Part shown: positions 1 through 64,000 of the stretch, piece by piece
Layout: each line of letters opens with the position of its first letter
How positions within the stretch are numbered: the stretch's first letter is position 1
Assembly: GCA_029243385.1 (NCBI GenBank)
Contig: JAQWSC010000015.1
Span: 35,541-99,540 of the forward strand
Direction: 5' to 3'
Length of the DNA stretch: 64,000 bases
Source of the DNA: Flavobacteriaceae bacterium
Lineage (GTDB): Bacteria > Bacteroidota > Bacteroidia > Flavobacteriales > Flavobacteriaceae
The notes under the pieces: generated by a model
The model's database searches: none
What the model saw: the letters and a program-made list of their open reading frames with translations, nothing else
What the model was told of the DNA's origin: nothing
Made by a program: the position numbers and the translations under genes

Positions 1-279
1 ATCGCTGGGATCAAACGAAATGAGCGCAGCACAATGATAGACTTGGGTTACTTGATCAAATGCTTTTTCCAAGCAGTCCAAATCAGTTAAACTCCCTTCG
101 ATCCATTCAATTTTGTTGAACAACACCTCCACATAGTCGGTAAAATAACCAAACACTGTTTTGACGCGATCCAACCTACTGGTTGAACGATGCAATACGC
201 GCACCTTGTCTTCTTTTTGTAAAAGATCGAACAACAAATGCGATCCTACTAACCCTGTGCCACCTGTAACTAATATCAT
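1..279 (-). CDS. NAD-dependent epimerase/dehydratase family protein (N-terminal part)
   Basis: The first 93 codons of a minus-strand gene that runs off the left edge. The protein starts MILVTGGTGLVGSHLL, the GxxGxxG dinucleotide-binding motif of extended short-chain dehydrogenases, and later has a YHCAALISF stretch matching the strand that lines the cofactor pocket. Family members act on nucleotide sugars or on ketones and aldehydes; the substrate cannot be told because the catalytic YxxxK and C-terminal half are outside the window. The ATG at 277-279 is the natural start since the Rossmann strand follows at once. It is divergent from tyrS. Confidence 0.85.
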   Translation of the reverse strand, partial: MILVTGGTGLVGSHLLFDLLQKEDKVRVLHRSTSRLDRVKTVFGYFTDYVEVLFNKIEWIEGSLTDLDCLEKAFDQVTQVYHCAALISFDPSD

Positions 280-313
280 GTTGGTAAAAGTAGTATTTTT
301 TAAATTACCTTTT

Positions 314-340
314 TTGTTTTGAGTCAACCCTATATCTTTG
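314..340 (+). promoter_or_regulatory. Putative promoter of tyrS
   Basis: TATCTTTG at 333-340 matches the Bacteroidota -7 box TAnnTTTG, and a T-run ending in TTG at 314-316 can serve as the -33 box, although the 16-base spacing is short. Transcription would begin about 10 bases before the tyrS ATG, giving a very short leader. Confidence 0.45.
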
Positions 341-356
341 TAGAAACCAACAGCAA

Positions 357-1652
357 ATGAATCATAATTTTGTAGAAGAGCTAAGAAATAGAGGCATGTT
401 GCACGACATTATGCCTGAAACGGAAGCTGAATTAATGAAATCTTCCCACTCGGGATACATTGGATTTGATCCTACTGCCGATTCATTGCACATAGGAAGC
501 CTGGTGCAAATTATGATTTTAATGCATTTTCAACGTGCAGGTCATCAACCCATTGCCCTTGTAGGTGGTGCGACAGGAATGATTGGAGATCCTTCTGGAA
601 AATCGGCTGAAAGAAACTTACTCGACGAAGAAAGTCTTGCTAAAAATGCGCAAGGAATCGAAAGTCAATTGCGGCGATTTTTGGATTTTGATTCTCAAGA
701 AACCAATGCGGCCAAGTTGGTCAACAATTACGATTGGATGAAGAAATTTTCGCTAATCGAATTTGTGAGAGACATCGGAAAACATTTGACGGTAAATTAT
801 ATGATGTCTAAAGATTCTGTGAGAAAACGTTTGGGCAAAGAAGCCAAAGAAGGGATGTCTTTTACAGAATTTACTTACCAGCTCATTCAAGGATATGATT
901 TTTTGCATTTGTATCAACATCACAATTGTAAATTGCAAATGGGCGGTAGCGATCAATGGGGAAATATTACCACAGGAACCGAGCTGATTCGTCGAAAGGC
1001 GAGTGGAAAAGCCTATGCACTGACATGCCCTTTGATTACCAAAGCCGACGGCTCAAAATTTGGAAAAACAGAAAGTGGAAATATATGGCTCGATCGAAAC
1101 CGAACCTCTCCGTATAAATTTTATCAATATTGGCTCAACGCATCGGATGTGGACGCTGAAAATTACATCAAAATCTTTACATTTCTTTCGATGGAAGAAA
1201 TTGCGGCTTGTATTGCCACCCATAAAGAAGCACCTCATTTACGACACCTACAAAAAACAGTGGCCAATGAGGTAACTCAAATGGTTCACAGTGAAGAAGA
1301 TCTACAAAATGCCATCAAAGCCAGTCAAATTTTGTTCGGAAAATCCACCTCAGAAGATCTTAAAGTACTCGACGAACAAACCTTTTTAGATGTGTTTGAA
1401 GGGGTTCCTCAAAGCACGATTTCCAAAAAAATAATAGCCAATGGTTGCGATATTATTCAGGCATTAGCTTCTGAGTCAGGATTTTTATCCTCCAATGGAG
1501 AAGCTCGTAGGGCTTTGAAAGAAAACTCTATTTCTGTTAACAAAGAAAAAGTTAAAGACGATTACCAACTTTCATTATCAGATTTGATTTGTGAACGCTA
1601 TATTTTGTTACAAAGAGGTAAGAAAAACTACTTTTTATTGGTAGTTAGCTAA
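357..1652 (+). CDS. tyrS: Tyrosyl-tRNA synthetase
   Basis: Charges tRNA-Tyr with tyrosine in the cytoplasm. The 431-residue protein has the class I signatures in order: [16 protein letters not shown] with HIGS at residues 45-48, the tyrosine-pocket stretch YDFLHLY and MGGSDQWGN in the middle, and KFGKT at 234-238 as the KMSKS equivalent. The last 80 residues carry an S4-like RNA-binding domain. Length is typical for bacterial TyrRS. The ATG sits just after a promoter-like sequence. The 3' end overlaps the convergent LuxE-like gene by 4 bases. Confidence 0.97.
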
Positions 1653-2611
1653 TTTACCATAAGATTGCACCCGCGAACATCTGAGTGGTCAAAACGACCG
1701 TTTACAGTAAAAACACCCGACTCAAAAACGGTTCCCAAATCCTGAGTGGCAAGAAATGCACACGAATTGTGATTGGCAAGATCGATGATATTCAAACCAC
1801 CCGATCCAATCTGATTGACTTCGAGAGGATTTTCGGTATTTCGAACCAGCACTTTCATCCATTTTGGGCATTCAAACAAACCTTCTCCTTGGGAGTAAGC
1901 TTGTGAAAAAAGCTCTGTCATTCCATATTCCGAATGAATGTGGTTTGTTCCAAACCCCTTTTTCAAACGACTGTGCAATTCAGATCGAATCAGTTCTTTT
2001 CTTCGCCCTTTCATTCCGCCCGTTTCCATCACGATGGTGTGCTGAAGGTTCATTTGAAAGCGTTCAACAAAATCCAACAAGGCAAAACTCACTCCAATCA
2101 ATAAGGTTTTTTGACCTCTTTGTTCCAAAGCGGTTAAAAGATCGAACAGTTCTTGTTGGTTGTCTAGATAAAATCCACTTTGGGAGTGCGAAGATTGCTG
2201 TATAAAATCATGTACCATATAAACCAGCGAAGAACCACTACGTTCAAGATACGAAGGCAACAACCCCAAAATCACATAATCGGATACAGCACCGTAATTG
2301 TTTTCAAAATTGGTTCGAAAACTACGTTCGTAATCCTCCAAATGAGAAACAAAATGTTGGCTGGGCTTTCCGCCCGTTCCACTGCTTGTAAAAACAGTTG
2401 AAATTTCTGGATTTCCTGTCAAAACCCGATGCGATTTAAAAAATTGAATCGGCAAAAAGGGAATTTGTGTTACGCAACTCACATCACTAGGATGTACATA
2501 CAACAAATCACAGAACGAACGATAAATAGGGTTGTTTTCAAATTGATGACCAAAAACCTTTAACGCTTCGGTATTAAAATCAGTATCAGTTTGAATAGTT
2601 GTTGGATGCAT
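1649..2611 (-). CDS. LuxE-like acyl-protein synthetase / adenylate-forming enzyme
   Basis: A 320-residue protein with [13 protein letters not shown] around residue 75, the phosphate-binding loop of adenylate-forming enzymes, and [13 protein letters not shown] near residue 230, corresponding to their second core motif. This arrangement fits the LuxE/PaaK-like acyl-protein synthetase family, which activates a carboxylic acid as an acyl-AMP. LuxE proper feeds fatty acids to the lux reductase, but no lux genes are nearby. In Bacteroidota such stand-alone copies often lie near sugar or surface-polymer genes. The acyl substrate is unknown. No signal peptide, so probably cytosolic. Confidence 0.75.
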
Positions 2612-2734
2612 ATATTTTGTTAAAGGACAAAAATAATGAAAATAATGACCTTAGTTCCAATATTAAATCATTGTTAAGAAAACACAAAGCTTCTTTTTTT
2701 TAGTTATTTTTGAAAAGTTTGAACACCAAAATTT

Positions 2735-3418
2735 ATGGACAACCACCAATTTAAAATTCTTCTTGTAGATGACGAACCGGACATTTTGGAGATTTTAGGA
2801 TACAACCTTTCAGCACAAGGCTACGAAATACATTCGGCTACCAACGGAATTCAGGCACTAAAAAAAGCCAACAAAGTACTTCCAGATTTAATAGTTTTGG
2901 ACGTAATGATGCCCGAGATGGACGGTATAGAAGCCTGCGAAAAGATTCGCCAAATTGACGCTCTAAAAGACGTTTTGGTGGTGTTTTTGTCGGCACGAGG
3001 TGAAGAGTATTCGCAGGTTGCTGGACTGGAAGCGGGTGCCGATGACTATATCACAAAACCAATTAAGCCCAAATTATTGGTAAGCAAAGTCAAATCATTG
3101 CTTCGAAGAAAAAAAGAATCTACAGAAACCGCCCAAGTGATTGAATTCGGTACGATTGTAATCAACAGAGAAGCTTATAAAGTCGAAAAAGATGGCAAAG
3201 ACATCAACCTTCCGCGCAAAGAATTCGAATTGCTTGCCTTACTAGCTTCCAAGCCTGGAAAAGTGTTTTTAAGAGAAGAAATCTTAAACAATGTTTGGGG
3301 TGTAGATGTGATTGTGGGAGGAAGAACTATTGATGTTCACATTCGAAAACTCCGAGAAAAAATCGGAGATCAGCATTTCAAGACAGTAAAAGGGGTAGGC
3401 TACAAATTTGTATCTTAG
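2735..3418 (+). CDS. OmpR/PhoB-family response regulator
   Basis: A 227-residue DNA-binding response regulator. The receiver domain (about 6-120) has the acidic pair D12/D13, the phosphoacceptor D56 in LIVLDVMMPEMDG, and the conserved K in the DDYITKPIKP segment. The C-terminal winged helix (about 130-227) contains RTIDVHIRKLREKIG, the recognition-helix region of the PhoB group. The histidine kinase gene follows after 5 bases, so they form one operon. A TATTTTTG box at 2705-2712 fits the -7 consensus. The stimulus cannot be deduced; phosphate sensing is one possibility by resemblance to PhoB. Confidence 0.92.
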   Translation: MDNHQFKILLVDDEPDILEILGYNLSAQGYEIHSATNGIQALKKANKVLPDLIVLDVMMPEMDGIEACEKIRQIDALKDVLVVFLSARGEEYSQVAGLEAGADDYITKPIKPKLLVSKVKSLLRRKKESTETAQVIEFGTIVINREAYKVEKDGKDINLPRKEFELLALLASKPGKVFLREEILNNVWGVDVIVGGRTIDVHIRKLREKIGDQHFKTVKGVGYKFVS

Positions 3419-3423
3419 CCTCC

Positions 3424-4491
3424 ATGTCAAACGCACCTAAAAAATCAATTTCGATTGCTATTTTGTTGTCATTAACCCTAGCGGTTGTGTCAACCCTTTT
3501 ATTGTTGGTAACTGTTTGGTGGTGGCTCGATTATCAAACGTTTGAAACACTTCCTGTTCGCTATGTTTGTGTCTTTTTCGTATCCATTTTTGGAATAGGA
3601 TACGTATTGATTTATTATTGGGTAAAAAGATACACCTATCGCAGAGTCAAAAAAATCTACGACGATCTTTCGAGTTTGGAAGCTTCTTCCATCCAAGAAA
3701 GTATGATTACCACTGACATGGAAACTTTAACTCAAAAAGTTCAAAAATACGCCACAGACAAGCGCTTGGAAATAGAAACATTAAAGGGACAAGAGGCTTT
3801 TCGAAAAGAGTTTTTAGGAAATGTCGCTCATGAAATCAAAACGCCTTTGTTTACCATTCAAGGCTATATTCTTACACTGCTTGACGGTGCTTTGGAAGAC
3901 AAAGCTGTTCGAAAAAAATACCTGCAACGCGCCAGCAAAGGTGTAGATCGACTGCTTTATGTTGTCAAGGATTTGGATATGATTACAAAGCTCGAAACGG
4001 GCGGTGGTAAGCTTGAATTGGAAAAATTTGACTTGGTTGATTTGATCCAAAACGTATTTGAGTTTATGGAACTGCGCGCTTCCAAACTCAAAATAACCCT
4101 TGAATTTGATGTAGATTATAACCATCCCATCTATGTTTTTGCCGATCGTGATAAAATTCAACAAGTATTGAGCAATTTGATTGAAAATTCATTGAAATAC
4201 GGAAAACAAAACGGAACAACGGAGATAAGCATTCAAGATTTGGTGGAAAACAAATTGCTAGTACGCATTACCGACAACGGAGAAGGTGTTCCCTCGGAAC
4301 AAATTCCGCGCTTGTTTGAACGGTTTTACCGAGTTGACAAAAGTGGCAGTCGGGAAGAGGGCGGCTCTGGACTGGGCTTGTCCATAGTTAAGCACATTAT
4401 TGAGGCTCATCAAGAAAAAATATTCGTAGAAAGTGATTTTGGAGTTGGGTCAGAATTTTCATTTACCCTAGAAAAATCCACTGACTCATAA
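3424..4491 (+). CDS. PhoR-type sensor histidine kinase
   Basis: A 355-residue inner-membrane kinase, partner of the preceding response regulator. Two hydrophobic segments (about 11-34 and 46-66) flank a very short external loop, so sensing is likely intramembrane or through partners. The dimerisation domain has the phosphorylated H136 in AHEIKTP. The ATPase domain shows the N box NLIENSLKYG, DNGEGVP and GGSGLGLSIVKH. No PAS domain is evident between membrane and H-box, unlike E. coli PhoR. Confidence 0.92.
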   Translation: MSNAPKKSISIAILLSLTLAVVSTLLLLVTVWWWLDYQTFETLPVRYVCVFFVSIFGIGYVLIYYWVKRYTYRRVKKIYDDLSSLEASSIQESMITTDMETLTQKVQKYATDKRLEIETLKGQEAFRKEFLGNVAHEIKTPLFTIQGYILTLLDGALEDKAVRKKYLQRASKGVDRLLYVVKDLDMITKLETGGGKLELEKFDLVDLIQNVFEFMELRASKLKITLEFDVDYNHPIYVFADRDKIQQVLSNLIENSLKYGKQNGTTEISIQDLVENKLLVRITDNGEGVPSEQIPRLFERFYRVDKSGSREEGGSGLGLSIVKHIIEAHQEKIFVESDFGVGSEFSFTLEKSTDS

Positions 4492-4543
4492 TTCGTCCAA
4501 TCGATAAAGTTTTCTGTAATTTAGCAAGCTAAACAACACTGTT

Positions 4544-5218
4544 TTGGGAAGTAAAAACAAATTAAAACGTTTTAAGGAAAACGAGACTTTTTCCAACGTC
4601 ATTCAACCGCCACGTGCGTTGTTGGAAGCCGAAAATTTTGAATGGAAAGGAAAGTGGAAAAAAGAATATTTTAAAAACGAAAACCCCATTGTTTTGGAGT
4701 TGGGATGTGGTAAAGGCGAATATTCTTTGGGATTGGCGCAAAAGTATCCTGACAAAAACTTTATTGGAATTGATATCAAGGGGGCTCGTTTTTGGAGAGG
4801 AGCAAAAACCGCTCTGGAAGAAAAAATCCCCAACGTAGCCTTTGTTAGAACACAAATAGAATTGATAGAATCTCTTTTTGAAGTCAACGAAGTTGATGAA
4901 ATCTGGATTACCTTTCCCGACCCACAAATCAAATTCAAACGCACCAAACACAGACTGACCAATCCTTCTTTTTTAAAAAAATACCAAACCGTTCTCTCTC
5001 CCTCCGGTTGTATTCATCTCAAAACCGATAGCGAGTTTTTACACGGCTATACGTTAGGCCTTTTGCAAGGAATGGGAATTGAGCCTCAAAAAGCGCATCA
5101 CGATGTATATCGCGATGTTCATGCTCCCGAAGAGGTCGTTTCTATCCAAACATTTTATGAGCAACAATATTTAGCCCAACAAAAACCCATTACCTATATT
5201 CGTTTTCAATTCCCCTAA
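4544..5218 (+). CDS. trmB: tRNA (guanine-N7-)-methyltransferase
   Basis: Makes m7G46 in tRNA variable loops using S-adenosylmethionine. The 224-residue protein has the SAM loop LELGCGKGEYSLGLA near residue 50 and the signature WITFPDPQIKFKRTKHRLTN typical of TrmB. The start is a TTG codon: MGSKNKLKRF is the characteristic Bacteroidota N-terminus and no earlier in-frame ATG gives it. It lies 52 bases after the kinase gene and 2 bases before the alkyltransferase-like gene. Confidence 0.95.
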   Translation: MGSKNKLKRFKENETFSNVIQPPRALLEAENFEWKGKWKKEYFKNENPIVLELGCGKGEYSLGLAQKYPDKNFIGIDIKGARFWRGAKTALEEKIPNVAFVRTQIELIESLFEVNEVDEIWITFPDPQIKFKRTKHRLTNPSFLKKYQTVLSPSGCIHLKTDSEFLHGYTLGLLQGMGIEPQKAHHDVYRDVHAPEEVVSIQTFYEQQYLAQQKPITYIRFQFP

Positions 5219-5220
5219 CA

Positions 5221-5553
5221 ATGAAACCTACTCATGACAACTTTTTTCAACGTGTATATCAAGTCGTTCAACAAATCCCAGAAGGACGCATAACTTCTTA
5301 CGGAGCCATTGCCCGTTATTTGGGCAGTGCCAAAAGCGCACGAATGGTTGGCTGGGCAATGAATGCTTCTCACAGCATGGACAATATTCCTGCACATCGC
5401 GTAGTCAACCGATTGGGAATGCTTACCGGCAAACATCATTTTCCAGGGATGAACCTTATGGAGCAACTGCTTGAGAATGAGGGAATCCGTGTAAAAAACC
5501 TGCAAATCATTGATTTTGAAAAACACTTTTGGGATCCGAATCAAGAACTTTAG
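5221..5553 (+). CDS. Alkyltransferase-like protein (MGMT fold, no active cysteine)
   Basis: A 110-residue protein with the O6-methylguanine-DNA methyltransferase DNA-binding fold: the GRITSYGAIARYLG segment, the arginine-finger region SARMVGWAMNAS and the active-site loop. In MGMT enzymes this loop reads PCHRV; here it is PAHRVV with A58 in place of the acceptor cysteine. This is the hallmark of alkyltransferase-like (ATL) proteins, which bind bulky O6-alkylguanine and hand it to nucleotide excision repair instead of reversing it. It is tightly linked to trmB. Confidence 0.9.
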   Translation: MKPTHDNFFQRVYQVVQQIPEGRITSYGAIARYLGSAKSARMVGWAMNASHSMDNIPAHRVVNRLGMLTGKHHFPGMNLMEQLLENEGIRVKNLQIIDFEKHFWDPNQEL

Positions 5554-5616
5554 TTTTCAAAGGATTCCCCGTATATTTGCCATTTAGAATTAATTTAAAT
5601 TAAAATAAAAAGCTTC

Positions 5617-6747
5617 ATGAAGTTGCGCAAAGAAGATATTCAGAATGCTCTTAAAAAAATAACCGTTCCTGGTGAGGGTCAAAACATGATTGATAGCAAG
5701 GCGGTAACCAATATCGTTACTTTTGGCGATGAGGTTGTTATTGACATAACCATTAACAATCCGAGTTTGCAAGCGCGAAAAAAAGCGGAAGTCGAAATTC
5801 TAAAAATCATACACCAAGAAGTGTATGAAAAAGCAAAAATTAAAATCAATGTTACCGTTAATACTCCAGAAAAAAAACCTGTAATTAAGGGCAAGCCCAT
5901 TCCAGGAATACAACACATTGTGGCCGTTGCCTCCGGAAAAGGAGGCGTCGGAAAATCGACGGTAACCTCCAATTTTGCAGCTACATTGGCCAAAATGGGA
6001 TTCAAAGTAGGCGTTTTGGATGCTGATATTTACGGACCGTCTATTCCTATCATGTTTGACGTTGCTAACGAGCGCCCTTTGGCCGTTACGGTGGATGGAA
6101 AATCGAAAATGAAACCTGTCGAAAATCATGGAGTAAAAGTATTGTCTATTGGATTTTTTACCCAACCCAATCAGGCGGTTATATGGCGTGGACCCATGGC
6201 AGCCAAAGCACTCAATCAAATGATTTTTGATGCCGATTGGGGAACCCTTGATTTTTTATTAATTGATCTTCCTCCAGGAACCGGAGACATTCATCTAAGT
6301 ATTATGCAATCGCTCCCCATTACTGGAGCTGTGGTGGTAAGTACTCCGCAGCCGATTGCTTTGGCAGATGCCCAAAAAGGAGTAGCCATGTTCCAGCAAG
6401 AAAGCATCAATGTACCCGTTTTGGGAGTCGTCGAGAATATGGCATATTTTACACCCAAAGAATTGCCCGACAACAAGTATTATATTTTTGGAAAAGAAGG
6501 CGCTAAAAATTTGGCTACGGATCTTTCCATTCCATTTTTGGGAGAAGTTCCTTTGGTGCAAAGTCTCCGAGAAGCGGCAGATTTGGGTCGTCCTGCATCG
6601 CTACAAGATAGCACACCCATTGCCAACGCTTTCGAAAAACTAACACAAAATATGGTTTCGGAAGTGGTCATGAGAAACGAAGACTTACCGCCCACCGAGG
6701 CTATTAAAATAACGACTATGGCAGGCTGTTCTGCTGTTAAAAAATAA
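5617..6747 (+). CDS. Mrp/NBP35-family iron-sulfur cluster carrier ATPase
   Basis: A 376-residue P-loop ATPase that loads Fe-S clusters onto client proteins. Residues 1-80 form a MIP18/DUF59 domain. The deviant Walker A motif GKGGVGKST spans 107-115. LDADIYGPS and LIDLPPGTGDIHLS follow as switch I and Walker B. The C-terminus has one cysteine in TMAGCSAVKK. The next two genes, a NifU-type scaffold and a ferredoxin reductase-like flavoprotein, are 4 bases away and overlapping respectively, giving an Fe-S assembly operon. Confidence 0.93.
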   Translation: MKLRKEDIQNALKKITVPGEGQNMIDSKAVTNIVTFGDEVVIDITINNPSLQARKKAEVEILKIIHQEVYEKAKIKINVTVNTPEKKPVIKGKPIPGIQHIVAVASGKGGVGKSTVTSNFAATLAKMGFKVGVLDADIYGPSIPIMFDVANERPLAVTVDGKSKMKPVENHGVKVLSIGFFTQPNQAVIWRGPMAAKALNQMIFDADWGTLDFLLIDLPPGTGDIHLSIMQSLPITGAVVVSTPQPIALADAQKGVAMFQQESINVPVLGVVENMAYFTPKELPDNKYYIFGKEGAKNLATDLSIPFLGEVPLVQSLREAADLGRPASLQDSTPIANAFEKLTQNMVSEVVMRNEDLPPTEAIKITTMAGCSAVKK

Positions 6748-6751
6748 TCGT

Positions 6752-6991
6752 ATGGAAGCTATTGAATTGCAACAAAATGTAGAAAAAGCATTGGCAGAAA
6801 TCCGTCCTTTTTTAGAGTCCGATGGCGGCGATATTTCGTTGATTGCTATTGAAAACAACATCGTAAAAGTACAGCTTCACGGGGCTTGTGTAGGGTGTTC
6901 GGTCAATCAAATGACCCTAAAGTCGGGAGTAGAAATGACGATTAAAAAATACGCACCTCAAATTACGGAAGTAATCAATATAGATGCATGA
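6752..6991 (+). CDS. NifU C-terminal-domain iron-sulfur scaffold
   Basis: A 79-residue Nfu-type protein that binds a transient [4Fe-4S] cluster at a dimer interface. The cluster ligands are C46 and C49 in GACVGCS; the preceding FLESDGGDISL is the standard family start. It overlaps the downstream flavoprotein gene by 4 bases (ATGA junction), which implies translational coupling. Confidence 0.93.
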   Translation: MEAIELQQNVEKALAEIRPFLESDGGDISLIAIENNIVKVQLHGACVGCSVNQMTLKSGVEMTIKKYAPQITEVINIDA

Positions 6992-8040
6992 TACACACAG
7001 ATATTCTAATTATTGGAGCGGGTCCTACGGGGCTTTTTACGGTATTCGAAGCAGGGCTTTTAAAACTCAAATGCCATTTGATTGATGCTTTGCCACAACC
7101 CGGCGGGCAATGTTCTGAGATTTATCCCAAAAAACCCATTTACGATATCCCGGCATATCCCGAAATTTTGGCAGGTGATTTGACACAAAAATTAATGGAT
7201 CAAATTGCACCCTTTCAACCTGGATTTACATTGGGAGAACGTGCTGATACTCTCGAAAAAAAAGACGACGGAACGTTTGTAGTTACTACCAATAAAGGCA
7301 CTCAACACAAGGCTCCAATTGTTGCCATAGCAGGTGGATTGGGAAGTTTTGAGCCGCGAAAACCGATGCTTGACAACCTTTCGTTTTACGAAGACAAAGG
7401 CGTGCAATACATCATCAAAGATCCTGAGGTGTATCGAGGTCGGCGAGTAGCAATAGCAGGAGGTGGCGATTCGGCTTTAGATTGGGCTATATTTTTGGCC
7501 GATGTAGCTAGCGAAGTGACATTGATTCATCGAAGAAAAGAATTCCGAGGGGCTTTGGATTCGGTCGAAAAAGTACAAGATCTTTCAAACGCTAATAAAA
7601 TCAATTTGATTACTCCAGCGGAGGTAGTTGCTTTGGAAGGAACGGATAGCTTGGAAGCTATTTCCCTTCAAAAAGAAAACGAGTCCTTTCGCCTAGAAGT
7701 GGATGATTTTATTCCACTCTTTGGCTTGAGTCCCAAATTAGGACCGATTGCCTACTGGGGATTGGAAATCGAAAAAAATGCCATCAAAGTGGATAATAGC
7801 TTGGATTACCAAACCAATATTCCAGGGGTTTATGCAATCGGAGATGTGAATACCTATCCGGGCAAACTCAAACTTATTTTGTGTGGATTTCACGAGGCAA
7901 CTTTGATGTGTCAAAGTGCCTATCAACGTATTTTTCCCGACAAGAAAAATGTGTTAAAATATACAACGGTTTCAGGGATCAGCGGTTTTGACGGCTCGCG
8001 AAAAGAAGCCGAAAAGGCAGTTATTAAGAGCATTCAATAA
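6988..8040 (+). CDS. Thioredoxin-reductase-like ferredoxin-NADP+ reductase
   Basis: A 350-residue FAD/NAD(P)H oxidoreductase. The FAD-binding GAGPTGLFT is at the N-terminus, the second Rossmann motif AGGGDSALDWA lies near residue 160, and GDVNTYPGKLKLI near 290 is the C-terminal FAD loop. The CxxC redox pair of thioredoxin reductase is missing, which fits the YumC-type ferredoxin/flavodoxin reductases. Placed after mrp and nfu, it plausibly supplies electrons for Fe-S biogenesis. Transcription ends at a strong hairpin right after the stop. Confidence 0.88.
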   Translation: MIHTDILIIGAGPTGLFTVFEAGLLKLKCHLIDALPQPGGQCSEIYPKKPIYDIPAYPEILAGDLTQKLMDQIAPFQPGFTLGERADTLEKKDDGTFVVTTNKGTQHKAPIVAIAGGLGSFEPRKPMLDNLSFYEDKGVQYIIKDPEVYRGRRVAIAGGGDSALDWAIFLADVASEVTLIHRRKEFRGALDSVEKVQDLSNANKINLITPAEVVALEGTDSLEAISLQKENESFRLEVDDFIPLFGLSPKLGPIAYWGLEIEKNAIKVDNSLDYQTNIPGVYAIGDVNTYPGKLKLILCGFHEATLMCQSAYQRIFPDKKNVLKYTTVSGISGFDGSRKEAEKAVIKSIQ

Positions 8041-8068
8041 AAAAAGAGGCGCGAAGCCTCTTTTTTTG
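8041..8068. terminator. Bidirectional rho-independent terminator
   Basis: GAGGC and GCCTC arms with an A-run on the left and a T-run on the right form a hairpin that works in both directions. It separates the convergent reductase gene and the minus-strand membrane protein gene. Confidence 0.9.
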
Positions 8069-8085
8069 ATTCATTGATTTTGTAT

Positions 8086-8511
8086 TTAGGAAGTCTTGCG
8101 ATAAATAAGCGAAACGATCCCTCCTGTAATTCCATACCATACAATCCACCAAACACCATCGACGATGTGTCCAGTAAGACTCATCATATCGCTAGTAGCA
8201 TACATGATAAGCCCAACAGCCAAGCCGCCCAGTACTCCAAGCCAAGCGCCAAATTCAAACCCTTGACTAAAACTATGAGCCCCGCGCGCCCATTTGGAAT
8301 AGAGCGTTGAAAATGCATAGGCTAGAATCAGGCATCCTACAGCTAGGATGATTAGATCCATTTGGTCATCGGGACGCATAACGTTTTCACCTGCCAATGT
8401 TCTGTGATTTTCGAAGAAACCTTTAGCGATAAACGTGTAAAAAAGCCAGGGGCCAAAAAAAATGAAGATAAAGCCGCCCAGCGTTGATAAAATTCTTGAT
8501 TTTGAAAGCAT
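8086..8511 (-). CDS. Conserved membrane protein of unknown function
   Basis: A 141-residue protein with about four hydrophobic segments (near 7-30, 50-70, 85-105 and 112-135) and short loops. The last two helices are glycine-rich (GAWLGVLGGLAVGLIMY and GITGGIVSLIYRK). I do not recognise a catalytic motif or a named family. It is followed by a bidirectional terminator and sits downstream of the tspO-like gene on the same strand. Confidence 0.7.
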   Translation of the reverse strand: MLSKSRILSTLGGFIFIFFGPWLFYTFIAKGFFENHRTLAGENVMRPDDQMDLIILAVGCLILAYAFSTLYSKWARGAHSFSQGFEFGAWLGVLGGLAVGLIMYATSDMMSLTGHIVDGVWWIVWYGITGGIVSLIYRKTS

Positions 8512-8609
8512 AATAAATTGTTTTTTAGGTTAATACGTTTTCAATGTACCTAAAAAAGAATGCATTTTCAAAAAAATTCGTTGAAGCCCTAAAATTTTTC
8601 GATGAATGT

Positions 8610-9083
8610 CTAATTCAATATCCAAATACTGAAATTCAGGTAAGTAGCAAAACTTACCCAAGCCAAGTAAGGATACAACAGATAGGCGGCTTGTTTGGAA
8701 ACCACTCGAAACCATTTGATGGTTCGTAAAATAAGAATCCAAAGCGCTATAATGACCAAAAGTCCAAACAATGGATTTTGGAACCCAAAAAACACAATAG
8801 ACCACAAACCGTTTAGAATCAATTGGAATCCAAAATGATACAAGGCAGTTTTGACCCATTTGTGATGAAAACCCCTTGACCAAACGATCCCAGCCGACAA
8901 GCCCATCAGCAGGTAGAGTACCGTCCAGACCGGTCCAAAAATCCAGTTGGGCGGGTTCAAAAAAGGCTTTGTTAAATCCCCGTACCAATCCCCCACAGCG
9001 CTTTGTGTGGCAAAGCCTGACAAGAAGCCCACTAAAAGACAGATGCCGATGGAAAGCGCTATTTTAGAATACGATTTTTTCAT
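8610..9083 (-). CDS. tspO: TspO/MBR family protein
   Basis: A 157-residue, five-helix membrane protein of the translocator/peripheral benzodiazepine receptor family, which binds porphyrins and cholesterol-like ligands. The family signatures are clear: WYGDLTKPFLNPPNWIFGPVWTVLYLLMG in loop 1 and helix 2 (cited here by its 64% hydrophobic core), and FGFQLILNGLWS in helix 3. Length is typical. Stress- or light-linked tetrapyrrole handling is the usual proposal for bacterial members. Confidence 0.92.
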   Translation of the reverse strand: MKKSYSKIALSIGICLLVGFLSGFATQSAVGDWYGDLTKPFLNPPNWIFGPVWTVLYLLMGLSAGIVWSRGFHHKWVKTALYHFGFQLILNGLWSIVFFGFQNPLFGLLVIIALWILILRTIKWFRVVSKQAAYLLYPYLAWVSFATYLNFSIWILN

Positions 9084-9256
9084 CAGTTACGATTAATTTT
9101 TTTTCATTGTTAAAAAGGAACATTCTTGATCATTATATCTGTATGAAATTGCAGAGTACTGATGGATGCTCCTTAAAAAGCAATGCTTCGTGTAAATGTA
9201 ATCAATAATTTTTTCAATGCATTGCTTTTCATTAAGATTACTTTCCCACGAAGCCG

Positions 9257-9264
9257 TATCTTTG
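9257..9264 (+). promoter_or_regulatory. Putative -7 box of the mevalonate operon
   Basis: TATCTTTG followed by CA is a strong TAnnTTTG match 15 bases before the mvaD ATG. I see no good TTG at the -33 position. Confidence 0.5.
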
Positions 9265-9278
9265 CACTTTACAAACGT

Positions 9279-10361
9279 ATGAGCGAGCAACAGTTTATTC
9301 CTTCCGATTTTTCAATCCTTACCCAACCTGTAAGCGTGGGCTGGCAATCGCCGAGCAATATTGCGTTGGTTAAATATTGGGGGAAAACCGATGTTCAAAT
9401 TCCCAAAAATGCGTCTTTGAGTTTTACGTTGAGTGCCTGCACCACCCAAACAACGATCGATTTTTTGCCTTTGTCAAAACCTTCCAGTTCGGTAGATTTT
9501 GAATTGTTTTTTGAGGGAAAAAAGAACGCGGATTTTCGTCCCAAGATCATTGATTTTTTCAAAAGAATTGCTGCGTACTGCCCGTATTTGAGACACTATC
9601 AACTTACGATTCGTTCTTCCAATTCGTTCCCTCACAGTAGTGGAATTGCATCTTCGGCTTCTGCAATGAGTGCGTTGGCGATGTGTATTATGGAATTGGA
9701 ACAACACCAACAGCCTGAAATAACGGATTTGTTTTTCAAACAAAAAGCATCTTTTTTGGCCCGATTGGGATCGGGAAGTGCCTGCCGAAGTATTGAAGGA
9801 CCGCTTGTTGGTTGGGGAACACATCCTCGAATTCCAAACAGCTCCGATTTGTATGGAGTGGTTCTTTCCGATTCAGTGCATCCAATTTTTACAAGCTATC
9901 GCGATACCGTCTTGTTGGTAGATCGAGGACAAAAAGAAGTCAGTAGCACTGTGGGACACAACCTAATGAACGGTCATTCTTTTTCGGATCAACGATTTCT
10001 TCAGGCTCAAGAGAACATGGCAGGTTTGATAGAAGTATTGGCAAAAGGAGATGTCGGTGGTTTTGTTCGCATTGTGGAGCTCGAAGCCCTTTCCTTGCAT
10101 GCTATGATGATGACCTCCGACCCCTCTTTTGTATTGATGAAACCCAACACTTTGCAAATCATTCAAGCCGTTAGAGCGTATCGTAAAGAGACTGGAATCC
10201 CTGTATGTTTTACACTCGATGCAGGAGCCAATGTACACTTGTTATATCCAGACGAAAGTGCTGAGAAAGTCATGGAGTGGATCGAAAACGAACTGGCGTT
10301 GTATTGCCAAAATCAGCAATATATCCACGATCGTGTTGGTAGTGGTGCAAAAAAAATGTAA
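9279..10361 (+). CDS. mvaD: Diphosphomevalonate decarboxylase
   Basis: Converts mevalonate diphosphate to isopentenyl diphosphate with ATP. The 360-residue GHMP-fold protein has SPSNIALVKYWGK near the N-terminus, the phosphate-binding loop NSFPHSSGIASSASA in the middle and GSGSACRS with the conserved arginine. The ATG at 9279 is preferred over an upstream in-frame ATG because it follows a promoter box and starts just before the conserved region. It begins a block with a mevalonate-kinase-like gene and a UbiA-type prenyltransferase. Confidence 0.93.
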   Translation: MSEQQFIPSDFSILTQPVSVGWQSPSNIALVKYWGKTDVQIPKNASLSFTLSACTTQTTIDFLPLSKPSSSVDFELFFEGKKNADFRPKIIDFFKRIAAYCPYLRHYQLTIRSSNSFPHSSGIASSASAMSALAMCIMELEQHQQPEITDLFFKQKASFLARLGSGSACRSIEGPLVGWGTHPRIPNSSDLYGVVLSDSVHPIFTSYRDTVLLVDRGQKEVSSTVGHNLMNGHSFSDQRFLQAQENMAGLIEVLAKGDVGGFVRIVELEALSLHAMMMTSDPSFVLMKPNTLQIIQAVRAYRKETGIPVCFTLDAGANVHLLYPDESAEKVMEWIENELALYCQNQQYIHDRVGSGAKKM

Positions 10362-10370
10362 TTTTAGATC

Positions 10371-11300
10371 ATGAAAGGACCGCTATTTTACTCAAAAATA
10401 CTGTTGTTTGGAGAGTATGGAATCATCAAAGATTCCAAGGGTCTTTCTATTCCCTACAACTTTTATAACGGTGCGTTGAAACTAACCGATGTCGATTCGG
10501 AAGCCGCACAACGTTCCCATCAACACCTTTGCGATTTTACCGATTATCTGGGTCAGTTGGATGCCGATTTGGTTTCATTTGATTTTCAACACATCCAAAA
10601 AGATTTGACAGCTGGGATGTATTTTGATAGCAGCATTCCGCAAGGATATGGCGTAGGCAGTAGTGGCGCATTGGTAGCAGCGATGTACGATCGTTATGCG
10701 GTTGATAAAATCACGGTTTTGGAAAATCTTACCCGTGACAAACTGCTCAAACTCAAAGCTATTTTTTCGGCCATGGAATCTTTTTTTCACGGTAAATCTT
10801 CGGGCTTGGATCCGTTGAATAGCTATTTGAGCCTTCCGATTTTGATTCATTCGCACAACCATATAGAGCCTACGGGAATTCCTTCGCAACCCAAAGAGGG
10901 CAAAGGAGCCGTATTTTTGTTGGACAGTGGTGCCAGTGGCGAAACAGCTCCCATGGTGTCGGTATTTATGAAGCAAATGGAACAGGTGGCTTTTCAGAAA
11001 GTAATGAAAGAAAAGTTTGTCAAATACACCGATGCTTGCGTGGACCATTTTTTAAAGGGCAACGTAAATGCATTGTTTTCGGATCTTAAAAAACTTTCTG
11101 GGGTGGTGCTAACGCATTTTAAACCCATGATTCCTTCCAAATTTCACCAACTTTGGCAACAAGGAATTGACAGCAACGACTACTATCTCAAACTTTGTGG
11201 TTCGGGAGGCGGTGGCTATATTTTGGGCTTTACAGAAGATTTTCAAAAAGCACAAAAAGCCCTCAAAGGGTTCTCTTTGGAAGTTGTGTATACGTTTTAA
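10371..11300 (+). CDS. GHMP kinase, mevalonate kinase-like
   Basis: A 309-residue GHMP-family kinase. The N-terminus KILLFGEYGIIKDSKGLSIP is the substrate-binding start, GYGVGSSGALVAAMYDRY is the ATP-binding loop, HGKSSGLDPLNSYL carries the catalytic aspartate region, and CGSGGGGYILGF is the C-terminal motif. Its position 9 bases after mvaD and before a UbiA homologue indicates phosphorylation of mevalonate for isoprenoid supply. Confidence 0.88.
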   Translation: MKGPLFYSKILLFGEYGIIKDSKGLSIPYNFYNGALKLTDVDSEAAQRSHQHLCDFTDYLGQLDADLVSFDFQHIQKDLTAGMYFDSSIPQGYGVGSSGALVAAMYDRYAVDKITVLENLTRDKLLKLKAIFSAMESFFHGKSSGLDPLNSYLSLPILIHSHNHIEPTGIPSQPKEGKGAVFLLDSGASGETAPMVSVFMKQMEQVAFQKVMKEKFVKYTDACVDHFLKGNVNALFSDLKKLSGVVLTHFKPMIPSKFHQLWQQGIDSNDYYLKLCGSGGGGYILGFTEDFQKAQKALKGFSLEVVYTF

Positions 11301-11309
11301 CGTATCCTC

Positions 11310-12194
11310 ATGAAAATTTCTCCCCAACAACAATCGCTTTTGTACAAATTGTTCAGTCTTTTTTCTGTGGTAAGAGGCTACAATCTTGCTGTTATTGTAT
11401 TGGCACAGCTGCTTTCGGCCGTGTTTATTTTCGCGCCTGAGTTTGCTCCGATGCAAACGCTTTCGCAAACTACTCTGTGGTTGTTGGTGTTTGCTTCAGT
11501 AGCCTGTGTGGCAGCAGGGTATATCATCAATAATTTTTTTGATACCGAAAAAGACCTTATCAATCGTCCCCAAAAAACCCTGTTGGAACAGCACATTTCT
11601 CCTACAACCAAATTGGGGGTCTATTTTGTTTTAAATACGCTGATGGCGGTAATGGCTTTTTGGGTGTCTGTGCGAGCTGCCTTGTTTTTTGTGTTTTATG
11701 CGCTGCTTATTGCCTTGTATTCGTACAAAATCGAACGTATGTTGTTTTTGAGAAACTTGCTTTCTGCTTTTTTGGCCATCGCACCTTTTTTGGCCATTGC
11801 TTTGTATTTTAGGAATTTTTCTGCGTTGGTCTTGGTATTTGCGAGCTATTTGTTTTTGATGATTTTTATACGTGAATTGGTCAAAGATTTGGAGAATCTA
11901 CAAGGCGATTTGACATTGAATTACAAAACCCTTCCAGTGGTGTATGGCAGGGTACCTACCCAGCTTTTTATCTCGTTTTTGACCCTTGTTTTGTTGGGCA
12001 ACCTATGGGTTTTGCTGCAACGTTTTGATCTGGGAGTCATGCAGTACTATTTTTGGATTTCATTGCCCGTATGGCTGCTTTTTTTGGGTTTGCTGTGGAA
12101 AGCAACACAAAAAAAACACTACCTCAGCCTCCATATCCTATTAAAGGGACTTATCTTGTGCGGGATTGTAAGTATTGTTTTGTTGAAAGTGTAG
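11310..12194 (+). CDS. UbiA-family prenyltransferase (geranylgeranylglycerol-phosphate synthase-like)
   Basis: A 294-residue integral membrane protein with about eight helices. The first aspartate-rich motif is NNFFDTEKDLINRPQK (NxxxDxxxD), and the second region is ELVKDLENLQGD. These bind prenyl diphosphate through magnesium. Bacteroidota copies at this location are usually annotated as geranylgeranylglycerol-phosphate geranylgeranyltransferase; a quinone-prenylating role is an alternative. It follows the kinase gene by 9 bases. Confidence 0.8.
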   Translation: MKISPQQQSLLYKLFSLFSVVRGYNLAVIVLAQLLSAVFIFAPEFAPMQTLSQTTLWLLVFASVACVAAGYIINNFFDTEKDLINRPQKTLLEQHISPTTKLGVYFVLNTLMAVMAFWVSVRAALFFVFYALLIALYSYKIERMLFLRNLLSAFLAIAPFLAIALYFRNFSALVLVFASYLFLMIFIRELVKDLENLQGDLTLNYKTLPVVYGRVPTQLFISFLTLVLLGNLWVLLQRFDLGVMQYYFWISLPVWLLFLGLLWKATQKKHYLSLHILLKGLILCGIVSIVLLKV

Positions 12195-12277
12195 GGATTT
12201 AATAAGCTTTCCAAAAACAAAGGTTTGGAGGCTCTTTTTATCTGCAAACAAATAGTACCTTTGCAAAAAGAAGTTGC

Positions 12278-13060
12278 ATGAAACCGTCTCGGAACAAAAA
12301 ATCGCATTCAAAAAAACCTTCTCATAAACCCGCTTCATCGGGTAAGCCAGAAGCAGGGATTCGACTGAATAAGTACATTGCCAATTCGGGACTGTGTTCG
12401 CGTCGGGAAGCCGATATGCATATTTCTTTGGGAACGGTGCGTGTCAATGGAAAAATTGTCACCGAAATGGGCGTTAAGGTGATGCCTGGCGATCGGGTAC
12501 AGTTTGACGATCAACCCGTTAATCCCGAAAAAAACATTTACGTACTGCTCAACAAGCCCAAAGGGTTTGCTACGCTCAAGGAAGGGGAACGCGGCCAAAA
12601 AACGGTTGCGGATTTGGTGGCCAATGCAACTCCGTTTAAAATCGCTCCCGTAGGGCGACTAGACCGGCAGTTCATGGGCTTGTTGCTTTTTACCAACGAT
12701 GCTACAATGGCCAAAAAGCTAACCTCAGCCAAAACCCGTGCTCAAAAAATATTTCATGTCGTGGTGGATAAAAACGTCAGTCGAAAACAATTGGATGACA
12801 TGCAAAAGGGTGTCGAAATCGACAAAGTACTTATTCAGCCTAGTGAAGTGCGCTACGTTCAGGGAGCAAGCAAACGCGAATTGGGAATTCAAATCGCCAT
12901 CAACGACAACAGAGCCATAAAGCGTTTGTTGGAACATTTTAACTTTGAACTGGTTTCGTTGGATTTGGTTTCCTTTGCCGGATTGACCAAAAAAGATTTG
13001 CCTCGAGGTCATTGGCGTATTCTAAATGAAAAAGACTTGGTAGCGTTGAATATGCTATAA
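12278..13060 (+). CDS. RluB/RsuA-family rRNA pseudouridine synthase
   Basis: A 260-residue enzyme that isomerises a uridine in ribosomal RNA. A basic N-terminal tail (about 1-28) precedes an S4 domain (IRLNKYIANSGLCSRREAD). The catalytic aspartate lies in PVGRLDRQFMGLLLFTND. A Lys/Ser-rich tail is common in Bacteroidota members. It is separated by 83 bases from the prenyltransferase gene. RluB-type (23S U2605) is most likely. Confidence 0.9.
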   Translation: MKPSRNKKSHSKKPSHKPASSGKPEAGIRLNKYIANSGLCSRREADMHISLGTVRVNGKIVTEMGVKVMPGDRVQFDDQPVNPEKNIYVLLNKPKGFATLKEGERGQKTVADLVANATPFKIAPVGRLDRQFMGLLLFTNDATMAKKLTSAKTRAQKIFHVVVDKNVSRKQLDDMQKGVEIDKVLIQPSEVRYVQGASKRELGIQIAINDNRAIKRLLEHFNFELVSLDLVSFAGLTKKDLPRGHWRILNEKDLVALNML

Positions 13061-13075
13061 GGCTCACAGTATTTT

Positions 13076-14596
13076 TTAGATGCGTCTGCGAACCGAAGAA
13101 TAAAAGATAAATCCAAATCCCAAGCACAGAATTAGGTGAAACGGAAACAGTCCGAAGTCTCCTTCATTGCCTACCACAAAAGCGCTGTACATTCCAAACA
13201 AAAAATACAAACACAAGACCGCTTCAAAAATCATGTTTTTGTTTGGCTTTTTCCCTTTCAGGTATTTGTTAGATTTTAGGGTATTGACCATATTGCGGAG
13301 ATTGAATTTGGGCGTTCGCACAAAATCGCTTCGCTTCCTTCTGTGTCCCTCAATGACTGCCAATGAGTTGTGAAGTGAAAAGCCCATAGCAATGGTGTAA
13401 AAAGTGCAAAACATCTTTACAAATTCGATAAACTTGAAAATCCCTCCACCGTGAATGCGTTTGTAGGTAAACCAATAGCATATAAAAAAGATGACAGTAC
13501 TAATGATAAACAAGCTCGTAACGTTGAAATACCAAATCAGATGTCCCCATTCGTTTTTGATATAGAGCATAGGAATACTCAGTAAGGCGACAATCAATAC
13601 GTTCAAAAACATGGTGCTATTGAGCAAATGCATACCCGCATGCAATCGGGTTTTCAAAGGGATGTGTTTGGAACTAAAAACGCGTTTGATCATTTTTTGG
13701 AAATTCTCAGCTCCGCCTTTGTTCCATCGAAATTGCTGGGAGCGTATAGCACTGATTACCACGGGAAGTTCGGCGGGGGTTTCGACTTCCTCCAAGTACT
13801 TGAATTTCCAGTTTTTTAACTGCGCACGATAGCTTAAATCCAAATCTTCAGTCAACGTATCTCCCTCCCAGTTTCCAGCGTCCAAAATACATTCCTTGCG
13901 CCAAATTCCAGCCGTTCCGTTAAAATTGATAAAGTGTTCTTTGCTGTTTCTTCCGACTTGTTCTAAGGTGAAATGTGCGTCCAGCGCAAAAGCTTGCACA
14001 CGAGTCAACACGGAATAATCACGATTGATATGCCCCCAACGGGTTTGTACCACACCAATTTCAGGATTTTTAAAATAAGGAACCGTTTTTTGAAGCCAGT
14101 CTTTTTCGGGTAAAAAATCAGCATCAAAAATAGCGATGTACTCGCCCTTGGCCAACGTCAACCCGAATTTGAGGGCTCCTGCCTTAAAACCTTCTCGGGT
14201 ATCTCTAAAAACGTGAACAATATCGAGTCCTTGTTCGGAAAGTTCCTTAATTTTTTTAGCAGTAATTTCCACCGACTCGTCGTTGGAGTCGTCCAAGACT
14301 TGAATTTCCAATCGGTCTTTAGGGTATTCGATGTTACTGACGCTTTCCAACAAGCGTTCCATCACATACAATTCGTTGAAAACAGGGAGTTGTATGGTGA
14401 CGTAGGGAACTTGCTTGGGGTCGTTTAAATCAAATACAGGTTCGTTTTTTTTAGGTTTGGAACGAAAAGAAAGATAATTGAAAAGCAAATTCAATTGCGA
14501 AAGACTATACAACAAAATCAACACCAAGGCTGTTGAGTATATTACCATCAAAAAAATTGATAACGGCAGCATGATTGTATCCCAGTCAAATCCCAT
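13076..14596 (-). CDS. Family 2 glycosyltransferase, cellulose-synthase-like
   Basis: A 506-residue membrane processive-type glycosyltransferase. A membrane helix at the N-terminus (about 8-32) is followed by the GT-A domain with VLDDSNDES, IFDADFLPEKDWL (DxD), TEDLDLSYRA (catalytic aspartate) and QQFRWNKGG (QxxRW). At least four further helices follow. The product could be a beta-linked glucan, mannan or glycolipid; nothing nearby decides. It is convergent with the pseudouridine synthase gene. Confidence 0.88.
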   Translation of the reverse strand: MGFDWDTIMLPLSIFLMVIYSTALVLILLYSLSQLNLLFNYLSFRSKPKKNEPVFDLNDPKQVPYVTIQLPVFNELYVMERLLESVSNIEYPKDRLEIQVLDDSNDESVEITAKKIKELSEQGLDIVHVFRDTREGFKAGALKFGLTLAKGEYIAIFDADFLPEKDWLQKTVPYFKNPEIGVVQTRWGHINRDYSVLTRVQAFALDAHFTLEQVGRNSKEHFINFNGTAGIWRKECILDAGNWEGDTLTEDLDLSYRAQLKNWKFKYLEEVETPAELPVVISAIRSQQFRWNKGGAENFQKMIKRVFSSKHIPLKTRLHAGMHLLNSTMFLNVLIVALLSIPMLYIKNEWGHLIWYFNVTSLFIISTVIFFICYWFTYKRIHGGGIFKFIEFVKMFCTFYTIAMGFSLHNSLAVIEGHRRKRSDFVRTPKFNLRNMVNTLKSNKYLKGKKPNKNMIFEAVLCLYFLFGMYSAFVVGNEGDFGLFPFHLILCLGFGFIFYSSVRRRI

Positions 14597-14712
14597 TTGT
14601 GTGTTCCCCTTTTTGTTAAAAATTCAACAAAGAATTTTAATTGCCGCAAATATACTATCTTTTATTGTACTAAAGAGTTTTTAGGGACTGTACATCAAAG
14701 CTACACGACAGC

Positions 14713-14742
14713 AAAAAAAAAGCCGCAGTTTGTGCGGCTTTT
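14713..14742 (-). terminator. Terminator of tRNA-Phe
   Basis: AGCCGCA and TGCGGCT arms with a short loop, followed on the minus strand by a run of nine T, just 3' of the tRNA. Confidence 0.88.
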
Positions 14743-14746
14743 GATG

Positions 14747-14819
14747 TGGTACCTCCAGGAATCGAACCAGGGACACAAGGATTTTCAGTCCTTTGCTCTA
14801 CCAACTGAGCTAAGGTACC
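14747..14819 (-). tRNA. tRNA-Phe (GAA)
   Basis: The minus strand folds into a complete cloverleaf: acceptor GGTACCT/AGGTACC, D arm GCTC...GAGC, anticodon arm with loop CTGAAAA giving anticodon GAA, five-base variable loop, T arm CCTGG-TTCGATT-CCTGG, and discriminator A followed by CA. Size is 73 bases. Confidence 0.97.
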
Positions 14820-14835
14820 TCCAAAATTGGAATGG

Positions 14836-14866
14836 CAAATATAACGTGCTTTTCCAAAATGTACAA
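14836..14866 (-). promoter_or_regulatory. Promoter of tRNA-Phe
   Basis: On the minus strand TTG (14864-14866), 20 bases, then TATATTTG (14836-14843). This is an exact Bacteroidota -33/-7 pair and serves as an internal reference for promoter spacing in this genome. Confidence 0.85.
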
Positions 14867-14915
14867 TGATTCATATAAAAAATGTTCAGTACTTTAGCGG
14901 GGCAATTAAAATCGA

Positions 14916-15641
14916 ATGAATTTAGTTATTGATATCGGAAACACCCGAAGCAAGTTGGCAGTATTTGAAAACCATAGGCTCGTATTCCAAGAAACAGCTG
15001 ATTCTCAGGTTTTGAATGCCGTTCGAAAAGTGATGGATACGTATGCTATTCGCCATGCAATTGTTTGCAATGTTTCGCAATTTCAACCCGAATTGATGAC
15101 GGTTTTAGAAGCTGAAATTTCAGTATTTCAATTGACTTGGGAGTCCAAAGTTCCTTTTCAAAACGCGTATCAAACTCCCAAAACCTTGGGTGTCGATCGT
15201 ATGGCGTTGGTAAGCGGGGCGGTAGCCCAATTTCCCAATCAAGCGGTATTGGTCATAGACGCAGGAAGTTGTATTACCTATGATTTCAAAACAGCTGATG
15301 AGGTGTATGCAGGCGGTGCAATTTCTCCAGGAATTCAAATGCGGTATGCAGCTTTGGCAAATCAAACACAAAACCTTCCTCATTTGAAAAAAGAAATTCC
15401 AGCGACTGCTTATGGAACTTCGACTTCCAGTTCTATTCACTCGGGGATTGTTCATGGAGTTTATCACGAAATCAATGGATTTATAAATTATTACCGTCGT
15501 CAATCAGAAAATTTAACAGTTATTTTAACAGGAGGGGACGCAGATTTTTTGTCAAAAACCATAAAAAATGGCATATTTGCGGATTCCAATCTATTACTGA
15601 AAGGATTAAATACAATTTTAGCACTTAATTTAACCGAATGA
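14916..15641 (+). CDS. coaX: Type III pantothenate kinase
   Basis: First step of coenzyme A synthesis. The 241-residue protein has the phosphate loop DIGNTRSKLAVF at residues 5-16, TLGVDRMALVSGA in the middle and the catalytic DAGSCITYDF near 113, as expected for CoaX. It overlaps the next gene by 4 bases and so heads an envelope operon reaching to the PpiD gene. Confidence 0.94.
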   Translation: MNLVIDIGNTRSKLAVFENHRLVFQETADSQVLNAVRKVMDTYAIRHAIVCNVSQFQPELMTVLEAEISVFQLTWESKVPFQNAYQTPKTLGVDRMALVSGAVAQFPNQAVLVIDAGSCITYDFKTADEVYAGGAISPGIQMRYAALANQTQNLPHLKKEIPATAYGTSTSSSIHSGIVHGVYHEINGFINYYRRQSENLTVILTGGDADFLSKTIKNGIFADSNLLLKGLNTILALNLTE

Positions 15642-16894
15642 TACAAAAAATCACTACCCTTTCTTTCTTGTTTTTTGCAGTAGTTGCAATGGCTCAAAAA
15701 GGAAGTCTTTCCCCGTATTCTTTTTATGGTATTGGAGAAAACACATTCAAAGGAACCGCTGAAAATAAAATGATGGGTGGATTGAGTTCGTACTCGGACA
15801 GTATTCATTTGAATCTTCAAAACCCTGCAGGATACGCTTCCTTACAGTTGGTAAACTATTCTGTTGGAGTAAGTTATGTGGATACGGATCTAAAAAGTTC
15901 GGAAGGCAATTCAAAAAACACCACTTCGGGGATCGATTATTTGGCTGTTGGAATTCCTACCAAGCATTTTAATTTTGGTTTTGGAATCATACCCAAAAGT
16001 GCGGTGGGGTATCGTCTGTTGACTGAAGACACGACCGTTGAACCCAATCAATCGACTCAATTTGAGGGTTCGGGAGGGGTTAACCAGGTGTTTTTTAGTC
16101 TTGGAAAAAAAGTTTTTAACGATTTTGGAGTCGGTTTTACAGCCAACTATAATTTTGGCTCGTTGAACCATACCAGCACCCTTATTATTCAGGATATTGA
16201 ACTAGCCACCATTTTGAATAATGAATCTTCTTTGCGAGGATTTACCTTCACATTGGGGTTGGATTATCACAAACGACTTTTCTCGAAATGGGACCTACAA
16301 GCCAATTATCAATTTTCCCCCAAAGGCTCATTAAATTCTAGCAATACTAAAGTGATAGTGACACGACCGCGCCTCAGCAATAGCGGAGGAGATGAGTTGG
16401 TCGTTGACTTGGCTGCTACTGGCCTTGATAAAACCACGATTACAATTCCCACAACTCATTCGCTAGGATTTAGTTTTGGAGAGAAGAAAAAATGGTCAGC
16501 AGGAGCGCAATATACTTTTTCGACGAGTGGTGGATACGAAAACCAACTTTTTTCAATGAGTGATGTAACCTATAAAAGTGCTTCGCAGCTTTCAGTGGGT
16601 GGATTTTATATTCCAAAATACAATTCATTTACCAGTTATTTTAGCCGGATTGTATATCGGGCAGGTGTTCGTATCGAAAAGACAGGATTGCACATTCAAA
16701 ATCAGTCGATTGACGAACTTGGCATATCTTTTGGATTGGGATTGCCGTTGAATGGATTGTCGAGTGCCAATATTGGAGTTGAGTTTGGAAAACGAGGCAC
16801 TTTGAGCGAAGGATTGGTTGAGGAGAATTTTGTAGCCATTCGAATCGGGTTTTCGCTGAACGATCGTTGGTTTATCAAAAGAAAATACAATTAA
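15638..16894 (+). CDS. Outer-membrane beta-barrel protein
   Basis: A 418-residue exported protein. It has a signal peptide (cleavage likely after AMA at about residue 20) and then alternating aromatic/glycine strands such as SPYSFYGIGEN and NFGFGIIPKS that read as a 12-14-stranded barrel. In Bacteroidota this gene often lies between coaX and a TPR protein. A transport role like FadL is possible, but I see no specific signature. Confidence 0.75.
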   Translation: MIQKITTLSFLFFAVVAMAQKGSLSPYSFYGIGENTFKGTAENKMMGGLSSYSDSIHLNLQNPAGYASLQLVNYSVGVSYVDTDLKSSEGNSKNTTSGIDYLAVGIPTKHFNFGFGIIPKSAVGYRLLTEDTTVEPNQSTQFEGSGGVNQVFFSLGKKVFNDFGVGFTANYNFGSLNHTSTLIIQDIELATILNNESSLRGFTFTLGLDYHKRLFSKWDLQANYQFSPKGSLNSSNTKVIVTRPRLSNSGGDELVVDLAATGLDKTTITIPTTHSLGFSFGEKKKWSAGAQYTFSTSGGYENQLFSMSDVTYKSASQLSVGGFYIPKYNSFTSYFSRIVYRAGVRIEKTGLHIQNQSIDELGISFGLGLPLNGLSSANIGVEFGKRGTLSEGLVEENFVAIRIGFSLNDRWFIKRKYN

Positions 16895-16916
16895 GATTAA
16901 TAAAAACAACAACATT

Positions 16917-18317
16917 ATGAACTTAAAGATTCAAAAATCGATAACCGTATGGATGGTTCTTTTAGGGGCATTTACAATGCTAAGTGGACAAATGAATAGC
17001 GACTGTCCAACAAACTTATCCATTTTTGCAGAATATGCAAAAGTCAAAAATTACGATGCGGCCTACGAGCCTTGGAAAAAAGTTAATACAGAATGTCCTG
17101 AGCTTAATGTAGCTACGTTTAAGTATGGAAAAAAAATAGTAGCCCACAAAATCAAAAACGCTACGGGTGACGAAAAACAAGCCTATGTTTCTGAGTTGAT
17201 GCAGCTATACGATGATTGGTTGACTCACTTTCCTAAAAGTAAAAGCGGCGTGAGCGAAGTTGGGAAAATTATTGCAGACAAAGCCCAATCCATGTTGGAC
17301 TATAAAGTAGGTTCTCAAAAAGAAGTTTTCGAAATATTTGATAAAGCGTTTACAGAAGACGCAGCAAGCTTTACGTATCCAAAAGGATTGTATAATTATT
17401 TCAAAACGATGTATCAGCTTTACAAGTCGGGAGAGCCTTCGGTAACGATCGAAGCCTTGTTTGATAAATACGAAGACGTTTCTGAAAAGTTTGAGCTTGA
17501 AAACACCAAATTGGCTAAAAAATTAGATGTTATCCTCAAAAAAGAGGACAACGGAACTGCTTTGACTTCGCGGGAAACGCGAAACAAGCGCGTGTATGAA
17601 ATCAACTCAGTTGCTAATACAACCTATGCCAACAATTTGGATGCGATTATTGCAAAAGAATCGACTTGTGAAAACCTAATTCCTTTGTATCGAAAGAATT
17701 TTGATCAAAATAAAACCAACGAAGTTTGGTTGAATCGTGCAGCGGGAAGAATGGACGGAAAAGAGTGTACAGACGATCCGTTGTTTGTGGAATTGGTAGA
17801 GGCTTTGCATGCGCTCAATCCTTCAGCAAACTCAGCGTATTATTTGGGCTTATTGAACGACAAAAAGAACAACAGCTCGGAGGCACTTCGTTATTACGAA
17901 GAATCGTTGACCTTGGAGACAGATCCTTATAAAAAAGCAAAAACACTTTATAAAATTGCTGTAAAGTTTAAAAAACGTGGACAAAAAAGTTCCGCCCGAT
18001 CGTATGCCAACAAAGCCTTGTCCTATCAACCTTCATTGGGGCGTGCTTATTTGTTGATTGCTAGTCTATATACAAGCAGTGCCAACGCCTGTGGAAATAC
18101 ACAATTCGAAAAAAGAGCGGTGTACTGGTTGGCAGCTCAAACTGCCAAAAAAGCCGGACGCGTTGATGCTTCTCTTAAAAAAGCCGCCGCCAAAACCGCG
18201 GCAAGTTACGAGGGTAGAGCGCCTAGTAAAACCGATATTTTTACTGAAGGAATGGCAGGAAAAACAGTAACTTTTGATTGTTGGATCAAAGCCAGCGTTA
18301 AAGTGCCTACCTTGTAG
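16917..18317 (+). CDS. Tetratricopeptide-repeat exported protein
   Basis: A 466-residue protein with a signal peptide (hydrophobic 10-24, AFTMLSGQ end). Helical repeats follow, with TPR-like units clear around 305-380 (NSAYYLGLLNDKKNNSSEAL and KAKTLYKIAVKFKKRGQ). It is likely periplasmic. It sits between a barrel protein and lptC, which suggests an envelope assembly or scaffolding role. Confidence 0.75.
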   Translation: MNLKIQKSITVWMVLLGAFTMLSGQMNSDCPTNLSIFAEYAKVKNYDAAYEPWKKVNTECPELNVATFKYGKKIVAHKIKNATGDEKQAYVSELMQLYDDWLTHFPKSKSGVSEVGKIIADKAQSMLDYKVGSQKEVFEIFDKAFTEDAASFTYPKGLYNYFKTMYQLYKSGEPSVTIEALFDKYEDVSEKFELENTKLAKKLDVILKKEDNGTALTSRETRNKRVYEINSVANTTYANNLDAIIAKESTCENLIPLYRKNFDQNKTNEVWLNRAAGRMDGKECTDDPLFVELVEALHALNPSANSAYYLGLLNDKKNNSSEALRYYEESLTLETDPYKKAKTLYKIAVKFKKRGQKSSARSYANKALSYQPSLGRAYLLIASLYTSSANACGNTQFEKRAVYWLAAQTAKKAGRVDASLKKAAAKTAASYEGRAPSKTDIFTEGMAGKTVTFDCWIKASVKVPTL

Positions 18318-18319
18318 GA

Positions 18320-18886
18320 ATGGTCATATTGCTAAAAAACATAACCAAAACCATCATGGGAGCCATACTTCTCATGATGGTTTTTTCATGTCAAGATAAC
18401 TACAAGGAAATACAAAAAATCAATCAATTCAATTACATCCCCGTTGGAATTGCCGAAACCATGCGATTGGTTTATACAGATTCCTCCAAAACGAAAGCCG
18501 TTTTAACAGCGCCTATAAATAAGGATTTTACCAATCAAAAATTTCCTTTTTCAGAGTTTCCAGATGGATTAAAGGTTGTTTTTTATGACCAAGATATGAA
18601 TGCCACTGAAGTGACTTCGGATTATGGGATTTTGTATAACAAAACCCAAATTATTGATTTGCAAGGTCATGTAGTGATTCAAACCCACGATGGAGCCGTT
18701 TTAAAAACATCGCAATTGTATTGGGATCCTGATCAAGAGTGGCTTTTTACTGAAAAAAACTTTACATTTACCAGTGATGATTACGACATCAATGCGGTGC
18801 GGTTGGATGCTAGCCGAAATTTTACCGTTTTTAGAACGGGTGCATTGAAAGGAACCATCGCAGTAGAAGAAGAAAACACACCCTAA
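18320..18886 (+). CDS. lptC: LPS export periplasmic protein LptC
   Basis: A 188-residue lipoprotein-like LptC. The N-terminal hydrophobic stretch ends in MMVFSCQDN, a lipobox. The beta-jellyroll shows the family pattern FSEFPDGLKVVFYDQDMNAT and ILYNKTQIIDLQGHVVIQT. LptC links the LptBFG ABC transporter to LptA. The gene begins 2 bases after the TPR gene and is followed by a small membrane protein. Confidence 0.88.
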   Translation: MVILLKNITKTIMGAILLMMVFSCQDNYKEIQKINQFNYIPVGIAETMRLVYTDSSKTKAVLTAPINKDFTNQKFPFSEFPDGLKVVFYDQDMNATEVTSDYGILYNKTQIIDLQGHVVIQTHDGAVLKTSQLYWDPDQEWLFTEKNFTFTSDDYDINAVRLDASRNFTVFRTGALKGTIAVEEENTP

Positions 18887-18891
18887 TAATT

Positions 18892-19086
18892 ATGAAATAT
18901 TTTAAAATATCCGAATTTCTCTATGTATTCCTAGCGTTCTTTTTCTTGTATATTGGAGTTTCTGAGTGGAATACAGATCCTAGTCGAGCATACTTATCAT
19001 TGTTTTTTATGATATTGGCCGTAGGGATGTATTTTTTTAGAAGACATTATAGAAGGAAAATAGATCAACGAAATTCTCAAAAATGA
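18892..19086 (+). CDS. Small membrane protein
   Basis: 64 residues with two helices (about 7-23 and 31-50) and a basic C-terminal tail (RRHYRRKIDQR). No family recognised. It overlaps the CorC-like gene by 4 bases and follows lptC by 5 bases, so it is surely translated as part of this operon. Confidence 0.75.
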   Translation: MKYFKISEFLYVFLAFFFLYIGVSEWNTDPSRAYLSLFFMILAVGMYFFRRHYRRKIDQRNSQK

Positions 19087-20357
19087 TTGACACCGAAAGT
19101 ATAGTCATCATCGGGAGTCTATTGCTTTCAGCTTTTTTTTCGGGAATGGAAATTGCTTTTGTCTCTTCCAACAAAATTTATCTGGAGCTAGAAAAGAAAA
19201 AGCAAGGAATTGTTCCTAGAGTACTGACTCATATTACGGAATCCCCCTCTAAATTTATCGCTACCATGCTTGTGGGAAACAACATCTCTATGGTCGTGTA
19301 TGGGATCTTTATGGGAGAAATGATTCTGAAAATGCTGTTTCCAAGTTACCTCAATCATCAAAGCCTTCCTTTGTTGTTGGTTTTTTACCAATCGTTGATT
19401 TCTACAGCCATTATTTTACTGACTGCCGAATTTTTGCCCAAAGTATTGTTTCAGATATACTCCAATACGGTGTTTAAAGCCTTGGTTTTGCCGGCGTTTT
19501 TATTTCACATTATTTTTTCGCCCATTACCAAAGTGGTAATGTGGATTTCAAACGCTGTTTTGAGTCGCTTTCTGAAAACTCAAGGCGATGAAGTATCCGC
19601 TGTTTTTAGTAAAATAGAACTCGGGAATTATATTACAGAACAAATCGAATCTGCCGAACATCAAGAAACCCTAGACAGTGAAATCCAAATTTTTCAAAAT
19701 GCGTTGGATTTTTCAAATGTAAAAGCGCGCGAAGTCATGGTTCCTAGAGCTGAAATTACTTCTGTAGAACGCTACGAAAGCCTTCAAACTGTCCAAGAAT
19801 TGTTTGTAAAAACAGGCTATTCCAAAATTTTAATTTATCAAGGAAATATCGACAATATTATTGGGTATGTTCATTCGTTTGATTTTTTTAAAAAACCCAA
19901 ATCCCTTCGTTCAATTATACTTCCCGTTGAATACATTCCAGAAACAATTTTAGCCAAAGACGTATTGAATATACTTACCAAAAAACACAAAAGTATAGCC
20001 GTTGTTTTGGATGAATATGGAGGTACGGCTGGAATGATTACAGTAGAAGATATTGTTGAGGAGTTGTTTGGCGAAATCGAAGATGAACACGATACCCAAC
20101 AAATGGTAGAAGAAAAGGTTGACGAAAACACCTTTCTTTTTTCGGCGCGATTGGAAATCGATTACCTGAATGACACCTACCGATTGGATCTTCCAGAAAG
20201 CGATCAATACGAGACATTAGGAGGGCTAATCGTTCACAACACCCAAGAGATACCCAATCAAGGAGACCTAGTTCAAATAGAGGCTTTTGACATATTTATT
20301 AAAGAAGTTTCGAACACCAAAATCAATTTGATTGAATTAAAAACACCAAAGACTTAA
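19083..20357 (+). CDS. CorC/HlyC-type hemolysin family protein
   Basis: A 424-residue inner-membrane protein. A DUF21/CNNM domain with about four helices (1-180) is followed by two CBS domains (about 205-320, with MVPRAEITSVE and KHKSIAVVLDEYGGTAGMITVEDIVEELFGEIEDE) and a CorC_HlyC domain (about 340-420). Proteins of this kind are implicated in magnesium or cobalt efflux; GldE of flavobacteria is a relative, but no gld genes are present here. Confidence 0.88.
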   Translation: MIDTESIVIIGSLLLSAFFSGMEIAFVSSNKIYLELEKKKQGIVPRVLTHITESPSKFIATMLVGNNISMVVYGIFMGEMILKMLFPSYLNHQSLPLLLVFYQSLISTAIILLTAEFLPKVLFQIYSNTVFKALVLPAFLFHIIFSPITKVVMWISNAVLSRFLKTQGDEVSAVFSKIELGNYITEQIESAEHQETLDSEIQIFQNALDFSNVKAREVMVPRAEITSVERYESLQTVQELFVKTGYSKILIYQGNIDNIIGYVHSFDFFKKPKSLRSIILPVEYIPETILAKDVLNILTKKHKSIAVVLDEYGGTAGMITVEDIVEELFGEIEDEHDTQQMVEEKVDENTFLFSARLEIDYLNDTYRLDLPESDQYETLGGLIVHNTQEIPNQGDLVQIEAFDIFIKEVSNTKINLIELKTPKT

Positions 20358-20446
20358 TTGGTTTTACATTATCTGCAATGGGTCTTTTATAATTGATAAG
20401 GAAATTGTATTTTCGCCTACTGTTTTCAACCAAATAAACAATAAAT

Positions 20447-22564
20447 ATGGCAATTTTAGGAAAAATTAGAGAACGTTCTATATTTTTAATTCTGGTAATC
20501 GGGATGGCATTATTTGCCTTTGTGATATCAGGTGTTTTTGACGGAGGGAGTGGATCAGGATTCGAAACAAGAGCTCCCATAGGAGAAGTTGATGGCGAAG
20601 AGCTTTCAATTGCTGAATTTCGCAATCAAGTCGATTTTTCAGAAAGAAACTTTAATATGACTTCCAGTCAAGCGGTTGAAAATGTGTGGAATCAAATGCT
20701 CCGCTCTACTATTTTACAACAAGAGTTTGAAGCTCTTGGCTTGGGCGTTGGAAAATCAGCAATCGAATTGGTTTTAAGTGAAAATCCAAATTTCAATTCC
20801 GACACTCGATTTCAAAATGAAATCGGTCAGTTTGACGTTCAAAAATTCATCGATTTTTTAGCCGAACTAAAAGCTACGAACCCCATTGCTTTTGAACAAT
20901 GGAGCAATCAGGAGGAGTCGCTCAAAAATTCATACCGCCAAACTGTTTATCAAAATTTATTGAAAGCCGGTTTAAATGCAACTGAAAAAGATGGAGAATA
21001 TGCATTTTATTCCGAAGGCAATACTGTGAATATTCAGTACGTTCAAATTCCTTATTCCAGTATTCCCGATAGTTTGGTATCTGTAACCAAAAAAGACATA
21101 AAAAATTATATAGAAGAGCATCCTTCAGATTTTGAAGTTGAAGCTTCTCGCGACATTCAATACGTTTTATTTGAAGAATCTCCGTCATTGGAAGATGAAA
21201 ATGCTATCAAAAGTAGCCTTGAAGAATTGTTGCAAGAAAAAGAAGCTTACAACGATGTTTCCAAATTGACAGAAACTCTTCCTAGTATCAAATCGACGAA
21301 AAACATTTCGGAGTTTATTAATGAGTATTCAGACATTAAATTTGACTCGATATATATTGCTAAAGGCGCCTTGCCAACTGCGGCAGCCAACACATTGTTT
21401 GCTTTGCCTGAAGGAGAAGTTTTTGGACCGTATTTAGACAACGGCTATTACAAGTTGTCTCGAATGTTGGATCGCAAAAAAGGAGGTTCTGTTCGAGCCA
21501 GCCATATTTTGGTTTCCTATCAAGGAGCTTCTAATGCAGCTTCTGATATTACAAGAAGCAAAGCAGCAGCCAAAGCGGAGGCACAACGCTTGTTACGAAA
21601 AGCTAGAAACAATCCGAGTACTTTTTCAGACTTGGCAAAAGAATTTTCGGACGGTCCTTCCAAAACCAAAGGAGGCGACTTGGGCTTTTTTCAAGAAGGA
21701 GCTATGGTTCCGAACTTTAATGATTTTGTGTTTTCAAACCGCAACGGTAAAATAGGGATGGTTGAAACGGACTTTGGATTCCACGTGATTCAAATTACAG
21801 GAAAAGAAGATGTCGTTCTGTTAGCCACCGTAGCTCGCAAGTTAGTTCCCTCTGAAGAAACTAGCAACTTGGTGTTTAACCAAGCTACAAAATTTGAGAT
21901 AGCCGCCCAAAAAGAGGTCGATTTTGTTCAGGTAGCTGAAGAAAACAAGTATTCGGTTCGACCGGTTAAAAACCTTAAAGTTTTGGACAATAACCTTCCA
22001 GGGCTTGAAAATCAAAGACGTTTGGTGCAATGGGCCTTTTCTGAAGAAGCTCAAGTAGGAGATATCAAGCGTTTTAATGTCAACTCAGGAGGCTATGTGG
22101 TAGCTCAATTAACGAACGCAGTTGAAGAAGGTCTTTCTCCTGTAGAAGAGGCTTCGGCTCGTGTAACTCCTATTTTAAGAAACCAGCAAAAAGCAGCATA
22201 CATTTTAGATAACTATTCAGACAATGATACGCTAGAAGCATTTGCTTCGGCAAACAATGTAACGGTTAACTCAGCAGCTGCGCTCAACACTCAGGCTGGA
22301 ACGCTTTCAGGAGCAGGAAGAGAGCCTCTTATTGTCGGAACTGCCTTTTCAATGTCAGAGAATGAAGTTTCTGAACTGTTGAAAGGTCAAAACGGTGTTT
22401 ACAAGATCAAGATTACTCAATCTTCCAAAGCAGCACCGATCGAAAATTACACGTTTTTCATCAATCAAGAACAAGAAAAATATCGCAGCAATATTTTGTC
22501 GAAAGTTTTCACAGCGTTGAAAGATTCAAAAGAAGTAATTGACAACCGAGCGGAGTACTACTAA
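20447..22564 (+). CDS. SurA_N/PpiD-type peptidylprolyl isomerase
   Basis: A 705-residue periplasmic folding factor anchored by one N-terminal helix (about 12-30). A SurA_N-like chaperone region follows, then a PPIC rotamase domain at about 345-450 with VRASHILVSYQG and GGDLGFFQEGAMVPNFNDFVF. A second chaperone region forms the C-terminus. It assists outer-membrane protein folding, in keeping with the upstream envelope genes. The operon ends at a strong terminator 28 bases after the stop. Confidence 0.92.
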   Translation: MAILGKIRERSIFLILVIGMALFAFVISGVFDGGSGSGFETRAPIGEVDGEELSIAEFRNQVDFSERNFNMTSSQAVENVWNQMLRSTILQQEFEALGLGVGKSAIELVLSENPNFNSDTRFQNEIGQFDVQKFIDFLAELKATNPIAFEQWSNQEESLKNSYRQTVYQNLLKAGLNATEKDGEYAFYSEGNTVNIQYVQIPYSSIPDSLVSVTKKDIKNYIEEHPSDFEVEASRDIQYVLFEESPSLEDENAIKSSLEELLQEKEAYNDVSKLTETLPSIKSTKNISEFINEYSDIKFDSIYIAKGALPTAAANTLFALPEGEVFGPYLDNGYYKLSRMLDRKKGGSVRASHILVSYQGASNAASDITRSKAAAKAEAQRLLRKARNNPSTFSDLAKEFSDGPSKTKGGDLGFFQEGAMVPNFNDFVFSNRNGKIGMVETDFGFHVIQITGKEDVVLLATVARKLVPSEETSNLVFNQATKFEIAAQKEVDFVQVAEENKYSVRPVKNLKVLDNNLPGLENQRRLVQWAFSEEAQVGDIKRFNVNSGGYVVAQLTNAVEEGLSPVEEASARVTPILRNQQKAAYILDNYSDNDTLEAFASANNVTVNSAAALNTQAGTLSGAGREPLIVGTAFSMSENEVSELLKGQNGVYKIKITQSSKAAPIENYTFFINQEQEKYRSNILSKVFTALKDSKEVIDNRAEYY

Positions 22565-22592
22565 ATAGAACCATATATACAGTTATAATTCA

Positions 22593-22619
22593 ACCCTTGC
22601 CTTTTGGCGAGGGTTTTTT
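22593..22619 (+). terminator. Rho-independent terminator of the envelope operon
   Basis: ACCCTTGCC and GGCGAGGGT pair over nine positions (one wobble) around a TTTT loop, followed by T6. It isolates the cas9 locus from the upstream operon. Confidence 0.92.
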
Positions 22620-22650
22620 GTACAAAAAAAACCTACAACTGTATAAGTAT

Positions 22651-22733
22651 AAGATTACATCTTAAAAAGGTTAAATATTTAATTTTTCAAACCATATCGT
22701 TCAATTTTTTCGAAAAAAGTAAGAACACATCTT
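22651..22733. repeat. Pair of short palindromic direct repeats, 70-base period
   Basis: AAGATTACATCTT (22651-22663) and AAGAACACATCTT (22721-22733) are near-identical dyads exactly 70 bases apart, and both are followed by a related stretch ending in ATA. They lie in the 450-base gap before cas9. They could be operator half-sites or traces of a decayed repeat; no function can be assigned. Confidence 0.35.
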
Positions 22734-22782
22734 CTGGAGTTATAATAGGGGTTTTTTTATGAAAATTTGGGATATGAATAAA

Positions 22783-22936
22783 AGTTATTGAAATGATAAA
22801 AAATTCAGTAACTGCCTTTTTTGTCACAATAAAGTGCTGCGAAAATTTAGCAGTATGATTTTGAATCTTAACCTAAACCTACAAATGAAGAACTCTCTTG
22901 ATTTTTTTAAAACAAAAATTAAGGGAGTTTTTTTAT
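22783..22936 (+). ncRNA. Candidate structured RNA, possibly a diverged tracrRNA copy
   Basis: The plus strand holds a 10-bp hairpin (22783-22792 with 22804-22813) followed by a T-run. Then comes GTCACAATAA at 22823-22832, the same core that precedes the nexus in the tracrRNA on the other strand. A CTGC...GCAG stem-loop and a segment GCAGTATG...ATCTT follow, resembling GCAGATGAAAATCTT of the tracrRNA. It ends in a long terminator hairpin facing the tracrRNA terminator. A 17-codon frame (MKNSLDFFKTKIKGVFL) overlaps the terminator and could instead be a leader peptide. No good promoter is seen, so the call is tentative. Confidence 0.35.
22891..22934 (+). terminator. Long hairpin terminator, plus strand
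   Basis: AACTCTCTT (22891-22899) pairs with AAGGGAGTT (22921-22929), extended inward by a T-run/A-run helix, and is followed by T5-6. It faces the tracrRNA terminator head-on. Confidence 0.8.
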
Positions 22937-22946
22937 GAAGGGGCTC

Positions 22947-23032
22947 AAAAAAAAAGTCCCACCGAGGCAGGACAAAAGATTTTCATCTGCGGCATATAGC
23001 CTTATTGTGATAAGAATGATTTAACTAAAAAT
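22947..23032 (-). ncRNA. tracrRNA of the orphan Cas9
   Basis: Read on the minus strand: an anti-repeat with AAATCA (23017-23022), a TTCTT bulge and ATCACAAT (23004-23011); then AA and a nexus hairpin GGC-TATAT-GCC (22991-23001); GCAGATGAAAATC; and a terminator hairpin GTCCTGCC...GGTGGGAC (22956-22973) with nine T (22947-22955). The order anti-repeat, AATAAGGC nexus, terminator is that of type II-C tracrRNAs such as that of Neisseria. The anti-repeat pairs with two repeat-like units beyond cas9. Predicted length is about 85 bases. It is divergent from cas9. Confidence 0.87.
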
Positions 23033-23037
23033 CATGT

Positions 23038-23068
23038 CAAAGGTATTTAATTTTTTTTAAACACCCAA
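23038..23068 (-). promoter_or_regulatory. Promoter of the tracrRNA, overlapping the cas9 5' region
   Basis: On the minus strand TTG (23066-23068), 20 bases, TACCTTTG (23038-23045). The spacing equals that of the tRNA-Phe promoter. The -33 box lies 21 bases before the cas9 ATG, and a weak opposite-strand TTAGTTTG (23069-23076) could be the cas9 -7 box. The two promoters would therefore collide, which allows mutual or RNA-guided regulation. Confidence 0.82.
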
Positions 23069-23088
23069 TTAGTTTGAATAAAACGCAA

Positions 23089-26000
23089 ATGAAAACATTA
23101 GGAATATCTTTAGGTGTTGATTCAATAGGATGGTCGGTAATAGACTCCAATCATAAAATTGAGGGAATGGGTGTGCGTGTTTTTTCTCCTGGTGCTCAGA
23201 ACCTAGGAATGGGCGAGCGCGAAATTTCAAATAAGGCTTCAAAACGTGAGGCGCGTTTGGTTAGAAAGGGACACTTTAGAACCCGTCTTAGAAAGCAAAA
23301 ATTACTACACTTTTTAATAGACCACAATATGTGTCCCTTATCACATAGCGACGTGGTGGTTTGGGAAAATCAAAAAATAGCTCCTATTGATAAAAGCAAA
23401 GAGTGGTTTGCAATGAACCCTTACAAGCTTCGAAGTAAAGCTGTTAGTGAAAAAATATCCTTACACGAATTTGGAAGAGTTTTGTATCACATGGCTCAGC
23501 GGAGAGGGTTCTCATCGATTCATTCGCAATACAATCCCATATTGAGTACATTGAAATTGGGCAACCCCGAAAAAAAAACGGTTGGAATTAAAGAAACCAA
23601 AAGAAAAATAAAGAATACTACATTGGGGGAATACTTGCATTCCATTCAACCCGAAGAGAATACAACTTATCAGAACAAACCTGCTAGAATTCGAAATCGA
23701 TATACAGAAAGATCTATGTATATTCATGAATTCAACGTGTTGTTTGACTCTCAAAAACAGTATCACCCAGGGTTGACCAATGCGATAAAAAACAAATTGG
23801 GCGTTGGGTTGGAAGAAGAAAATACAGCCAAAGGACTTTTGTTTTTTCAGCGTCCTTTGAAGTCCAAAAAATATTTGGTTGGAAATTGCCCTTTTGAACG
23901 CAACAAGACAAAAGCTCCTTCCAGTTGTCCAGAATTTGAAATGATGAAAATTTACAAATGGGTTAATTCAATTCGGTACAATAATTTACCACTGTCTGAA
24001 GAACAAAAAGAACAAGCGATTCAAGTGGCACTTAAGTTTTCGCGATTTTCGTTTTTGAAAGTGAGAAAAGCACTCAACAAAACAAGTTCCTCGGATTCAT
24101 TTAATTATCATGATAACGATATTCAAATCATATCCCATACTCTTGTAACACTTTGTAAGCCAAAGTTTTTTGGAAAGGATTGGTTTGAATTTACCGAAAA
24201 AGAGCAAGAAGATATTTGGCATGTGCTGTATTTTTTTAACGATAAAAAGAAATTGATCCAATATGCAGTATCTCATTGGGGATTTTCGCTGAGCAGTGCA
24301 AAGGAACTTTCAAAAATTTCTTTGAAAACAGATTATGCAGACTTGAGCCGAAAAGCCATTCGAAATATTATGTTTTTTCTCAAACGATCAATAAGTTATG
24401 AATTGGCGGTCATTTTAGGAGGAATTAAATCATCGCTCGGAAAAAACTGGACGCGCTTGGGTGAGGGTGATATTGATGCCCTTGTTTATTCAGTAACATC
24501 TCTATATGAAGAAAATGAATTGTATGGTTTTATTCCAGCTCTTCAAGCTCATTTGAAAGACGAATTCCAATTTTCAGAAAAACAGATACGAGGGCTTTAC
24601 GGAATTGCCTCACAAATTATAAATTACGAATCTTCAAAGTTTTTACCAACCAATGCTAAAGAAGATAAGGAAATCATTGCTCTTAAAAAACCGTTGCTAA
24701 TAACAACAATTTTTCAATTGAGAAAAGTAGTCAATCAAATTATTAAAAAATACGGCTCCGTGGATCAAATAAAAGTAACCCTTTTACCCGAATTAAAAGC
24801 CAGCCGCCCTCAACGAAGAATCATTTACTCTGAACGAAAAAGACGCAAAGAAAATTCACTGAATATCCAACAAAAAGTAATTGATCTTGGTAAAAACCCT
24901 ACTTTTTTAAACATAACCAAACTTGATTTGTGGGAAGAATCCAAAGGGTTTTGCCCTTATACAGGAACTCCCATTGCAATAGAGGATCTTTTTACAAACA
25001 AAGTCTCGGTAGTTTACATTCGCCCTTGGGATCGTTTTATTAATGATTCTAATTTGAACCGAACCCTTTGCAAAACGTATTTTAAAAAACATATTGAAGG
25101 GCAAACTCCTTACGAATTTTTTTCTTCCGACATAAAATACAATTGGGACGATATTAAAAAAAGAACCGCTAAGATTTTTTCTGACTCTAAAACACATCCC
25201 AATAGCTATGAGAAATTCAAACACTTTGTTCTTGTTGGAAAACAAGATGCAAACTATTTGACAGAAATCAACGATCAGCACCATTTGAGTTTGGAGGTAC
25301 AATGCTATTTGAATAAAATTTGCTCCAATGTAATAATGAGTTCAGGCTTTGTAAACAATCGACTTAGAAAAAAATGGAATCTTGATTTACCAGATGACAA
25401 GCAACGAAAAACGCTTTTAGATGACCATAGACTCCATGCTATGCACGCATTAACAACCGCCTGTTGTGAAATTAAATTTTTAAATGCTTTGGCTCATCAC
25501 AATCGTTTTGAAATTACAAATAACCCTTCGTTATTTCCAATGCCATGGGCTGGTTTTGATAAAGATGCTAAGGAGGCCTTGGATAAAATTATTGTGAGCC
25601 ACCAATTCAAAGATACCATACTCACAAGTACGCACTATAAAACTCGAAAGAAAGGAGTTTTGTATAGAAACAAAGGGGTAGCGGCTCGAGGGAGCTTACA
25701 CAGAGAAACCTATTACGGGAAACGAACAACCCAAAGTGGCGAAGCCTACCATCTTAGAAAACCACTGGGAACCATTACCACTCTTAAACAAATCAACCGA
25801 ATAGTAGACCCTGTGATTAAAAAATTAATTTTTAATCGCATTCAATCTTTGGGTGGTTTTGATAAAGGAAAAGTTCCTAAAAAAGCCTTTTTCAGCAAAA
25901 CCAAGACCGGGAAAACAATCCCCAAAATATTTTTACCCAACCGAAATGGCGACCCAGTTCCTGTGTTGAAAGTTCGTGTTAGAAATCAAGTAGGTAATGC

Positions 26001-26520
26001 GGTTCAGATAAAGTCACAAGGAAATAAATATGTAAATCCTAGAAACAATCATCACGTTCTTATTTACGAAGACTTAATGGGAAATTTACAACAAGAGATC
26101 GTTACATTTTGGGAAGTTGTTGAACGAAAGCGAAACGGGAAACCTGTGATTCAGATGCCTGACGATGGAAAAAAAATTATAACAACTCTTCAAATCAATG
26201 ATTGCTTTATCTTAGGAATGGATGACAAGGCAATCCACTGGAATCGTTTGGATTACAAAACAATTAAAGATCACGTTTATCGTGTTCAGCGATTGTCTTC
26301 GTGTTTCTATGAATTTAGAAGAGTATTTGATGCAAATATTACCAAATCAATCTATCCTAACTATGTGAGAATTCTAAATTTTGGGAATCACAAAACGGGA
26401 TGGATGACGTACAATCCTATAAAAATAAAAGTTAATGCCATTGGAGAAATTTCAAAACATGAAATCTCCTCAAACAGTTCTTTACATATTGACTCATCCA
26501 ATGTTGTTTTAAACGTATAA
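23089..26520 (+). CDS. Catalytically dead Cas9 homologue (type II-C-like), intact reading frame
   Basis: The 1143-residue protein aligns by eye with Cas9 along its length: RuvC-I (1-40, LGISLGVDSIGWSV), arginine-rich bridge helix (about 50-75), recognition lobe with AQRRGFSS near 140, RuvC-II (about 558-570), HNH (about 600-680, FCPYTGTPI...GQTPYEFF), RuvC-III (about 778-800) and a C-terminal PAM-interacting region (YRVQRLSSCFYEFRRVF). All nuclease acids are replaced: S7 for RuvC-I Asp, T564 for RuvC-II Glu, H786 for RuvC-III Asp; in HNH, Asp-His became V642-Y643 and Asn became K666. Only the RuvC-III His survives. It is shorter than the roughly 1400 residues usual in Bacteroidota. ATG 23089 (MKTLGI) is preferred over an upstream TTG. 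No cas1/cas2 adjoin. It should bind RNA and DNA without cutting; a regulatory role is inferred. Confidence 0.95.
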   Translation: MKTLGISLGVDSIGWSVIDSNHKIEGMGVRVFSPGAQNLGMGEREISNKASKREARLVRKGHFRTRLRKQKLLHFLIDHNMCPLSHSDVVVWENQKIAPIDKSKEWFAMNPYKLRSKAVSEKISLHEFGRVLYHMAQRRGFSSIHSQYNPILSTLKLGNPEKKTVGIKETKRKIKNTTLGEYLHSIQPEENTTYQNKPARIRNRYTERSMYIHEFNVLFDSQKQYHPGLTNAIKNKLGVGLEEENTAKGLLFFQRPLKSKKYLVGNCPFERNKTKAPSSCPEFEMMKIYKWVNSIRYNNLPLSEEQKEQAIQVALKFSRFSFLKVRKALNKTSSSDSFNYHDNDIQIISHTLVTLCKPKFFGKDWFEFTEKEQEDIWHVLYFFNDKKKLIQYAVSHWGFSLSSAKELSKISLKTDYADLSRKAIRNIMFFLKRSISYELAVILGGIKSSLGKNWTRLGEGDIDALVYSVTSLYEENELYGFIPALQAHLKDEFQFSEKQIRGLYGIASQIINYESSKFLPTNAKEDKEIIALKKPLLITTIFQLRKVVNQIIKKYGSVDQIKVTLLPELKASRPQRRIIYSERKRRKENSLNIQQKVIDLGKNPTFLNITKLDLWEESKGFCPYTGTPIAIEDLFTNKVSVVYIRPWDRFINDSNLNRTLCKTYFKKHIEGQTPYEFFSSDIKYNWDDIKKRTAKIFSDSKTHPNSYEKFKHFVLVGKQDANYLTEINDQHHLSLEVQCYLNKICSNVIMSSGFVNNRLRKKWNLDLPDDKQRKTLLDDHRLHAMHALTTACCEIKFLNALAHHNRFEITNNPSLFPMPWAGFDKDAKEALDKIIVSHQFKDTILTSTHYKTRKKGVLYRNKGVAARGSLHRETYYGKRTTQSGEAYHLRKPLGTITTLKQINRIVDPVIKKLIFNRIQSLGGFDKGKVPKKAFFSKTKTGKTIPKIFLPNRNGDPVPVLKVRVRNQVGNAVQIKSQGNKYVNPRNNHHVLIYEDLMGNLQQEIVTFWEVVERKRNGKPVIQMPDDGKKIITTLQINDCFILGMDDKAIHWNRLDYKTIKDHVYRVQRLSSCFYEFRRVFDANITKSIYPNYVRILNFGNHKTGWMTYNPIKIKVNAIGEISKHEISSNSSLHIDSSNVVLNV

Positions 26521-26548
26521 TCCTGTCTTTCATCAGTTGGGCAGGAAT
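26521..26548 (+). terminator. Weak hairpin after cas9
   Basis: TCCTGTCT and GGGCAGGA can pair over eight positions (two wobbles) directly after the stop codon, but no T-run follows. It may stabilise the mRNA 3' end or let transcription continue into the repeat-like units. Confidence 0.35.
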
Positions 26549-26574
26549 GACCTTATTTCGAGAAGTTAAAATTT

Positions 26575-26613
26575 ATTGTGATTTGATTTTTTAAAAGGTC
26601 ATCAACGAACAAT
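26575..26613 (+). CRISPR. Degenerate CRISPR-repeat-like unit 1
   Basis: It begins ATTGTGATTTGATTTTTT and ends ..ACAAT, inverted relative to its start, as type II repeats often are. ATTGTGAT (26575-26582) pairs perfectly with ATCACAAT of the tracrRNA. After one unpaired base, TGATTT (26584-26589) pairs with AAATCA, leaving a 1/5 asymmetric bulge like that in Cas9 guide duplexes. The guide would be the 20 bases upstream (26555-26574). A TCACT/AGTGA hairpin follows at 26616-26629. Confidence 0.65.
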
Positions 26614-26661
26614 GATCACTAAATAGTGAGCGTTTACTGAATTTAAAAAAATGAGAATAGT

Positions 26662-26694
26662 ATTGTGGTTTGATTTTAATTCAAACGACGTTGG
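26662..26694 (+). CRISPR. Degenerate CRISPR-repeat-like unit 2
   Basis: ATTGTGGTTTGATTTT is 15/16 identical to the start of unit 1, 87 bases further on, and keeps the same tracrRNA pairing (8 bp with one G-U, then TGATTT with AAATCA). After that the two units diverge. The guide would be 26642-26661. It runs up to the stop codon of the convergent DUF456 gene. The 87-base period and the divergence argue against an active, adapting array. Confidence 0.6.
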
Positions 26695-26699
26695 ATGTG

Positions 26700-27209
26700 T
26701 CAAAAAAGAAGCTCGGATTTATAGTCCCAGGCTTTGAGTACAAAAAGTACAAGAAAGACAACAGCAGTTCCGAGTTTTAAAAAAGTACCTGTCAAAAACC
26801 CAATAAATGAGCCCAGTGCTGCTCGAAAAGCCTTTTTAGAATCTTTATTTTTACTCATTTCTCCTGCAAAAGCACCTATAAAAGGGCCGATAATGATTCC
26901 AAAAGGAGGGAAAAACAATACTCCTAAAATAAGTCCAATAGTTGTTCCAATCATTCCCGACTTTGTGCCTCCAAATTTTTTGGTTCCTAACAGAGGAATC
27001 ACATAATCTAGCAGAAAAATCGCGATAGCCACAGCCAAGGTAATCCCTAAGAAACGCCAGTTGTCAGGAACAGCCTTTGTTGCGTGGAGCGCCCACAAGC
27101 CAAACCAACCAGTTAGGGGGCCTGGAAGCACAGGAAGAAAACTTCCGACTACTCCCAACATCACTAACAAAATGCCCACAAAAAACAATAGTGTATCCAT
27201 TGAATGCAT
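26700..27209 (-). CDS. DUF456 family membrane protein
   Basis: A protein of about 169 residues with five or six helices. Hallmarks are LPVLPGPLTGWFGLWALHAT in the first third, LLDYVIPLLGTKKFGGTKSGMIGTTIGLILG in the middle (cited as two parts, helix then glycine loop), and IIGPFIGAFAGEM near 115. These match the DUF456 family, whose function is unknown. I prefer the start at MHSMDTLL (27209) over a longer 183-residue form beginning at 27251; a TATTTTTA box upstream fits the -7 site. Confidence 0.85.
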   Translation of the reverse strand: MHSMDTLLFFVGILLVMLGVVGSFLPVLPGPLTGWFGLWALHATKAVPDNWRFLGITLAVAIAIFLLDYVIPLLGTKKFGGTKSGMIGTTIGLILGVLFFPPFGIIIGPFIGAFAGEMSKNKDSKKAFRAALGSFIGFLTGTFLKLGTAVVFLVLFVLKAWDYKSELLF

Positions 27210-27281
27210 ATTTATGCCATAAAAATACGAGATAGAATTGAAAATCATCAAACAAACCTCAAATTTTCGTAATTTTCACAA

Positions 27282-27746
27282 ATGAATAAGTGGCTTCTAT
27301 TACTAAGCGTTACACTCGTTTTTTTTTCGTGTAAACAATCATCACCTGAAAAACATTCGATTTCTTACGAATGGACTTTTTCAGACGAAAGCCCTTCTTT
27401 TTCTCACTGCGATTCACTTCAAACTTATAAAGAGCAATATCAGTGCTTTCAAAAAGAATTGAGTCGTTTGTTATCCAATCAGATCAACCAATACCGACTG
27501 CAGCCCAACAACCCACTCAATGACACTCTTGTACTTACTTTATTGATAGATCAAAAAGGCAAGATATCCATTAAAAATAGAAGCACTAACACGAATATCG
27601 ATACCGAATTTCCTTTTATAGACAGTCTTTTACAACTGTCGGTATCCAAGATGCCCAATGTGTTGCCAGCAACCAAGACTAATGTTGGACTTCCTGTAAA
27701 ATCCACGATTGACTTGCCTCTTATTTTTAAAACGACACCTCAATAA
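27282..27746 (+). CDS. Hypothetical lipoprotein
   Basis: 154 residues. The signal peptide and lipobox are clear (LLLLSVTLVFFSCKQ). The mature part has a short region LVLTLLIDQKGKISIKNRS like a TonB-C or energy-transducer-like strand, but the match is weak. It precedes ruvC by 20 bases. I cannot give a function. Confidence 0.65.
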   Translation: MNKWLLLLSVTLVFFSCKQSSPEKHSISYEWTFSDESPSFSHCDSLQTYKEQYQCFQKELSRLLSNQINQYRLQPNNPLNDTLVLTLLIDQKGKISIKNRSTNTNIDTEFPFIDSLLQLSVSKMPNVLPATKTNVGLPVKSTIDLPLIFKTTPQ

Positions 27747-27766
27747 TATTTCAGTAGCTTTGTATA

Positions 27767-28339
27767 ATGAGTCAAAATCAATCCCCTTCTTCAGAACGTA
27801 TTATTTTAGGGATCGATCCTGGGACAACCATCATGGGTTTTGGATTGATTAAGGTGGTTGGAAAAAAAATGGATTTTCTTCAACTCAACGAGTTAAAATT
27901 GAATAAATTAGATGATCATTACGTTCGTCTTAAGCTTATTTTTGAACGCACCATTGAGCTGATTGACTCATTTCACCCGGATGAAATTGCGATTGAAGCT
28001 CCTTTTTTTGGTAAAAACGTGCAATCCATGCTCAAATTGGGGCGCGCTCAAGGAGTTGCCATGGCGGCTGGACTATCAAGAGGCATTCCCATCACGGAGT
28101 ATTCTCCTAAAAAAATAAAAATGGCCATCACGGGCAGTGGAAATGCAAGCAAAGAACAGGTTGCCAAAATGCTTCAAAGCGTTTTGGGGCTAAAAACACT
28201 TCCTAAAAATTTAGATTCAACCGACGGTTTGGCAGCGGCAGTATGCCATTTTTATAACGCTGGAAATCAACAATCTAACAAAAAATTTTCTGGCTGGGCT
28301 TCTTTTGTAAAACAAGAGGCACACCGCGTTAAAAAATAA
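27767..28339 (+). CDS. ruvC: Holliday junction endonuclease RuvC
   Basis: A 190-residue resolvase that cuts four-way junctions with RuvAB. The acidic active site is intact: ILGIDPGTTIMGFG (D17), AIEAPFFGKN (first Glu) and STDGLAAAVCHF (Asp), unlike the Cas9 RuvC domain encoded about 1.2 kb upstream. The C-terminus has a Lys/His extension. It overlaps no gene; hemW starts 4 bases later. Confidence 0.96.
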   Translation: MSQNQSPSSERIILGIDPGTTIMGFGLIKVVGKKMDFLQLNELKLNKLDDHYVRLKLIFERTIELIDSFHPDEIAIEAPFFGKNVQSMLKLGRAQGVAMAAGLSRGIPITEYSPKKIKMAITGSGNASKEQVAKMLQSVLGLKTLPKNLDSTDGLAAAVCHFYNAGNQQSNKKFSGWASFVKQEAHRVKK

Positions 28340-28343
28340 AGGT

Positions 28344-29471
28344 TTGGCAGGAGTTTATATTCATATTCCATTTTGTAAACAAGCTTGTCACTACTGTGAC
28401 TTTCATTTTTCAACACAGTTGAATCACAAGACTGCCATGCTCAGTGCTATCAAGAAAGAAATAGCCATTCGGTCAGTCACATTTTCGCAATCTATCGAAA
28501 CGATTTATTTTGGAGGAGGGACCCCTTCTGTACTTACTCCCACAGAAATCGCGGAATTGATACACCAAGTACAATCTCATTTCAATGTGACCGAAAATCC
28601 TGAAATTACTCTTGAGGCTAACCCTGACGATTTAAATACATTCACGCTTCAATCCCTATCCGATTCTTATGTAAATCGCTTGAGTATAGGCATACAATCG
28701 TTTGATAACCATGAATTGAAAATGATGAATCGGGCTCACAACGCAGATCAAGCCATTCAGTGTTTGGATGCCGCTTCTAAGTTGTTTAAAAATATTTCTA
28801 TTGATTTGATATACGGAATGCCAGATAGCTCATTAGCATCCTGGCAAAAAAATATTGAACAAGCACTGGAATTTGATTTTCCACATATTTCTTCTTATGC
28901 CCTAACCATTGAACCCAAAACAGCGCTTTACCATTTTGTAAAACAAGAAGTCATAACGCCTCTTGAGGAGGAGAAAGTTCAAGATCAATACCATTTACTT
29001 GTTGATAGGATGGAACAAAATCACTTTGTCCATTACGAATTGTCTAGCTTTGGAAAACAAGGGTATTTTTCTAAAAACAATACGGCCTATTGGAAAGGCA
29101 AAACCTATCTAGGAATTGGTCCTTCGGCTCATAGTTTTGACGGTCAAAAAAGAAGCTGGAATGTGTCTAATAATGCTCAATACATAAATGCTCTTCAAAA
29201 AGGGATGCGCCCGTTTGAAGAAGAAATTTTATCCAAAGTCGATCAATACAACGAATATATCATGACAGGACTTCGCACCCTATGGGGCGTTTCCGAAAAA
29301 GAAGTTCGTCATCGCTTTGGAGAGTCGTATGTAGAACATCTTTTGAAGCAGTCGCAACGTTATGTGGATGAGGGATTGCTTTTTTGGGATCAAAAATGCT
29401 TAAAAACTACCTCAAAAGGGAGCTTCTTAAGTGACGGGATTGCCTCTGCACTTTTTTTGATCAACCTTTAG
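28344..29471 (+). CDS. hemW: Radical SAM heme chaperone HemW
   Basis: 375 residues. The start is TTG, giving MAGVYIHIPFCKQACHYCDF with the cluster cysteines C11, C15 and C18 (Cx3Cx2C). FGGGTPSVL, EANPDDL and GIQSFDN follow as in the HemN/HemW family. The protein lacks the HemN oxygen-independent coproporphyrinogen oxidase features and so is best called HemW, which delivers heme to membrane cytochromes. Confidence 0.92.
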   Translation: MAGVYIHIPFCKQACHYCDFHFSTQLNHKTAMLSAIKKEIAIRSVTFSQSIETIYFGGGTPSVLTPTEIAELIHQVQSHFNVTENPEITLEANPDDLNTFTLQSLSDSYVNRLSIGIQSFDNHELKMMNRAHNADQAIQCLDAASKLFKNISIDLIYGMPDSSLASWQKNIEQALEFDFPHISSYALTIEPKTALYHFVKQEVITPLEEEKVQDQYHLLVDRMEQNHFVHYELSSFGKQGYFSKNNTAYWKGKTYLGIGPSAHSFDGQKRSWNVSNNAQYINALQKGMRPFEEEILSKVDQYNEYIMTGLRTLWGVSEKEVRHRFGESYVEHLLKQSQRYVDEGLLFWDQKCLKTTSKGSFLSDGIASALFLINL

Positions 29472-29488
29472 CAGAAAAAAATCTTTTT

Positions 29489-30892
29489 TCAACCAGCATT
29501 TTTTTCTAAAAATAGTTGAGTGAAATGGTGATAAAAAAGCGGGATGGTTTCAATCCCTTTCAAGAAATTGAATACTCCATAGTGTTCATTAGGAGAATGA
29601 ATGGCGTCGCTATCCAACCCAAAACCCATCAAGATAGTTTTGCTTTCTAACGATTCTTCGAACAATGCTACAATGGGAATACTTCCTCCATCTCGAACCG
29701 GAATGGGTTTTATTTTAAAGGCATCTTCGTATGCTTTGCTCGCTGCTTGGTATTCAATACCATCCGTTGGAGTTACATACGCCTCTCCACCGTGGTGCTC
29801 GGTAACTTTCACGGTAACTCCTGCTGGAGCAATGGATGTAAAATGTTTCGCAAAAAGACGGCTGATTTCTTTCCAGTTTTGGTTGGGAACCAATCGCATG
29901 GATATTTTTGCGTAGGCTTTGCTAGCAATTACTGTTTTAGAACCCTCTCCCATATAGCCGCCCCAAATACCATTGACATCCAATGAGGGCCGAATAGACT
30001 TTCGTTCGTTGGTAGAATAGCCATTTTCTCCATAAACAGCTTCTATGTCCAATGCTTGTTTGTAGGCTTCTAATGAAAATGGCGCTTTTGCCATTTCTTC
30101 TCGCTCACCTTTGGATAACTCCTCTACTTTGTCATAAAACCTTGGAATGGTAATGTGATTTTGATCGTCGTGAAGGGAAGCAATCATTTGGGTTAAAATG
30201 TTGATAGGGTTTGCTACTGCTCCGCCATAAAGTCCAGAGTGCAAATCTCTGTTAGGACCTGTAACTTCTACTTCCATATAACTCAATCCTCTTAGCCCTG
30301 TAGTGATGGAGGGCTGCGAATTGCTTAGCATTCCTGTGTCAGAAATTAAGATGACATCATTGGCGAGCTTTTCCTTATTGTTTTTCACAAAAACCTCGAG
30401 ATTTTCGCTACCAACTTCTTCCTCTCCTTCAATCATAAACTTTACATTACAAGGAAGACCCGATGTTTGTTGAAGCAATTCAAAAGCTTTAATATGCATA
30501 AACATTTGCCCTTTATCGTCGCAAGCTCCTCTTGCAAAAATTGCTCCTTCAGGATGTATATCGGTTGTTTTGATAATTGGCTCAAAAGGGTCGTTATCCC
30601 AAAGCTCTATGGGATCTGCTGGCTGGACATCGTAATGACCATACACCAAAACGGTAGGTAATTTGGGATCTTTTATTTTTTCTCCATAAACAATTGGATA
30701 ACCATCAGTTTCACAAATTTCTACAGAATCACATCCCACTTTTTCCAATTGTTCTTTCACGGCCTGGGCCGTTTTGATGACATCATCCGCATAGGCTGGA
30801 TCTGCACTTACAGAGGGAATGCGAAGCAAATCAAATAATTCTTCTAAAAAACGATTTTGGTGTTTTTCTATGTATTTTTTATGAATATTCAT
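29489..30892 (-). CDS. M20-family dipeptidase/metallopeptidase
   Basis: A 467-residue cytosolic peptidase. The zinc ligands are in YGHYDVQP (His and Asp), ARGACDDKGQ, and EGEEEVGSENLE (catalytic Glu pair). A lid/dimerisation domain with DLHSGLYGGAVANP lies in the middle and HSPNEHYGV at the end. This matches the CNDP/carnosinase-like subgroup of M20, which cleaves dipeptides. It is convergent with hemW. Confidence 0.92.
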   Translation of the reverse strand: MNIHKKYIEKHQNRFLEELFDLLRIPSVSADPAYADDVIKTAQAVKEQLEKVGCDSVEICETDGYPIVYGEKIKDPKLPTVLVYGHYDVQPADPIELWDNDPFEPIIKTTDIHPEGAIFARGACDDKGQMFMHIKAFELLQQTSGLPCNVKFMIEGEEEVGSENLEVFVKNNKEKLANDVILISDTGMLSNSQPSITTGLRGLSYMEVEVTGPNRDLHSGLYGGAVANPINILTQMIASLHDDQNHITIPRFYDKVEELSKGEREEMAKAPFSLEAYKQALDIEAVYGENGYSTNERKSIRPSLDVNGIWGGYMGEGSKTVIASKAYAKISMRLVPNQNWKEISRLFAKHFTSIAPAGVTVKVTEHHGGEAYVTPTDGIEYQAASKAYEDAFKIKPIPVRDGGSIPIVALFEESLESKTILMGFGLDSDAIHSPNEHYGVFNFLKGIETIPLFYHHFTQLFLEKNAG

Positions 30893-30976
30893 AGGGAATG
30901 ATTTAGATAGTAAAGGTACAAAAATCCACTTGTTTTTTTGACACCTATGAGCATCGGAGTTTTAATAATCTTGTGT

Positions 30977-30984
30977 ATATTTGC
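30977..30984 (+). promoter_or_regulatory. -7 box of tRNA-Leu
   Basis: TATATTTG, identical to the tRNA-Phe -7 box, 14 bases before the tRNA. The -33 position reads TCG instead of TTG. Confidence 0.6.
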
Positions 30985-30997
30985 AGTCCACATTTTG

Positions 30998-31079
30998 CGG
31001 GTGTGGTGAAATTGGTAGACACGCTAGACTTAGGATCTAGTGCTTAACGGCTTGGGGGTTCGAGTCCCTTCACCCGCAC
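30998..31079 (+). tRNA. tRNA-Leu (TAG)
   Basis: An 82-base type II tRNA with acceptor GCGGGTG/CACCCGC, anticodon stem CTAGA/TCTAG around loop CTTAGGA (anticodon TAG), a long variable arm (TGCTTAACGGCTT region) and T arm GGGGG-TTCGAGT-CCCTT, with discriminator A. Confidence 0.95.
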
Positions 31080-31111
31080 AAAGCTTCAACGATAGTTGGG
31101 GCTTTTTTTAT
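31080..31111 (+). terminator. Terminator of tRNA-Leu
   Basis: AAGCTTCAAC and GTTGGGGCTT pair over ten positions (two wobbles) around GATA, then T7. Confidence 0.85.
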
Positions 31112-31305
31112 GTATAATTTTTTACATAATAGTCTGAACGCGCGACTTTATTCATACCCGCAGTAGCTTCTATAAATTGATTGCGATCGGATTTGGTTGT
31201 AAAGACCCAAATACAAAAACTGTCTTTACTGTGATAAATGGCCTTTAATTCGTCATCAATAGCGGAAAGTTCTGGCGGGATTTTAGCAGGAATACAAATC
31301 ATCAT
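31108..31305 (-). CDS. Small hypothetical protein downstream of waaA
   Basis: 65 residues, soluble, starting MMICIPAKIPPELSAIDDEL. No domain recognised. The start overlaps the waaA stop by 4 bases, so translation is probably coupled, and the stop falls at the tRNA terminator. It looks like a genuine gene by context, though with no functional clue. Confidence 0.55.
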   Translation of the reverse strand: MMICIPAKIPPELSAIDDELKAIYHSKDSFCIWVFTTKSDRNQFIEATAGMNKVARSDYYVKNYT

Positions 31306-32528
31306 TTATGATTTAATATGTCTAATATTCTTTGGGTTGCCCCTTGATGTTCGGTTACTTTATCGTAATTTTTTTTTCCTTTTTGTTGGCACAATGCATT
31401 GTCTTCCATTAAGATTTTGAGTTGTTCTGAACAACTATTAGCAGAAGCAACACTGATCACTCCTCCATTAGAAATAAGCTCAATTGCTTCAGGAAATTTT
31501 GCGTAGTTTTTTCCGATAATAATGGGGATGCCTTCAGCGGCAGGTTCCAAGATGTTGTGAAGACCAGAAGTTCCCATGCCACCTCCCACATAGGCAATAG
31601 AAGCATAGGCATAGCAGCGACTCAATACTCCTATTGTATCCAAAACAAGAACTGGACAGTTGCTTAGTTTCGAAATATCTGTTTGGGTATATCGCCGACT
31701 TCCTTCGGGCAATTTTGCCATTAGACGGTCTATTTTATCTTCGTGCATTTCGTGTGGAGCTATCAACCAACACCAGTTATTGGGTGTAGCATGAATCGCA
31801 TCTAACAGCACAGCTTCGTCTTCAGGCCATGTGCTTCCTGCTACCACACACTTTCGTGTTCCTTTAAATGATTCCATAAAAGGAAGGGGCTCTTTGGGGG
31901 CGCCTACTCGGTCATAGCGAGTATCACCGCTAATACTTATATTATTGAAACCAATCCCTTTGAGCAATTGTTTGGAAGTATTGTTTTGAAGAAAAAAATG
32001 AGTAAAGCATGAAAGTGTTTTTCGCATCCAGTTTCCTGAGGGTTTAAAAAACCATTGATTTTCTCTAAACATTCCAGCTATGAGATAAGTGGGAATCTGT
32101 AGTTTTTTGAGTTGTTTTAGGTAATTGGGCCAAAATTCGTATTTAATAAAAAAGGCTTTTTCAGGACGTACGATATTTAAAAATCGCTGAACATTTTTTG
32201 GGGTATCCAAAGGCAAGTAGGTGGTCACATCGGCAAGGGGATTGTTCTTTTTAATTTCATATCCTGAAGGTGAGAAAAAAGTAATAACAATTTTGTGATT
32301 GGGATGGGTTTTTTTAATCGCCTCAATAATTGGAACTCCTTGTTCATACTCTCCAAGCGAGGCAGCATGAAACCAAAAGGTTTTATCGTTGGAATGAAGT
32401 GCTTTTTTGAGTTGATCAAAGGTATTTTTTCGACCTTTTACGAATAATTTTACTTTGCCACCCCCGAGCGAACCTATAGGAAGAATACTTTGGATAAATT
32501 GTGTTAAGAGTGAATAAACGAATTGCAT
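31302..32528 (-). CDS. waaA: 3-deoxy-D-manno-octulosonic acid (Kdo) transferase
   Basis: A 408-residue inner-membrane GT30 enzyme that adds Kdo to lipid A precursor. FHAASLGEYEQGVPIIEAIKK near residue 55 is the classic N-domain motif with the catalytic glutamate; FIKYEFWPNYLKQL, GSTWPEDE and YVGGGMGTSGLHNILEPAA follow. It is divergent from the sugar aminotransferase gene. Confidence 0.93.
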   Translation of the reverse strand: MQFVYSLLTQFIQSILPIGSLGGGKVKLFVKGRKNTFDQLKKALHSNDKTFWFHAASLGEYEQGVPIIEAIKKTHPNHKIVITFFSPSGYEIKKNNPLADVTTYLPLDTPKNVQRFLNIVRPEKAFFIKYEFWPNYLKQLKKLQIPTYLIAGMFRENQWFFKPSGNWMRKTLSCFTHFFLQNNTSKQLLKGIGFNNISISGDTRYDRVGAPKEPLPFMESFKGTRKCVVAGSTWPEDEAVLLDAIHATPNNWCWLIAPHEMHEDKIDRLMAKLPEGSRRYTQTDISKLSNCPVLVLDTIGVLSRCYAYASIAYVGGGMGTSGLHNILEPAAEGIPIIIGKNYAKFPEAIELISNGGVISVASANSCSEQLKILMEDNALCQQKGKKNYDKVTEHQGATQRILDILNHK

Positions 32529-32640
32529 ACGGTCTTTAAATAAGGCAAAAATACGGTTTTTAATGAGAAGAACTTCGGAGGTGTAATATGTTTACCAGTC
32601 TATTTTTGTAATTTCGCTAACTAATAGCGAAAGTTGTTTT

Positions 32641-33774
32641 ATGAAAAAAATTCAAATGGTTGACCTTCAAGGGCAATACCAATACATCAAACCGCAGGTT
32701 GATAGCACCATTCAGAAAGTAATTGATACGGCAAGCTTTATTAATGGGCCTGCAGTTCGTAGTTTTCAAACGGAATTGGAGACTTATTTGGGTGTAAAAC
32801 ATGTGATTCCATGTGCCAACGGTACGGATGCACTTCAAATTGCAATGATGGGATTGGGGCTCAAGCCCGGGGACGAGGTAATAACAGCAGATTTTACTTT
32901 TGCTGCTACCGTTGAGGTGATTGCTTTGCTTCAGCTTACGCCTGTATTGGTAGATGTTGAAAAAGACACGTTTAATATTAATCCAGCAGCTATTCGAAAA
33001 GCCATAACTCCAAAAACCAAGGCCATTGTTCCTGTTCACTTATTTGGTCAGGCTGCTAATATGGAAGCCATTATGCAGATTGCTAAGGAACACAACTTGT
33101 ATGTGATTGAAGATAACGCACAAGGAATAGGCTCGGATTACACTTTTTCGGATGGTACCAAAGCCAAAACAGGAACTATCGGAGACATTGCATCTACATC
33201 TTTTTTTCCTTCTAAAAATTTAGGATGTTATGGCGATGGCGGTGCGATTTTTACCAACAATGATGAATTGGCGCATGCCATTCGTGGAATCGTTAATCAC
33301 GGAATGTATGTTCGTTATCATCACGACGTTGTGGGCGTCAATTCCCGATTAGACAGTATTCAGGCCGCAGTTTTGAGTGCGAAACTACCGCTTTTAAACT
33401 TTTATAACGAACGTAGAAAAGAAGCTGCGATTCGATACACTGAGCGGTTAGCGAATCATCCCAAGTTGATTACTCCCTATCGAGAAGCCGCTTGTGACTC
33501 GCATGTTTTTCATCAATATACCCTACGAGTAATTGATGCTGACCGAGATGCACTGGTTAAGCATCTTAATGCTCACGAAATCCCGTGTGGAGTTTATTAT
33601 CCGATTCCTTTGCATTTACAAAAGGCTTATGCCGATTCTCGATACAATGAAAATGATTTTCAGATAACCAATCAACTGGTTCAAGAAGTGATATCATTGC
33701 CCATGCATACGGAACTGGAGCAAGACCAGATAGACCATATATGCAGTCATATCATCACTTTCTTAAACTTATAA
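32641..33774 (+). CDS. DegT/DnrJ/EryC1/StrS sugar aminotransferase
   Basis: A 377-residue PLP enzyme of the nucleotide-sugar aminotransferase family. It has CANGTDALQIAMMGLGLKPGDEV near residue 60, VIEDNAQGIG (Asp binding the pyridine), FFPSKNLGCYGDGGA with the Schiff-base lysine, and the His/Arg-rich region VFHQYTLRV. It probably makes an amino sugar for LPS or another glycan. A TATTTTTG box at 32601-32608 may be its -7 site. Confidence 0.9.
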   Translation: MKKIQMVDLQGQYQYIKPQVDSTIQKVIDTASFINGPAVRSFQTELETYLGVKHVIPCANGTDALQIAMMGLGLKPGDEVITADFTFAATVEVIALLQLTPVLVDVEKDTFNINPAAIRKAITPKTKAIVPVHLFGQAANMEAIMQIAKEHNLYVIEDNAQGIGSDYTFSDGTKAKTGTIGDIASTSFFPSKNLGCYGDGGAIFTNNDELAHAIRGIVNHGMYVRYHHDVVGVNSRLDSIQAAVLSAKLPLLNFYNERRKEAAIRYTERLANHPKLITPYREAACDSHVFHQYTLRVIDADRDALVKHLNAHEIPCGVYYPIPLHLQKAYADSRYNENDFQITNQLVQEVISLPMHTELEQDQIDHICSHIITFLNL

Positions 33775-33784
33775 TACCAAACCA

Positions 33785-34216
33785 ATGGAATTTCAAACAG
33801 GAGATCAAGTAACATTATATGTAGTCAAAGAAACAGACCTTGGATACAATGTACTCATCGAAGAATCCTATGAAGCGCTTTTATTTTCTAGCGAAATCTT
33901 TCAACCTGTTCATGAAGGAATGCAGCTAACGGGATATATTAAAAATATTAGAGAGGACGGAAAGATTGACGTTTCTCTCCGCCCTCAAGGGTTTTTGAAT
34001 GTTATTGAAAAGGATTGCCTTACCATCCTTTCGCATTTAGAGAAAAATGATTTTTTAGAATTGACAGATAAAAGCACCCCAGAGGAAATAGGTTTTTATT
34101 TAGAAATGAGTAAAAAAGCTTTTAAAAAAGCAGTGGGAGCGCTTTACAAAAGAAAGCGTATTGTGTTAAAACCGGATCGAATTGAGTTGGCAAAAGTGCA
34201 AAAACCAAATTCGTAG
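33785..34216 (+). CDS. Half-length CvfB-like S1 RNA-binding protein
   Basis: 143 residues that match only the C-terminal half of the roughly 280-residue CvfB-type proteins of Bacteroidota: one S1-like domain (about 1-72, GYNVLIEESYEALLFSSEIF and REDGKIDVSLRPQG) and a winged helix (about 90-143, EMSKKAFKKAVGALYKRKRI). The two N-terminal S1 domains are absent, and the frame starts with a clean ATG 10 bases after the aminotransferase gene, so this is either a family variant or a truncated paralogue. RNA binding is inferred. Confidence 0.8.
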   Translation: MEFQTGDQVTLYVVKETDLGYNVLIEESYEALLFSSEIFQPVHEGMQLTGYIKNIREDGKIDVSLRPQGFLNVIEKDCLTILSHLEKNDFLELTDKSTPEEIGFYLEMSKKAFKKAVGALYKRKRIVLKPDRIELAKVQKPNS

Positions 34217-34263
34217 ATTTTTGTAAAAACAGCTACATTGTGATTTAATTTTAGAGTTTAATT

Positions 34264-34692
34264 ATGAAGTATTTATTAGGATTGCTTACATTATTACTTT
34301 TGTGCAATTGTAACAACGTTTCCAAAAATAAGCCTAAGACTTCAATGACATCAATTGATTTGACCAACAAAGGAATTGGACCTGTAACTCATTTGGAGTT
34401 TGATTCGATTATTGATGTTAGCTTGGCTGAAAAGGGGGATAAAATTTTTGGTGCCAAATGTACTTCGTGTCATATGGAAGAGGTTAAATTAATCGGTCCT
34501 CCTATGAAGGGAATCTATGAAAGAAGAAGTCCGGAGTGGGTAATGAATATCCTATTAAACCCAATCGAGATGCTCAAAAAAGATCCCGATGCTTCAGCTC
34601 TTCTAAAAGAATACAACAATGTAATGATGTTGAATCAAAACCTAACCATGGAGGAAGCAAGAGCCATCGCAGAGTATTTGAGAATGTTGTAA
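34264..34692 (+). CDS. Monoheme c-type cytochrome lipoprotein
   Basis: 142 residues. The lipobox is LLLLCNCN. The single heme site CTSCH is near residue 68, and a methionine ligand is likely in the MMLNQNLTMEEARAIAEYL region. It is a periplasmic electron carrier, partner unknown. It is convergent with the siroheme gene, leaving 44 bases between the stops. Confidence 0.88.
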   Translation: MKYLLGLLTLLLLCNCNNVSKNKPKTSMTSIDLTNKGIGPVTHLEFDSIIDVSLAEKGDKIFGAKCTSCHMEEVKLIGPPMKGIYERRSPEWVMNILLNPIEMLKKDPDASALLKEYNNVMMLNQNLTMEEARAIAEYLRML

Positions 34693-34736
34693 ATAAAGGG
34701 ATTTCAAATCTTTAATAAAAGTTAAGAATAGCGCTT

Positions 34737-35318
34737 TTATTTTTCCATCATTTTTTTGGTCAACTCGTTCATGGCTTCTACTTTTTCTTCAAAATCGCCT
34801 TTGAGTTTATTGCGATAGGTGTGGAGTTTTTCTAACAATTCATCCATTTGGTCGGGTAAAAAATCTTCAAGATATTGTCGGATTCTTTTTGCCATTGTAG
34901 GAGATTTTGCATTGGTAGAAATGGCAATTTTCAAGTTTCCTTTGGTCACAATTCCTCCCATATAAAAATCGCATAAGGGCGGATTGTCGGCTACATTTAC
35001 TAGAATGTTCTTAGAGCGACAATCGTTATAGACTTCAAGGTTTACGCTGGGTTGATCGGTTGTAGCAATTACCAAATGCTTGCCTTCAAGATATTTTTTA
35101 TGGTAAGAGTCCTTGATATAGGCAACTTTGTTTTTGTCAACACATTTTGAAGTTTCTTCTCGAAGCATTGGCGAGACCAAAGTAACAGCGCTATTTGGGC
35201 TTGATTTAAACAAAAACTCCATTTTCTCCAAGGCAACAAACCCGCCTCCCACAATTAAAATTTGTAGTTGAGAGGTTTTCAAAAAAACAGGATACAATGG
35301 GTTTTTTTCTAGTTTCAT
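34737..35318 (-). CDS. Precorrin-2 dehydrogenase / sirohydrochlorin ferrochelatase
   Basis: 193 residues from MKLEKNPLYPVFL. It has the NAD-binding IVGGGFVALEKMEFLF and the ADNPPLCDFYMGG and AISTNAKSPTMAKRIRQ motifs of Met8p/CysG-N. It oxidises precorrin-2 and inserts iron to make siroheme for sulfite or nitrite reductases. It lacks the methyltransferase half of CysG. The start seven codons inside the longer frame matches the family. Confidence 0.9.
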   Translation of the reverse strand: MKLEKNPLYPVFLKTSQLQILIVGGGFVALEKMEFLFKSSPNSAVTLVSPMLREETSKCVDKNKVAYIKDSYHKKYLEGKHLVIATTDQPSVNLEVYNDCRSKNILVNVADNPPLCDFYMGGIVTKGNLKIAISTNAKSPTMAKRIRQYLEDFLPDQMDELLEKLHTYRNKLKGDFEEKVEAMNELTKKMMEK

Positions 35319-35426
35319 TAAAGAAATATGTTGTCGCAAAGGTAATTAATAATGAGATAACGAAGGAATTTAGATTTCCGGTGTATATTTTTTTTTATCT
35401 TGTAAAATATAATCATAATTACCGCT

Positions 35427-36008
35427 ATGAAACGACTTCTTTTATTCATTCCATTTCTTTTGGCGTTTACTTGTAATGATAGAAACGATGAACAAACAGC
35501 CGAGTGTATTGATTACGAAGCCATAAATGAAAATGCAATTTGTACGGAAGAGTACCTACCAGTTTGTGGGTGCAATATGGTTACCTATTCTAATCAGTGT
35601 AAAGCTACTATAGCAGGTGTTCAATCTTTTACTAAAGGAGCCTGTTCTAGTGTTGAAGTAGAAAAGGAATTTACCCTTTGGAATTCTATGGGAATTCAAT
35701 CGTATAGCTTTGACTTGATGGTTTCTTGCTATTGCATCATTGACGAACCGTATTCTATAACCGTTGTTGAGGGCGAACCAACCAGTATTACTGGAAATGA
35801 AGAATGGGGTCACGAAGGAATTCCATTAACTATTGAGGAATTGTTTACAAAGATCAAAGATTTATTGAGCCAAGAACCTTATCAACACAGTTTGGAATTT
35901 GATCCAGAATATGGATACCCTACTTCAGTTTATTTCGATATGGATGAGCAAATTGCGGACGAGGAAATTGGATATACCATTGAAAATTTTCAAATCCTTT
36001 CTGATTAG
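35427..36008 (+). CDS. Lipoprotein with Kazal-type inhibitor domain and DUF6174-like region
   Basis: 193 residues. The signal peptide ends in LLAFTCND (lipobox). A Kazal-like module at about 30-70 has CTEEYLPVCGCNMVTYSNQC with paired cysteines, typical of secreted serine-protease inhibitors. The second half (about 80-193, IQSYSFDLMVSCYCI and EPYQHSLEFDPEYGYPTSV) resembles DUF6174. Protection against exogenous proteases is the likely but unproved role. Confidence 0.78.
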   Translation: MKRLLLFIPFLLAFTCNDRNDEQTAECIDYEAINENAICTEEYLPVCGCNMVTYSNQCKATIAGVQSFTKGACSSVEVEKEFTLWNSMGIQSYSFDLMVSCYCIIDEPYSITVVEGEPTSITGNEEWGHEGIPLTIEELFTKIKDLLSQEPYQHSLEFDPEYGYPTSVYFDMDEQIADEEIGYTIENFQILSD

Positions 36009-36065
36009 TTACCAGGCGTAAGCTACATTCAATTTGTTTTTATTCCTTATAGAATGTAATGGCTG

Positions 36066-37001
36066 TTATCGTTTGTACTCTGCTTTTTTTACGGCAAGTT
36101 TTGGAAGTCTTTCTTCTGTAAATAAGCCCCAGTGTTTCTCAGGCTCATACGGATCTGGAGATCCTTTCCATAATTCGTCAAAGGCTTCAAAAACAAATGT
36201 CAAAACCTTGTCTTGCTCTGACCATTGGTTCAGCTCTTGAAAATATATTTTTTGAAAAATCTCGTTCACATTTTCTTTAGGAATCCCCTCTCCATTAGAT
36301 GTTGTAGCCCATCCTGCTTCCGTAATTACAACTGCCTTATTAGGATATTTTTCAGCGACTTGTATGTAATTTTGTTGCGTAAAATTCATTGCCTGATCGA
36401 TAGTTTTGTATTCCCAAACTGGGTAGGTATGTATGGAAATAAAATCTACAACTTCAGCTAAGGGTTCCAGTTTATGAAGCCACGGTTCATAGTTTTCACA
36501 AAAAGTAACTGGTTGTTTGGCTTTTTGTTGAACTTTTTTAACGTATTCAATTACGCGGTTCACGGGTACTAAATGGTCTGTCCAATCTACACAAGCTTCG
36601 TTTCCTACAGAAAGCGAAAATACAATTTCAGGATATTCATTGGCAAGACGAATGAGTTCTGAAATTTCGTCGCTGTTTTTTTCACGATTCTTTTTTAATT
36701 GATCTTCGCTATACATTCCTCCATCCCAAGGACAATTAGGATTGTTTTCTTCAGCAACGATATAAGCTCCCAGCATTACTTTTAATGAAAGGGCTTCGTT
36801 TTTGATTACTTCCAAAACAGTTTTGGAATGAGCGTCACAACTATACAGTCGAATGTATTGCCAATGTTCTTGAACAATGTGTAAATCTTCTTTTACTTCC
36901 AAATAGCTAGGATAACTGACACCCGGTTGCTGTCCTTTTCTAAAACCAGAATAACACACAGCTTTTCCTTCAGGAATTGAAAATAAATCGGAATATATCA
37001 T
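36066..37001 (-). CDS. GH17-like glycoside hydrolase, cytoplasmic
   Basis: 311 residues without a signal peptide. Clan GH-A catalytic residues are visible: the acid/base glutamate in SLSVGNEACVDW and the nucleophile in VVITEAGWATTS. YPVWEYKTIDQ and EAFDELWKGSPDP are typical of bacterial GH17 beta-1,3-glucan hydrolases or transglycosidases. It is the last gene of the seven-gene beta-glucan operon and is probably intracellular, acting on imported oligosaccharides. Confidence 0.85.
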   Translation of the reverse strand: MIYSDLFSIPEGKAVCYSGFRKGQQPGVSYPSYLEVKEDLHIVQEHWQYIRLYSCDAHSKTVLEVIKNEALSLKVMLGAYIVAEENNPNCPWDGGMYSEDQLKKNREKNSDEISELIRLANEYPEIVFSLSVGNEACVDWTDHLVPVNRVIEYVKKVQQKAKQPVTFCENYEPWLHKLEPLAEVVDFISIHTYPVWEYKTIDQAMNFTQQNYIQVAEKYPNKAVVITEAGWATTSNGEGIPKENVNEIFQKIYFQELNQWSEQDKVLTFVFEAFDELWKGSPDPYEPEKHWGLFTEERLPKLAVKKAEYKR

Positions 37002-37031
37002 AAAATATGTTTGTGTATCTATGGGTTAAAA

Positions 37032-37916
37032 CTAAAATTTTAGTTTTTCGTTTTTATCCCAAAGACCCCAATATGCTCCAACATCCCCTTCAGAATCTAC
37101 TTTCCACGATTCATCGAAAGATGAAAAATAAAACATTTCAATATCATCTTGTTTTGACCACAATTGTGCATTGATAAAATACTTTAATGCATTGTCATAC
37201 GATGGATGAGCACCCCCTAAACTACTTCCTTGACTCGGCCAGCCTGTTTCGGTAATAATCACTTTTTTTCCTTTACCAGCTCTAACGGCTTCTTGGTACA
37301 TTTGTTTCATGTACATCAATGAGTATTCTTGAGTACAACCTTCCCAATAGGGGTAGCAGTTGGCCAGGATCACATCACAAACTTCTGTAATTTTTGGTTT
37401 TGCAGAAAATTCATAATAGGCATCTACATAACCTACGGGAATATCGGGAATTTCTTTTTTTACTTTTTTTATAAAGTCAATTAATTCTCCTTCTTCCAAG
37501 TCACCTCTGTACATGACTTCGTTTCCAACTGCAGCAATATCAACGTATCCGGATTTGCTTAACTCTAACAGCCCTTGAACTTCTTTTTCATTGATTTCAG
37601 CATCGCTTCCTAACCAAGCGCCAACCAACGTTTTCATACCCAATTCTTTGGCAATCTTTGGGATATTTTCATTGCCTTCTGTACACGAAAATACGCGAAT
37701 CCATTGGGTATAAGGTTTAATAATTTCAAGCCTTCTTCTAATTTGATCTTCGCTAATTTGTTCGCCAGGCTCTTGACCTTCTCCATAAGGACTAAAGCAC
37801 AATCCGTGCATTCCATTTTTCAACAGTTCTTCGCTCAATGATTGGAGTTTGTCTGTACTCATATTGGCACAATTTACTCCGGTAAGCGACATCATCTTCT
37901 CTTTTCTGTACGACAT
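37032..37916 (-). CDS. GH17-like glycoside hydrolase, cytoplasmic
   Basis: 294 residues without a signal peptide. The acid/base is in AAVGNEVMYRGD and the nucleophile in VIITETGWPSQGSS. Its TIM-barrel start is GLCFSPYGEGQEPGEQ. It resembles plant-type GH17 glucanases more closely than the neighbouring paralogue. It lies 6 bases after the symporter gene in the operon, so a role in cleaving imported laminari-oligosaccharides is inferred. Confidence 0.87.
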   Translation of the reverse strand: MSYRKEKMMSLTGVNCANMSTDKLQSLSEELLKNGMHGLCFSPYGEGQEPGEQISEDQIRRRLEIIKPYTQWIRVFSCTEGNENIPKIAKELGMKTLVGAWLGSDAEINEKEVQGLLELSKSGYVDIAAVGNEVMYRGDLEEGELIDFIKKVKKEIPDIPVGYVDAYYEFSAKPKITEVCDVILANCYPYWEGCTQEYSLMYMKQMYQEAVRAGKGKKVIITETGWPSQGSSLGGAHPSYDNALKYFINAQLWSKQDDIEMFYFSSFDESWKVDSEGDVGAYWGLWDKNEKLKF

Positions 37917-37922
37917 TATATT

Positions 37923-39368
37923 CTAGTTAGTTAAAATTTCTGATTTTCTTTTTGCGAGCTTTTGGGTTATTTCGTTCGCTTTTTCTTCCGTCAAATCATA
38001 ATCTGACATTATGTATATTGCAAAAAGGGTTCCTAGTATGGGTAGTCCCGAAAAAAACAATCGTAAGCCAAACAATGCTTCTTCTGTTTGTGTAGCTCCC
38101 CCAGATTCCCAGCCAATTATGGACAAAATAAGACCGCTTAATCCACCGGCAATTCCAAACCCAAATTTAACCATCCACCAATAGATAGCCCCAAAAATAC
38201 CTTCGCGTCTTTTTCCTGTATTCAACTCGTCTAAATCAATTACATCAGCCGTCATAGACATCATCAATGTAAATAACCCACCTATTCCAAAGGAGAAAAA
38301 AGGCAATGCAAATAGAAACATATAGGGTTTTCCAGGAATAAATAAAAACCACAACATCACGTATCCAATAATTGAAACGGTTTGAGAAATAATAAACGCT
38401 TTCTTTTTACCGGTTTTTTCAGACAATTTTGTTACAACAGGAATCACTAAGAACGTTGTAACCGTAGCCCCTACACTTCCAAATAGAGTAGGCCACCACC
38501 AGGCACCATCAGGCCCTGTAACTCCGTTAAACAGATAGAAAACAATGATAAAATAAGTAAAAGCAGCCACGGTGTTAAAGGCATTGAACACTAAAAAAGT
38601 AGCTATACATAATTTTTTAAAGGCTTTAATTTTGAATGCCTGCATAAAATTTACGACAAAAATTGTGTGTAAATTTTTTAAGATGTTTCTAAAGGTTATA
38701 CTCTCGTAATTTTTATTGAGTGTTGATTCACTTCTAATACAAATAGCTGGGATAACTGCAAAGATTGTACAAATTACACTTACCCAAATAGCGAGTTCTC
38801 TTACTGCCATTTCACTCGATTCAAAAAAGTTTCGATCATCCATTATTACCCAGAACCAAGGGGCAATAATCCAAGCCCATTGTCCAATAAACTGAGATAC
38901 AGCCATGATGTTTGTCCTCTCATGAAAATCATCACTCATTTCGTAGCCCATGGCAACGTAAGGCACACTAAATATGGTTAGTCCGATGTAAAACAATAAA
39001 GACCAAGAAAGAAAGTAAATAAAGTTGTATTCTACAGTACTTCCTTTATGCAACTGCCACATGATAATAAATGCTACTCCCATAATGATTGCTCCAAGCA
39101 AAACATATTGCCGTCTCCGACCCCATTTTGATCGGGTATTGTCGGAGATAAAACCCATAATAGGATCTAAAATAGCATCAAAAAGTCTTGGAAATATCAT
39201 TACAAATCCCCACATCCAACCAGGAAATCCCAGACTTTGAACAAGGACAACTATAAAAATACTGATTACTGCTGGGAACATTTGATTGGCGAGCATTCCA
39301 AATCCAAAAGCGATTTTTTCGCCCAAGGAAACCTGTCGAGTTACCCCCGGTTTGTTACTATTTTTCAT
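37923..39368 (-). CDS. GPH-family glycoside:cation symporter (MFS superfamily)
   Basis: 481 residues with about 12 helices. The GPH signature GFISDNTRSKWGRRRQYVLLG (N-domain loop) and a central NAFNTVAAFTYFIIVFYLF helix are clear. These carriers import glycosides with sodium or protons across the inner membrane. It sits between GH30 and GH17 genes with 3-6-base gaps, so the cargo is probably gluco-oligosaccharide. Confidence 0.88.
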   Translation of the reverse strand: MKNSNKPGVTRQVSLGEKIAFGFGMLANQMFPAVISIFIVVLVQSLGFPGWMWGFVMIFPRLFDAILDPIMGFISDNTRSKWGRRRQYVLLGAIIMGVAFIIMWQLHKGSTVEYNFIYFLSWSLLFYIGLTIFSVPYVAMGYEMSDDFHERTNIMAVSQFIGQWAWIIAPWFWVIMDDRNFFESSEMAVRELAIWVSVICTIFAVIPAICIRSESTLNKNYESITFRNILKNLHTIFVVNFMQAFKIKAFKKLCIATFLVFNAFNTVAAFTYFIIVFYLFNGVTGPDGAWWWPTLFGSVGATVTTFLVIPVVTKLSEKTGKKKAFIISQTVSIIGYVMLWFLFIPGKPYMFLFALPFFSFGIGGLFTLMMSMTADVIDLDELNTGKRREGIFGAIYWWMVKFGFGIAGGLSGLILSIIGWESGGATQTEEALFGLRLFFSGLPILGTLFAIYIMSDYDLTEEKANEITQKLAKRKSEILTN

Positions 39369-39371
39369 CTT

Positions 39372-40865
39372 TTAGTGTGTTTTAGGACTGTTTAAAACAA
39401 TCGTTTGTATCGCTTGGGGGCTGATAGTTATATGTTTGGACACTTTTTCATGTTGTAACTTAAAGCTTTTAGGAGTTTTTCCTTCATTAAATACAACTAC
39501 TGAAATAGAATTGTCTGGATTTTTAGCAGCTGTAACCATGAGCTCATCATCTGTTTTTTCCACACCAATTACTTCTGCACCAGGACGAATGTATTTACTA
39601 AAATGCGCCATGATATAGTACAAGGGCGTAAAATAAACTTCATCGTTTTTTGGATCAACAATTACGGGAGCAATACACCAATTCTTAAACCAGTTAGGAC
39701 CTCCTTGTGTATCCAAGACCATGTTCCAATCTACCCATCCATCAACCCAGTTGTTCAGGCAACCAATAATGTCTCTAGCGTATCGATTGGCGGGAGCATA
39801 TTTTGGGTGTAAATACTTATTTTCTTCTTCACGCCAAATATATCCCCAGTCGGTAGCTTCTTTTTTCCAGTACCAAGGATCGTTTTTCCACACAGGAACT
39901 TCATCATCAACACAGGCTTCGGTTTGAATTAAATATTTGTTTGGGGCTTTTTGATGTGCGTATTGTAGCTCTTCGGGAAAGTAATGGTAAGTGCTTTCGT
40001 ACCAATGAATGGCAGTACCATCAAAGTATTTGGAGGAAGCTTCATCTTTGTACATTGAATCAACCCATTCTTTGAGTCCTTCTCTGTTTTGGTCATATCC
40101 TAAAATCATGACGTCTCCTTTGCCGTCTGCTTCCAGTTTTGGGCCTAAGTGGTGTTGCACAAACTGAGTCATTTCGTCGGGAGTATAGTGCATACTTTCC
40201 CAGTTGTTTCCGTTTCCATGAGGCTCGTTTTCAACGGTAAATCCCCAAATATCAATCCCCTCTTTTTTGTAGGCATCGGCGTATTTTGAGAAAAAGAGAG
40301 CCCACGTATCGTAGTATTTTGGAAGTAGTTTTCCGCCCACCCAATGGTTGTTGTCTTTCATCCATGGAGAGGCAGTCCAAGGAGAAGCAATAATTCGAAA
40401 TCCTTCTTTTGAGATTGACATAGCGTCAAGAATCATTGGAATCAAATCGTCTTTATCTTCTTGTATAGAAAAATGCGCTAAGTTAACGTCGTCAGCAACT
40501 GGGCTGTAAGAGTAATTACTAAGAGAAAAATCACAGGAATTCATATGAGTTCGTGTGAGCGAATAGCGAGCGCCTTCGTCTGAAAAATAAGCATTTAGAA
40601 TAACATCTCTATTTTTTTGACTTAGCTGATTCAACAAATAAGCAGACGCTTCAGTAAACGAACCACCAAATCCAGTAATGGTTTGGAAGGTTGTTTCAGG
40701 ATCGAGCTTAATGGTTGAAGAATCGTCTGATTCCGAAAATTCATCGATTTGAGTCAACTTATTGCCGCTCTCGGATGTTTCATATACGGTTACATCAAGG
40801 GGGCTGTTTTCACTACAAGAGCTCATTATCAAACAGAGTATTAAGGTTGGATATATTGTTTTCAT
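39372..40865 (-). CDS. GH30 lipoprotein (beta-glucosidase or beta-1,6-glucanase-like)
   Basis: 497 residues. The lipobox is LCLIMSSCSEN. GH30 signatures are present: GFGGSFTEASAYLLNQL, SPWTASPWMKDN, acid/base in GFTVENEPHG and nucleophile in LIQTEACVDD. The C-terminal beta-sandwich ends in PQAIQTIVL. In laminarin loci GH30 enzymes cut beta-1,6 branches. It is lipid-anchored, so it acts in the periplasm or on the surface. Confidence 0.9.
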   Translation of the reverse strand: MKTIYPTLILCLIMSSCSENSPLDVTVYETSESGNKLTQIDEFSESDDSSTIKLDPETTFQTITGFGGSFTEASAYLLNQLSQKNRDVILNAYFSDEGARYSLTRTHMNSCDFSLSNYSYSPVADDVNLAHFSIQEDKDDLIPMILDAMSISKEGFRIIASPWTASPWMKDNNHWVGGKLLPKYYDTWALFFSKYADAYKKEGIDIWGFTVENEPHGNGNNWESMHYTPDEMTQFVQHHLGPKLEADGKGDVMILGYDQNREGLKEWVDSMYKDEASSKYFDGTAIHWYESTYHYFPEELQYAHQKAPNKYLIQTEACVDDEVPVWKNDPWYWKKEATDWGYIWREEENKYLHPKYAPANRYARDIIGCLNNWVDGWVDWNMVLDTQGGPNWFKNWCIAPVIVDPKNDEVYFTPLYYIMAHFSKYIRPGAEVIGVEKTDDELMVTAAKNPDNSISVVVFNEGKTPKSFKLQHEKVSKHITISPQAIQTIVLNSPKTH

Positions 40866-40878
40866 ATTTTAGTGTTTT

Positions 40879-41889
40879 TCAGAGTGAAAATTGATTGAAT
40901 TTTTCTTCAATCACGTGAAACGTTTCTTTTTTATTTCTGTCGATATCAACGATTCCCCAGTATTCTTCGTTGGGATTTCTGTCATAGGGAACGCCCGAAC
41001 TGTTAGGAGCTTGCCCTCCAACATCTTGTTGATTTGGATTTCCTGCTTTCCACCATCCATCAGTAAATGAAAATATCAATATCCCTGAAATAAGATTGGT
41101 ATGTTCTAGGGTGTCGTCAATAATTTTTCCGTTGGCTACTGCTTGAGCTAGTTGATTTTCTCCTTGATCAAATCCTTCTTTGGCAACGGACATATAACTG
41201 TCTGCTCCAGCTTCAGAAAAATACATAGGCTTGTCACTGGCGTCTTCCCATTCTAAAATTAAACTAGAAGGATTGATCCATCGATACACATTTATTCCCC
41301 AAACATCAATATTGGGGCTCATTGAAAAGGCCAATGAGTCAGGCATATCGCCATGAGCCGTCGCAACAGGATGATTTGAATCGATTTGATGAATTTTTTC
41401 AGCAGCCTCGTTAAGCGCTTGATACCAGTTTTTAAGATCTCCGTCAAACCATTCGGGGTGGTAGTTGTATTCGTTGCCTAGTTCCCACAAGAGAATGGCA
41501 TTGTGATTTTTATATTTTAAAATATAATCAGCAAAACTTCCTGAAAGAATATCGTAATATCCATTTTGATTATATCCAAAGCCAATCACAACTTTCATTC
41601 CTGCATTTTCAATTTTGTCAAGAATTTCGACCTGATCAATAGGCTCATACACTCTCAAGGTATTGATTCCTGCTTCTTTCATAAGTGCAAGATCTTGATC
41701 GATATTATCAAAACTTCTTTTGGTAGCGTTTTTGGGAACAGGGTGGTAACAAACTCCCTCCATAAAATAGGGGGATCCATTAACCATTATTTGTCTTCCT
41801 TGCGTAGAAACAACATCAACAGGATTACTAGCTACACATCCAATAACAATTATTGAAAATAAGAATAGAATACTTTTGTTGATGGTCAT
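40879..41889 (-). CDS. Clan GH-A glycosidase-like lipoprotein, family not assigned
   Basis: 336 residues, lipobox IIVIGCVAS. It starts like the TIM barrel of GH2 or GH5 (GSPYFMEGVCYHPVP, AGINTLRVYEP) with an acid/base candidate in LWELGNEYNYHPEWF and a nucleophile candidate in MYFSEAGADSY. I cannot settle the CAZy family; a glucan hydrolase or glucanosyltransferase is plausible given its place between GH17 and GH30 genes. Confidence 0.7.
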   Translation of the reverse strand: MTINKSILFLFSIIVIGCVASNPVDVVSTQGRQIMVNGSPYFMEGVCYHPVPKNATKRSFDNIDQDLALMKEAGINTLRVYEPIDQVEILDKIENAGMKVVIGFGYNQNGYYDILSGSFADYILKYKNHNAILLWELGNEYNYHPEWFDGDLKNWYQALNEAAEKIHQIDSNHPVATAHGDMPDSLAFSMSPNIDVWGINVYRWINPSSLILEWEDASDKPMYFSEAGADSYMSVAKEGFDQGENQLAQAVANGKIIDDTLEHTNLISGILIFSFTDGWWKAGNPNQQDVGGQAPNSSGVPYDRNPNEEYWGIVDIDRNKKETFHVIEEKFNQFSL

Positions 41890-41900
41890 AATTTTGATTT

Positions 41901-43175
41901 TTAGTTCATTTGAGACTCAAGAATTGCTGGCGGTAAAACAGCAATAAATAAATTATCGGGATTTCCTTTATAGGTCTTTGTAACGGTCTTCCCATCTCTT
42001 GAAAGCCCGTTCAAGACACCCTGATCAAAGCGATCCCAAAGTGCATACTTGACTTTTCCGTCAACGGTTATTAGACCAAAATGATTTTCCGATCCTGATG
42101 GATTTTTTGAATCTTTCCAAGGTTCATCAAAGGCTTCAAAATAAAAACAGCTAATGTTGTTTTTGTTTGCCCACGATTGTATGTTTTTATAATACAACGC
42201 TTGTTTGTATTGATCAGCTGCCCGAGTACCCTTGATGTTGAACATATCTCCAGAATAACTTGCCCATCCAGTTTCTCCAATATGCATGGGTTTTTTTATC
42301 CCCAAATTATAAAGGTATTCTTTAACACTATTGAACTGAGCAATAGCATAATTACTTGCCCGATCCATGAGGATATTTATGGTTTCTATATCCGACAAGC
42401 CTTTGGTTTCTTTTGAGGATATTTCCCAAAAACCAGAATTGTGATATGTATCGTGAAAAGGGTAGGTGTGAACAGAAATATAATCAACAGCACGCGCCAA
42501 TGCTTCTAAATCGGGATGATGATACGAACTATCGCCTCCTCCCCAGGATGCGAAATTATCGGAACTGGTTATCCACAAATCATTGGGGAGCTTGTGATTG
42601 GTTTTTACATCTTGTAAATAGTTTACATATTTAAGAACAACACCAGGTTTTACGTAATACGACCAAGCCCAGTGAACCATTGCCTCGTTTCCTACGCTTA
42701 TGATTTTTACGATATCTGGGTACATATTGGCCAATTTTACCGCTTTTTCAATTTCAAGGGTGTTGGCAGATTCGTCTTCTTCCTCGTGATTTGGGTTATC
42801 AGTCCAAGCTCCTTCACAATCAATCCAGGCACCGAGCATTACATACATTTCAAACGTTGGAACTTCGTTTTTTAACTCACGAATGGCTTTGAGTATGTTG
42901 GGTGCATGATCGAATTGCAAATTGTACGTCCGAAGGATTTTAAAACCTAAAGCGGCTAAAATTTTCAAATCTTCTTTGAGTTCTTCAAGTGTAGGCTGAA
43001 TTTTTCTAGTGTTGTGACGATATCCACCATAGGATATGGCTGGGTAGTTGGGATTTCCCAGGATTTCTGACGCAGATTTGTATTCACTTTCCATTCCCTT
43101 AGGTTTATTATTACAAGAAATCAATAGCCCACCAGCTAAAACAACAAACAATAAAATTGTAACACCTTTTTTCAT
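41901..43175 (-). CDS. GH17 lipoprotein
   Basis: 424 residues. The lipobox is GGLLISCNNK. The barrel starts YPAISYGGYRHNTRK. The acid/base is in ISVGNEAMVHWAW and the nucleophile in HIGETGWASYSG. It is larger than the two cytoplasmic paralogues and lipid-anchored, so it likely makes the first cuts on laminarin. It lies 55 bases after the phosphorylase gene. Confidence 0.88.
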   Translation of the reverse strand: MKKGVTILLFVVLAGGLLISCNNKPKGMESEYKSASEILGNPNYPAISYGGYRHNTRKIQPTLEELKEDLKILAALGFKILRTYNLQFDHAPNILKAIRELKNEVPTFEMYVMLGAWIDCEGAWTDNPNHEEEDESANTLEIEKAVKLANMYPDIVKIISVGNEAMVHWAWSYYVKPGVVLKYVNYLQDVKTNHKLPNDLWITSSDNFASWGGGDSSYHHPDLEALARAVDYISVHTYPFHDTYHNSGFWEISSKETKGLSDIETINILMDRASNYAIAQFNSVKEYLYNLGIKKPMHIGETGWASYSGDMFNIKGTRAADQYKQALYYKNIQSWANKNNISCFYFEAFDEPWKDSKNPSGSENHFGLITVDGKVKYALWDRFDQGVLNGLSRDGKTVTKTYKGNPDNLFIAVLPPAILESQMN

Positions 43176-43230
43176 TTTGTTTTTGCCAGCAGTAGGGTTC
43201 TCTATATCTCCCTATCAGGTTGTACTTTTT

Positions 43231-46200
43231 CTATTCCTTAACGACAAATACGGTTAGTTTTATAATTTTTCCATCTCTTTCAAAGATGGAAGTACTTGTT
43301 TTTTTATCCAATTGATTTCCTTTAAAGTGCAATGAAGTTCCATCGTGCAATTGAACTTCAATAGAGGCTTCGAATGATTTTTTATAAACCACAGGAACTT
43401 GACAATATGTGAACGCCAAAGAATCTTTTTCAAGTTCGATAGACTTCTTTTGCTTAGTAACACCTACATATTCAAACACTTCAGGGTGTTGCAAAAACTC
43501 TTCGTTTCTTAGTATAGCCGGGTTGAATTGTAAAATTCCATTCTCTACCACAACACCCAATTCTCCAAATCGACTTAGGATATCTTCTTTAACTTGTCCT
43601 GTCATTCCAGGTTGCTGAGCTCCTTTTCCTCCTGGAGTGTGGGAGTAAGGATCAGTTGGAAATGCACCATAAACCTCTGGAGATTTGTGTGCACCAATAC
43701 CTGCGTTGATTTCAAAATAATGATCAAACAATTGTCCAATCAAGGCACTGTCTTCTTTTTCATCAATAGCTTTTTTAGTAATCTCAAAGGTTGCTAAAAG
43801 AAGCTTAGATACCATGTGCCAATAGATAGAACCAAGACCTTCATATCCAAAAAATGTTCCTGAACGCCCAGTAAATGATTTGTGATCAAAAATATCTTCA
43901 AACAATTGCTCAATTTCAGGAGTTTCTTTTTCAACAAGCAGCTTGTATTTTTCGGGAAGCGATTGAAGCGCTTCTTGCAAACTTTCTACATTGTTGAAAC
44001 TACCGTTAAAGTGAAAATCTCCTCGACAATCTTGAGACAATACTCGAGTATTACCATCATCGATTAACTTTTTTAATAAAGATAGTCCTTCCAGTTTTTG
44101 TTTTGGAATGGTGTTTTTGTTTACAAAACGAGGAAGCTCTTTGTTGGGATACAATATATAGCTGTATTGATCTTTCCTAAACAAGCTACTAGCTTTGAGG
44201 CTGTTGAGTACGTTCAAACTTTCTTTAGAAGACAAATATCCAGAGCTTAGGACTGCTACTTGTCCTTCTAGCATTTCTGGAAGATAAGAAATTTGGACTT
44301 GCTCATCATTTGTTAATGTCATCAAATTGTATGCGTGATACAAATTATCTGCTCGTTTATTGGCGTCTATGGAGTGCTCCAAAAACGCAATAGAAACGGA
44401 TAGAAACGAAGTGATATCTTCTTTTGTAACGGTTTCTTTGTCTCCTGAAAAACGGTTTTCGTAGATGGTATTTCTGTACAAACTTCCTGCTTCGCCCAAT
44501 AAGTCTAGCACTTTTTTACGATCTCTATCAGAAATAGCTCCATTCAACAAATTTTTGTTTTGCTGAAGGGCTTCCGAAACTTGATCAAAAAACAAATGCA
44601 ATTCTTTTGAGATAAGAATGTTGGAGTGTTTTGAATTTTCCACAACTCCCTTGAAGAATTTTAAGAAACGTCGCAAGTAATAAAGCGTTACCATAGAAAC
44701 CCCGTTTCCTACTAGAGCGTTGTTTGCATCGTTCCATTCGGGACGTTGCGTATTCATCCAAATACCTCCTTCAGGTATAAAGTTTGACATTTTAGCCAAA
44801 ACAGTAGCGAGTATTTTTTCAATAAAATTGACTTTGTAAATAAAGACAGTCTCATCTCTAAGTAAGGCTCCGTCAACTCCAATTTCACCTCTTTTGTATT
44901 GAATTTTTTCTTCATTTTCATCATCAAATTCAATAGTATTTTTGGGATCTTTTAAGATGTCTTTGTAGCTTTTGATTCGGTAAGGAACGTTGGCATAAAC
45001 AAACAAATCTTGTGTAAAGTAATTAGCGAGTTTTTCGGGGTAGTAATCTTCAATAAACTCTAAAAACTTTAATAAATAAATGATTTGATGATCACCCCAA
45101 TACCCAATGTATGACCAAGGGTTGTCGGGCTCAATAGTTTCCCAGTCAAACCCATCTTTGGTAACTCGGTACGGGTTGTAGCCATCAAAGGTAGTTGCGT
45201 TTAAAAACTTGTGAATCATCCCTTCAATAAACTCTGGATACGAATGTGCCAAAGCTTCCCAGTTTTGGAAAATATCGCGCCAATTCCCCTGATAATCCAA
45301 AATTTTCGAACCATCAACTTCACTTCGGGTATTGATCGAAAACTTATTCCACGGGCGACTTGGGTCACCATGTCTTCGACTAAATTTTAAAGGCAAATAC
45401 TCAAAACACAAACGTTTAAAATTAGGATCGTCATCTTGAGTAGCGATATCTTTAAGATCGTTTAGTGTAAAAAGCTCAGGGAGATTGTTGAGAATTTCCA
45501 GCTTTTTTCTAAATACTTTTTTATTGGCTTTAGCAATGTAATTCGTAAAGTCTGTTTTTTCAATTTGGTAGTTGTCGTCAAAAATTCCACCCCGCATAAT
45601 GTTGAACATTGTGTTGGCGAAGTGACGAATATTTCGCAGTCGATCGGCCGTTAATTGGAGTCCGTCGGCGGCTCCAACCAATTCGACTAGATGTTTAGAC
45701 CCATCTTCTATGTTTTTTTCAATTTCATCTTCAATTGAAGGGTTGTTTAGAATATGATCCTTGATTCGAACAACATCGTTCATGTCTTGGTTTACATTGG
45801 CAATAAGCATCCAATTTTTGTGACTGTTGGCAGAAAGAGTGATTTCATCGTTTAAGAAATAAGCGCCTTTTTCCGCTTTCAAGTTTACTTCTTGCTCTAC
45901 TGAGTGCCCTTTTCGAAAGGCATCAAGTTGTAAAGAAGAAATTAGTTTTTTGGAATTTTCTAGCCCTATTGACCAAACCAAATTTGCTTTGAGAGCTTCA
46001 CTAGGCTCGGCTTTATCAACGATGATGGCGCTTAAAGAATAAATTCCCAACCCCGTGTCTTCTTCAAGCTCACTTTTTTTGTAGGCATCCACCAAATTAC
46101 TGCTGCTGTTTTGAATAGCTTCTCCTACTCCGTAAGGAAGTAGGTTTTGAATTCCGTCGATAAGGCTAACAGTTATACTTTCGTTACTGTTGTTGGAAAG

Positions 46201-46707
46201 TTTCGACTTTCTAACAAATCCAAATTGGTTAGTTGAATTCCATTCGTATGTAAAAACAACTTCCAAATCGTGATTGATTTCCTCAAAAATGACCTTGTTT
46301 CCGTAGGAGTTTTTGTACAAATTTCGGGTGAGCTTGTAAACACCTTCGTGTTTGTTCGAAAAAGGTTCCCAAAGAAATCGTTTGTTTAATTTCGTTATTA
46401 TGAATATAGATTTACTCCCAGTTGTTTCCGAAGATTCAGTGATTTTGTCATCGGTGTAGTAAGGGAATAATGCGTTGTCACTATTTTTTCTTCCTGCAGA
46501 CAAACTCCCTTTGCTAGATATAAACATCCAGTGGTTTGAGTTGCTTACAATGCTCATAAAAAATGGGCGCATTGCGTCAACATTTGAAATTTTATAAAAA
46601 GTTTCTCCGTTAAGAGTTGTTTGTTCTCCTGTTACTTTTTTCTTTGAGAAACTAGCTTGGTGTTCTCCCAAAAAAATATCTTCTGCAATTGTCATTAATG
46701 ATTCCAA
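43231..46707 (-). CDS. Beta-1,3-glucan phosphorylase-like protein (GH149/GH161 type)
   Basis: 1158 residues, cytoplasmic (no signal peptide). The N-terminal half is a beta-sandwich of the glycoside-phosphorylase type, and the second half an alpha/alpha barrel with SYIGYWGDHQIIYLLKFLE and GAQQPGMTGQVKEDILSR near the C-terminus. Size and layout match the beta-1,3-glucan phosphorylases GH149 or GH161, which release glucose-1-phosphate from laminari-oligosaccharides. As first gene of the operon it fits uptake by the symporter followed by phosphorolysis. Confidence 0.8.
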   Translation of the reverse strand: MESLMTIAEDIFLGEHQASFSKKKVTGEQTTLNGETFYKISNVDAMRPFFMSIVSNSNHWMFISSKGSLSAGRKNSDNALFPYYTDDKITESSETTGSKSIFIITKLNKRFLWEPFSNKHEGVYKLTRNLYKNSYGNKVIFEEINHDLEVVFTYEWNSTNQFGFVRKSKLSNNSNESITVSLIDGIQNLLPYGVGEAIQNSSSNLVDAYKKSELEEDTGLGIYSLSAIIVDKAEPSEALKANLVWSIGLENSKKLISSLQLDAFRKGHSVEQEVNLKAEKGAYFLNDEITLSANSHKNWMLIANVNQDMNDVVRIKDHILNNPSIEDEIEKNIEDGSKHLVELVGAADGLQLTADRLRNIRHFANTMFNIMRGGIFDDNYQIEKTDFTNYIAKANKKVFRKKLEILNNLPELFTLNDLKDIATQDDDPNFKRLCFEYLPLKFSRRHGDPSRPWNKFSINTRSEVDGSKILDYQGNWRDIFQNWEALAHSYPEFIEGMIHKFLNATTFDGYNPYRVTKDGFDWETIEPDNPWSYIGYWGDHQIIYLLKFLEFIEDYYPEKLANYFTQDLFVYANVPYRIKSYKDILKDPKNTIEFDDENEEKIQYKRGEIGVDGALLRDETVFIYKVNFIEKILATVLAKMSNFIPEGGIWMNTQRPEWNDANNALVGNGVSMVTLYYLRRFLKFFKGVVENSKHSNILISKELHLFFDQVSEALQQNKNLLNGAISDRDRKKVLDLLGEAGSLYRNTIYENRFSGDKETVTKEDITSFLSVSIAFLEHSIDANKRADNLYHAYNLMTLTNDEQVQISYLPEMLEGQVAVLSSGYLSSKESLNVLNSLKASSLFRKDQYSYILYPNKELPRFVNKNTIPKQKLEGLSLLKKLIDDGNTRVLSQDCRGDFHFNGSFNNVESLQEALQSLPEKYKLLVEKETPEIEQLFEDIFDHKSFTGRSGTFFGYEGLGSIYWHMVSKLLLATFEITKKAIDEKEDSALIGQLFDHYFEINAGIGAHKSPEVYGAFPTDPYSHTPGGKGAQQPGMTGQVKEDILSRFGELGVVVENGILQFNPAILRNEEFLQHPEVFEYVGVTKQKKSIELEKDSLAFTYCQVPVVYKKSFEASIEVQLHDGTSLHFKGNQLDKKTSTSIFERDGKIIKLTVFVVKE

Positions 46708-47157
46708 ATTAAATTCTGTAAAATGTTATTGATTATTGGACTGTAAAAGTATTGGTTACTCCTAATTAAATGTTGATTAATTGTTCATTTACTACTTTTT
46801 ACAGGCTATTGTTTTTATGGTTTTAGCAAAGAATTGCCTTAATTTTTAATAATTTAAATTTAGATGTATTTTTTTGTTGATAGGAAAAAAAGAACTCTAC
46901 AATAAACATACACTTCTTTCATAACCTATACATTTTGTAATGTGTTGACAAACAATAGATTATTATATATTTTTTCGACACTAAAGTTGTTTGTATTGAG
47001 CTTTTGTATAGGTAAAAACGACATTTTCCCCCTAAAATTATTATTTTCATAGAAAGTGAATGGGAATATTTTTCTCTTAATAATCTCCTATACCACTGCT
47101 GTTAAATCAGTTACTATCAATTTATTGTATTTTAATGTAGAGAACTATAAGTATTCA
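46708..47157. other. AT-rich non-coding region upstream of the beta-glucan operon
   Basis: About 450 bases without a convincing reading frame. It must contain the operon's minus-strand promoter, but I find no clean TTG/TAnnTTTG pair near 46708. Confidence 0.6.
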
Positions 47158-47187
47158 TAAAAAAAACCCACATTTGCGGGTTTTTTA
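47158..47187. terminator. Bidirectional hairpin terminator
   Basis: AAAAAACCC and GGGTTTTTT arms around an eight-base loop. It lies just after the orphan C-terminal coding fragment on the minus strand. Confidence 0.88.
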
Positions 47188-47202
47188 TAAATGTACTTGT
47201 CA

Positions 47203-47271
47203 TTATTTTATCAATTTGTTAGATGTAAAATCTTCCTTCCAATGAATCGCCACAGGATCTAAACTCAACAC
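47203..47271 (-). pseudogene. Remnant of the C-terminal end of a deleted gene
   Basis: A minus-strand frame reads VLSLDPVAIHWKEDFTSN then KLIK and a stop, 16 bases before a strong terminator. A stop codon lies immediately upstream in frame, and no start is present. The peptide looks like a real protein C-terminus (charged, compact, correctly positioned before a terminator), so I infer a gene whose body was lost, leaving its last 22 codons. The parent is not identified. Confidence 0.45.
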
Positions 47272-47500
47272 TTACTTAAAACTATATGGATGCCTATATG
47301 TTGTTTAGATAAATGAAAACAAGCTGGTCAGTTATTATATTTCCTTCTTTAGCTATGTTTTTCATAAAACTTCTTTGATTAGAGCTTATAAGCAAATTAT
47401 TCTATCATACGTTTTATTAAGAACTCTTAATGAGTTTTTTGAATGAAATGTATAATAATATGTGTATGTTTTTTTATACTTAGTTCAAATTTTATAACAT
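47272..47500. other. AT-rich gap with no recognised feature
   Basis: About 230 bases between the gene remnant and the next terminator. I see no coding, promoter pair or repeat that I would defend. Confidence 0.5.
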
Positions 47501-47531
47501 AAAAAAACCCTCTAATTAGAGGGTTTTTTAT
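47501..47531. terminator. Bidirectional hairpin terminator of the T9SS protein gene
   Basis: AAAAAACCCTCTAAT and ATTAGAGGGTTTTTT form a near-perfect palindromic stem, 20 bases after the minus-strand stop codon at 47550. Confidence 0.9.
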
Positions 47532-47549
47532 CTTGATAATTAGAATAAT

Positions 47550-49352
47550 TTATTTAACTAACTTTTTAGTTATTACATTATCTCCTGACTTAATTTTAAT
47601 CATATATACACCTTTTTTAAGATGAGATACATTCAAATTAAACTCAGACTTGTTAGGTAAACGACTCAAAACATTTCTACCCATTATGTCATAAATTACT
47701 ATAGATTCAACACTTGTTGATCCCTTTACGTGTAACTCATTTTGTACAGGGTTGGGATAAGTAACGAATTGTGGAATTTCAATTTTTTTGATACTTAAAG
47801 TGTTTCCGCTAGAATCCAATAGTTTTATTTCTACATTGTCTATAAGAATAACCCCCTCATGAGTAGCGTCTGCTCCTGTGCTAAAATTGAATCCAAATGA
47901 AGCTAACGAAGATGAGGCACTAACAGCTGATTCGAACTCGTAAGAGGTCCAACTGGAATTGTTAAGAGCTGTATTCCCATTATAAGCACCTGCGTTTTGA
48001 ATAGCGCCAGTGTAATCTCCTTGCTCAGTAGCTGTATTGGCTGAAGTTGAGATTCTAAAATGTAAGCCTAAGCCTACTGCAGTGCTAGAAAATTGTTTTA
48101 AATCAAACGAGACTACGAGTTTTGCAGCATTTGTGAAGTCAATATTAGAGTTGGTATAATATAATCTCCAGTCGGAAGCACCGGCTCCTAGCTCAGTTCC
48201 AGCTTTTATTGCTCCACCAGTATTTCCACCAGTAGCAACGTGCTCAAACAAAAAATTTGTGTTGCTTGCCGTAAATTTGTCAGCTTCTGTAGCGTCTGTA
48301 AAATCCAATGTTTCACCTGTTATTGGCGTAGGAGCATCTCCTAAAAAGTAAATATTATCAAAATAAACTGTTCCAGATCCAGTGATTTTAAACTGATTGA
48401 CGGCAGTCAAATCAACACCAGAAAAATCAGCTAAAGGAATATTTACACTTACCCAGGAACCAGTAGTTGAAACATCAAGGCTTTTGGCTACTTCTTGACC
48501 CGCTCCTTCATTAATGAGAAAGATTTTTAATTCAGCAATATTTGCGCTTTCGATATAATAATCTACGTGTAACTCACCTTTGGAAGAAACATCTTGGGCT
48601 GGATAATTAATACCTTGATAACTTAGACCTGCCATTTTGATAACTTCTTCTGACCCACCACCAATAGTAGTTACAGTACAGTCAGTTGACTGACCCCAAT
48701 CGGGATCAAAATTATAAGTTCCTGCAACCTCAGTGTAAGCGTCGCTAAACACAGAAATGACATCAGCAGAAGGAGTTGTAGGTGCTGTGGCATAACCGGT
48801 GGGAGGAGTTCCAGATGCAGGCGTAGGGACATCATCAGTTCCGTGAAAATAAAAATTATCAAAATAAACTGTTCCATTCCCAACAATTTTTAACTGATTG
48901 ACGGCGGTTAAATCAACACCAGCATAATCAGTTAAGAGTATATCCAAACTTACCCATGAATCTGTGGTTGCAACACTAAGAGCTTTAGATACTTCAGTAC
49001 CTCCTGCTTTTATGACGTATATTTCTAGGCTTGTAGTTGAAGTTCCTTCAATATAATAATCTACGTGAAAGTAATCTCTGTGAGAAACATCCTGAGCTGG
49101 ATATTCAATACCTTGAAAATTAAGACCTGCCATTTTAACAACTTCTCCACCTCCGATAGATTCAGTTGTACAATCGGTACCCTGTCCCCAAAAGGGGTCA
49201 AAGTTATAAGTTCCAACAACCTCAGTGTAAGTGTCACTAAATACAGAAACAACTTTCGCTTCGGCATGAGTAGGAGCGGGGGGTTGAGATGTTGGTTGTG
49301 CTAATAAAAACACACCAGACATAATAAATAATAAAACGTAAAAATTTTTCAT
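47550..49352 (-). CDS. T9SS-exported protein with two tandem beta-sandwich domains
   Basis: About 600 residues from MKNFYVLLF (start chosen 25 codons into the longer frame, where the signal peptide begins and ends in FLLAQPTSQ). Two similar domains (about 30-170 and 195-335) share VVSVFSDTYTEV or the near copy, GTYNFDP.WGQ.TDCT, KMAGL..QGI.YPAQDVS and GVDLTAVNQ.KI.G.GTVYFDN. This has the look of a carbohydrate-binding beta-sandwich. A third, different sandwich follows (about 345-505). The C-terminus is a type A sorting domain (YPNPVQNELHVKGS ... KKGVYMIKIKSGD). Lying beside a beta-glucan operon, it may bind that glycan at the surface. Confidence 0.85.
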   Translation of the reverse strand: MKNFYVLLFIMSGVFLLAQPTSQPPAPTHAEAKVVSVFSDTYTEVVGTYNFDPFWGQGTDCTTESIGGGEVVKMAGLNFQGIEYPAQDVSHRDYFHVDYYIEGTSTTSLEIYVIKAGGTEVSKALSVATTDSWVSLDILLTDYAGVDLTAVNQLKIVGNGTVYFDNFYFHGTDDVPTPASGTPPTGYATAPTTPSADVISVFSDAYTEVAGTYNFDPDWGQSTDCTVTTIGGGSEEVIKMAGLSYQGINYPAQDVSSKGELHVDYYIESANIAELKIFLINEGAGQEVAKSLDVSTTGSWVSVNIPLADFSGVDLTAVNQFKITGSGTVYFDNIYFLGDAPTPITGETLDFTDATEADKFTASNTNFLFEHVATGGNTGGAIKAGTELGAGASDWRLYYTNSNIDFTNAAKLVVSFDLKQFSSTAVGLGLHFRISTSANTATEQGDYTGAIQNAGAYNGNTALNNSSWTSYEFESAVSASSSLASFGFNFSTGADATHEGVILIDNVEIKLLDSSGNTLSIKKIEIPQFVTYPNPVQNELHVKGSTSVESIVIYDIMGRNVLSRLPNKSEFNLNVSHLKKGVYMIKIKSGDNVITKKLVK

Positions 49353-49978
49353 AAAATATTGCTTAATTGTTAATGAATAGCAATGATAATTATTAACTAT
49401 ATAAATTAAAAAATATTGATTGATCAAAAACTTAACTTAATCTCAACAATCAGTTTTTTAATAATCACATTAAATATTTATTAATATGCCAACAAAACCC
49501 TATTTTCATTGAGTTTTTAAGAATTTTAGTCGCTTTTCAATTTTTTAAAATTTTACAGGATTGACAATGGGCCTTTTGTTAAAGATAAAAATTGATGGCA
49601 AACACAAACTATAATTTTAAAATACTATAAATCAATGGTCTAAACCATTACAGGTTCTGTCATGTTTATTTTTGAATTCTCAAAATGTATAGGTGTTGTA
49701 TAGTTTATACTTGTTTTTAGAGCCCCTAAACATAGAATTTCTTCCTTGTTTAGCAAATATCAAACTTTTGGCTTTTGAACTTGGGTAATAATTGTCATTT
49801 CGGGGATCATTTTGTTTTATGTTAGCTTTTTCTAAAAAGGTACATCGGGTCAGGACATAAGCCGTCCACAAAACATAATGGGATGTTTTTTATTTTCTTG
49901 AAAGTAAAGACTCTGTGTTTACGAATAAACAAACGTACTGTTATGAAATGGATTTAAAGTTGCTCCATTTAAAACTAT
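49353..49978. other. Intergenic region with a doubtful 63-codon minus-strand frame
   Basis: About 625 bases, AT-rich. A frame at 49680-49871 (minus) encodes a basic, low-complexity 63-residue peptide (KAKSLIFAKQGRNSMFRGSKNKYK) with no ribosome site or homologue I recognise; it may be a decayed gene or chance. Apart from that I see only the presumed promoter of the T9SS gene near 49400. Confidence 0.45.
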
Positions 49979-51667
49979 CTACCAAAACAACGCATATAGC
50001 AGTGCAGTAATTAACAACACCCCAAAAGCAGCTACATTAAAGGTTTTGTCTGTAGCAAAGAGCTTTTTGGTAAGTACAATGCCTTTTGGGTCATCCTGAT
50101 TGCCTTCTAGCTTACTGATTCCTGCAATGACCAGTAATGTACCCATACAGGTAAGCATCATTTGGTGCATAAACGGAAGGTTCACAAACAAGGCTGCATC
50201 GCTCCAGCCGTTGGGTGCGACTTTGAAGTACATCGCCATCGGGATGGACAATATTACACCCCATATCGCTGCATTGTTCGTCGCTTTTTTGTAAAACAGT
50301 CCCATTAGGAACACTGCCAATATCCCCGGGCTTACTACGCCAGTGTATTCTTGAATAAATTGGAACACTTGACCAAGACTTCCTAGTTGTGGTGCAATCA
50401 GCATGGCAATGATAAGCGCTACAAGACCTGTTAAACGCCCTACTTTGACCATTTGCTTGTCATCTGCATTTTTATTGAACATGGACTTGTAAATATCCAT
50501 CGTAAAAATGGTAGAGGTTGAATTCAGCATCGAAGCTAGTGAAGAAACAATAGCGGCGGCAAGAGCTGCCAAAATAAGACCTTTTAGTCCAACAGGGATA
50601 AAGTTTTTAATCAGCCAAGGAGCGGCATTGTCGTTAGCGACATTACCAGCCGTACCCAAAAAGCCCTCACTGCTGAGAAGGTCCATGTTTAGTGTACCTG
50701 TCTCAGGGTCTAGGTTCATAACATAAGCGATAATACCAGGAAGCACAACAATCACAGGGATAATAAGTTTTAGAAAAGCTGCAAACACAATTCCCTTTTG
50801 TCCTTCTTTAAGGCTTTTGGCAGCTAGTGTTCTTTGAATAATGTATTGGTTAAAACCCCAGTAGTAGAGGTTGGCGACCCACATACCACCAATCAGTACT
50901 GCTAAGCCTGGTAAATCCCACCAAGCGTCTCTACCATTGGGCGTAATGATTTCTCCTTTGGAAAGGATCATCGAAAAGCGCTCGGGCGCTTTTTCATACA
51001 CATAACGAAGCCCATCAATAACACTGCCTGAGTCTGTGACATTGGCAAGGGCAAAATACGCCATTAAAAGACCTCCAATGATGAGTATGACGACCTGTAC
51101 CACATCGGTCCAAGCTACGGCAGCCAAGCCACCCCACAAGGAATAGGCCGCAGCAAACAGTCCAAGGCCAATGATGCTGTTAAGCAATATACCTCCGTCT
51201 CCAGAACCAATGATTGTGTCTAAAGCTTTACCACCCAAAAAAAGTACCGTGGTAAGATTTACAAATACAAAGAGTGCAATCCAAAATACCGCCAATATGG
51301 TTTTGAGGTTTGTGCTGTATCTTTTCTCAATAAATTCAGGTATGGTATACAATCCCTTTTCAATAAAAATGGGCAAAAAGTATTTTCCAACCACTAGAAG
51401 TGTTATGGCAGCCATCCACTCATAGGAAGCAATAGCAAGTCCAAGTGCAAAGCCCGATCCCGACATCCCGATAAACTGCTCGGCAGAGATGTTGGCTGCA
51501 ATCAGCGAAGCACCAATCGCCCACCAAGGCAATGATTTACCTGCTAGAAAATAATCTTCAGCACTTTTACTTTCCCCCTTTTTTTGGCGGGATACAAAAA
51601 GCCCAATCGATAAAATAAGTACGGCATAAAGCGCAAATATAGTTATGTCTATTGATGAAAAATCCAT
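49979..51667 (-). CDS. Sodium/solute symporter (SSS family, SGLT-like)
   Basis: 562 residues with about 14 helices. ISAEQFIGMSGSGFALGLAIASYEW near residue 60 is the sodium/substrate core helix, and AAYSLWGGLAAVAWTDVVQ and SLASMLNSTSTIFTMDIYK are typical of sugar-specific members such as vSGLT. It is last in the galM-galK-galT operon, so the cargo is likely galactose or a galactoside. Confidence 0.9.
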   Translation of the reverse strand: MDFSSIDITIFALYAVLILSIGLFVSRQKKGESKSAEDYFLAGKSLPWWAIGASLIAANISAEQFIGMSGSGFALGLAIASYEWMAAITLLVVGKYFLPIFIEKGLYTIPEFIEKRYSTNLKTILAVFWIALFVFVNLTTVLFLGGKALDTIIGSGDGGILLNSIIGLGLFAAAYSLWGGLAAVAWTDVVQVVILIIGGLLMAYFALANVTDSGSVIDGLRYVYEKAPERFSMILSKGEIITPNGRDAWWDLPGLAVLIGGMWVANLYYWGFNQYIIQRTLAAKSLKEGQKGIVFAAFLKLIIPVIVVLPGIIAYVMNLDPETGTLNMDLLSSEGFLGTAGNVANDNAAPWLIKNFIPVGLKGLILAALAAAIVSSLASMLNSTSTIFTMDIYKSMFNKNADDKQMVKVGRLTGLVALIIAMLIAPQLGSLGQVFQFIQEYTGVVSPGILAVFLMGLFYKKATNNAAIWGVILSIPMAMYFKVAPNGWSDAALFVNLPFMHQMMLTCMGTLLVIAGISKLEGNQDDPKGIVLTKKLFATDKTFNVAAFGVLLITALLYALFW

Positions 51668-51700
51668 GTTGCTTTAATTTTGGTTTTTAAATATAGTTAA

Positions 51701-52732
51701 TTATTTTTTTGAGTAATGCTTGGTGGAACAGTCGCGAATGCGATGTGCAGCTTGCTCAGCGGTAATGTCACGCTGTGGGTTGGCAAACATCTCGTAGCCT
51801 ACCATAAATTTCTTGACCTCTGCAGAGCGCAACAGCGGCGGATAAAATAACATATGCATGTGCCAATGCGCATTGTCTTTTCCGTCTGTTGGCGCTTGAT
51901 GAATTCCAGCTGAATAGGGAAACGAGGTCTCAAAGAGGTTGTCGTAACGTATGGTAAGTGCTTTTAATATGGTGGCATAATCCGCAACTTCTTTTTGGGT
52001 TAACTCCAAAATAGAGGTTATATGTCTTTTGGGGACAATCATCGCTTCAAACGGCCATACCGCCCAGTAGGGGACAAGTGCTACAAAGGTGTCATTTTCC
52101 AACACGACGCGTTCTTTGGCATCAAGCTCTTGTTGGAGGTAATCGCCCAAAAGGCTTTTTTTGTTTTGATCCCAATAACTTTTTTGACGCACCACCTTTT
52201 TCTGTACCTCTTGAGGAATAGAGCGTTGCGCCCACACTTGACCATGCGGATGTGGGTTAGAACAGCCCATAATCGCTCCTTTATTCTCAAAAATTTGTAC
52301 GTGGTTGATATTTGGATCATTCCCAAGGGTGGTGTATTCCTTTTGCCAAAGGTTTATTACCTTAATAATATCACCAACCTCCATAAGCGGCAGTGTCAAA
52401 CTGTGATTGGGGGAGTAGCAAATCACTTTGCACTTTCCTGACTCGCTTTCGGCTTCTAGCATTCCCTCTTTAAAAGTCTCTTCTTGGCCTTCAAGAAGGG
52501 CTGCAAAATCATTTTGAAAGCTGTAGGCACCTGTATAGTCTGGGTTTTTAGCGCCTCCTGCACGTTCATTGCCCGGGCACAGATAGCAGTTGGGATTGTA
52601 CTCCAAAAGCTCCACTTCCTGGGGCTTGTCTTTTTTACCTTGCCATGGGCGTTTGGTGCGGTGTGGGGATACCAGTACCCATTCGTCTGTGAGGATGTTT
52701 TTTCTTCTGTGTGGGGTGTTGTTAAAATTCAT
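51701..52732 (-). CDS. galT: UDP-glucose--hexose-1-phosphate uridylyltransferase
   Basis: 343 residues. The active histidine is in SNPHPHGQVWA near residue 165, and HWHMHMLFYPPLLRS is the second metal/phosphate region. It exchanges UMP between UDP-glucose and galactose-1-phosphate in the Leloir pathway. It abuts galK (1 base apart) and precedes the symporter gene by 33 bases. Confidence 0.95.
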   Translation of the reverse strand: MNFNNTPHRRKNILTDEWVLVSPHRTKRPWQGKKDKPQEVELLEYNPNCYLCPGNERAGGAKNPDYTGAYSFQNDFAALLEGQEETFKEGMLEAESESGKCKVICYSPNHSLTLPLMEVGDIIKVINLWQKEYTTLGNDPNINHVQIFENKGAIMGCSNPHPHGQVWAQRSIPQEVQKKVVRQKSYWDQNKKSLLGDYLQQELDAKERVVLENDTFVALVPYWAVWPFEAMIVPKRHITSILELTQKEVADYATILKALTIRYDNLFETSFPYSAGIHQAPTDGKDNAHWHMHMLFYPPLLRSAEVKKFMVGYEMFANPQRDITAEQAAHRIRDCSTKHYSKK

Positions 52733-53869
52733 CTATGATTCAGATTTTGTAGTTTCTACGCCATTGGACGTGGCGACCAATATAGAGGTCAGGTTAATAT
52801 CAAATTGTTTTTTGTAGGCTTTGCTTGCCAAACCAACAAACTTATTGACAAAGCCTTCTTTCACAAGGTTAATGGTACAACCGCCAAAGCCACCACCCAT
52901 CATACGGCTACCTACCACCTGCGGGAGGTCTTTTGATAGGTACACTAAAAAATCGAGTTCCGGACAACTGACTTCATAGTTTTTGGATAGCCCTTCGTGG
53001 GTTTGGTACATCAGTGCTCCAAAACCCTTGATATCTCCGCTTTGGATAAGCTCAGCAGCTTTTAAGGTTCTGGCGTTTTCACGCGACACAAAAAGTGCCC
53101 GATGATAGACTTTGCTAGAGAGTTTTTCCTTGTAAGTCTCAATGATTGCTTCAGGAACATCTGCTAAAAATGGATACTGTGGATGGTCTTTTTGAATGAC
53201 AGCAAGGGCTTGTTCGCATTCCTCACGTCTGGTGTTGTACTCGCTTTTGGCAAGGTTATGAGAAACGTTGGTGTTCAGCAGTAATATCTTATAAGGCGCA
53301 AACTCTGCATCAATGAGCTTGTAGTCTAAGGTCTCACAGTTGAGAAGTAATAGTTTTTTACGCTTGCCCATCGTCACCGCAAACTGATCCATCACCCCAC
53401 ACTTGGTACCCACAAAGTTGTGCTCTGCCATGCGAGAGATCTCAATGAGCTCCAAATTGGAAAGCCCCAAATCAAACAAATCATTTAAGCCTTTGGCTAC
53501 TCCACATTCCAGCGCAGCCGATGAGCTGATACCGGCCCCAATAGGCAGCTCACTGGATATCACACAATCAAAACCACCAAGCTTTCCCGGGCGGGCTTTT
53601 ACAATGCCATCGACAACGCCAAGCACATAGTTCTCCCAATGGGTATCGCTGATTTGTAAGGGCTTGTTGATATCAAAAGTAAAAGCACCTTCGTCTTCAG
53701 AGTTGACCCGACATAGGCTGTTGTCTTTCTTTCTAAACCACATGGTGACTTTCCTATCTATAGCTGCCGGCAGTACATGCCCACCATTGTAATCGATGTG
53801 TTCGCCAATCAGATTGATGCGACCAGGAGATTTTACAATGATGTTGGATGTGTTGGTGTTTAAAGTCAT
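52733..53869 (-). CDS. galK: Galactokinase
   Basis: 378 residues from MTLNTNTSN. GRINLIGEHIDYNGG is the galactose-binding signature, PIGAGISSSAALECG the ATP loop and GGGFGGCTINLV the C-terminal motif. I prefer the start at 53869 since the longer frame would overlap galM by 25 bases and adds a non-conserved N-terminus. Confidence 0.95.
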   Translation of the reverse strand: MTLNTNTSNIIVKSPGRINLIGEHIDYNGGHVLPAAIDRKVTMWFRKKDNSLCRVNSEDEGAFTFDINKPLQISDTHWENYVLGVVDGIVKARPGKLGGFDCVISSELPIGAGISSSAALECGVAKGLNDLFDLGLSNLELIEISRMAEHNFVGTKCGVMDQFAVTMGKRKKLLLLNCETLDYKLIDAEFAPYKILLLNTNVSHNLAKSEYNTRREECEQALAVIQKDHPQYPFLADVPEAIIETYKEKLSSKVYHRALFVSRENARTLKAAELIQSGDIKGFGALMYQTHEGLSKNYEVSCPELDFLVYLSKDLPQVVGSRMMGGGFGGCTINLVKEGFVNKFVGLASKAYKKQFDINLTSILVATSNGVETTKSES

Positions 53870-53874
53870 TATTT

Positions 53875-54918
53875 TTATTTCACGGAAAACTGAAACCAAG
53901 TTTCGCTGGTAAACGTTTCACCGGGGTTTAATATTGTTGTTGGAAAATTAGGTTCGTTGGGCGCATTGGGAAAATGCTGGGTTTCTAAACAAAAACCACT
54001 TCTTGGACCATAGGTGCCGCCCGTTTTTGATGGCAGGGTGTTGTCCATAAAATTGCCCGTATAGCACTGCATCCCTGGTTGGTCGGTATAAACGTCCATT
54101 GTACGTCCGCTCTGGGGATGATAAACCTCAGCTGCTTTAACAATTTCGTTGTTTGGGTTGTTTATCACCCAACAGTGATCATAGCCGCTACCAATCTCTA
54201 GTTGCTTATTTTTATCTTCTATGTCCCTGCCTATTGTTTTGGGAGTACTAAAATCAAAAGGGGTACCGACAACCGATTGATAATTTCCTACAGGGATTTG
54301 AGTGTTGTCTAATGGTAAATATTTATCTGCGTTAAGTTGAAGTTCATGATCTAAAATTTGTGCAGCAAAATCCCCAGACAAATTAAAATAACTGTGTTGG
54401 GTAAGGTTAATTACCGTGGTTTTATCAGTTTGAGCCCGATACTTTACTTTTAAGATGTTATCCTTAGTAAGGACATAATCAACTGTTACGGATAGATTTC
54501 CGGGATAACCTTCTTCTCCGTCTTTGGAGGTATAACTCAGCTGTATTCCGTTTTCGTTTTTGAGGGATTCAACATTCCATAATACTTTATCGAACCCCTT
54601 TATCCCGCCATGTAAGTGGTTGGTATCGTTGTTTTGGGCAAGAGTGAATTCATTTCCTTCTAAAGAAAACTTTCCATCGGCAATTCTATTGGCATAGCGA
54701 CCAGCAACAGCTCCAAAATAGGGGTGTTCCCCCAAATAGTGTTTGGGGTCTTTAAATCCCAAAACAATATCTTCAAAAACTCCGTTTCGATCGGGAGTAT
54801 TTATTGAGCAAATAATGCCGCCCAAATTAAGAACTTCAATACTGAGACCGTACTCGTTGATAAGCGTGTAGCTAGACAGCCCATTTTTTTCATGGCTTGT
54901 CAAGTTTGGTTTTATCAC
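53875..54918 (-). CDS. galM: Aldose 1-epimerase (galactose mutarotase)
   Basis: 347 residues, no signal peptide. GRYANRIADGKFSLEG, the catalytic histidine in NLTQHSYFNLSG and the C-terminal glutamate in SGFCLETQHFPNAPN match GalM. It converts beta- to alpha-galactose for GalK. First gene of the galactose operon; the intergenic region upstream holds an AATAAAGG/CCTTTATT inverted repeat that might be an operator. Confidence 0.94.
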   Translation of the reverse strand: MIKPNLTSHEKNGLSSYTLINEYGLSIEVLNLGGIICSINTPDRNGVFEDIVLGFKDPKHYLGEHPYFGAVAGRYANRIADGKFSLEGNEFTLAQNNDTNHLHGGIKGFDKVLWNVESLKNENGIQLSYTSKDGEEGYPGNLSVTVDYVLTKDNILKVKYRAQTDKTTVINLTQHSYFNLSGDFAAQILDHELQLNADKYLPLDNTQIPVGNYQSVVGTPFDFSTPKTIGRDIEDKNKQLEIGSGYDHCWVINNPNNEIVKAAEVYHPQSGRTMDVYTDQPGMQCYTGNFMDNTLPSKTGGTYGPRSGFCLETQHFPNAPNEPNFPTTILNPGETFTSETWFQFSVK

Positions 54919-55285
54919 TTTTAGTTGAGCTTAAATTCAAAACACCAACAACAGTTTTGTTGTAAGATTACCAAAATTAGTGTTTTTTAATCAATGTTCA
55001 CAAAATAGTTTGTATTAAAGAATATTTGCAATAAAACTTCCAATTTCAATATCTGAGTGACATCTTAAATCTGGTAAAAAAATAAAGGCTATTCATTTTA
55101 TATAATTAACCTTTATTTATGGGGTTTTAGGTTCACAATAACTCTGATACACTCAATTAGCACACTTACTATTTTCCAAGTTCAAAAGTAATAGTAAACC
55201 ATTGCCTTTAATTGAAGTCTAAAATCATTAGAATTACTTGTTTAAAAAACTATTTTATAATTTATTTGTAAATTGGGAAAATAAT
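54919..55285. other. Divergent intergenic region with an inverted repeat
   Basis: About 365 bases between galM and the DUF1800 gene. AATAAAGG (55081-55088) and CCTTTATT (55110-55117) form an inverted repeat with a 21-base centre, possibly an operator for the gal operon. No further feature can be defended. Confidence 0.45.
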
Positions 55286-57073
55286 ATGGCATCTCTAATA
55301 GCCCATACTGGAAATCTCGACCGCAGGCTGACTAAGCATCTTTTGCGAAGAGCTTGCTTTCATTACTCCAAAACTCAATTGGATGCAATGACAGGTAAAA
55401 CAGCCGATGAAATACTAACCCTTTTATCGGAACCCAAATCCTATGCTTGGGAATGGCCAAATGATCCAATTACCAATTATCCAAACTCCAATTGTGCTGG
55501 TCAGCAGGATGGATATTGGATCAATTCATCCGGTTGGACCAACACCAAATATTCTTGTAGACAGACTCCCAAACGTGGAATGGTTGCTGGTTGGTGGTGG
55601 TACAATGCCATGAAGCAAAACACCCTTATTGATAAACTTACCTGGTTTTTATTCACCACATTTACAGCTTCTAAGGATGATGGTTCTGGTAAATCCGCCC
55701 ATTTTTTTGATTATCTAAATCTATTACAGTTTTACTCGGACAAGAGTGTGAAGGATTTGGCAAGGAAAATTACTTTTGATAATGCCATGCTTTATTATTT
55801 GGATAATGGAGACAACAACAAAAACAGTCCGAATGAAAATTACGCACGCGAATTTTTAGAACTTTTTACCATTGGAAAAGGGGAGCAAATTGCTGACGGA
55901 GATTATACCAACTATACGGAACACGATGTGGTTCAGGCTGCAAGAGTATTTTCAGGGATTAAGTATAAGAACAACCGAGATGTTCTTGATGCGGATACGA
56001 TTAAACTTCCTCATTACCCTTCAGGAATTCCGGTGGGATACATCAATGTGAGTAAACATGACACGGACAACAAGACCTTTAGTCACGCTTTTGGCAATCA
56101 AACAATTTCTGGAGGCGGCACTGAATCGCAAATTAATACAGAACTAGACGATTTTGTGGACATGGTTTTTGATCAGCTAGAAACGGCCAAAAATTATGTC
56201 CGGAAAATGTATCGTTTGTATGTGCGAAGCGAATGGCAACAAGATGTTGAAGATGATATCATCACGCCTTTGGCACAACAATTACAAACCAACGGGCACA
56301 ATATTAAAGATGTCTTAATAACATTATTGAAGTCAAAACATTTTTTTGACTTAGATGATAGTGATTCAACCAATGAAAATATTGGAGGGATTATAAAAAG
56401 TCCTCTACAATATATGAATGAACTGATATCCCTTTTGGATGTTCAGATTCCCAATCCTGATACTCCGCAATTACCTGAAGGTTCGAGTTGGGACACCTCA
56501 AATGAAAATTTTAGATTTTATCTTTTTTGGTGGAATTTTTGTCATTCTACTTTTTTCTCATTTTCAGGGATGGACTTTTTTTCACCTGCAACTGTAGCAG
56601 GATACCCCGCCGACTATCAGTCCCCAGCATTTGATCGCGCATGGTTCAATTCCAACAATATTGTGGCTCGATACAACACCATTTTATCTATTATTGGAGG
56701 GGCTTATACTGATGGTCTTGGAAATGGACATAACATAATTCAAGGCAAACAAACCTCAAATAATGGGAGTTGGTATTATACACGGATCTGGACGGATTTT
56801 AGCTGTGTACAGTTTATTGCAAACACCATTTCAGACCCAAGTAACGCTGAGGTCATTATTCAGGAATTGGCAGAGTTGCTTTATTGCGAGGCCATTGACA
56901 ACAGTAGAATTGCTTATTTCAAGCTTTTTCTTATTCCTCAAGGTCAACCCGATTTTTATTGGTCTGACGCATGGAACAATTATACCAATACAGGCAACAA
57001 TTCACAAGTTAAGATTAGACTAGACGAATTAATTGCAAAAATGATTAATGCAGCAGAATTTCAATTAATGTAA
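55286..57073 (+). CDS. DUF1800 family protein
   Basis: About 595 residues from MASLIAHTG (preferred over an upstream TTG start). The N-terminus HLLRRACFHYSKTQLDAMTGK and NYAREFLELFTIGKGEQIADGDYT with EHDVVQAARVFSG near residue 220 are the signatures of DUF1800. The function is unknown, but the family is nearly always paired with a DUF1501 protein, as here (8 bases apart). Confidence 0.88.
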   Translation: MASLIAHTGNLDRRLTKHLLRRACFHYSKTQLDAMTGKTADEILTLLSEPKSYAWEWPNDPITNYPNSNCAGQQDGYWINSSGWTNTKYSCRQTPKRGMVAGWWWYNAMKQNTLIDKLTWFLFTTFTASKDDGSGKSAHFFDYLNLLQFYSDKSVKDLARKITFDNAMLYYLDNGDNNKNSPNENYAREFLELFTIGKGEQIADGDYTNYTEHDVVQAARVFSGIKYKNNRDVLDADTIKLPHYPSGIPVGYINVSKHDTDNKTFSHAFGNQTISGGGTESQINTELDDFVDMVFDQLETAKNYVRKMYRLYVRSEWQQDVEDDIITPLAQQLQTNGHNIKDVLITLLKSKHFFDLDDSDSTNENIGGIIKSPLQYMNELISLLDVQIPNPDTPQLPEGSSWDTSNENFRFYLFWWNFCHSTFFSFSGMDFFSPATVAGYPADYQSPAFDRAWFNSNNIVARYNTILSIIGGAYTDGLGNGHNIIQGKQTSNNGSWYYTRIWTDFSCVQFIANTISDPSNAEVIIQELAELLYCEAIDNSRIAYFKLFLIPQGQPDFYWSDAWNNYTNTGNNSQVKIRLDELIAKMINAAEFQLM

Positions 57074-57081
57074 TTGCAACT

Positions 57082-58740
57082 ATGAAAAGAAGATCTTTTG
57101 TTAAACTGTCTGCTTCCGCATCTGCGCTGGGTTTGTTTCCCTCAGAATTAGGCGCCGCACTAAAACTTGCAAACACTTCTTTGGATTGTAATGTATCCAA
57201 TCGAAAAATCGTTCTGATTGAACTCAAAGGAGGTAATGATGGGCTTAATACCCTGATTCCTTATAATGATTATGCTTATGAATATTACAGAGATACTTTA
57301 CGTCCTGATATTTACATTCCTGTTTCGGATTATAGCAATTTAGCGGTTGACAATACCCTCACTGGAACCAGTCAGGATTTGGTGTTCAATCCGGCTTTGT
57401 TGACGGGAGACAACAGTGGGTTTAAAGGGTTGTACCAATCGGGAATGCTTCGAGTATTGCAGTCGGTAGGATATCCATCTCAAAATAAAAGCCATTTTGC
57501 CTCTGTTGATTTGTGGGCAACTGGAAACGACGGAAACAGTTGGGACAATGGAAAAGGAAGTGGTTGGATGGGCCGCTTTATGGAAGAAGCATATTCGGAT
57601 TTGTTACCAGCTAATTTTCCTGTTGGCATTCAGCTAGGCTCAAGCAATACATGGCTTGGTTTTCATGCTGAACACGAGCACGGAATGGCACTCAATATCG
57701 AAGGACAAAATTCTGAAAATTTCTATACAGTATTGAGCGGTTTGGCAGGTCAGGCTCCTTCTAGTGTTCCAACAGATACTCACTTTGGAAAAGAACTCCA
57801 GCATATTATTCAAACAGACGCATATGCAAACATCTATGCAAATGCAATAGAAAATGCTTACAACGATCCCAATTCAACGAATACTGTAAGTTACCCTGAT
57901 ACCGATTTGGCAGATCAGCTAAAAACCGTAGCGCGTTTAATGCGTGGAGGTATTGAAACCAAAGTATATATGGTAACCATTGGAGGTTTTGATACTCACA
58001 ACAACCAAAATCAATCTTCAAATGACATCCAAGGTCGCCACACTTCGCTTCTTAATGAGCTGTCTGCTGCTGTGGATGCTTTTGTAGCTGACATAAACTC
58101 AGATTCATTGGGAGACGACGTTGTTGGACTTACTTTTTCTGAATTTGGACGAAAAGCCATGCAAAACGGAAATTTAGGAACCGATCATGGCGAAATAGCG
58201 CCTATGTTTGTTTTCGGAAAACCGGTTCAAGGCGGGGTATCGGGGGATAATGTAAACCTTCACGAAGCAACATCCAGCAACAATTGGCAGTTAAAGACCG
58301 TACAACACGATTATCGTCAAATTTTTGCTACATTAATGCAAGACTTTCTTGGAGCCACTGACAGCGTGGTTGATAATGCCTTTTTTGACCAAACCAATCA
58401 ACAAAGTTTTGTTGATAATAAAATTCAAAATTTAATCAAGGGTTCTCATTATGTTGACACCTCATGCTATACACTGAGTTCCAATCAACCTTCCGAAGAA
58501 ACTTTTTGGGCAACCTACCCAAACCCTGTTTATGACACATTATTTGTCAATCCGCTTTCATTCGATTCAACCATCGAATACCGATTGCTTCATGCCAATG
58601 GACGAATGATCGAAAAAGGTCAATTGGATCTTAGCAACGGATATGGGACTATTGATATGTCTGCATTATCTTCTGGATTGTATATCGTGCATCTTTCAGA
58701 TGGGACTCGTACCGAAAACAAAAAGATAATCAAGAGCTAG
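57082..58740 (+). CDS. DUF1501 protein with T9SS sorting domain
   Basis: 552 residues. The basic N-terminus MKRRSFVKLSASASALGLF resembles a Tat or Sec export signal. DUF1501 sulfatase-like motifs are ELKGGNDGLNTLIPYND, GGFDTHNNQNQ and SEFGRKAMQNGNLGTDHGEIAPMFVFG. The last 80 residues are a T9SS type A tail (ATYPNPVYDTLFVNPLSF ... GLYIVHLSDG), so it is secreted or surface bound. Paired with the DUF1800 gene. Confidence 0.88.
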   Translation: MKRRSFVKLSASASALGLFPSELGAALKLANTSLDCNVSNRKIVLIELKGGNDGLNTLIPYNDYAYEYYRDTLRPDIYIPVSDYSNLAVDNTLTGTSQDLVFNPALLTGDNSGFKGLYQSGMLRVLQSVGYPSQNKSHFASVDLWATGNDGNSWDNGKGSGWMGRFMEEAYSDLLPANFPVGIQLGSSNTWLGFHAEHEHGMALNIEGQNSENFYTVLSGLAGQAPSSVPTDTHFGKELQHIIQTDAYANIYANAIENAYNDPNSTNTVSYPDTDLADQLKTVARLMRGGIETKVYMVTIGGFDTHNNQNQSSNDIQGRHTSLLNELSAAVDAFVADINSDSLGDDVVGLTFSEFGRKAMQNGNLGTDHGEIAPMFVFGKPVQGGVSGDNVNLHEATSSNNWQLKTVQHDYRQIFATLMQDFLGATDSVVDNAFFDQTNQQSFVDNKIQNLIKGSHYVDTSCYTLSSNQPSEETFWATYPNPVYDTLFVNPLSFDSTIEYRLLHANGRMIEKGQLDLSNGYGTIDMSALSSGLYIVHLSDGTRTENKKIIKS

Positions 58741-58807
58741 TCAAATTAAAACACTTATTTTTGCTCAACTCACGGTCTAATAATAAATGCGCACTAGATT
58801 CACTTAC

Positions 58808-59893
58808 ATGAAAACAGTTTACTTTTTGATACTGCTCACACTCGCGGGATGTTTGCAAAATCCAAAAACCAATTCTTCAACAGGACATAGTTGTACCCCT
58901 ACACAATCTCGTTTCAGTTCTCCGATTGCCAATACAGACTCAATAAATGGAAACAATCACCAAGGAATGGTACTAATCCCTGGAGGGTCGTTTACAATGG
59001 GAGCCGACGATGAACAAGCATGGCGTGATGAATTTCCTGAACACGAAGTTCAGATAAATTCTTTTTGGATGGACATTCACGAAGTAACCAATGCTCAGTT
59101 TGCAGCTTTTGTAGAAGCTACAGGCTATGTGACTACAGCCGAAAGAGCGGTTGACTGGGAAGAGGTAAAAAACGAACTTCCCCTAAACACACCCAAACCC
59201 GACGACAGTTTATTAGCTCCAGCCTCGCTTGTTTTTGTTGCGACCGATGGTCCTACTTCTCTTAATGACGTAAGTCAGTGGTGGCAATGGCGTACAGGTG
59301 CCAATTGGCGAAACCCTGAAGGACCTAAAAGCAATATTGATGGAAAAGAAAATCACCCCGTAGTACACGTGAGTTGGCATGATGCTGTTGCTTATTGTCA
59401 ATGGGCAGGCAAGCGATTACCAACAGAAGCCGAGTGGGAATATGCAAGTAGGGGAGGTCTTAGTAACGCTGTCTATGCTTGGGGAGATGAAAGTCTTCTT
59501 GAAGGTAAGCCTAAAGCCAATACGTGGGAAGGTGTCTTTCCATACAACAATCGTCTGCACGACGGATTTTATTTAAGTGCACCAGTTAAAAGCTTTCAAC
59601 CCAACGGTTTTGGCTTGTACGACATGTCAGGAAATGTGTGGGAATGGTGTGCTGATTGGTATCATGAAACCTACTATAAATCTCTTTCAGATAACACTAC
59701 AAAAAATCCAAAAGGACCTGAAACCAGTTACGATTCGAATGAGCCTTACAGCAAAAAACGAGTTACTCGAGGTGGAAGCTTTCTGTGTCATGACAGTTAT
59801 TGTAGTGGGTATCGTAATTCCATGCGTATGAAAACAACACCGGATACGGGAAGTATTCATACTGGATTTCGTACTGTTATGGATGCTAATTAA
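58808..59893 (+). CDS. Formylglycine-generating-enzyme family lipoprotein
   Basis: 361 residues from MKTVYFLILLTLAGCLQ (lipobox). The FGE-sulfatase fold is nearly complete: IPGGSFTMGADDE, WHDAVAYCQWAGKRLPTEAEWEYASRGG, GNVWEWCADWYHE, and the catalytic region RVTRGGSFLCHDSYCSGYRNS with both copper-binding cysteines. Such enzymes oxidise a sulfatase cysteine to formylglycine. No sulfatase lies in this window, and the lipoprotein anchor implies extracytoplasmic action. Confidence 0.85.
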   Translation: MKTVYFLILLTLAGCLQNPKTNSSTGHSCTPTQSRFSSPIANTDSINGNNHQGMVLIPGGSFTMGADDEQAWRDEFPEHEVQINSFWMDIHEVTNAQFAAFVEATGYVTTAERAVDWEEVKNELPLNTPKPDDSLLAPASLVFVATDGPTSLNDVSQWWQWRTGANWRNPEGPKSNIDGKENHPVVHVSWHDAVAYCQWAGKRLPTEAEWEYASRGGLSNAVYAWGDESLLEGKPKANTWEGVFPYNNRLHDGFYLSAPVKSFQPNGFGLYDMSGNVWEWCADWYHETYYKSLSDNTTKNPKGPETSYDSNEPYSKKRVTRGGSFLCHDSYCSGYRNSMRMKTTPDTGSIHTGFRTVMDAN

Positions 59894-60016
59894 ACGAGTA
59901 TAAAAAAACTACATTTTATAAAAGTGTAGCTGCCCAATATGGATGTTATTTAAAACATCTTCAATCAATAGAGATTCACTAGGAAATACTTTATTCAAAT
60001 TTTAGAAATTATTATC

Positions 60017-60310
60017 CTAATCACTAGGATTGAAAAAACTTTCTAGCTTCCAATAAAAAGTCTCTACACTAAAACCAAAAACATTTTCAAAAACAGGTTT
60101 CCAATTACGAGCTGTAGGGTTTTGTTATAGTAAATCTTTAAGAACTTTTCTGAATGCGACTGACTCAGAATCACCGTTTTTTATCAGCTCTTTAATAAGC
60201 GCTAATGTCATAAAAACAGAGGAGAAATAATTATTGTCAGCAAAATCATAACTTTCATAGTTTCCGCGGGAATTCTTAGCTAGTTTGGCAACTATACTTT
60301 TATTGTGAAA
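60017..60310 (-). pseudogene. Decayed gene fragment with an internal stop
   Basis: The minus strand carries a frame reading KLAKNSRGNYESYDFADN ... ALIKELIKNGDSESVAFRK, then a TAA stop at 60125-60127, then QNPTARNWKPVFENVFGF ... WKLESFFNPSD and a stop at 60017. The two parts are in the same frame and read as one protein C-terminus interrupted by a nonsense codon. The upstream part is lost (stop at 60311-60313). I do not recognise the parent family. The rest of the 59894-60372 gap shows nothing else. Confidence 0.6.
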
Positions 60311-60372
60311 CTATTTTTATTGTTGCAAAGTATGGTTGTGAATGATATTTAACCGTATTCAATTACTATTAT

Positions 60373-61389
60373 TTAGTTGATGTAAGAATCAATTGATTTT
60401 GCAGTGTCCAAAACAGTCTTTTCTAAAGGTGTGGGTTTCCAATCGAAAACTTTCATTGTTGAGGAAACATCGCCACTATAAGTTTTCCCAATAAAAGTTC
60501 TCATGCTTTTAGCTTCCTTATCAAAGTAACCTAAGATTTTGAGTAAAAAATTAGGAGCTAGTTTAGTACTTACTTTATCATAGCCATTGGCTGTAAGTAT
60601 TTTGGCCAATTCTTGAAAGGGATAAGGTTTTTCTGTGGTAACAACAAATCTTTTTCCGCTTGCGTTATCATTTTCAAGCGCCAAAACATGTATTTTGGAA
60701 ACATCTCTCACATCGGATATATTAATAGACGCCTGAGGCATCAAAGGCATTTTACCTATCATCATTTGTTTGAACATGCCCATCGAAGCACCCTCAAAGT
60801 TGCCCGAAAGTGTGGGCCCAAAAACAGGGCCTGGATTTATAACAGCAAGTTCCATTTTGGAAGCATCGGCTTGCCCATTGATAAAATCCCAAGCAGCTTG
60901 TTCTGCTAGCGTTTTACTTTTGGCATAGGCAGACACATTTTTTGCGTTGACATTGGTCCAAGAATTATGATTAATGTCAATGGATCGATCGGCATCCTCT
61001 AGCATTGAGACTATAGATGAAGTTAAAACAACTCTTTTAATACCTGCTTTTTTTGCGGCTTTTAGTGCTCTCATCGTCCCGTCGACTGCAGGTCTGATAT
61101 ATTCATTTTCATCTTTGGGTTCGATGTTGATAAATGGAGAAGCTACGTGCATTACAAAATCACACCCCTTCATTGCATCATCCCAACCATCATCTTTTAG
61201 TAGATCCAACTCACAAAACTCTAAATTGTCTTTTGGGTCTATCTCTTTTTTAATTGCGTCAACAACCTGTGTTGATTTTGAAAGACTTCTTACTGAACCA
61301 CGAACAGCATATCCACTTTTCAATAATTCTACAGCACAGTGATTCCCAATATACCCCGAAATTCCAGTCAACAATACTTTTTTGCTCAT
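60373..61389 (-). CDS. NAD-dependent epimerase / dihydroflavonol-reductase-like SDR
   Basis: 338 residues. The N-terminal GISGYIGNHCAVELL is the NAD(P) loop. VMHVASPF, VLTSSIVSM and the catalytic YAKSKTLAEQAAW are the extended SDR motifs found in dihydroflavonol reductase and aldehyde reductase proteins. It probably reduces an aldehyde or ketone; the true substrate is unknown. Stands alone. Confidence 0.88.
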   Translation of the reverse strand: MSKKVLLTGISGYIGNHCAVELLKSGYAVRGSVRSLSKSTQVVDAIKKEIDPKDNLEFCELDLLKDDGWDDAMKGCDFVMHVASPFINIEPKDENEYIRPAVDGTMRALKAAKKAGIKRVVLTSSIVSMLEDADRSIDINHNSWTNVNAKNVSAYAKSKTLAEQAAWDFINGQADASKMELAVINPGPVFGPTLSGNFEGASMGMFKQMMIGKMPLMPQASINISDVRDVSKIHVLALENDNASGKRFVVTTEKPYPFQELAKILTANGYDKVSTKLAPNFLLKILGYFDKEAKSMRTFIGKTYSGDVSSTMKVFDWKPTPLEKTVLDTAKSIDSYIN

Positions 61390-61557
61390 GCTTTATTTTT
61401 TTAACTAATGATAAACGTTTAACTTGAAGTCAAAACTACTAAAATTAGCAGTTGTTTTAATAATAATTTTTTCAAAGTTTTTGCATAACTTTATAAGAAT
61501 ATCCTACTTTATAAATAGAATGAACATTGAGTAATTTAGTGTAAAACCCTTACTGAA

Positions 61558-62472
61558 ATGAAACTATCAAACACCCAATTTTTAAAAGCAAGAGATTTTA
61601 TTTTGACTAACGCTCGGATGATTGAGCGGCGTCTTTTTCAGTTCTATTTTGAGAATAGGGATGCAGAAGGGGTTTATCATGCAGTTTATGCTTACCGCAA
61701 TTCCGATGGAGGATTTGGACATGGTATGGAGCCCGATACGGCTTCTCCCGAAAGCCAACCTCTTTTTACGATTATGGCTTTAGAAATATTGGATGAAGTT
61801 GGTTTTTTGACTAAAGAGCGTATAGTAAATGATTTTATGCCCTATTTTATGAACGTAACGACTAAAAAGGGAGGCATTCCTTGGATGATGCTTCCAACTA
61901 GTGATTATCCCTGCAGTGATCATTTTAAAACAGTAAAAGAATGGGCTGCCTTGAGTACAACAGCACCTTTGTTGGGAATTTTAGAAAAATACAAAATAGA
62001 TATTCCATGGATGAAAAATGCTGAAAAATTTGTTTGGAGTGAATTTGATAGAATTCAAGAAAAACACGTTTTCTGCTATCTGTGTGTGCCAAGGTGGTTG
62101 ACTTTTTTAAAGCACACAAAGAATCAATCAAAAGCTCTTAAGGTTATAGAAAATCTAAAAAAGTGGATATTAGCCGAGGATGTAATTAGTGATGACCCAT
62201 TGGACGATGGGTGGGGGCTTTACGGAAAACCACATCGATTGAATTATAGCCCTTCGCCCGACAGTTTATTGCATTCTATTTTTACAAAATCAGAAATTGA
62301 TTTTGATCTTACAGGACTTATTAAAAAACAAAAAAATAACGGAAGTTGGGATACTTGGTATGGAATAAGTACAGGATCCAAACTGGAATGGACAGGAATA
62401 CAAACTCTCTGGTCATTAAAAGTCTTACAAAACTTTAACAGGATCGAAAACGGAACAGAAATAATCGATTAA
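61558..62472 (+). CDS. Alpha/alpha-barrel protein related to squalene/terpene cyclases
   Basis: 304 residues, cytosolic. Repeated (alpha/alpha) motifs like NSDGGFGHGMEPD and KQKNNGSWDTWYGISTGSKLEWTGIQTLWSL resemble QW motifs of squalene-hopene cyclases and prenyltransferase beta-subunits. It is only half their size and shows no DxDD, so a full cyclase activity is unlikely. No functional neighbours. Confidence 0.65.
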   Translation: MKLSNTQFLKARDFILTNARMIERRLFQFYFENRDAEGVYHAVYAYRNSDGGFGHGMEPDTASPESQPLFTIMALEILDEVGFLTKERIVNDFMPYFMNVTTKKGGIPWMMLPTSDYPCSDHFKTVKEWAALSTTAPLLGILEKYKIDIPWMKNAEKFVWSEFDRIQEKHVFCYLCVPRWLTFLKHTKNQSKALKVIENLKKWILAEDVISDDPLDDGWGLYGKPHRLNYSPSPDSLLHSIFTKSEIDFDLTGLIKKQKNNGSWDTWYGISTGSKLEWTGIQTLWSLKVLQNFNRIENGTEIID

Positions 62473-62479
62473 GATATAA

Positions 62480-62516
62480 GCAAAAAAAAAAGACTGTCTT
62501 TTCAGAAAGTCTCTTT
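62480..62516 (+). terminator. Probable terminator
   Basis: An A-run, AGACT, loop, AGTCT and T4 make a modest hairpin 20 bases after the stop. The rest of the gap to 62829 is AT-rich with a repeated TATGTATAATTATA motif (near 62609 and 62732) but no other feature. Confidence 0.45.
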
Positions 62517-62829
62517 TGTGAAGTAGAGCAAACAGAAAAAATATCGAACTCAATTACGGAGAGCTTAGCTCAATTTTCAAAACTATTTAGTAATTAAATA
62601 TTTTAAATATGTATAATTATATTCCCAAAGATTTGAGTCACAATTTGTTCCCAAAAATAATTTTTATCGTTAGAGGTATTTTTTCAGGGTATCTAAGGGG
62701 TTCTATTTCGGCCTATTGTGGGCTTGTATATATGTATAATTATAAGTAGCAGAACTAAAAGAAGAAGATATGCCTATGGTTTAAAAAAGAAAAAGACGAT
62801 GCATTATAGCCTTTTTCTTATTAATTTTA

Positions 62830-63561
62830 TTACCATTGCTTGAGCAATAACCTCATAAATCTCAATTTTGATTCAGCTTCTGAATAATCAATGTCTTCAT
62901 TCATTTTTGATTGCTCTTCAACAAATTCAGGATTGTTTTTTCTAAACGCTTGACGGTCGTTCCAATCTGTTAAAAAGTCTTTATAAGATTGAAAACTTCG
63001 TAAAATCCATGTATTTGAATTATCGTGACCTCCCATACGGATATTCCCAGTAGCGAAAGCGGATTTAGTTCTTGGGTATTTGGTTCTTAATTTTCTTACC
63101 ATTCGATTCCATTTTCTTCTGTTTTCACTATCAATACTGAAGGTGTGAACTGATTGGTATGGATATTCTTTTGAGTCATCCCCAAATTCCATAGCACGCG
63201 AACCGACAGCTTGGAAACCTGGCGTTATGAGTTTACTCACTTTAAGCCTAAACTTACCCCAAGCTTCATCAAAGCTTGATGGGCTGAAATTATCGCTCAT
63301 CGTGTCAATAGAACCCGTTATGACAACCTCATGTGTATGCTGAAAGTCATCTGGCGCATGCATAATGTCAAACAGCATTACGTTTGTGGCAGGCGTTTTA
63401 TTTTTTGAAAAGTAATCATCCATCAGCTGAACAAATTCAGCTTCGTCTTCAACTGCAACACTAAATCCATAAGCAGCCCATCTGTTATCAGTAGATTGAT
63501 TTTGTGCATATGTAAGTAATGAAAAGCAGCATAGCGTAGTTAAAAAAAGTATTTTTTTCAT
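62830..63561 (-). CDS. Secreted protein of unknown function
   Basis: 243 residues. Signal peptide with likely cleavage after LLTYAQ. The mature domain has two related ferredoxin-like halves (FSVAVEDEAEFVQLMDDYF and VHTFSIDSENRRKWNRMVRK), reminiscent of NIPSNAP or dimeric alpha/beta-barrel folds, but I do not recognise a family. It is divergent from a partial gene at the right edge. Confidence 0.6.
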   Translation of the reverse strand: MKKILFLTTLCCFSLLTYAQNQSTDNRWAAYGFSVAVEDEAEFVQLMDDYFSKNKTPATNVMLFDIMHAPDDFQHTHEVVITGSIDTMSDNFSPSSFDEAWGKFRLKVSKLITPGFQAVGSRAMEFGDDSKEYPYQSVHTFSIDSENRRKWNRMVRKLRTKYPRTKSAFATGNIRMGGHDNSNTWILRSFQSYKDFLTDWNDRQAFRKNNPEFVEEQSKMNEDIDYSEAESKLRFMRLLLKQW

Positions 63562-63891
63562 TGTATGTGTTTTAAAATAAATTTTAACATATTTATAAAA
63601 AATATCAAATACGTTAAATTAAAAGGTCAAATTTATTTAGGGTGGAATTTTTATCAAATTCGTAAAAACAACTACTTATTTTTAGAATTTTAATGTAGCT
63701 TCTTATATAAAAGTTAGTGTTATGAAAGACTTTTATTATTTTAATTGAATGAATTCCATTTAAGACAGGTTCTTTTGTTTATATTAAAAAGAAAAAATAA
63801 TCTTATTGCTATTTGAAATGTAATTTTTTAGCAGATTAAAAACCAAAAAAATAACCTTGCTTTTCACAAAAATGGATAAATAACCCTTGAA
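63562..63891. other. Divergent intergenic region, AT-rich
   Basis: About 330 bases with A/T-rich tracts. It should contain both promoters of its divergent flanking genes, but no clear TTG/TAnnTTTG pair stands out. Confidence 0.45.
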
Positions 63892-64000
63892 ATGATCAAT
63901 AAATATCTTTTAGAAAAAAAAATGTCTTTTGTGTTTTCTGTTGCTGTATTCATTTTTGCTCTTTTGCCGTTGAATTTACAATCTCAAGAATTAATAGATT
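63892..64000 (+). CDS. N-terminus of an exported protein (cut by the window edge)
   Basis: The frame starts MINKYLLEKKMSFVFSVAV and has a hydrophobic signal-peptide core followed by LNLQSQELID. A second in-frame ATG at 63922 (MSFVFS) is an alternative start. The rest is outside the window, so the product is unknown. Confidence 0.55.
   Translation, partial: MINKYLLEKKMSFVFSVAVFIFALLPLNLQSQELID

Follow-up and report, generated by a model that had tools for sequence, protein, structure and literature searches.

A nuclease-dead Cas9 clade of uncultured Flavobacteriaceae with a predicted tracrRNA and fixed guides, a likely RNA-guided regulator

Organization of the dead cas9 locus

The window, a stretch of 64,000 nucleotides of Flavobacteriaceae DNA, contained a full-length open frame for a nuclease-dead Cas9, with a predicted tracrRNA on its 5′ side and two guides with shortened repeats on its 3′ side. 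The features of the locus were as follows.

20447..22564, plus strand: PPIC-type isomerase gene (ppiD/surA-like), conserved on the upstream side within group A alone
22947..23030, minus strand: predicted tracrRNA, 5′ of the dead cas9 gene on the opposite strand, assigned from sequence and structure
22956–22973, minus strand: terminator hairpin of the predicted tracrRNA, plus a T-run
23004–23022, minus strand: anti-repeat of the predicted tracrRNA
23038..23045, minus strand: TACCTTTG, resembling a Bacteroidetes −7 element
23089..26520, plus strand: nuclease-dead Cas9 of 1143 residues, full-length open frame of 1143 codons
26555..26574, plus strand: guide 1 (A1 type), ATTTCGAGAAGTTAAAATTT, the 3′ 11 nt of which are common to another group of genera
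26575..26588, plus strand: shortened repeat 1, ATTGTGATTTGATT
26642..26661, plus strand: guide 2 (A2 type), TTTAAAAAAATGAGAATAGT, which has the same sequence in G001, the sister species
26662..26675, plus strand: shortened repeat 2, ATTGTGGTTTGATT
26700..27251, minus strand: DUF456 gene, the first conserved downstream neighbour, which marks the orthologous locus
27282–27746: lipoprotein gene, conserved downstream block
27767–28339: ruvC, conserved downstream block
28344–29471: hemW, conserved downstream block
29489–30892: M20 peptidase gene, conserved downstream block

An in-frame TTG at 23074 was a possible earlier start, which would add five codons to the dead Cas9. The dead cas9 gene was convergent with the DUF456 gene, which was followed by the lipoprotein gene, ruvC, hemW, and the M20 peptidase gene. 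This block also flanked the dead Cas9 in G001, G021, G165, G341, and G185, as it did in each of 11 additional loci of the clade, so that all 17 clade loci, the window included, shared the downstream genes as far as their contigs reached. Upstream, the isomerase gene was present in group A wherever the sequence allowed, and a gene for a small protein of 127–144 residues was found in six loci of group B. The LuxR-type helix-turn-helix profile GerE scored above the cut-off just upstream of the dead Cas9 in L082 (7683–8093) and L094 (9486–9920); when four small proteins of group B were tested with this profile, that of L033 gave a weak match and that of L036 none.

The own genome of the window (1.69 Mb, 99% complete) carried a single cas9 gene, the dead one. 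Cas1 (PF01867), by which type II-C immunity acquires spacers, was not found in this genome (0 of 1) or in the draft genomes of the other clade members (0 of 16), while it was found in 9 of 14 control genomes. Genes of Cas1 and Cas2 size lay beside cas9 in three of the four active loci that were read, as judged by size.

Fold and catalytic residues of the dead Cas9

The 1143-residue protein showed Cas9 homology over its full length (NCBIfam TIGR01865, E value of 4.3e-124), was called as Cas9 by PADLOC, and scored above the cut-off with the Pfam profiles HNH_4 and RuvC_III. Its sequence matches in the PDB were Cas9 chains. The AlphaFold2 model, built from a 60-row alignment (pLDDT 81.9, pTM 0.67), resembled two type II-C proteins, Nme1Cas9 bound to sgRNA (PDB code 6jdq; Foldseek E value of 1.2e-39, TM scores of 0.65/0.69) and GeoCas9 (PDB code 8jtr; 4.1e-35, 0.64/0.68). 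By full-length homology and fold, the protein is a member of the Cas9 family.

In an alignment of 136 proteins, residues Ser7, Thr564, and His786 occupied the positions of the RuvC-I Asp, RuvC-II Glu, and RuvC-III Asp, respectively, and Leu782 that of one RuvC-III His. Residues Val642, Tyr643, and Lys666 occupied the positions of the HNH Asp/Glu, His, and Asn. His783, the other RuvC-III His, was the sole catalytic position that was retained, and by its sequence the protein otherwise lacks the RuvC and HNH residues of a Cas9 nuclease. The initial annotation had described an intact frame of 1143 codons, substitutions at Ser7, Thr564, His786, Val642, Tyr643, and Lys666, and an HNH core aligned without gaps; the open frame and the substitutions were borne out. 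An alignment artefact was ruled out by the 136-protein alignment, a 239-row alignment, and the AlphaFold2 model.

A clade of dead Cas9 proteins

Homologues were gathered by two protein searches (the best 120 of each) and by a contig scan with an alignment query, of which the best 80 of 161 matches were kept; a scan of the contigs of genomes with a single protein as the query gave no matches. The 239-row alignment omitted 12 loci in which the longest frame was not Cas9. All eight catalytic positions were intact in 198 of the 239 rows and 36 rows were flagged dead, five of which were L013, a cut copy whose deadness was not established, and the duplicates L014, L015, L016, and L018 (of L088, L106, L122, and L103, respectively). 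Among the matches listed, the three closest homologues, with identities of 99, 81, and 71%, showed the same catalytic losses. Because these homologues shared the losses while 198 of 239 rows were intact, the losses are not due to chance. At least 507 member sequences, counted from the cluster member columns, belonged to 15 dead clusters besides the protein of the window.

The dead clade came from uncultured Flavobacteriaceae, and its proteins diverged down to about 36–41% identity. The HNH His was lost, mostly to Tyr, in every clade member in which the site was covered. The RuvC-II Glu was retained in most of group B and the RuvC-I Asp in L090, and the RuvC-II position of P0004 was Ser. In a 48-row tree, obtained by a quick search with midpoint rooting and in which L103 was a long branch, 20 dead rows formed one side of a branch with an SH-aLRT value of 100. 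The same split between dead and active proteins was found in a FastTree tree of 83 rows.

Predicted tracrRNA

The predicted tracrRNA was composed of the anti-repeat, a nexus hairpin, a second hairpin, the terminator hairpin, and the T-run. The element TACCTTTG was labelled by its resemblance to TAnnTTTG, which we take to be the Bacteroidetes −7 consensus, and the TTTG at this place was retained in most of the aligned loci. The tracrRNA sequence was present in all 15 clade loci having upstream sequence, including L095, which was overlooked by the strict pattern and had one change in the anti-repeat. Fourteen loci were alignable over TCTTATCACAATAAGGC, and RNAalifold predicted 14 pairs in three hairpins for them, with three pairs changed on both sides. 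The 14-nt repeat was complementary, as judged by eye, to the anti-repeat AATCTTATCACAAT, and the two would thus be expected to match as in a type II guide RNA pair. The same tracrRNA core was found in 56 of 65 loci taken as active because they carried no dead flag, among them L117, which is a fragment from the dead clade.

Fixed guides with shortened repeats

At least two repeats, typically GTTGTGGTTTGATTAAAGATTAGAAAACACGATATT, were present in 50 of these 65 loci. Of the 36-nt repeat of their active relatives, the dead systems retained roughly the initial 14 nt, together with a matching short anti-repeat. Copies of [AG]TTGTGRTTTGA lay 3′ of the dead cas9 gene on the same strand, two in group A and one in group B. 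In place of an array with full repeats and varied spacers, the dead loci carried one or two conserved guides with shortened repeats.

Guide identity was calculated as the mean pairwise identity in 10-nt bins anchored at the repeat. Guide A1 gave 1.00 and 1.00 in six loci, with 0.41–0.53 upstream and 0.37–0.45 downstream, and guide B gave 0.83 and 1.00 in nine loci, with 0.27–0.39 upstream and 0.37–0.41 downstream. The bins of guide A2 were 0.58 and 0.95 (six loci). High identity was thus limited to the guide and repeat, with variable flanks, and the spacers of 43 active loci had a mean pairwise identity of only 0.28. Guide B, TTCATTAAATAAATATAGT, was identical in eight of nine genomes, and the ninth shared its 3′ 12 nt. 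Guide A1, TTTTGTTTAGTTAAAATTT, was identical over 19 nt in six of six genomes, and the window retained its 3′ 11 nt. Judged by sequence, the guides are fixed and not adaptive, since the identity of guides A1 and B (0.83–1.00) exceeded that of their flanks (0.27–0.53) and of the active spacers (0.28).

Between the two guides of the window lay a near-perfect palindrome around CACTAAATAGTG (26615–26632), which had one change in G001.

Candidate targets of the guides

When the 22-mer of guide 2 was searched against the chromosome with up to three mismatches, it matched only itself. The 19-mer of guide B gave 55 matches in nine genomes at the same threshold, of which eight were the guides; the remaining 47 compared with 34 for the reversed control. 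The 12-mer seed of guide B gave 25 matches in G403 (one being the guide) against 2, and 23 in the other eight genomes, where the 15 left after removal of eight guides stood against 12.

In the G403 stretches L183–L222, ATAAATATAGTA, the guide-B seed plus A, was the top 12-mer by observed/expected ratio, with 10 copies observed and 0.08 expected in a 400-kb sample. Genome-wide, G403 had 24 copies of the seed besides the guide, in both coding and non-coding DNA, with the consensus AAA[CG]ATTA-ATAAATATAGT-AARYAA. This enrichment was absent from the samples of G341, G000, and G400. Guide B also matched the start-codon region of an orthologous secreted-protein gene with two mismatches in G399 and three in G403 (L137 and L209, position 11497), and a similar three-mismatch match was seen in G405. 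A lipoprotein upstream region common to G403 and G405 was dropped as a target after reading, and copies of the A2 or B core near the locus had no shared position.

Guide A1 led to the amt-glnK-porin operon for ammonium uptake. Its exact 12-mer had 17 matches in eight genomes, six being guides; two of the 11 others were in the ammonium operon, at the amt2 start of the own genome and in G407 before a porin gene that is followed by amt1. The 19-mer with up to three mismatches had 43 matches in six genomes, six being guides, and four of the 37 others were in the ammonium operon (G407, G409 twice, and G410). Each of the five distinct sites coincided with a start codon and was antisense to its gene, which is the orientation of CRISPRi. 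Composition-shuffled guides gave at least three matches in this operon in none of 1000 trials, the lead itself having been chosen after the fact. Genome-wide, the near-matches of guide A1 were not above the reversed control (43 vs 62 for the 19-mer and 17 vs 27 for the 12-mer). The amt2 site of the own genome matched its own guide at 14 of 20 positions with an 11-nt seed, and the amt2 sites of G409 and G410 mismatched the seed. A common PAM was not found in the 3′ flanks of the A1 sites in the operon. There was no A1 site in the operon of G411, the sequence of G408 was cut there, a complete amt2 was not found in G406, G001, and G400, and guide B had no matches at the amt regions of group B. 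As a short match to a promoter or 5′ region that would be conserved among genomes, the ammonium operon was a candidate lacking a common PAM. It is the best candidate target of guide A1, not an established one, and on these matches the assignment is possible rather than probable.

Fixed guides could instead direct a defence of innate type, in which the complex would bind a conserved mobile element and protect without cutting, comparable to Cas12m with acquired spacers, for which PMC11013384 gives a precedent. Exact 19-nt matches were present in five viral contigs for guide B and eight for guide A1, and no firm chromosomal target was found, both of which would suit such a defence. However, four of the five guide-B contigs represented one stretch, the 3′ flanks differed between stretches with no common PAM, and the guides were unchanged across genera, unlike in an arms race. 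The tracrRNA pattern was absent from the viral contigs. Phage targets were dropped, the five and eight contigs having no common flank, and innate-type defence is considered improbable.

Still less probable is an action on RNA, whereby the dead Cas9 and its guide RNA would prevent translation by binding mRNAs close to their start codons. Several near-matches of the guides were antisense to gene starts, and in Neisseria a type II-C scaRNA acts post-transcriptionally, according to PMC13431127. However, the antisense placement may be due to chance because AT-rich 5′ regions resemble each other, and the whole Cas9 fold, including its C-terminal part, was modelled and conserved.

Selection on the dead Cas9 and broken copies

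The dN/dS values were calculated by the Nei-Gojobori method, with dS being high in places. When the dead Cas9 was compared with that of the sister species, two C-terminal parts gave 0.114 and 0.079, and eight neighbour genes gave 0.032–0.170. The pair L106/L115 gave 0.107, and two parts of the pair L091/L119, both broken copies, gave 0.104 and 0.116. The dead Cas9 is under purifying selection, as indicated by a dN/dS of about 0.1, and changed faster than most of its neighbours.

The 17 clade loci comprised nine complete open dead Cas9 genes, six broken, and two partial. The frames of L119, L108, and L115 were broken by changes of one or two bases in A runs, which may reflect slippage, decay, or assembly error. 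L091 had a stop at the position of the HNH His, and L095 and L120 had split frames. In the contig of G001 (L003 1480–1560, L002), the tracrRNA ran straight into codon 879; this junction is either a deletion or a misjoin. A lone pseudogene was ruled out by the clade, the synteny, and dN/dS.

A decaying CRISPR-Cas remnant, which would have lost cleavage, cas1/cas2, and acquisition before its long frame was erased, is favoured by the six broken loci and the G001 contigs without codons 1–878, and is very unlikely in view of the low dN/dS (0.08–0.12, even in the pair of broken copies), the conserved tracrRNA and guides at one locus despite proteins of about 36–41% identity, and P0125, which was open though 98–99% identical to the pieces of L120.

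The proposal of the initial annotation that selection, instead of decay, had acted on the protein was supported by the shared losses, the clade with an SH-aLRT of 100, the single locus, dN/dS of 0.08–0.11, and the conserved tracrRNA and guides. Related strains with intact residues beside a drifting copy would have spoken for decay; the close relatives, at 71–99% identity, shared the losses.

Proposed function of the dead Cas9 system

The dead Cas9, tracrRNA, and fixed guides together are likely an RNA-guided DNA-binding regulator of the cell's own genes, most probably a repressor. A gene switch is likely, not an immune nuclease, because the dead Cas9 was kept at one locus beside conserved guide-RNA sequences. 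We infer RNA binding, DNA binding, and regulation by the dead Cas9. A crRNA-like RNA, with a guide of about 20 nt and a repeat of about 14 nt, would pair with the short tracrRNA, and the pair would load the dead Cas9. The complex may then obstruct transcription close to a promoter or start codon, in the manner of engineered CRISPRi. As to its origin, the system may have come from an ordinary type II-C locus that lost cas1/cas2 and spacer turnover, shortened its repeat and anti-repeat, and lost cleavage. Exaptation of Cas9 as a natural CRISPRi is the best reading. The six broken frames among the 17 loci, the failure to find a PAM or a firm target, the near-matches of guide A1 that were no more numerous than in the reversed control, and the excess of the guide-B seed in G403 speak against it. 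More tentatively, and at present doubtful, an old, vertically inherited dead Cas9 would tune a housekeeping operon through its fixed guides, with ammonium uptake as the first candidate.

If the regulator is confirmed, a form of CRISPRi with a minimal guide will have evolved naturally from Cas9 itself, its guides being preserved as the proteins drifted apart to about 36–41% identity. The clade would also provide a small scaffold of natural origin, and a single chromosomal locus would show how adaptive immunity gave way to gene regulation.

Comparison with known systems

Dead RNA-guided regulators are known from the TnpB and Cas12 lineages, and to our knowledge no native, dedicated dead Cas9 has been described. 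In engineered dCas9, used for CRISPRi, RuvC and HNH are inactivated by man-made point changes and the fold is kept. The same two domains were inactivated here with the fold kept, whereas the inactivation is natural, old, and extends to more positions. As the initial annotation had supposed, no report of a natural, domesticated or native dead Cas9 family was found in the open PMC literature, preprints excluded.

When compared with the type II-C systems of Flavobacteriaceae, the dead system shared Cas9 homology (about 45%), the place and core of the tracrRNA, the first 14 nt or so of the repeat, and guides 3′ of cas9. It differed in having no catalysis, no Cas1 found, one or two fixed guides, a shortened repeat and anti-repeat, and other neighbour genes.

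TldR, a TnpB-like nuclease-dead repressor with a fixed guide, has been tested on targets such as flagellin genes, as described in PMC13418256. The dead Cas9 resembled TldR, as portrayed there, in the lost nuclease, the kept guide RNA, the fixed guide, and domestication of the gene, and its probable role as an RNA-guided transcription repressor would be shared. In contrast, TldR derives from TnpB, whereas the present protein is a Cas9 by profile and fold with a tracrRNA and a separate guide, and has a candidate target where those of TldR were tested.

In scaRNA-guided repression by FnCas9, according to PMC8730458, the Cas9 is nuclease-active and also serves immunity, with Cas1/Cas2 and an array. 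Common to that system and ours were Cas9, the tracrRNA, a guide on a diverged repeat, and a proposed target in a 5′ region; by sequence, the diverged repeat outside an array would be able to pair with the tracrRNA. The dead system differed in having no catalytic residues, Cas1, or array, the single cas9 of its own genome being dead.

Cas12c (cited in PMC11127173), Cas12m (PMC11013384), and Cas12k (PMC11127173) are natural DNase-free class 2 effectors; Cas12m protects against phages and plasmids and Cas12k serves transposition. RNA-guided binding with no DNA cleavage would be common to these proteins and the dead Cas9, whereas they are type V. The present protein is thus a Cas9 by descent with neither the nuclease residues nor the adaptive features; it would act like TldR and scaRNA-guided Cas9, and would be a member of neither.

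A dead Cas9 outside the clade

A 21st dead row of the 48-row tree, L089 (9995–13342), had Tyr, Ala, Glu, Tyr, Lys, and Glu at the six catalytic positions, and the block from DUF456 to M20 was absent beside it. It fell among active Flavobacterium proteins as the sister of an active Flavobacterium copy, its bin being labelled Rhizobium. Because it was placed there, apart from the clade, L089 likely represents a second, separate inactivation.
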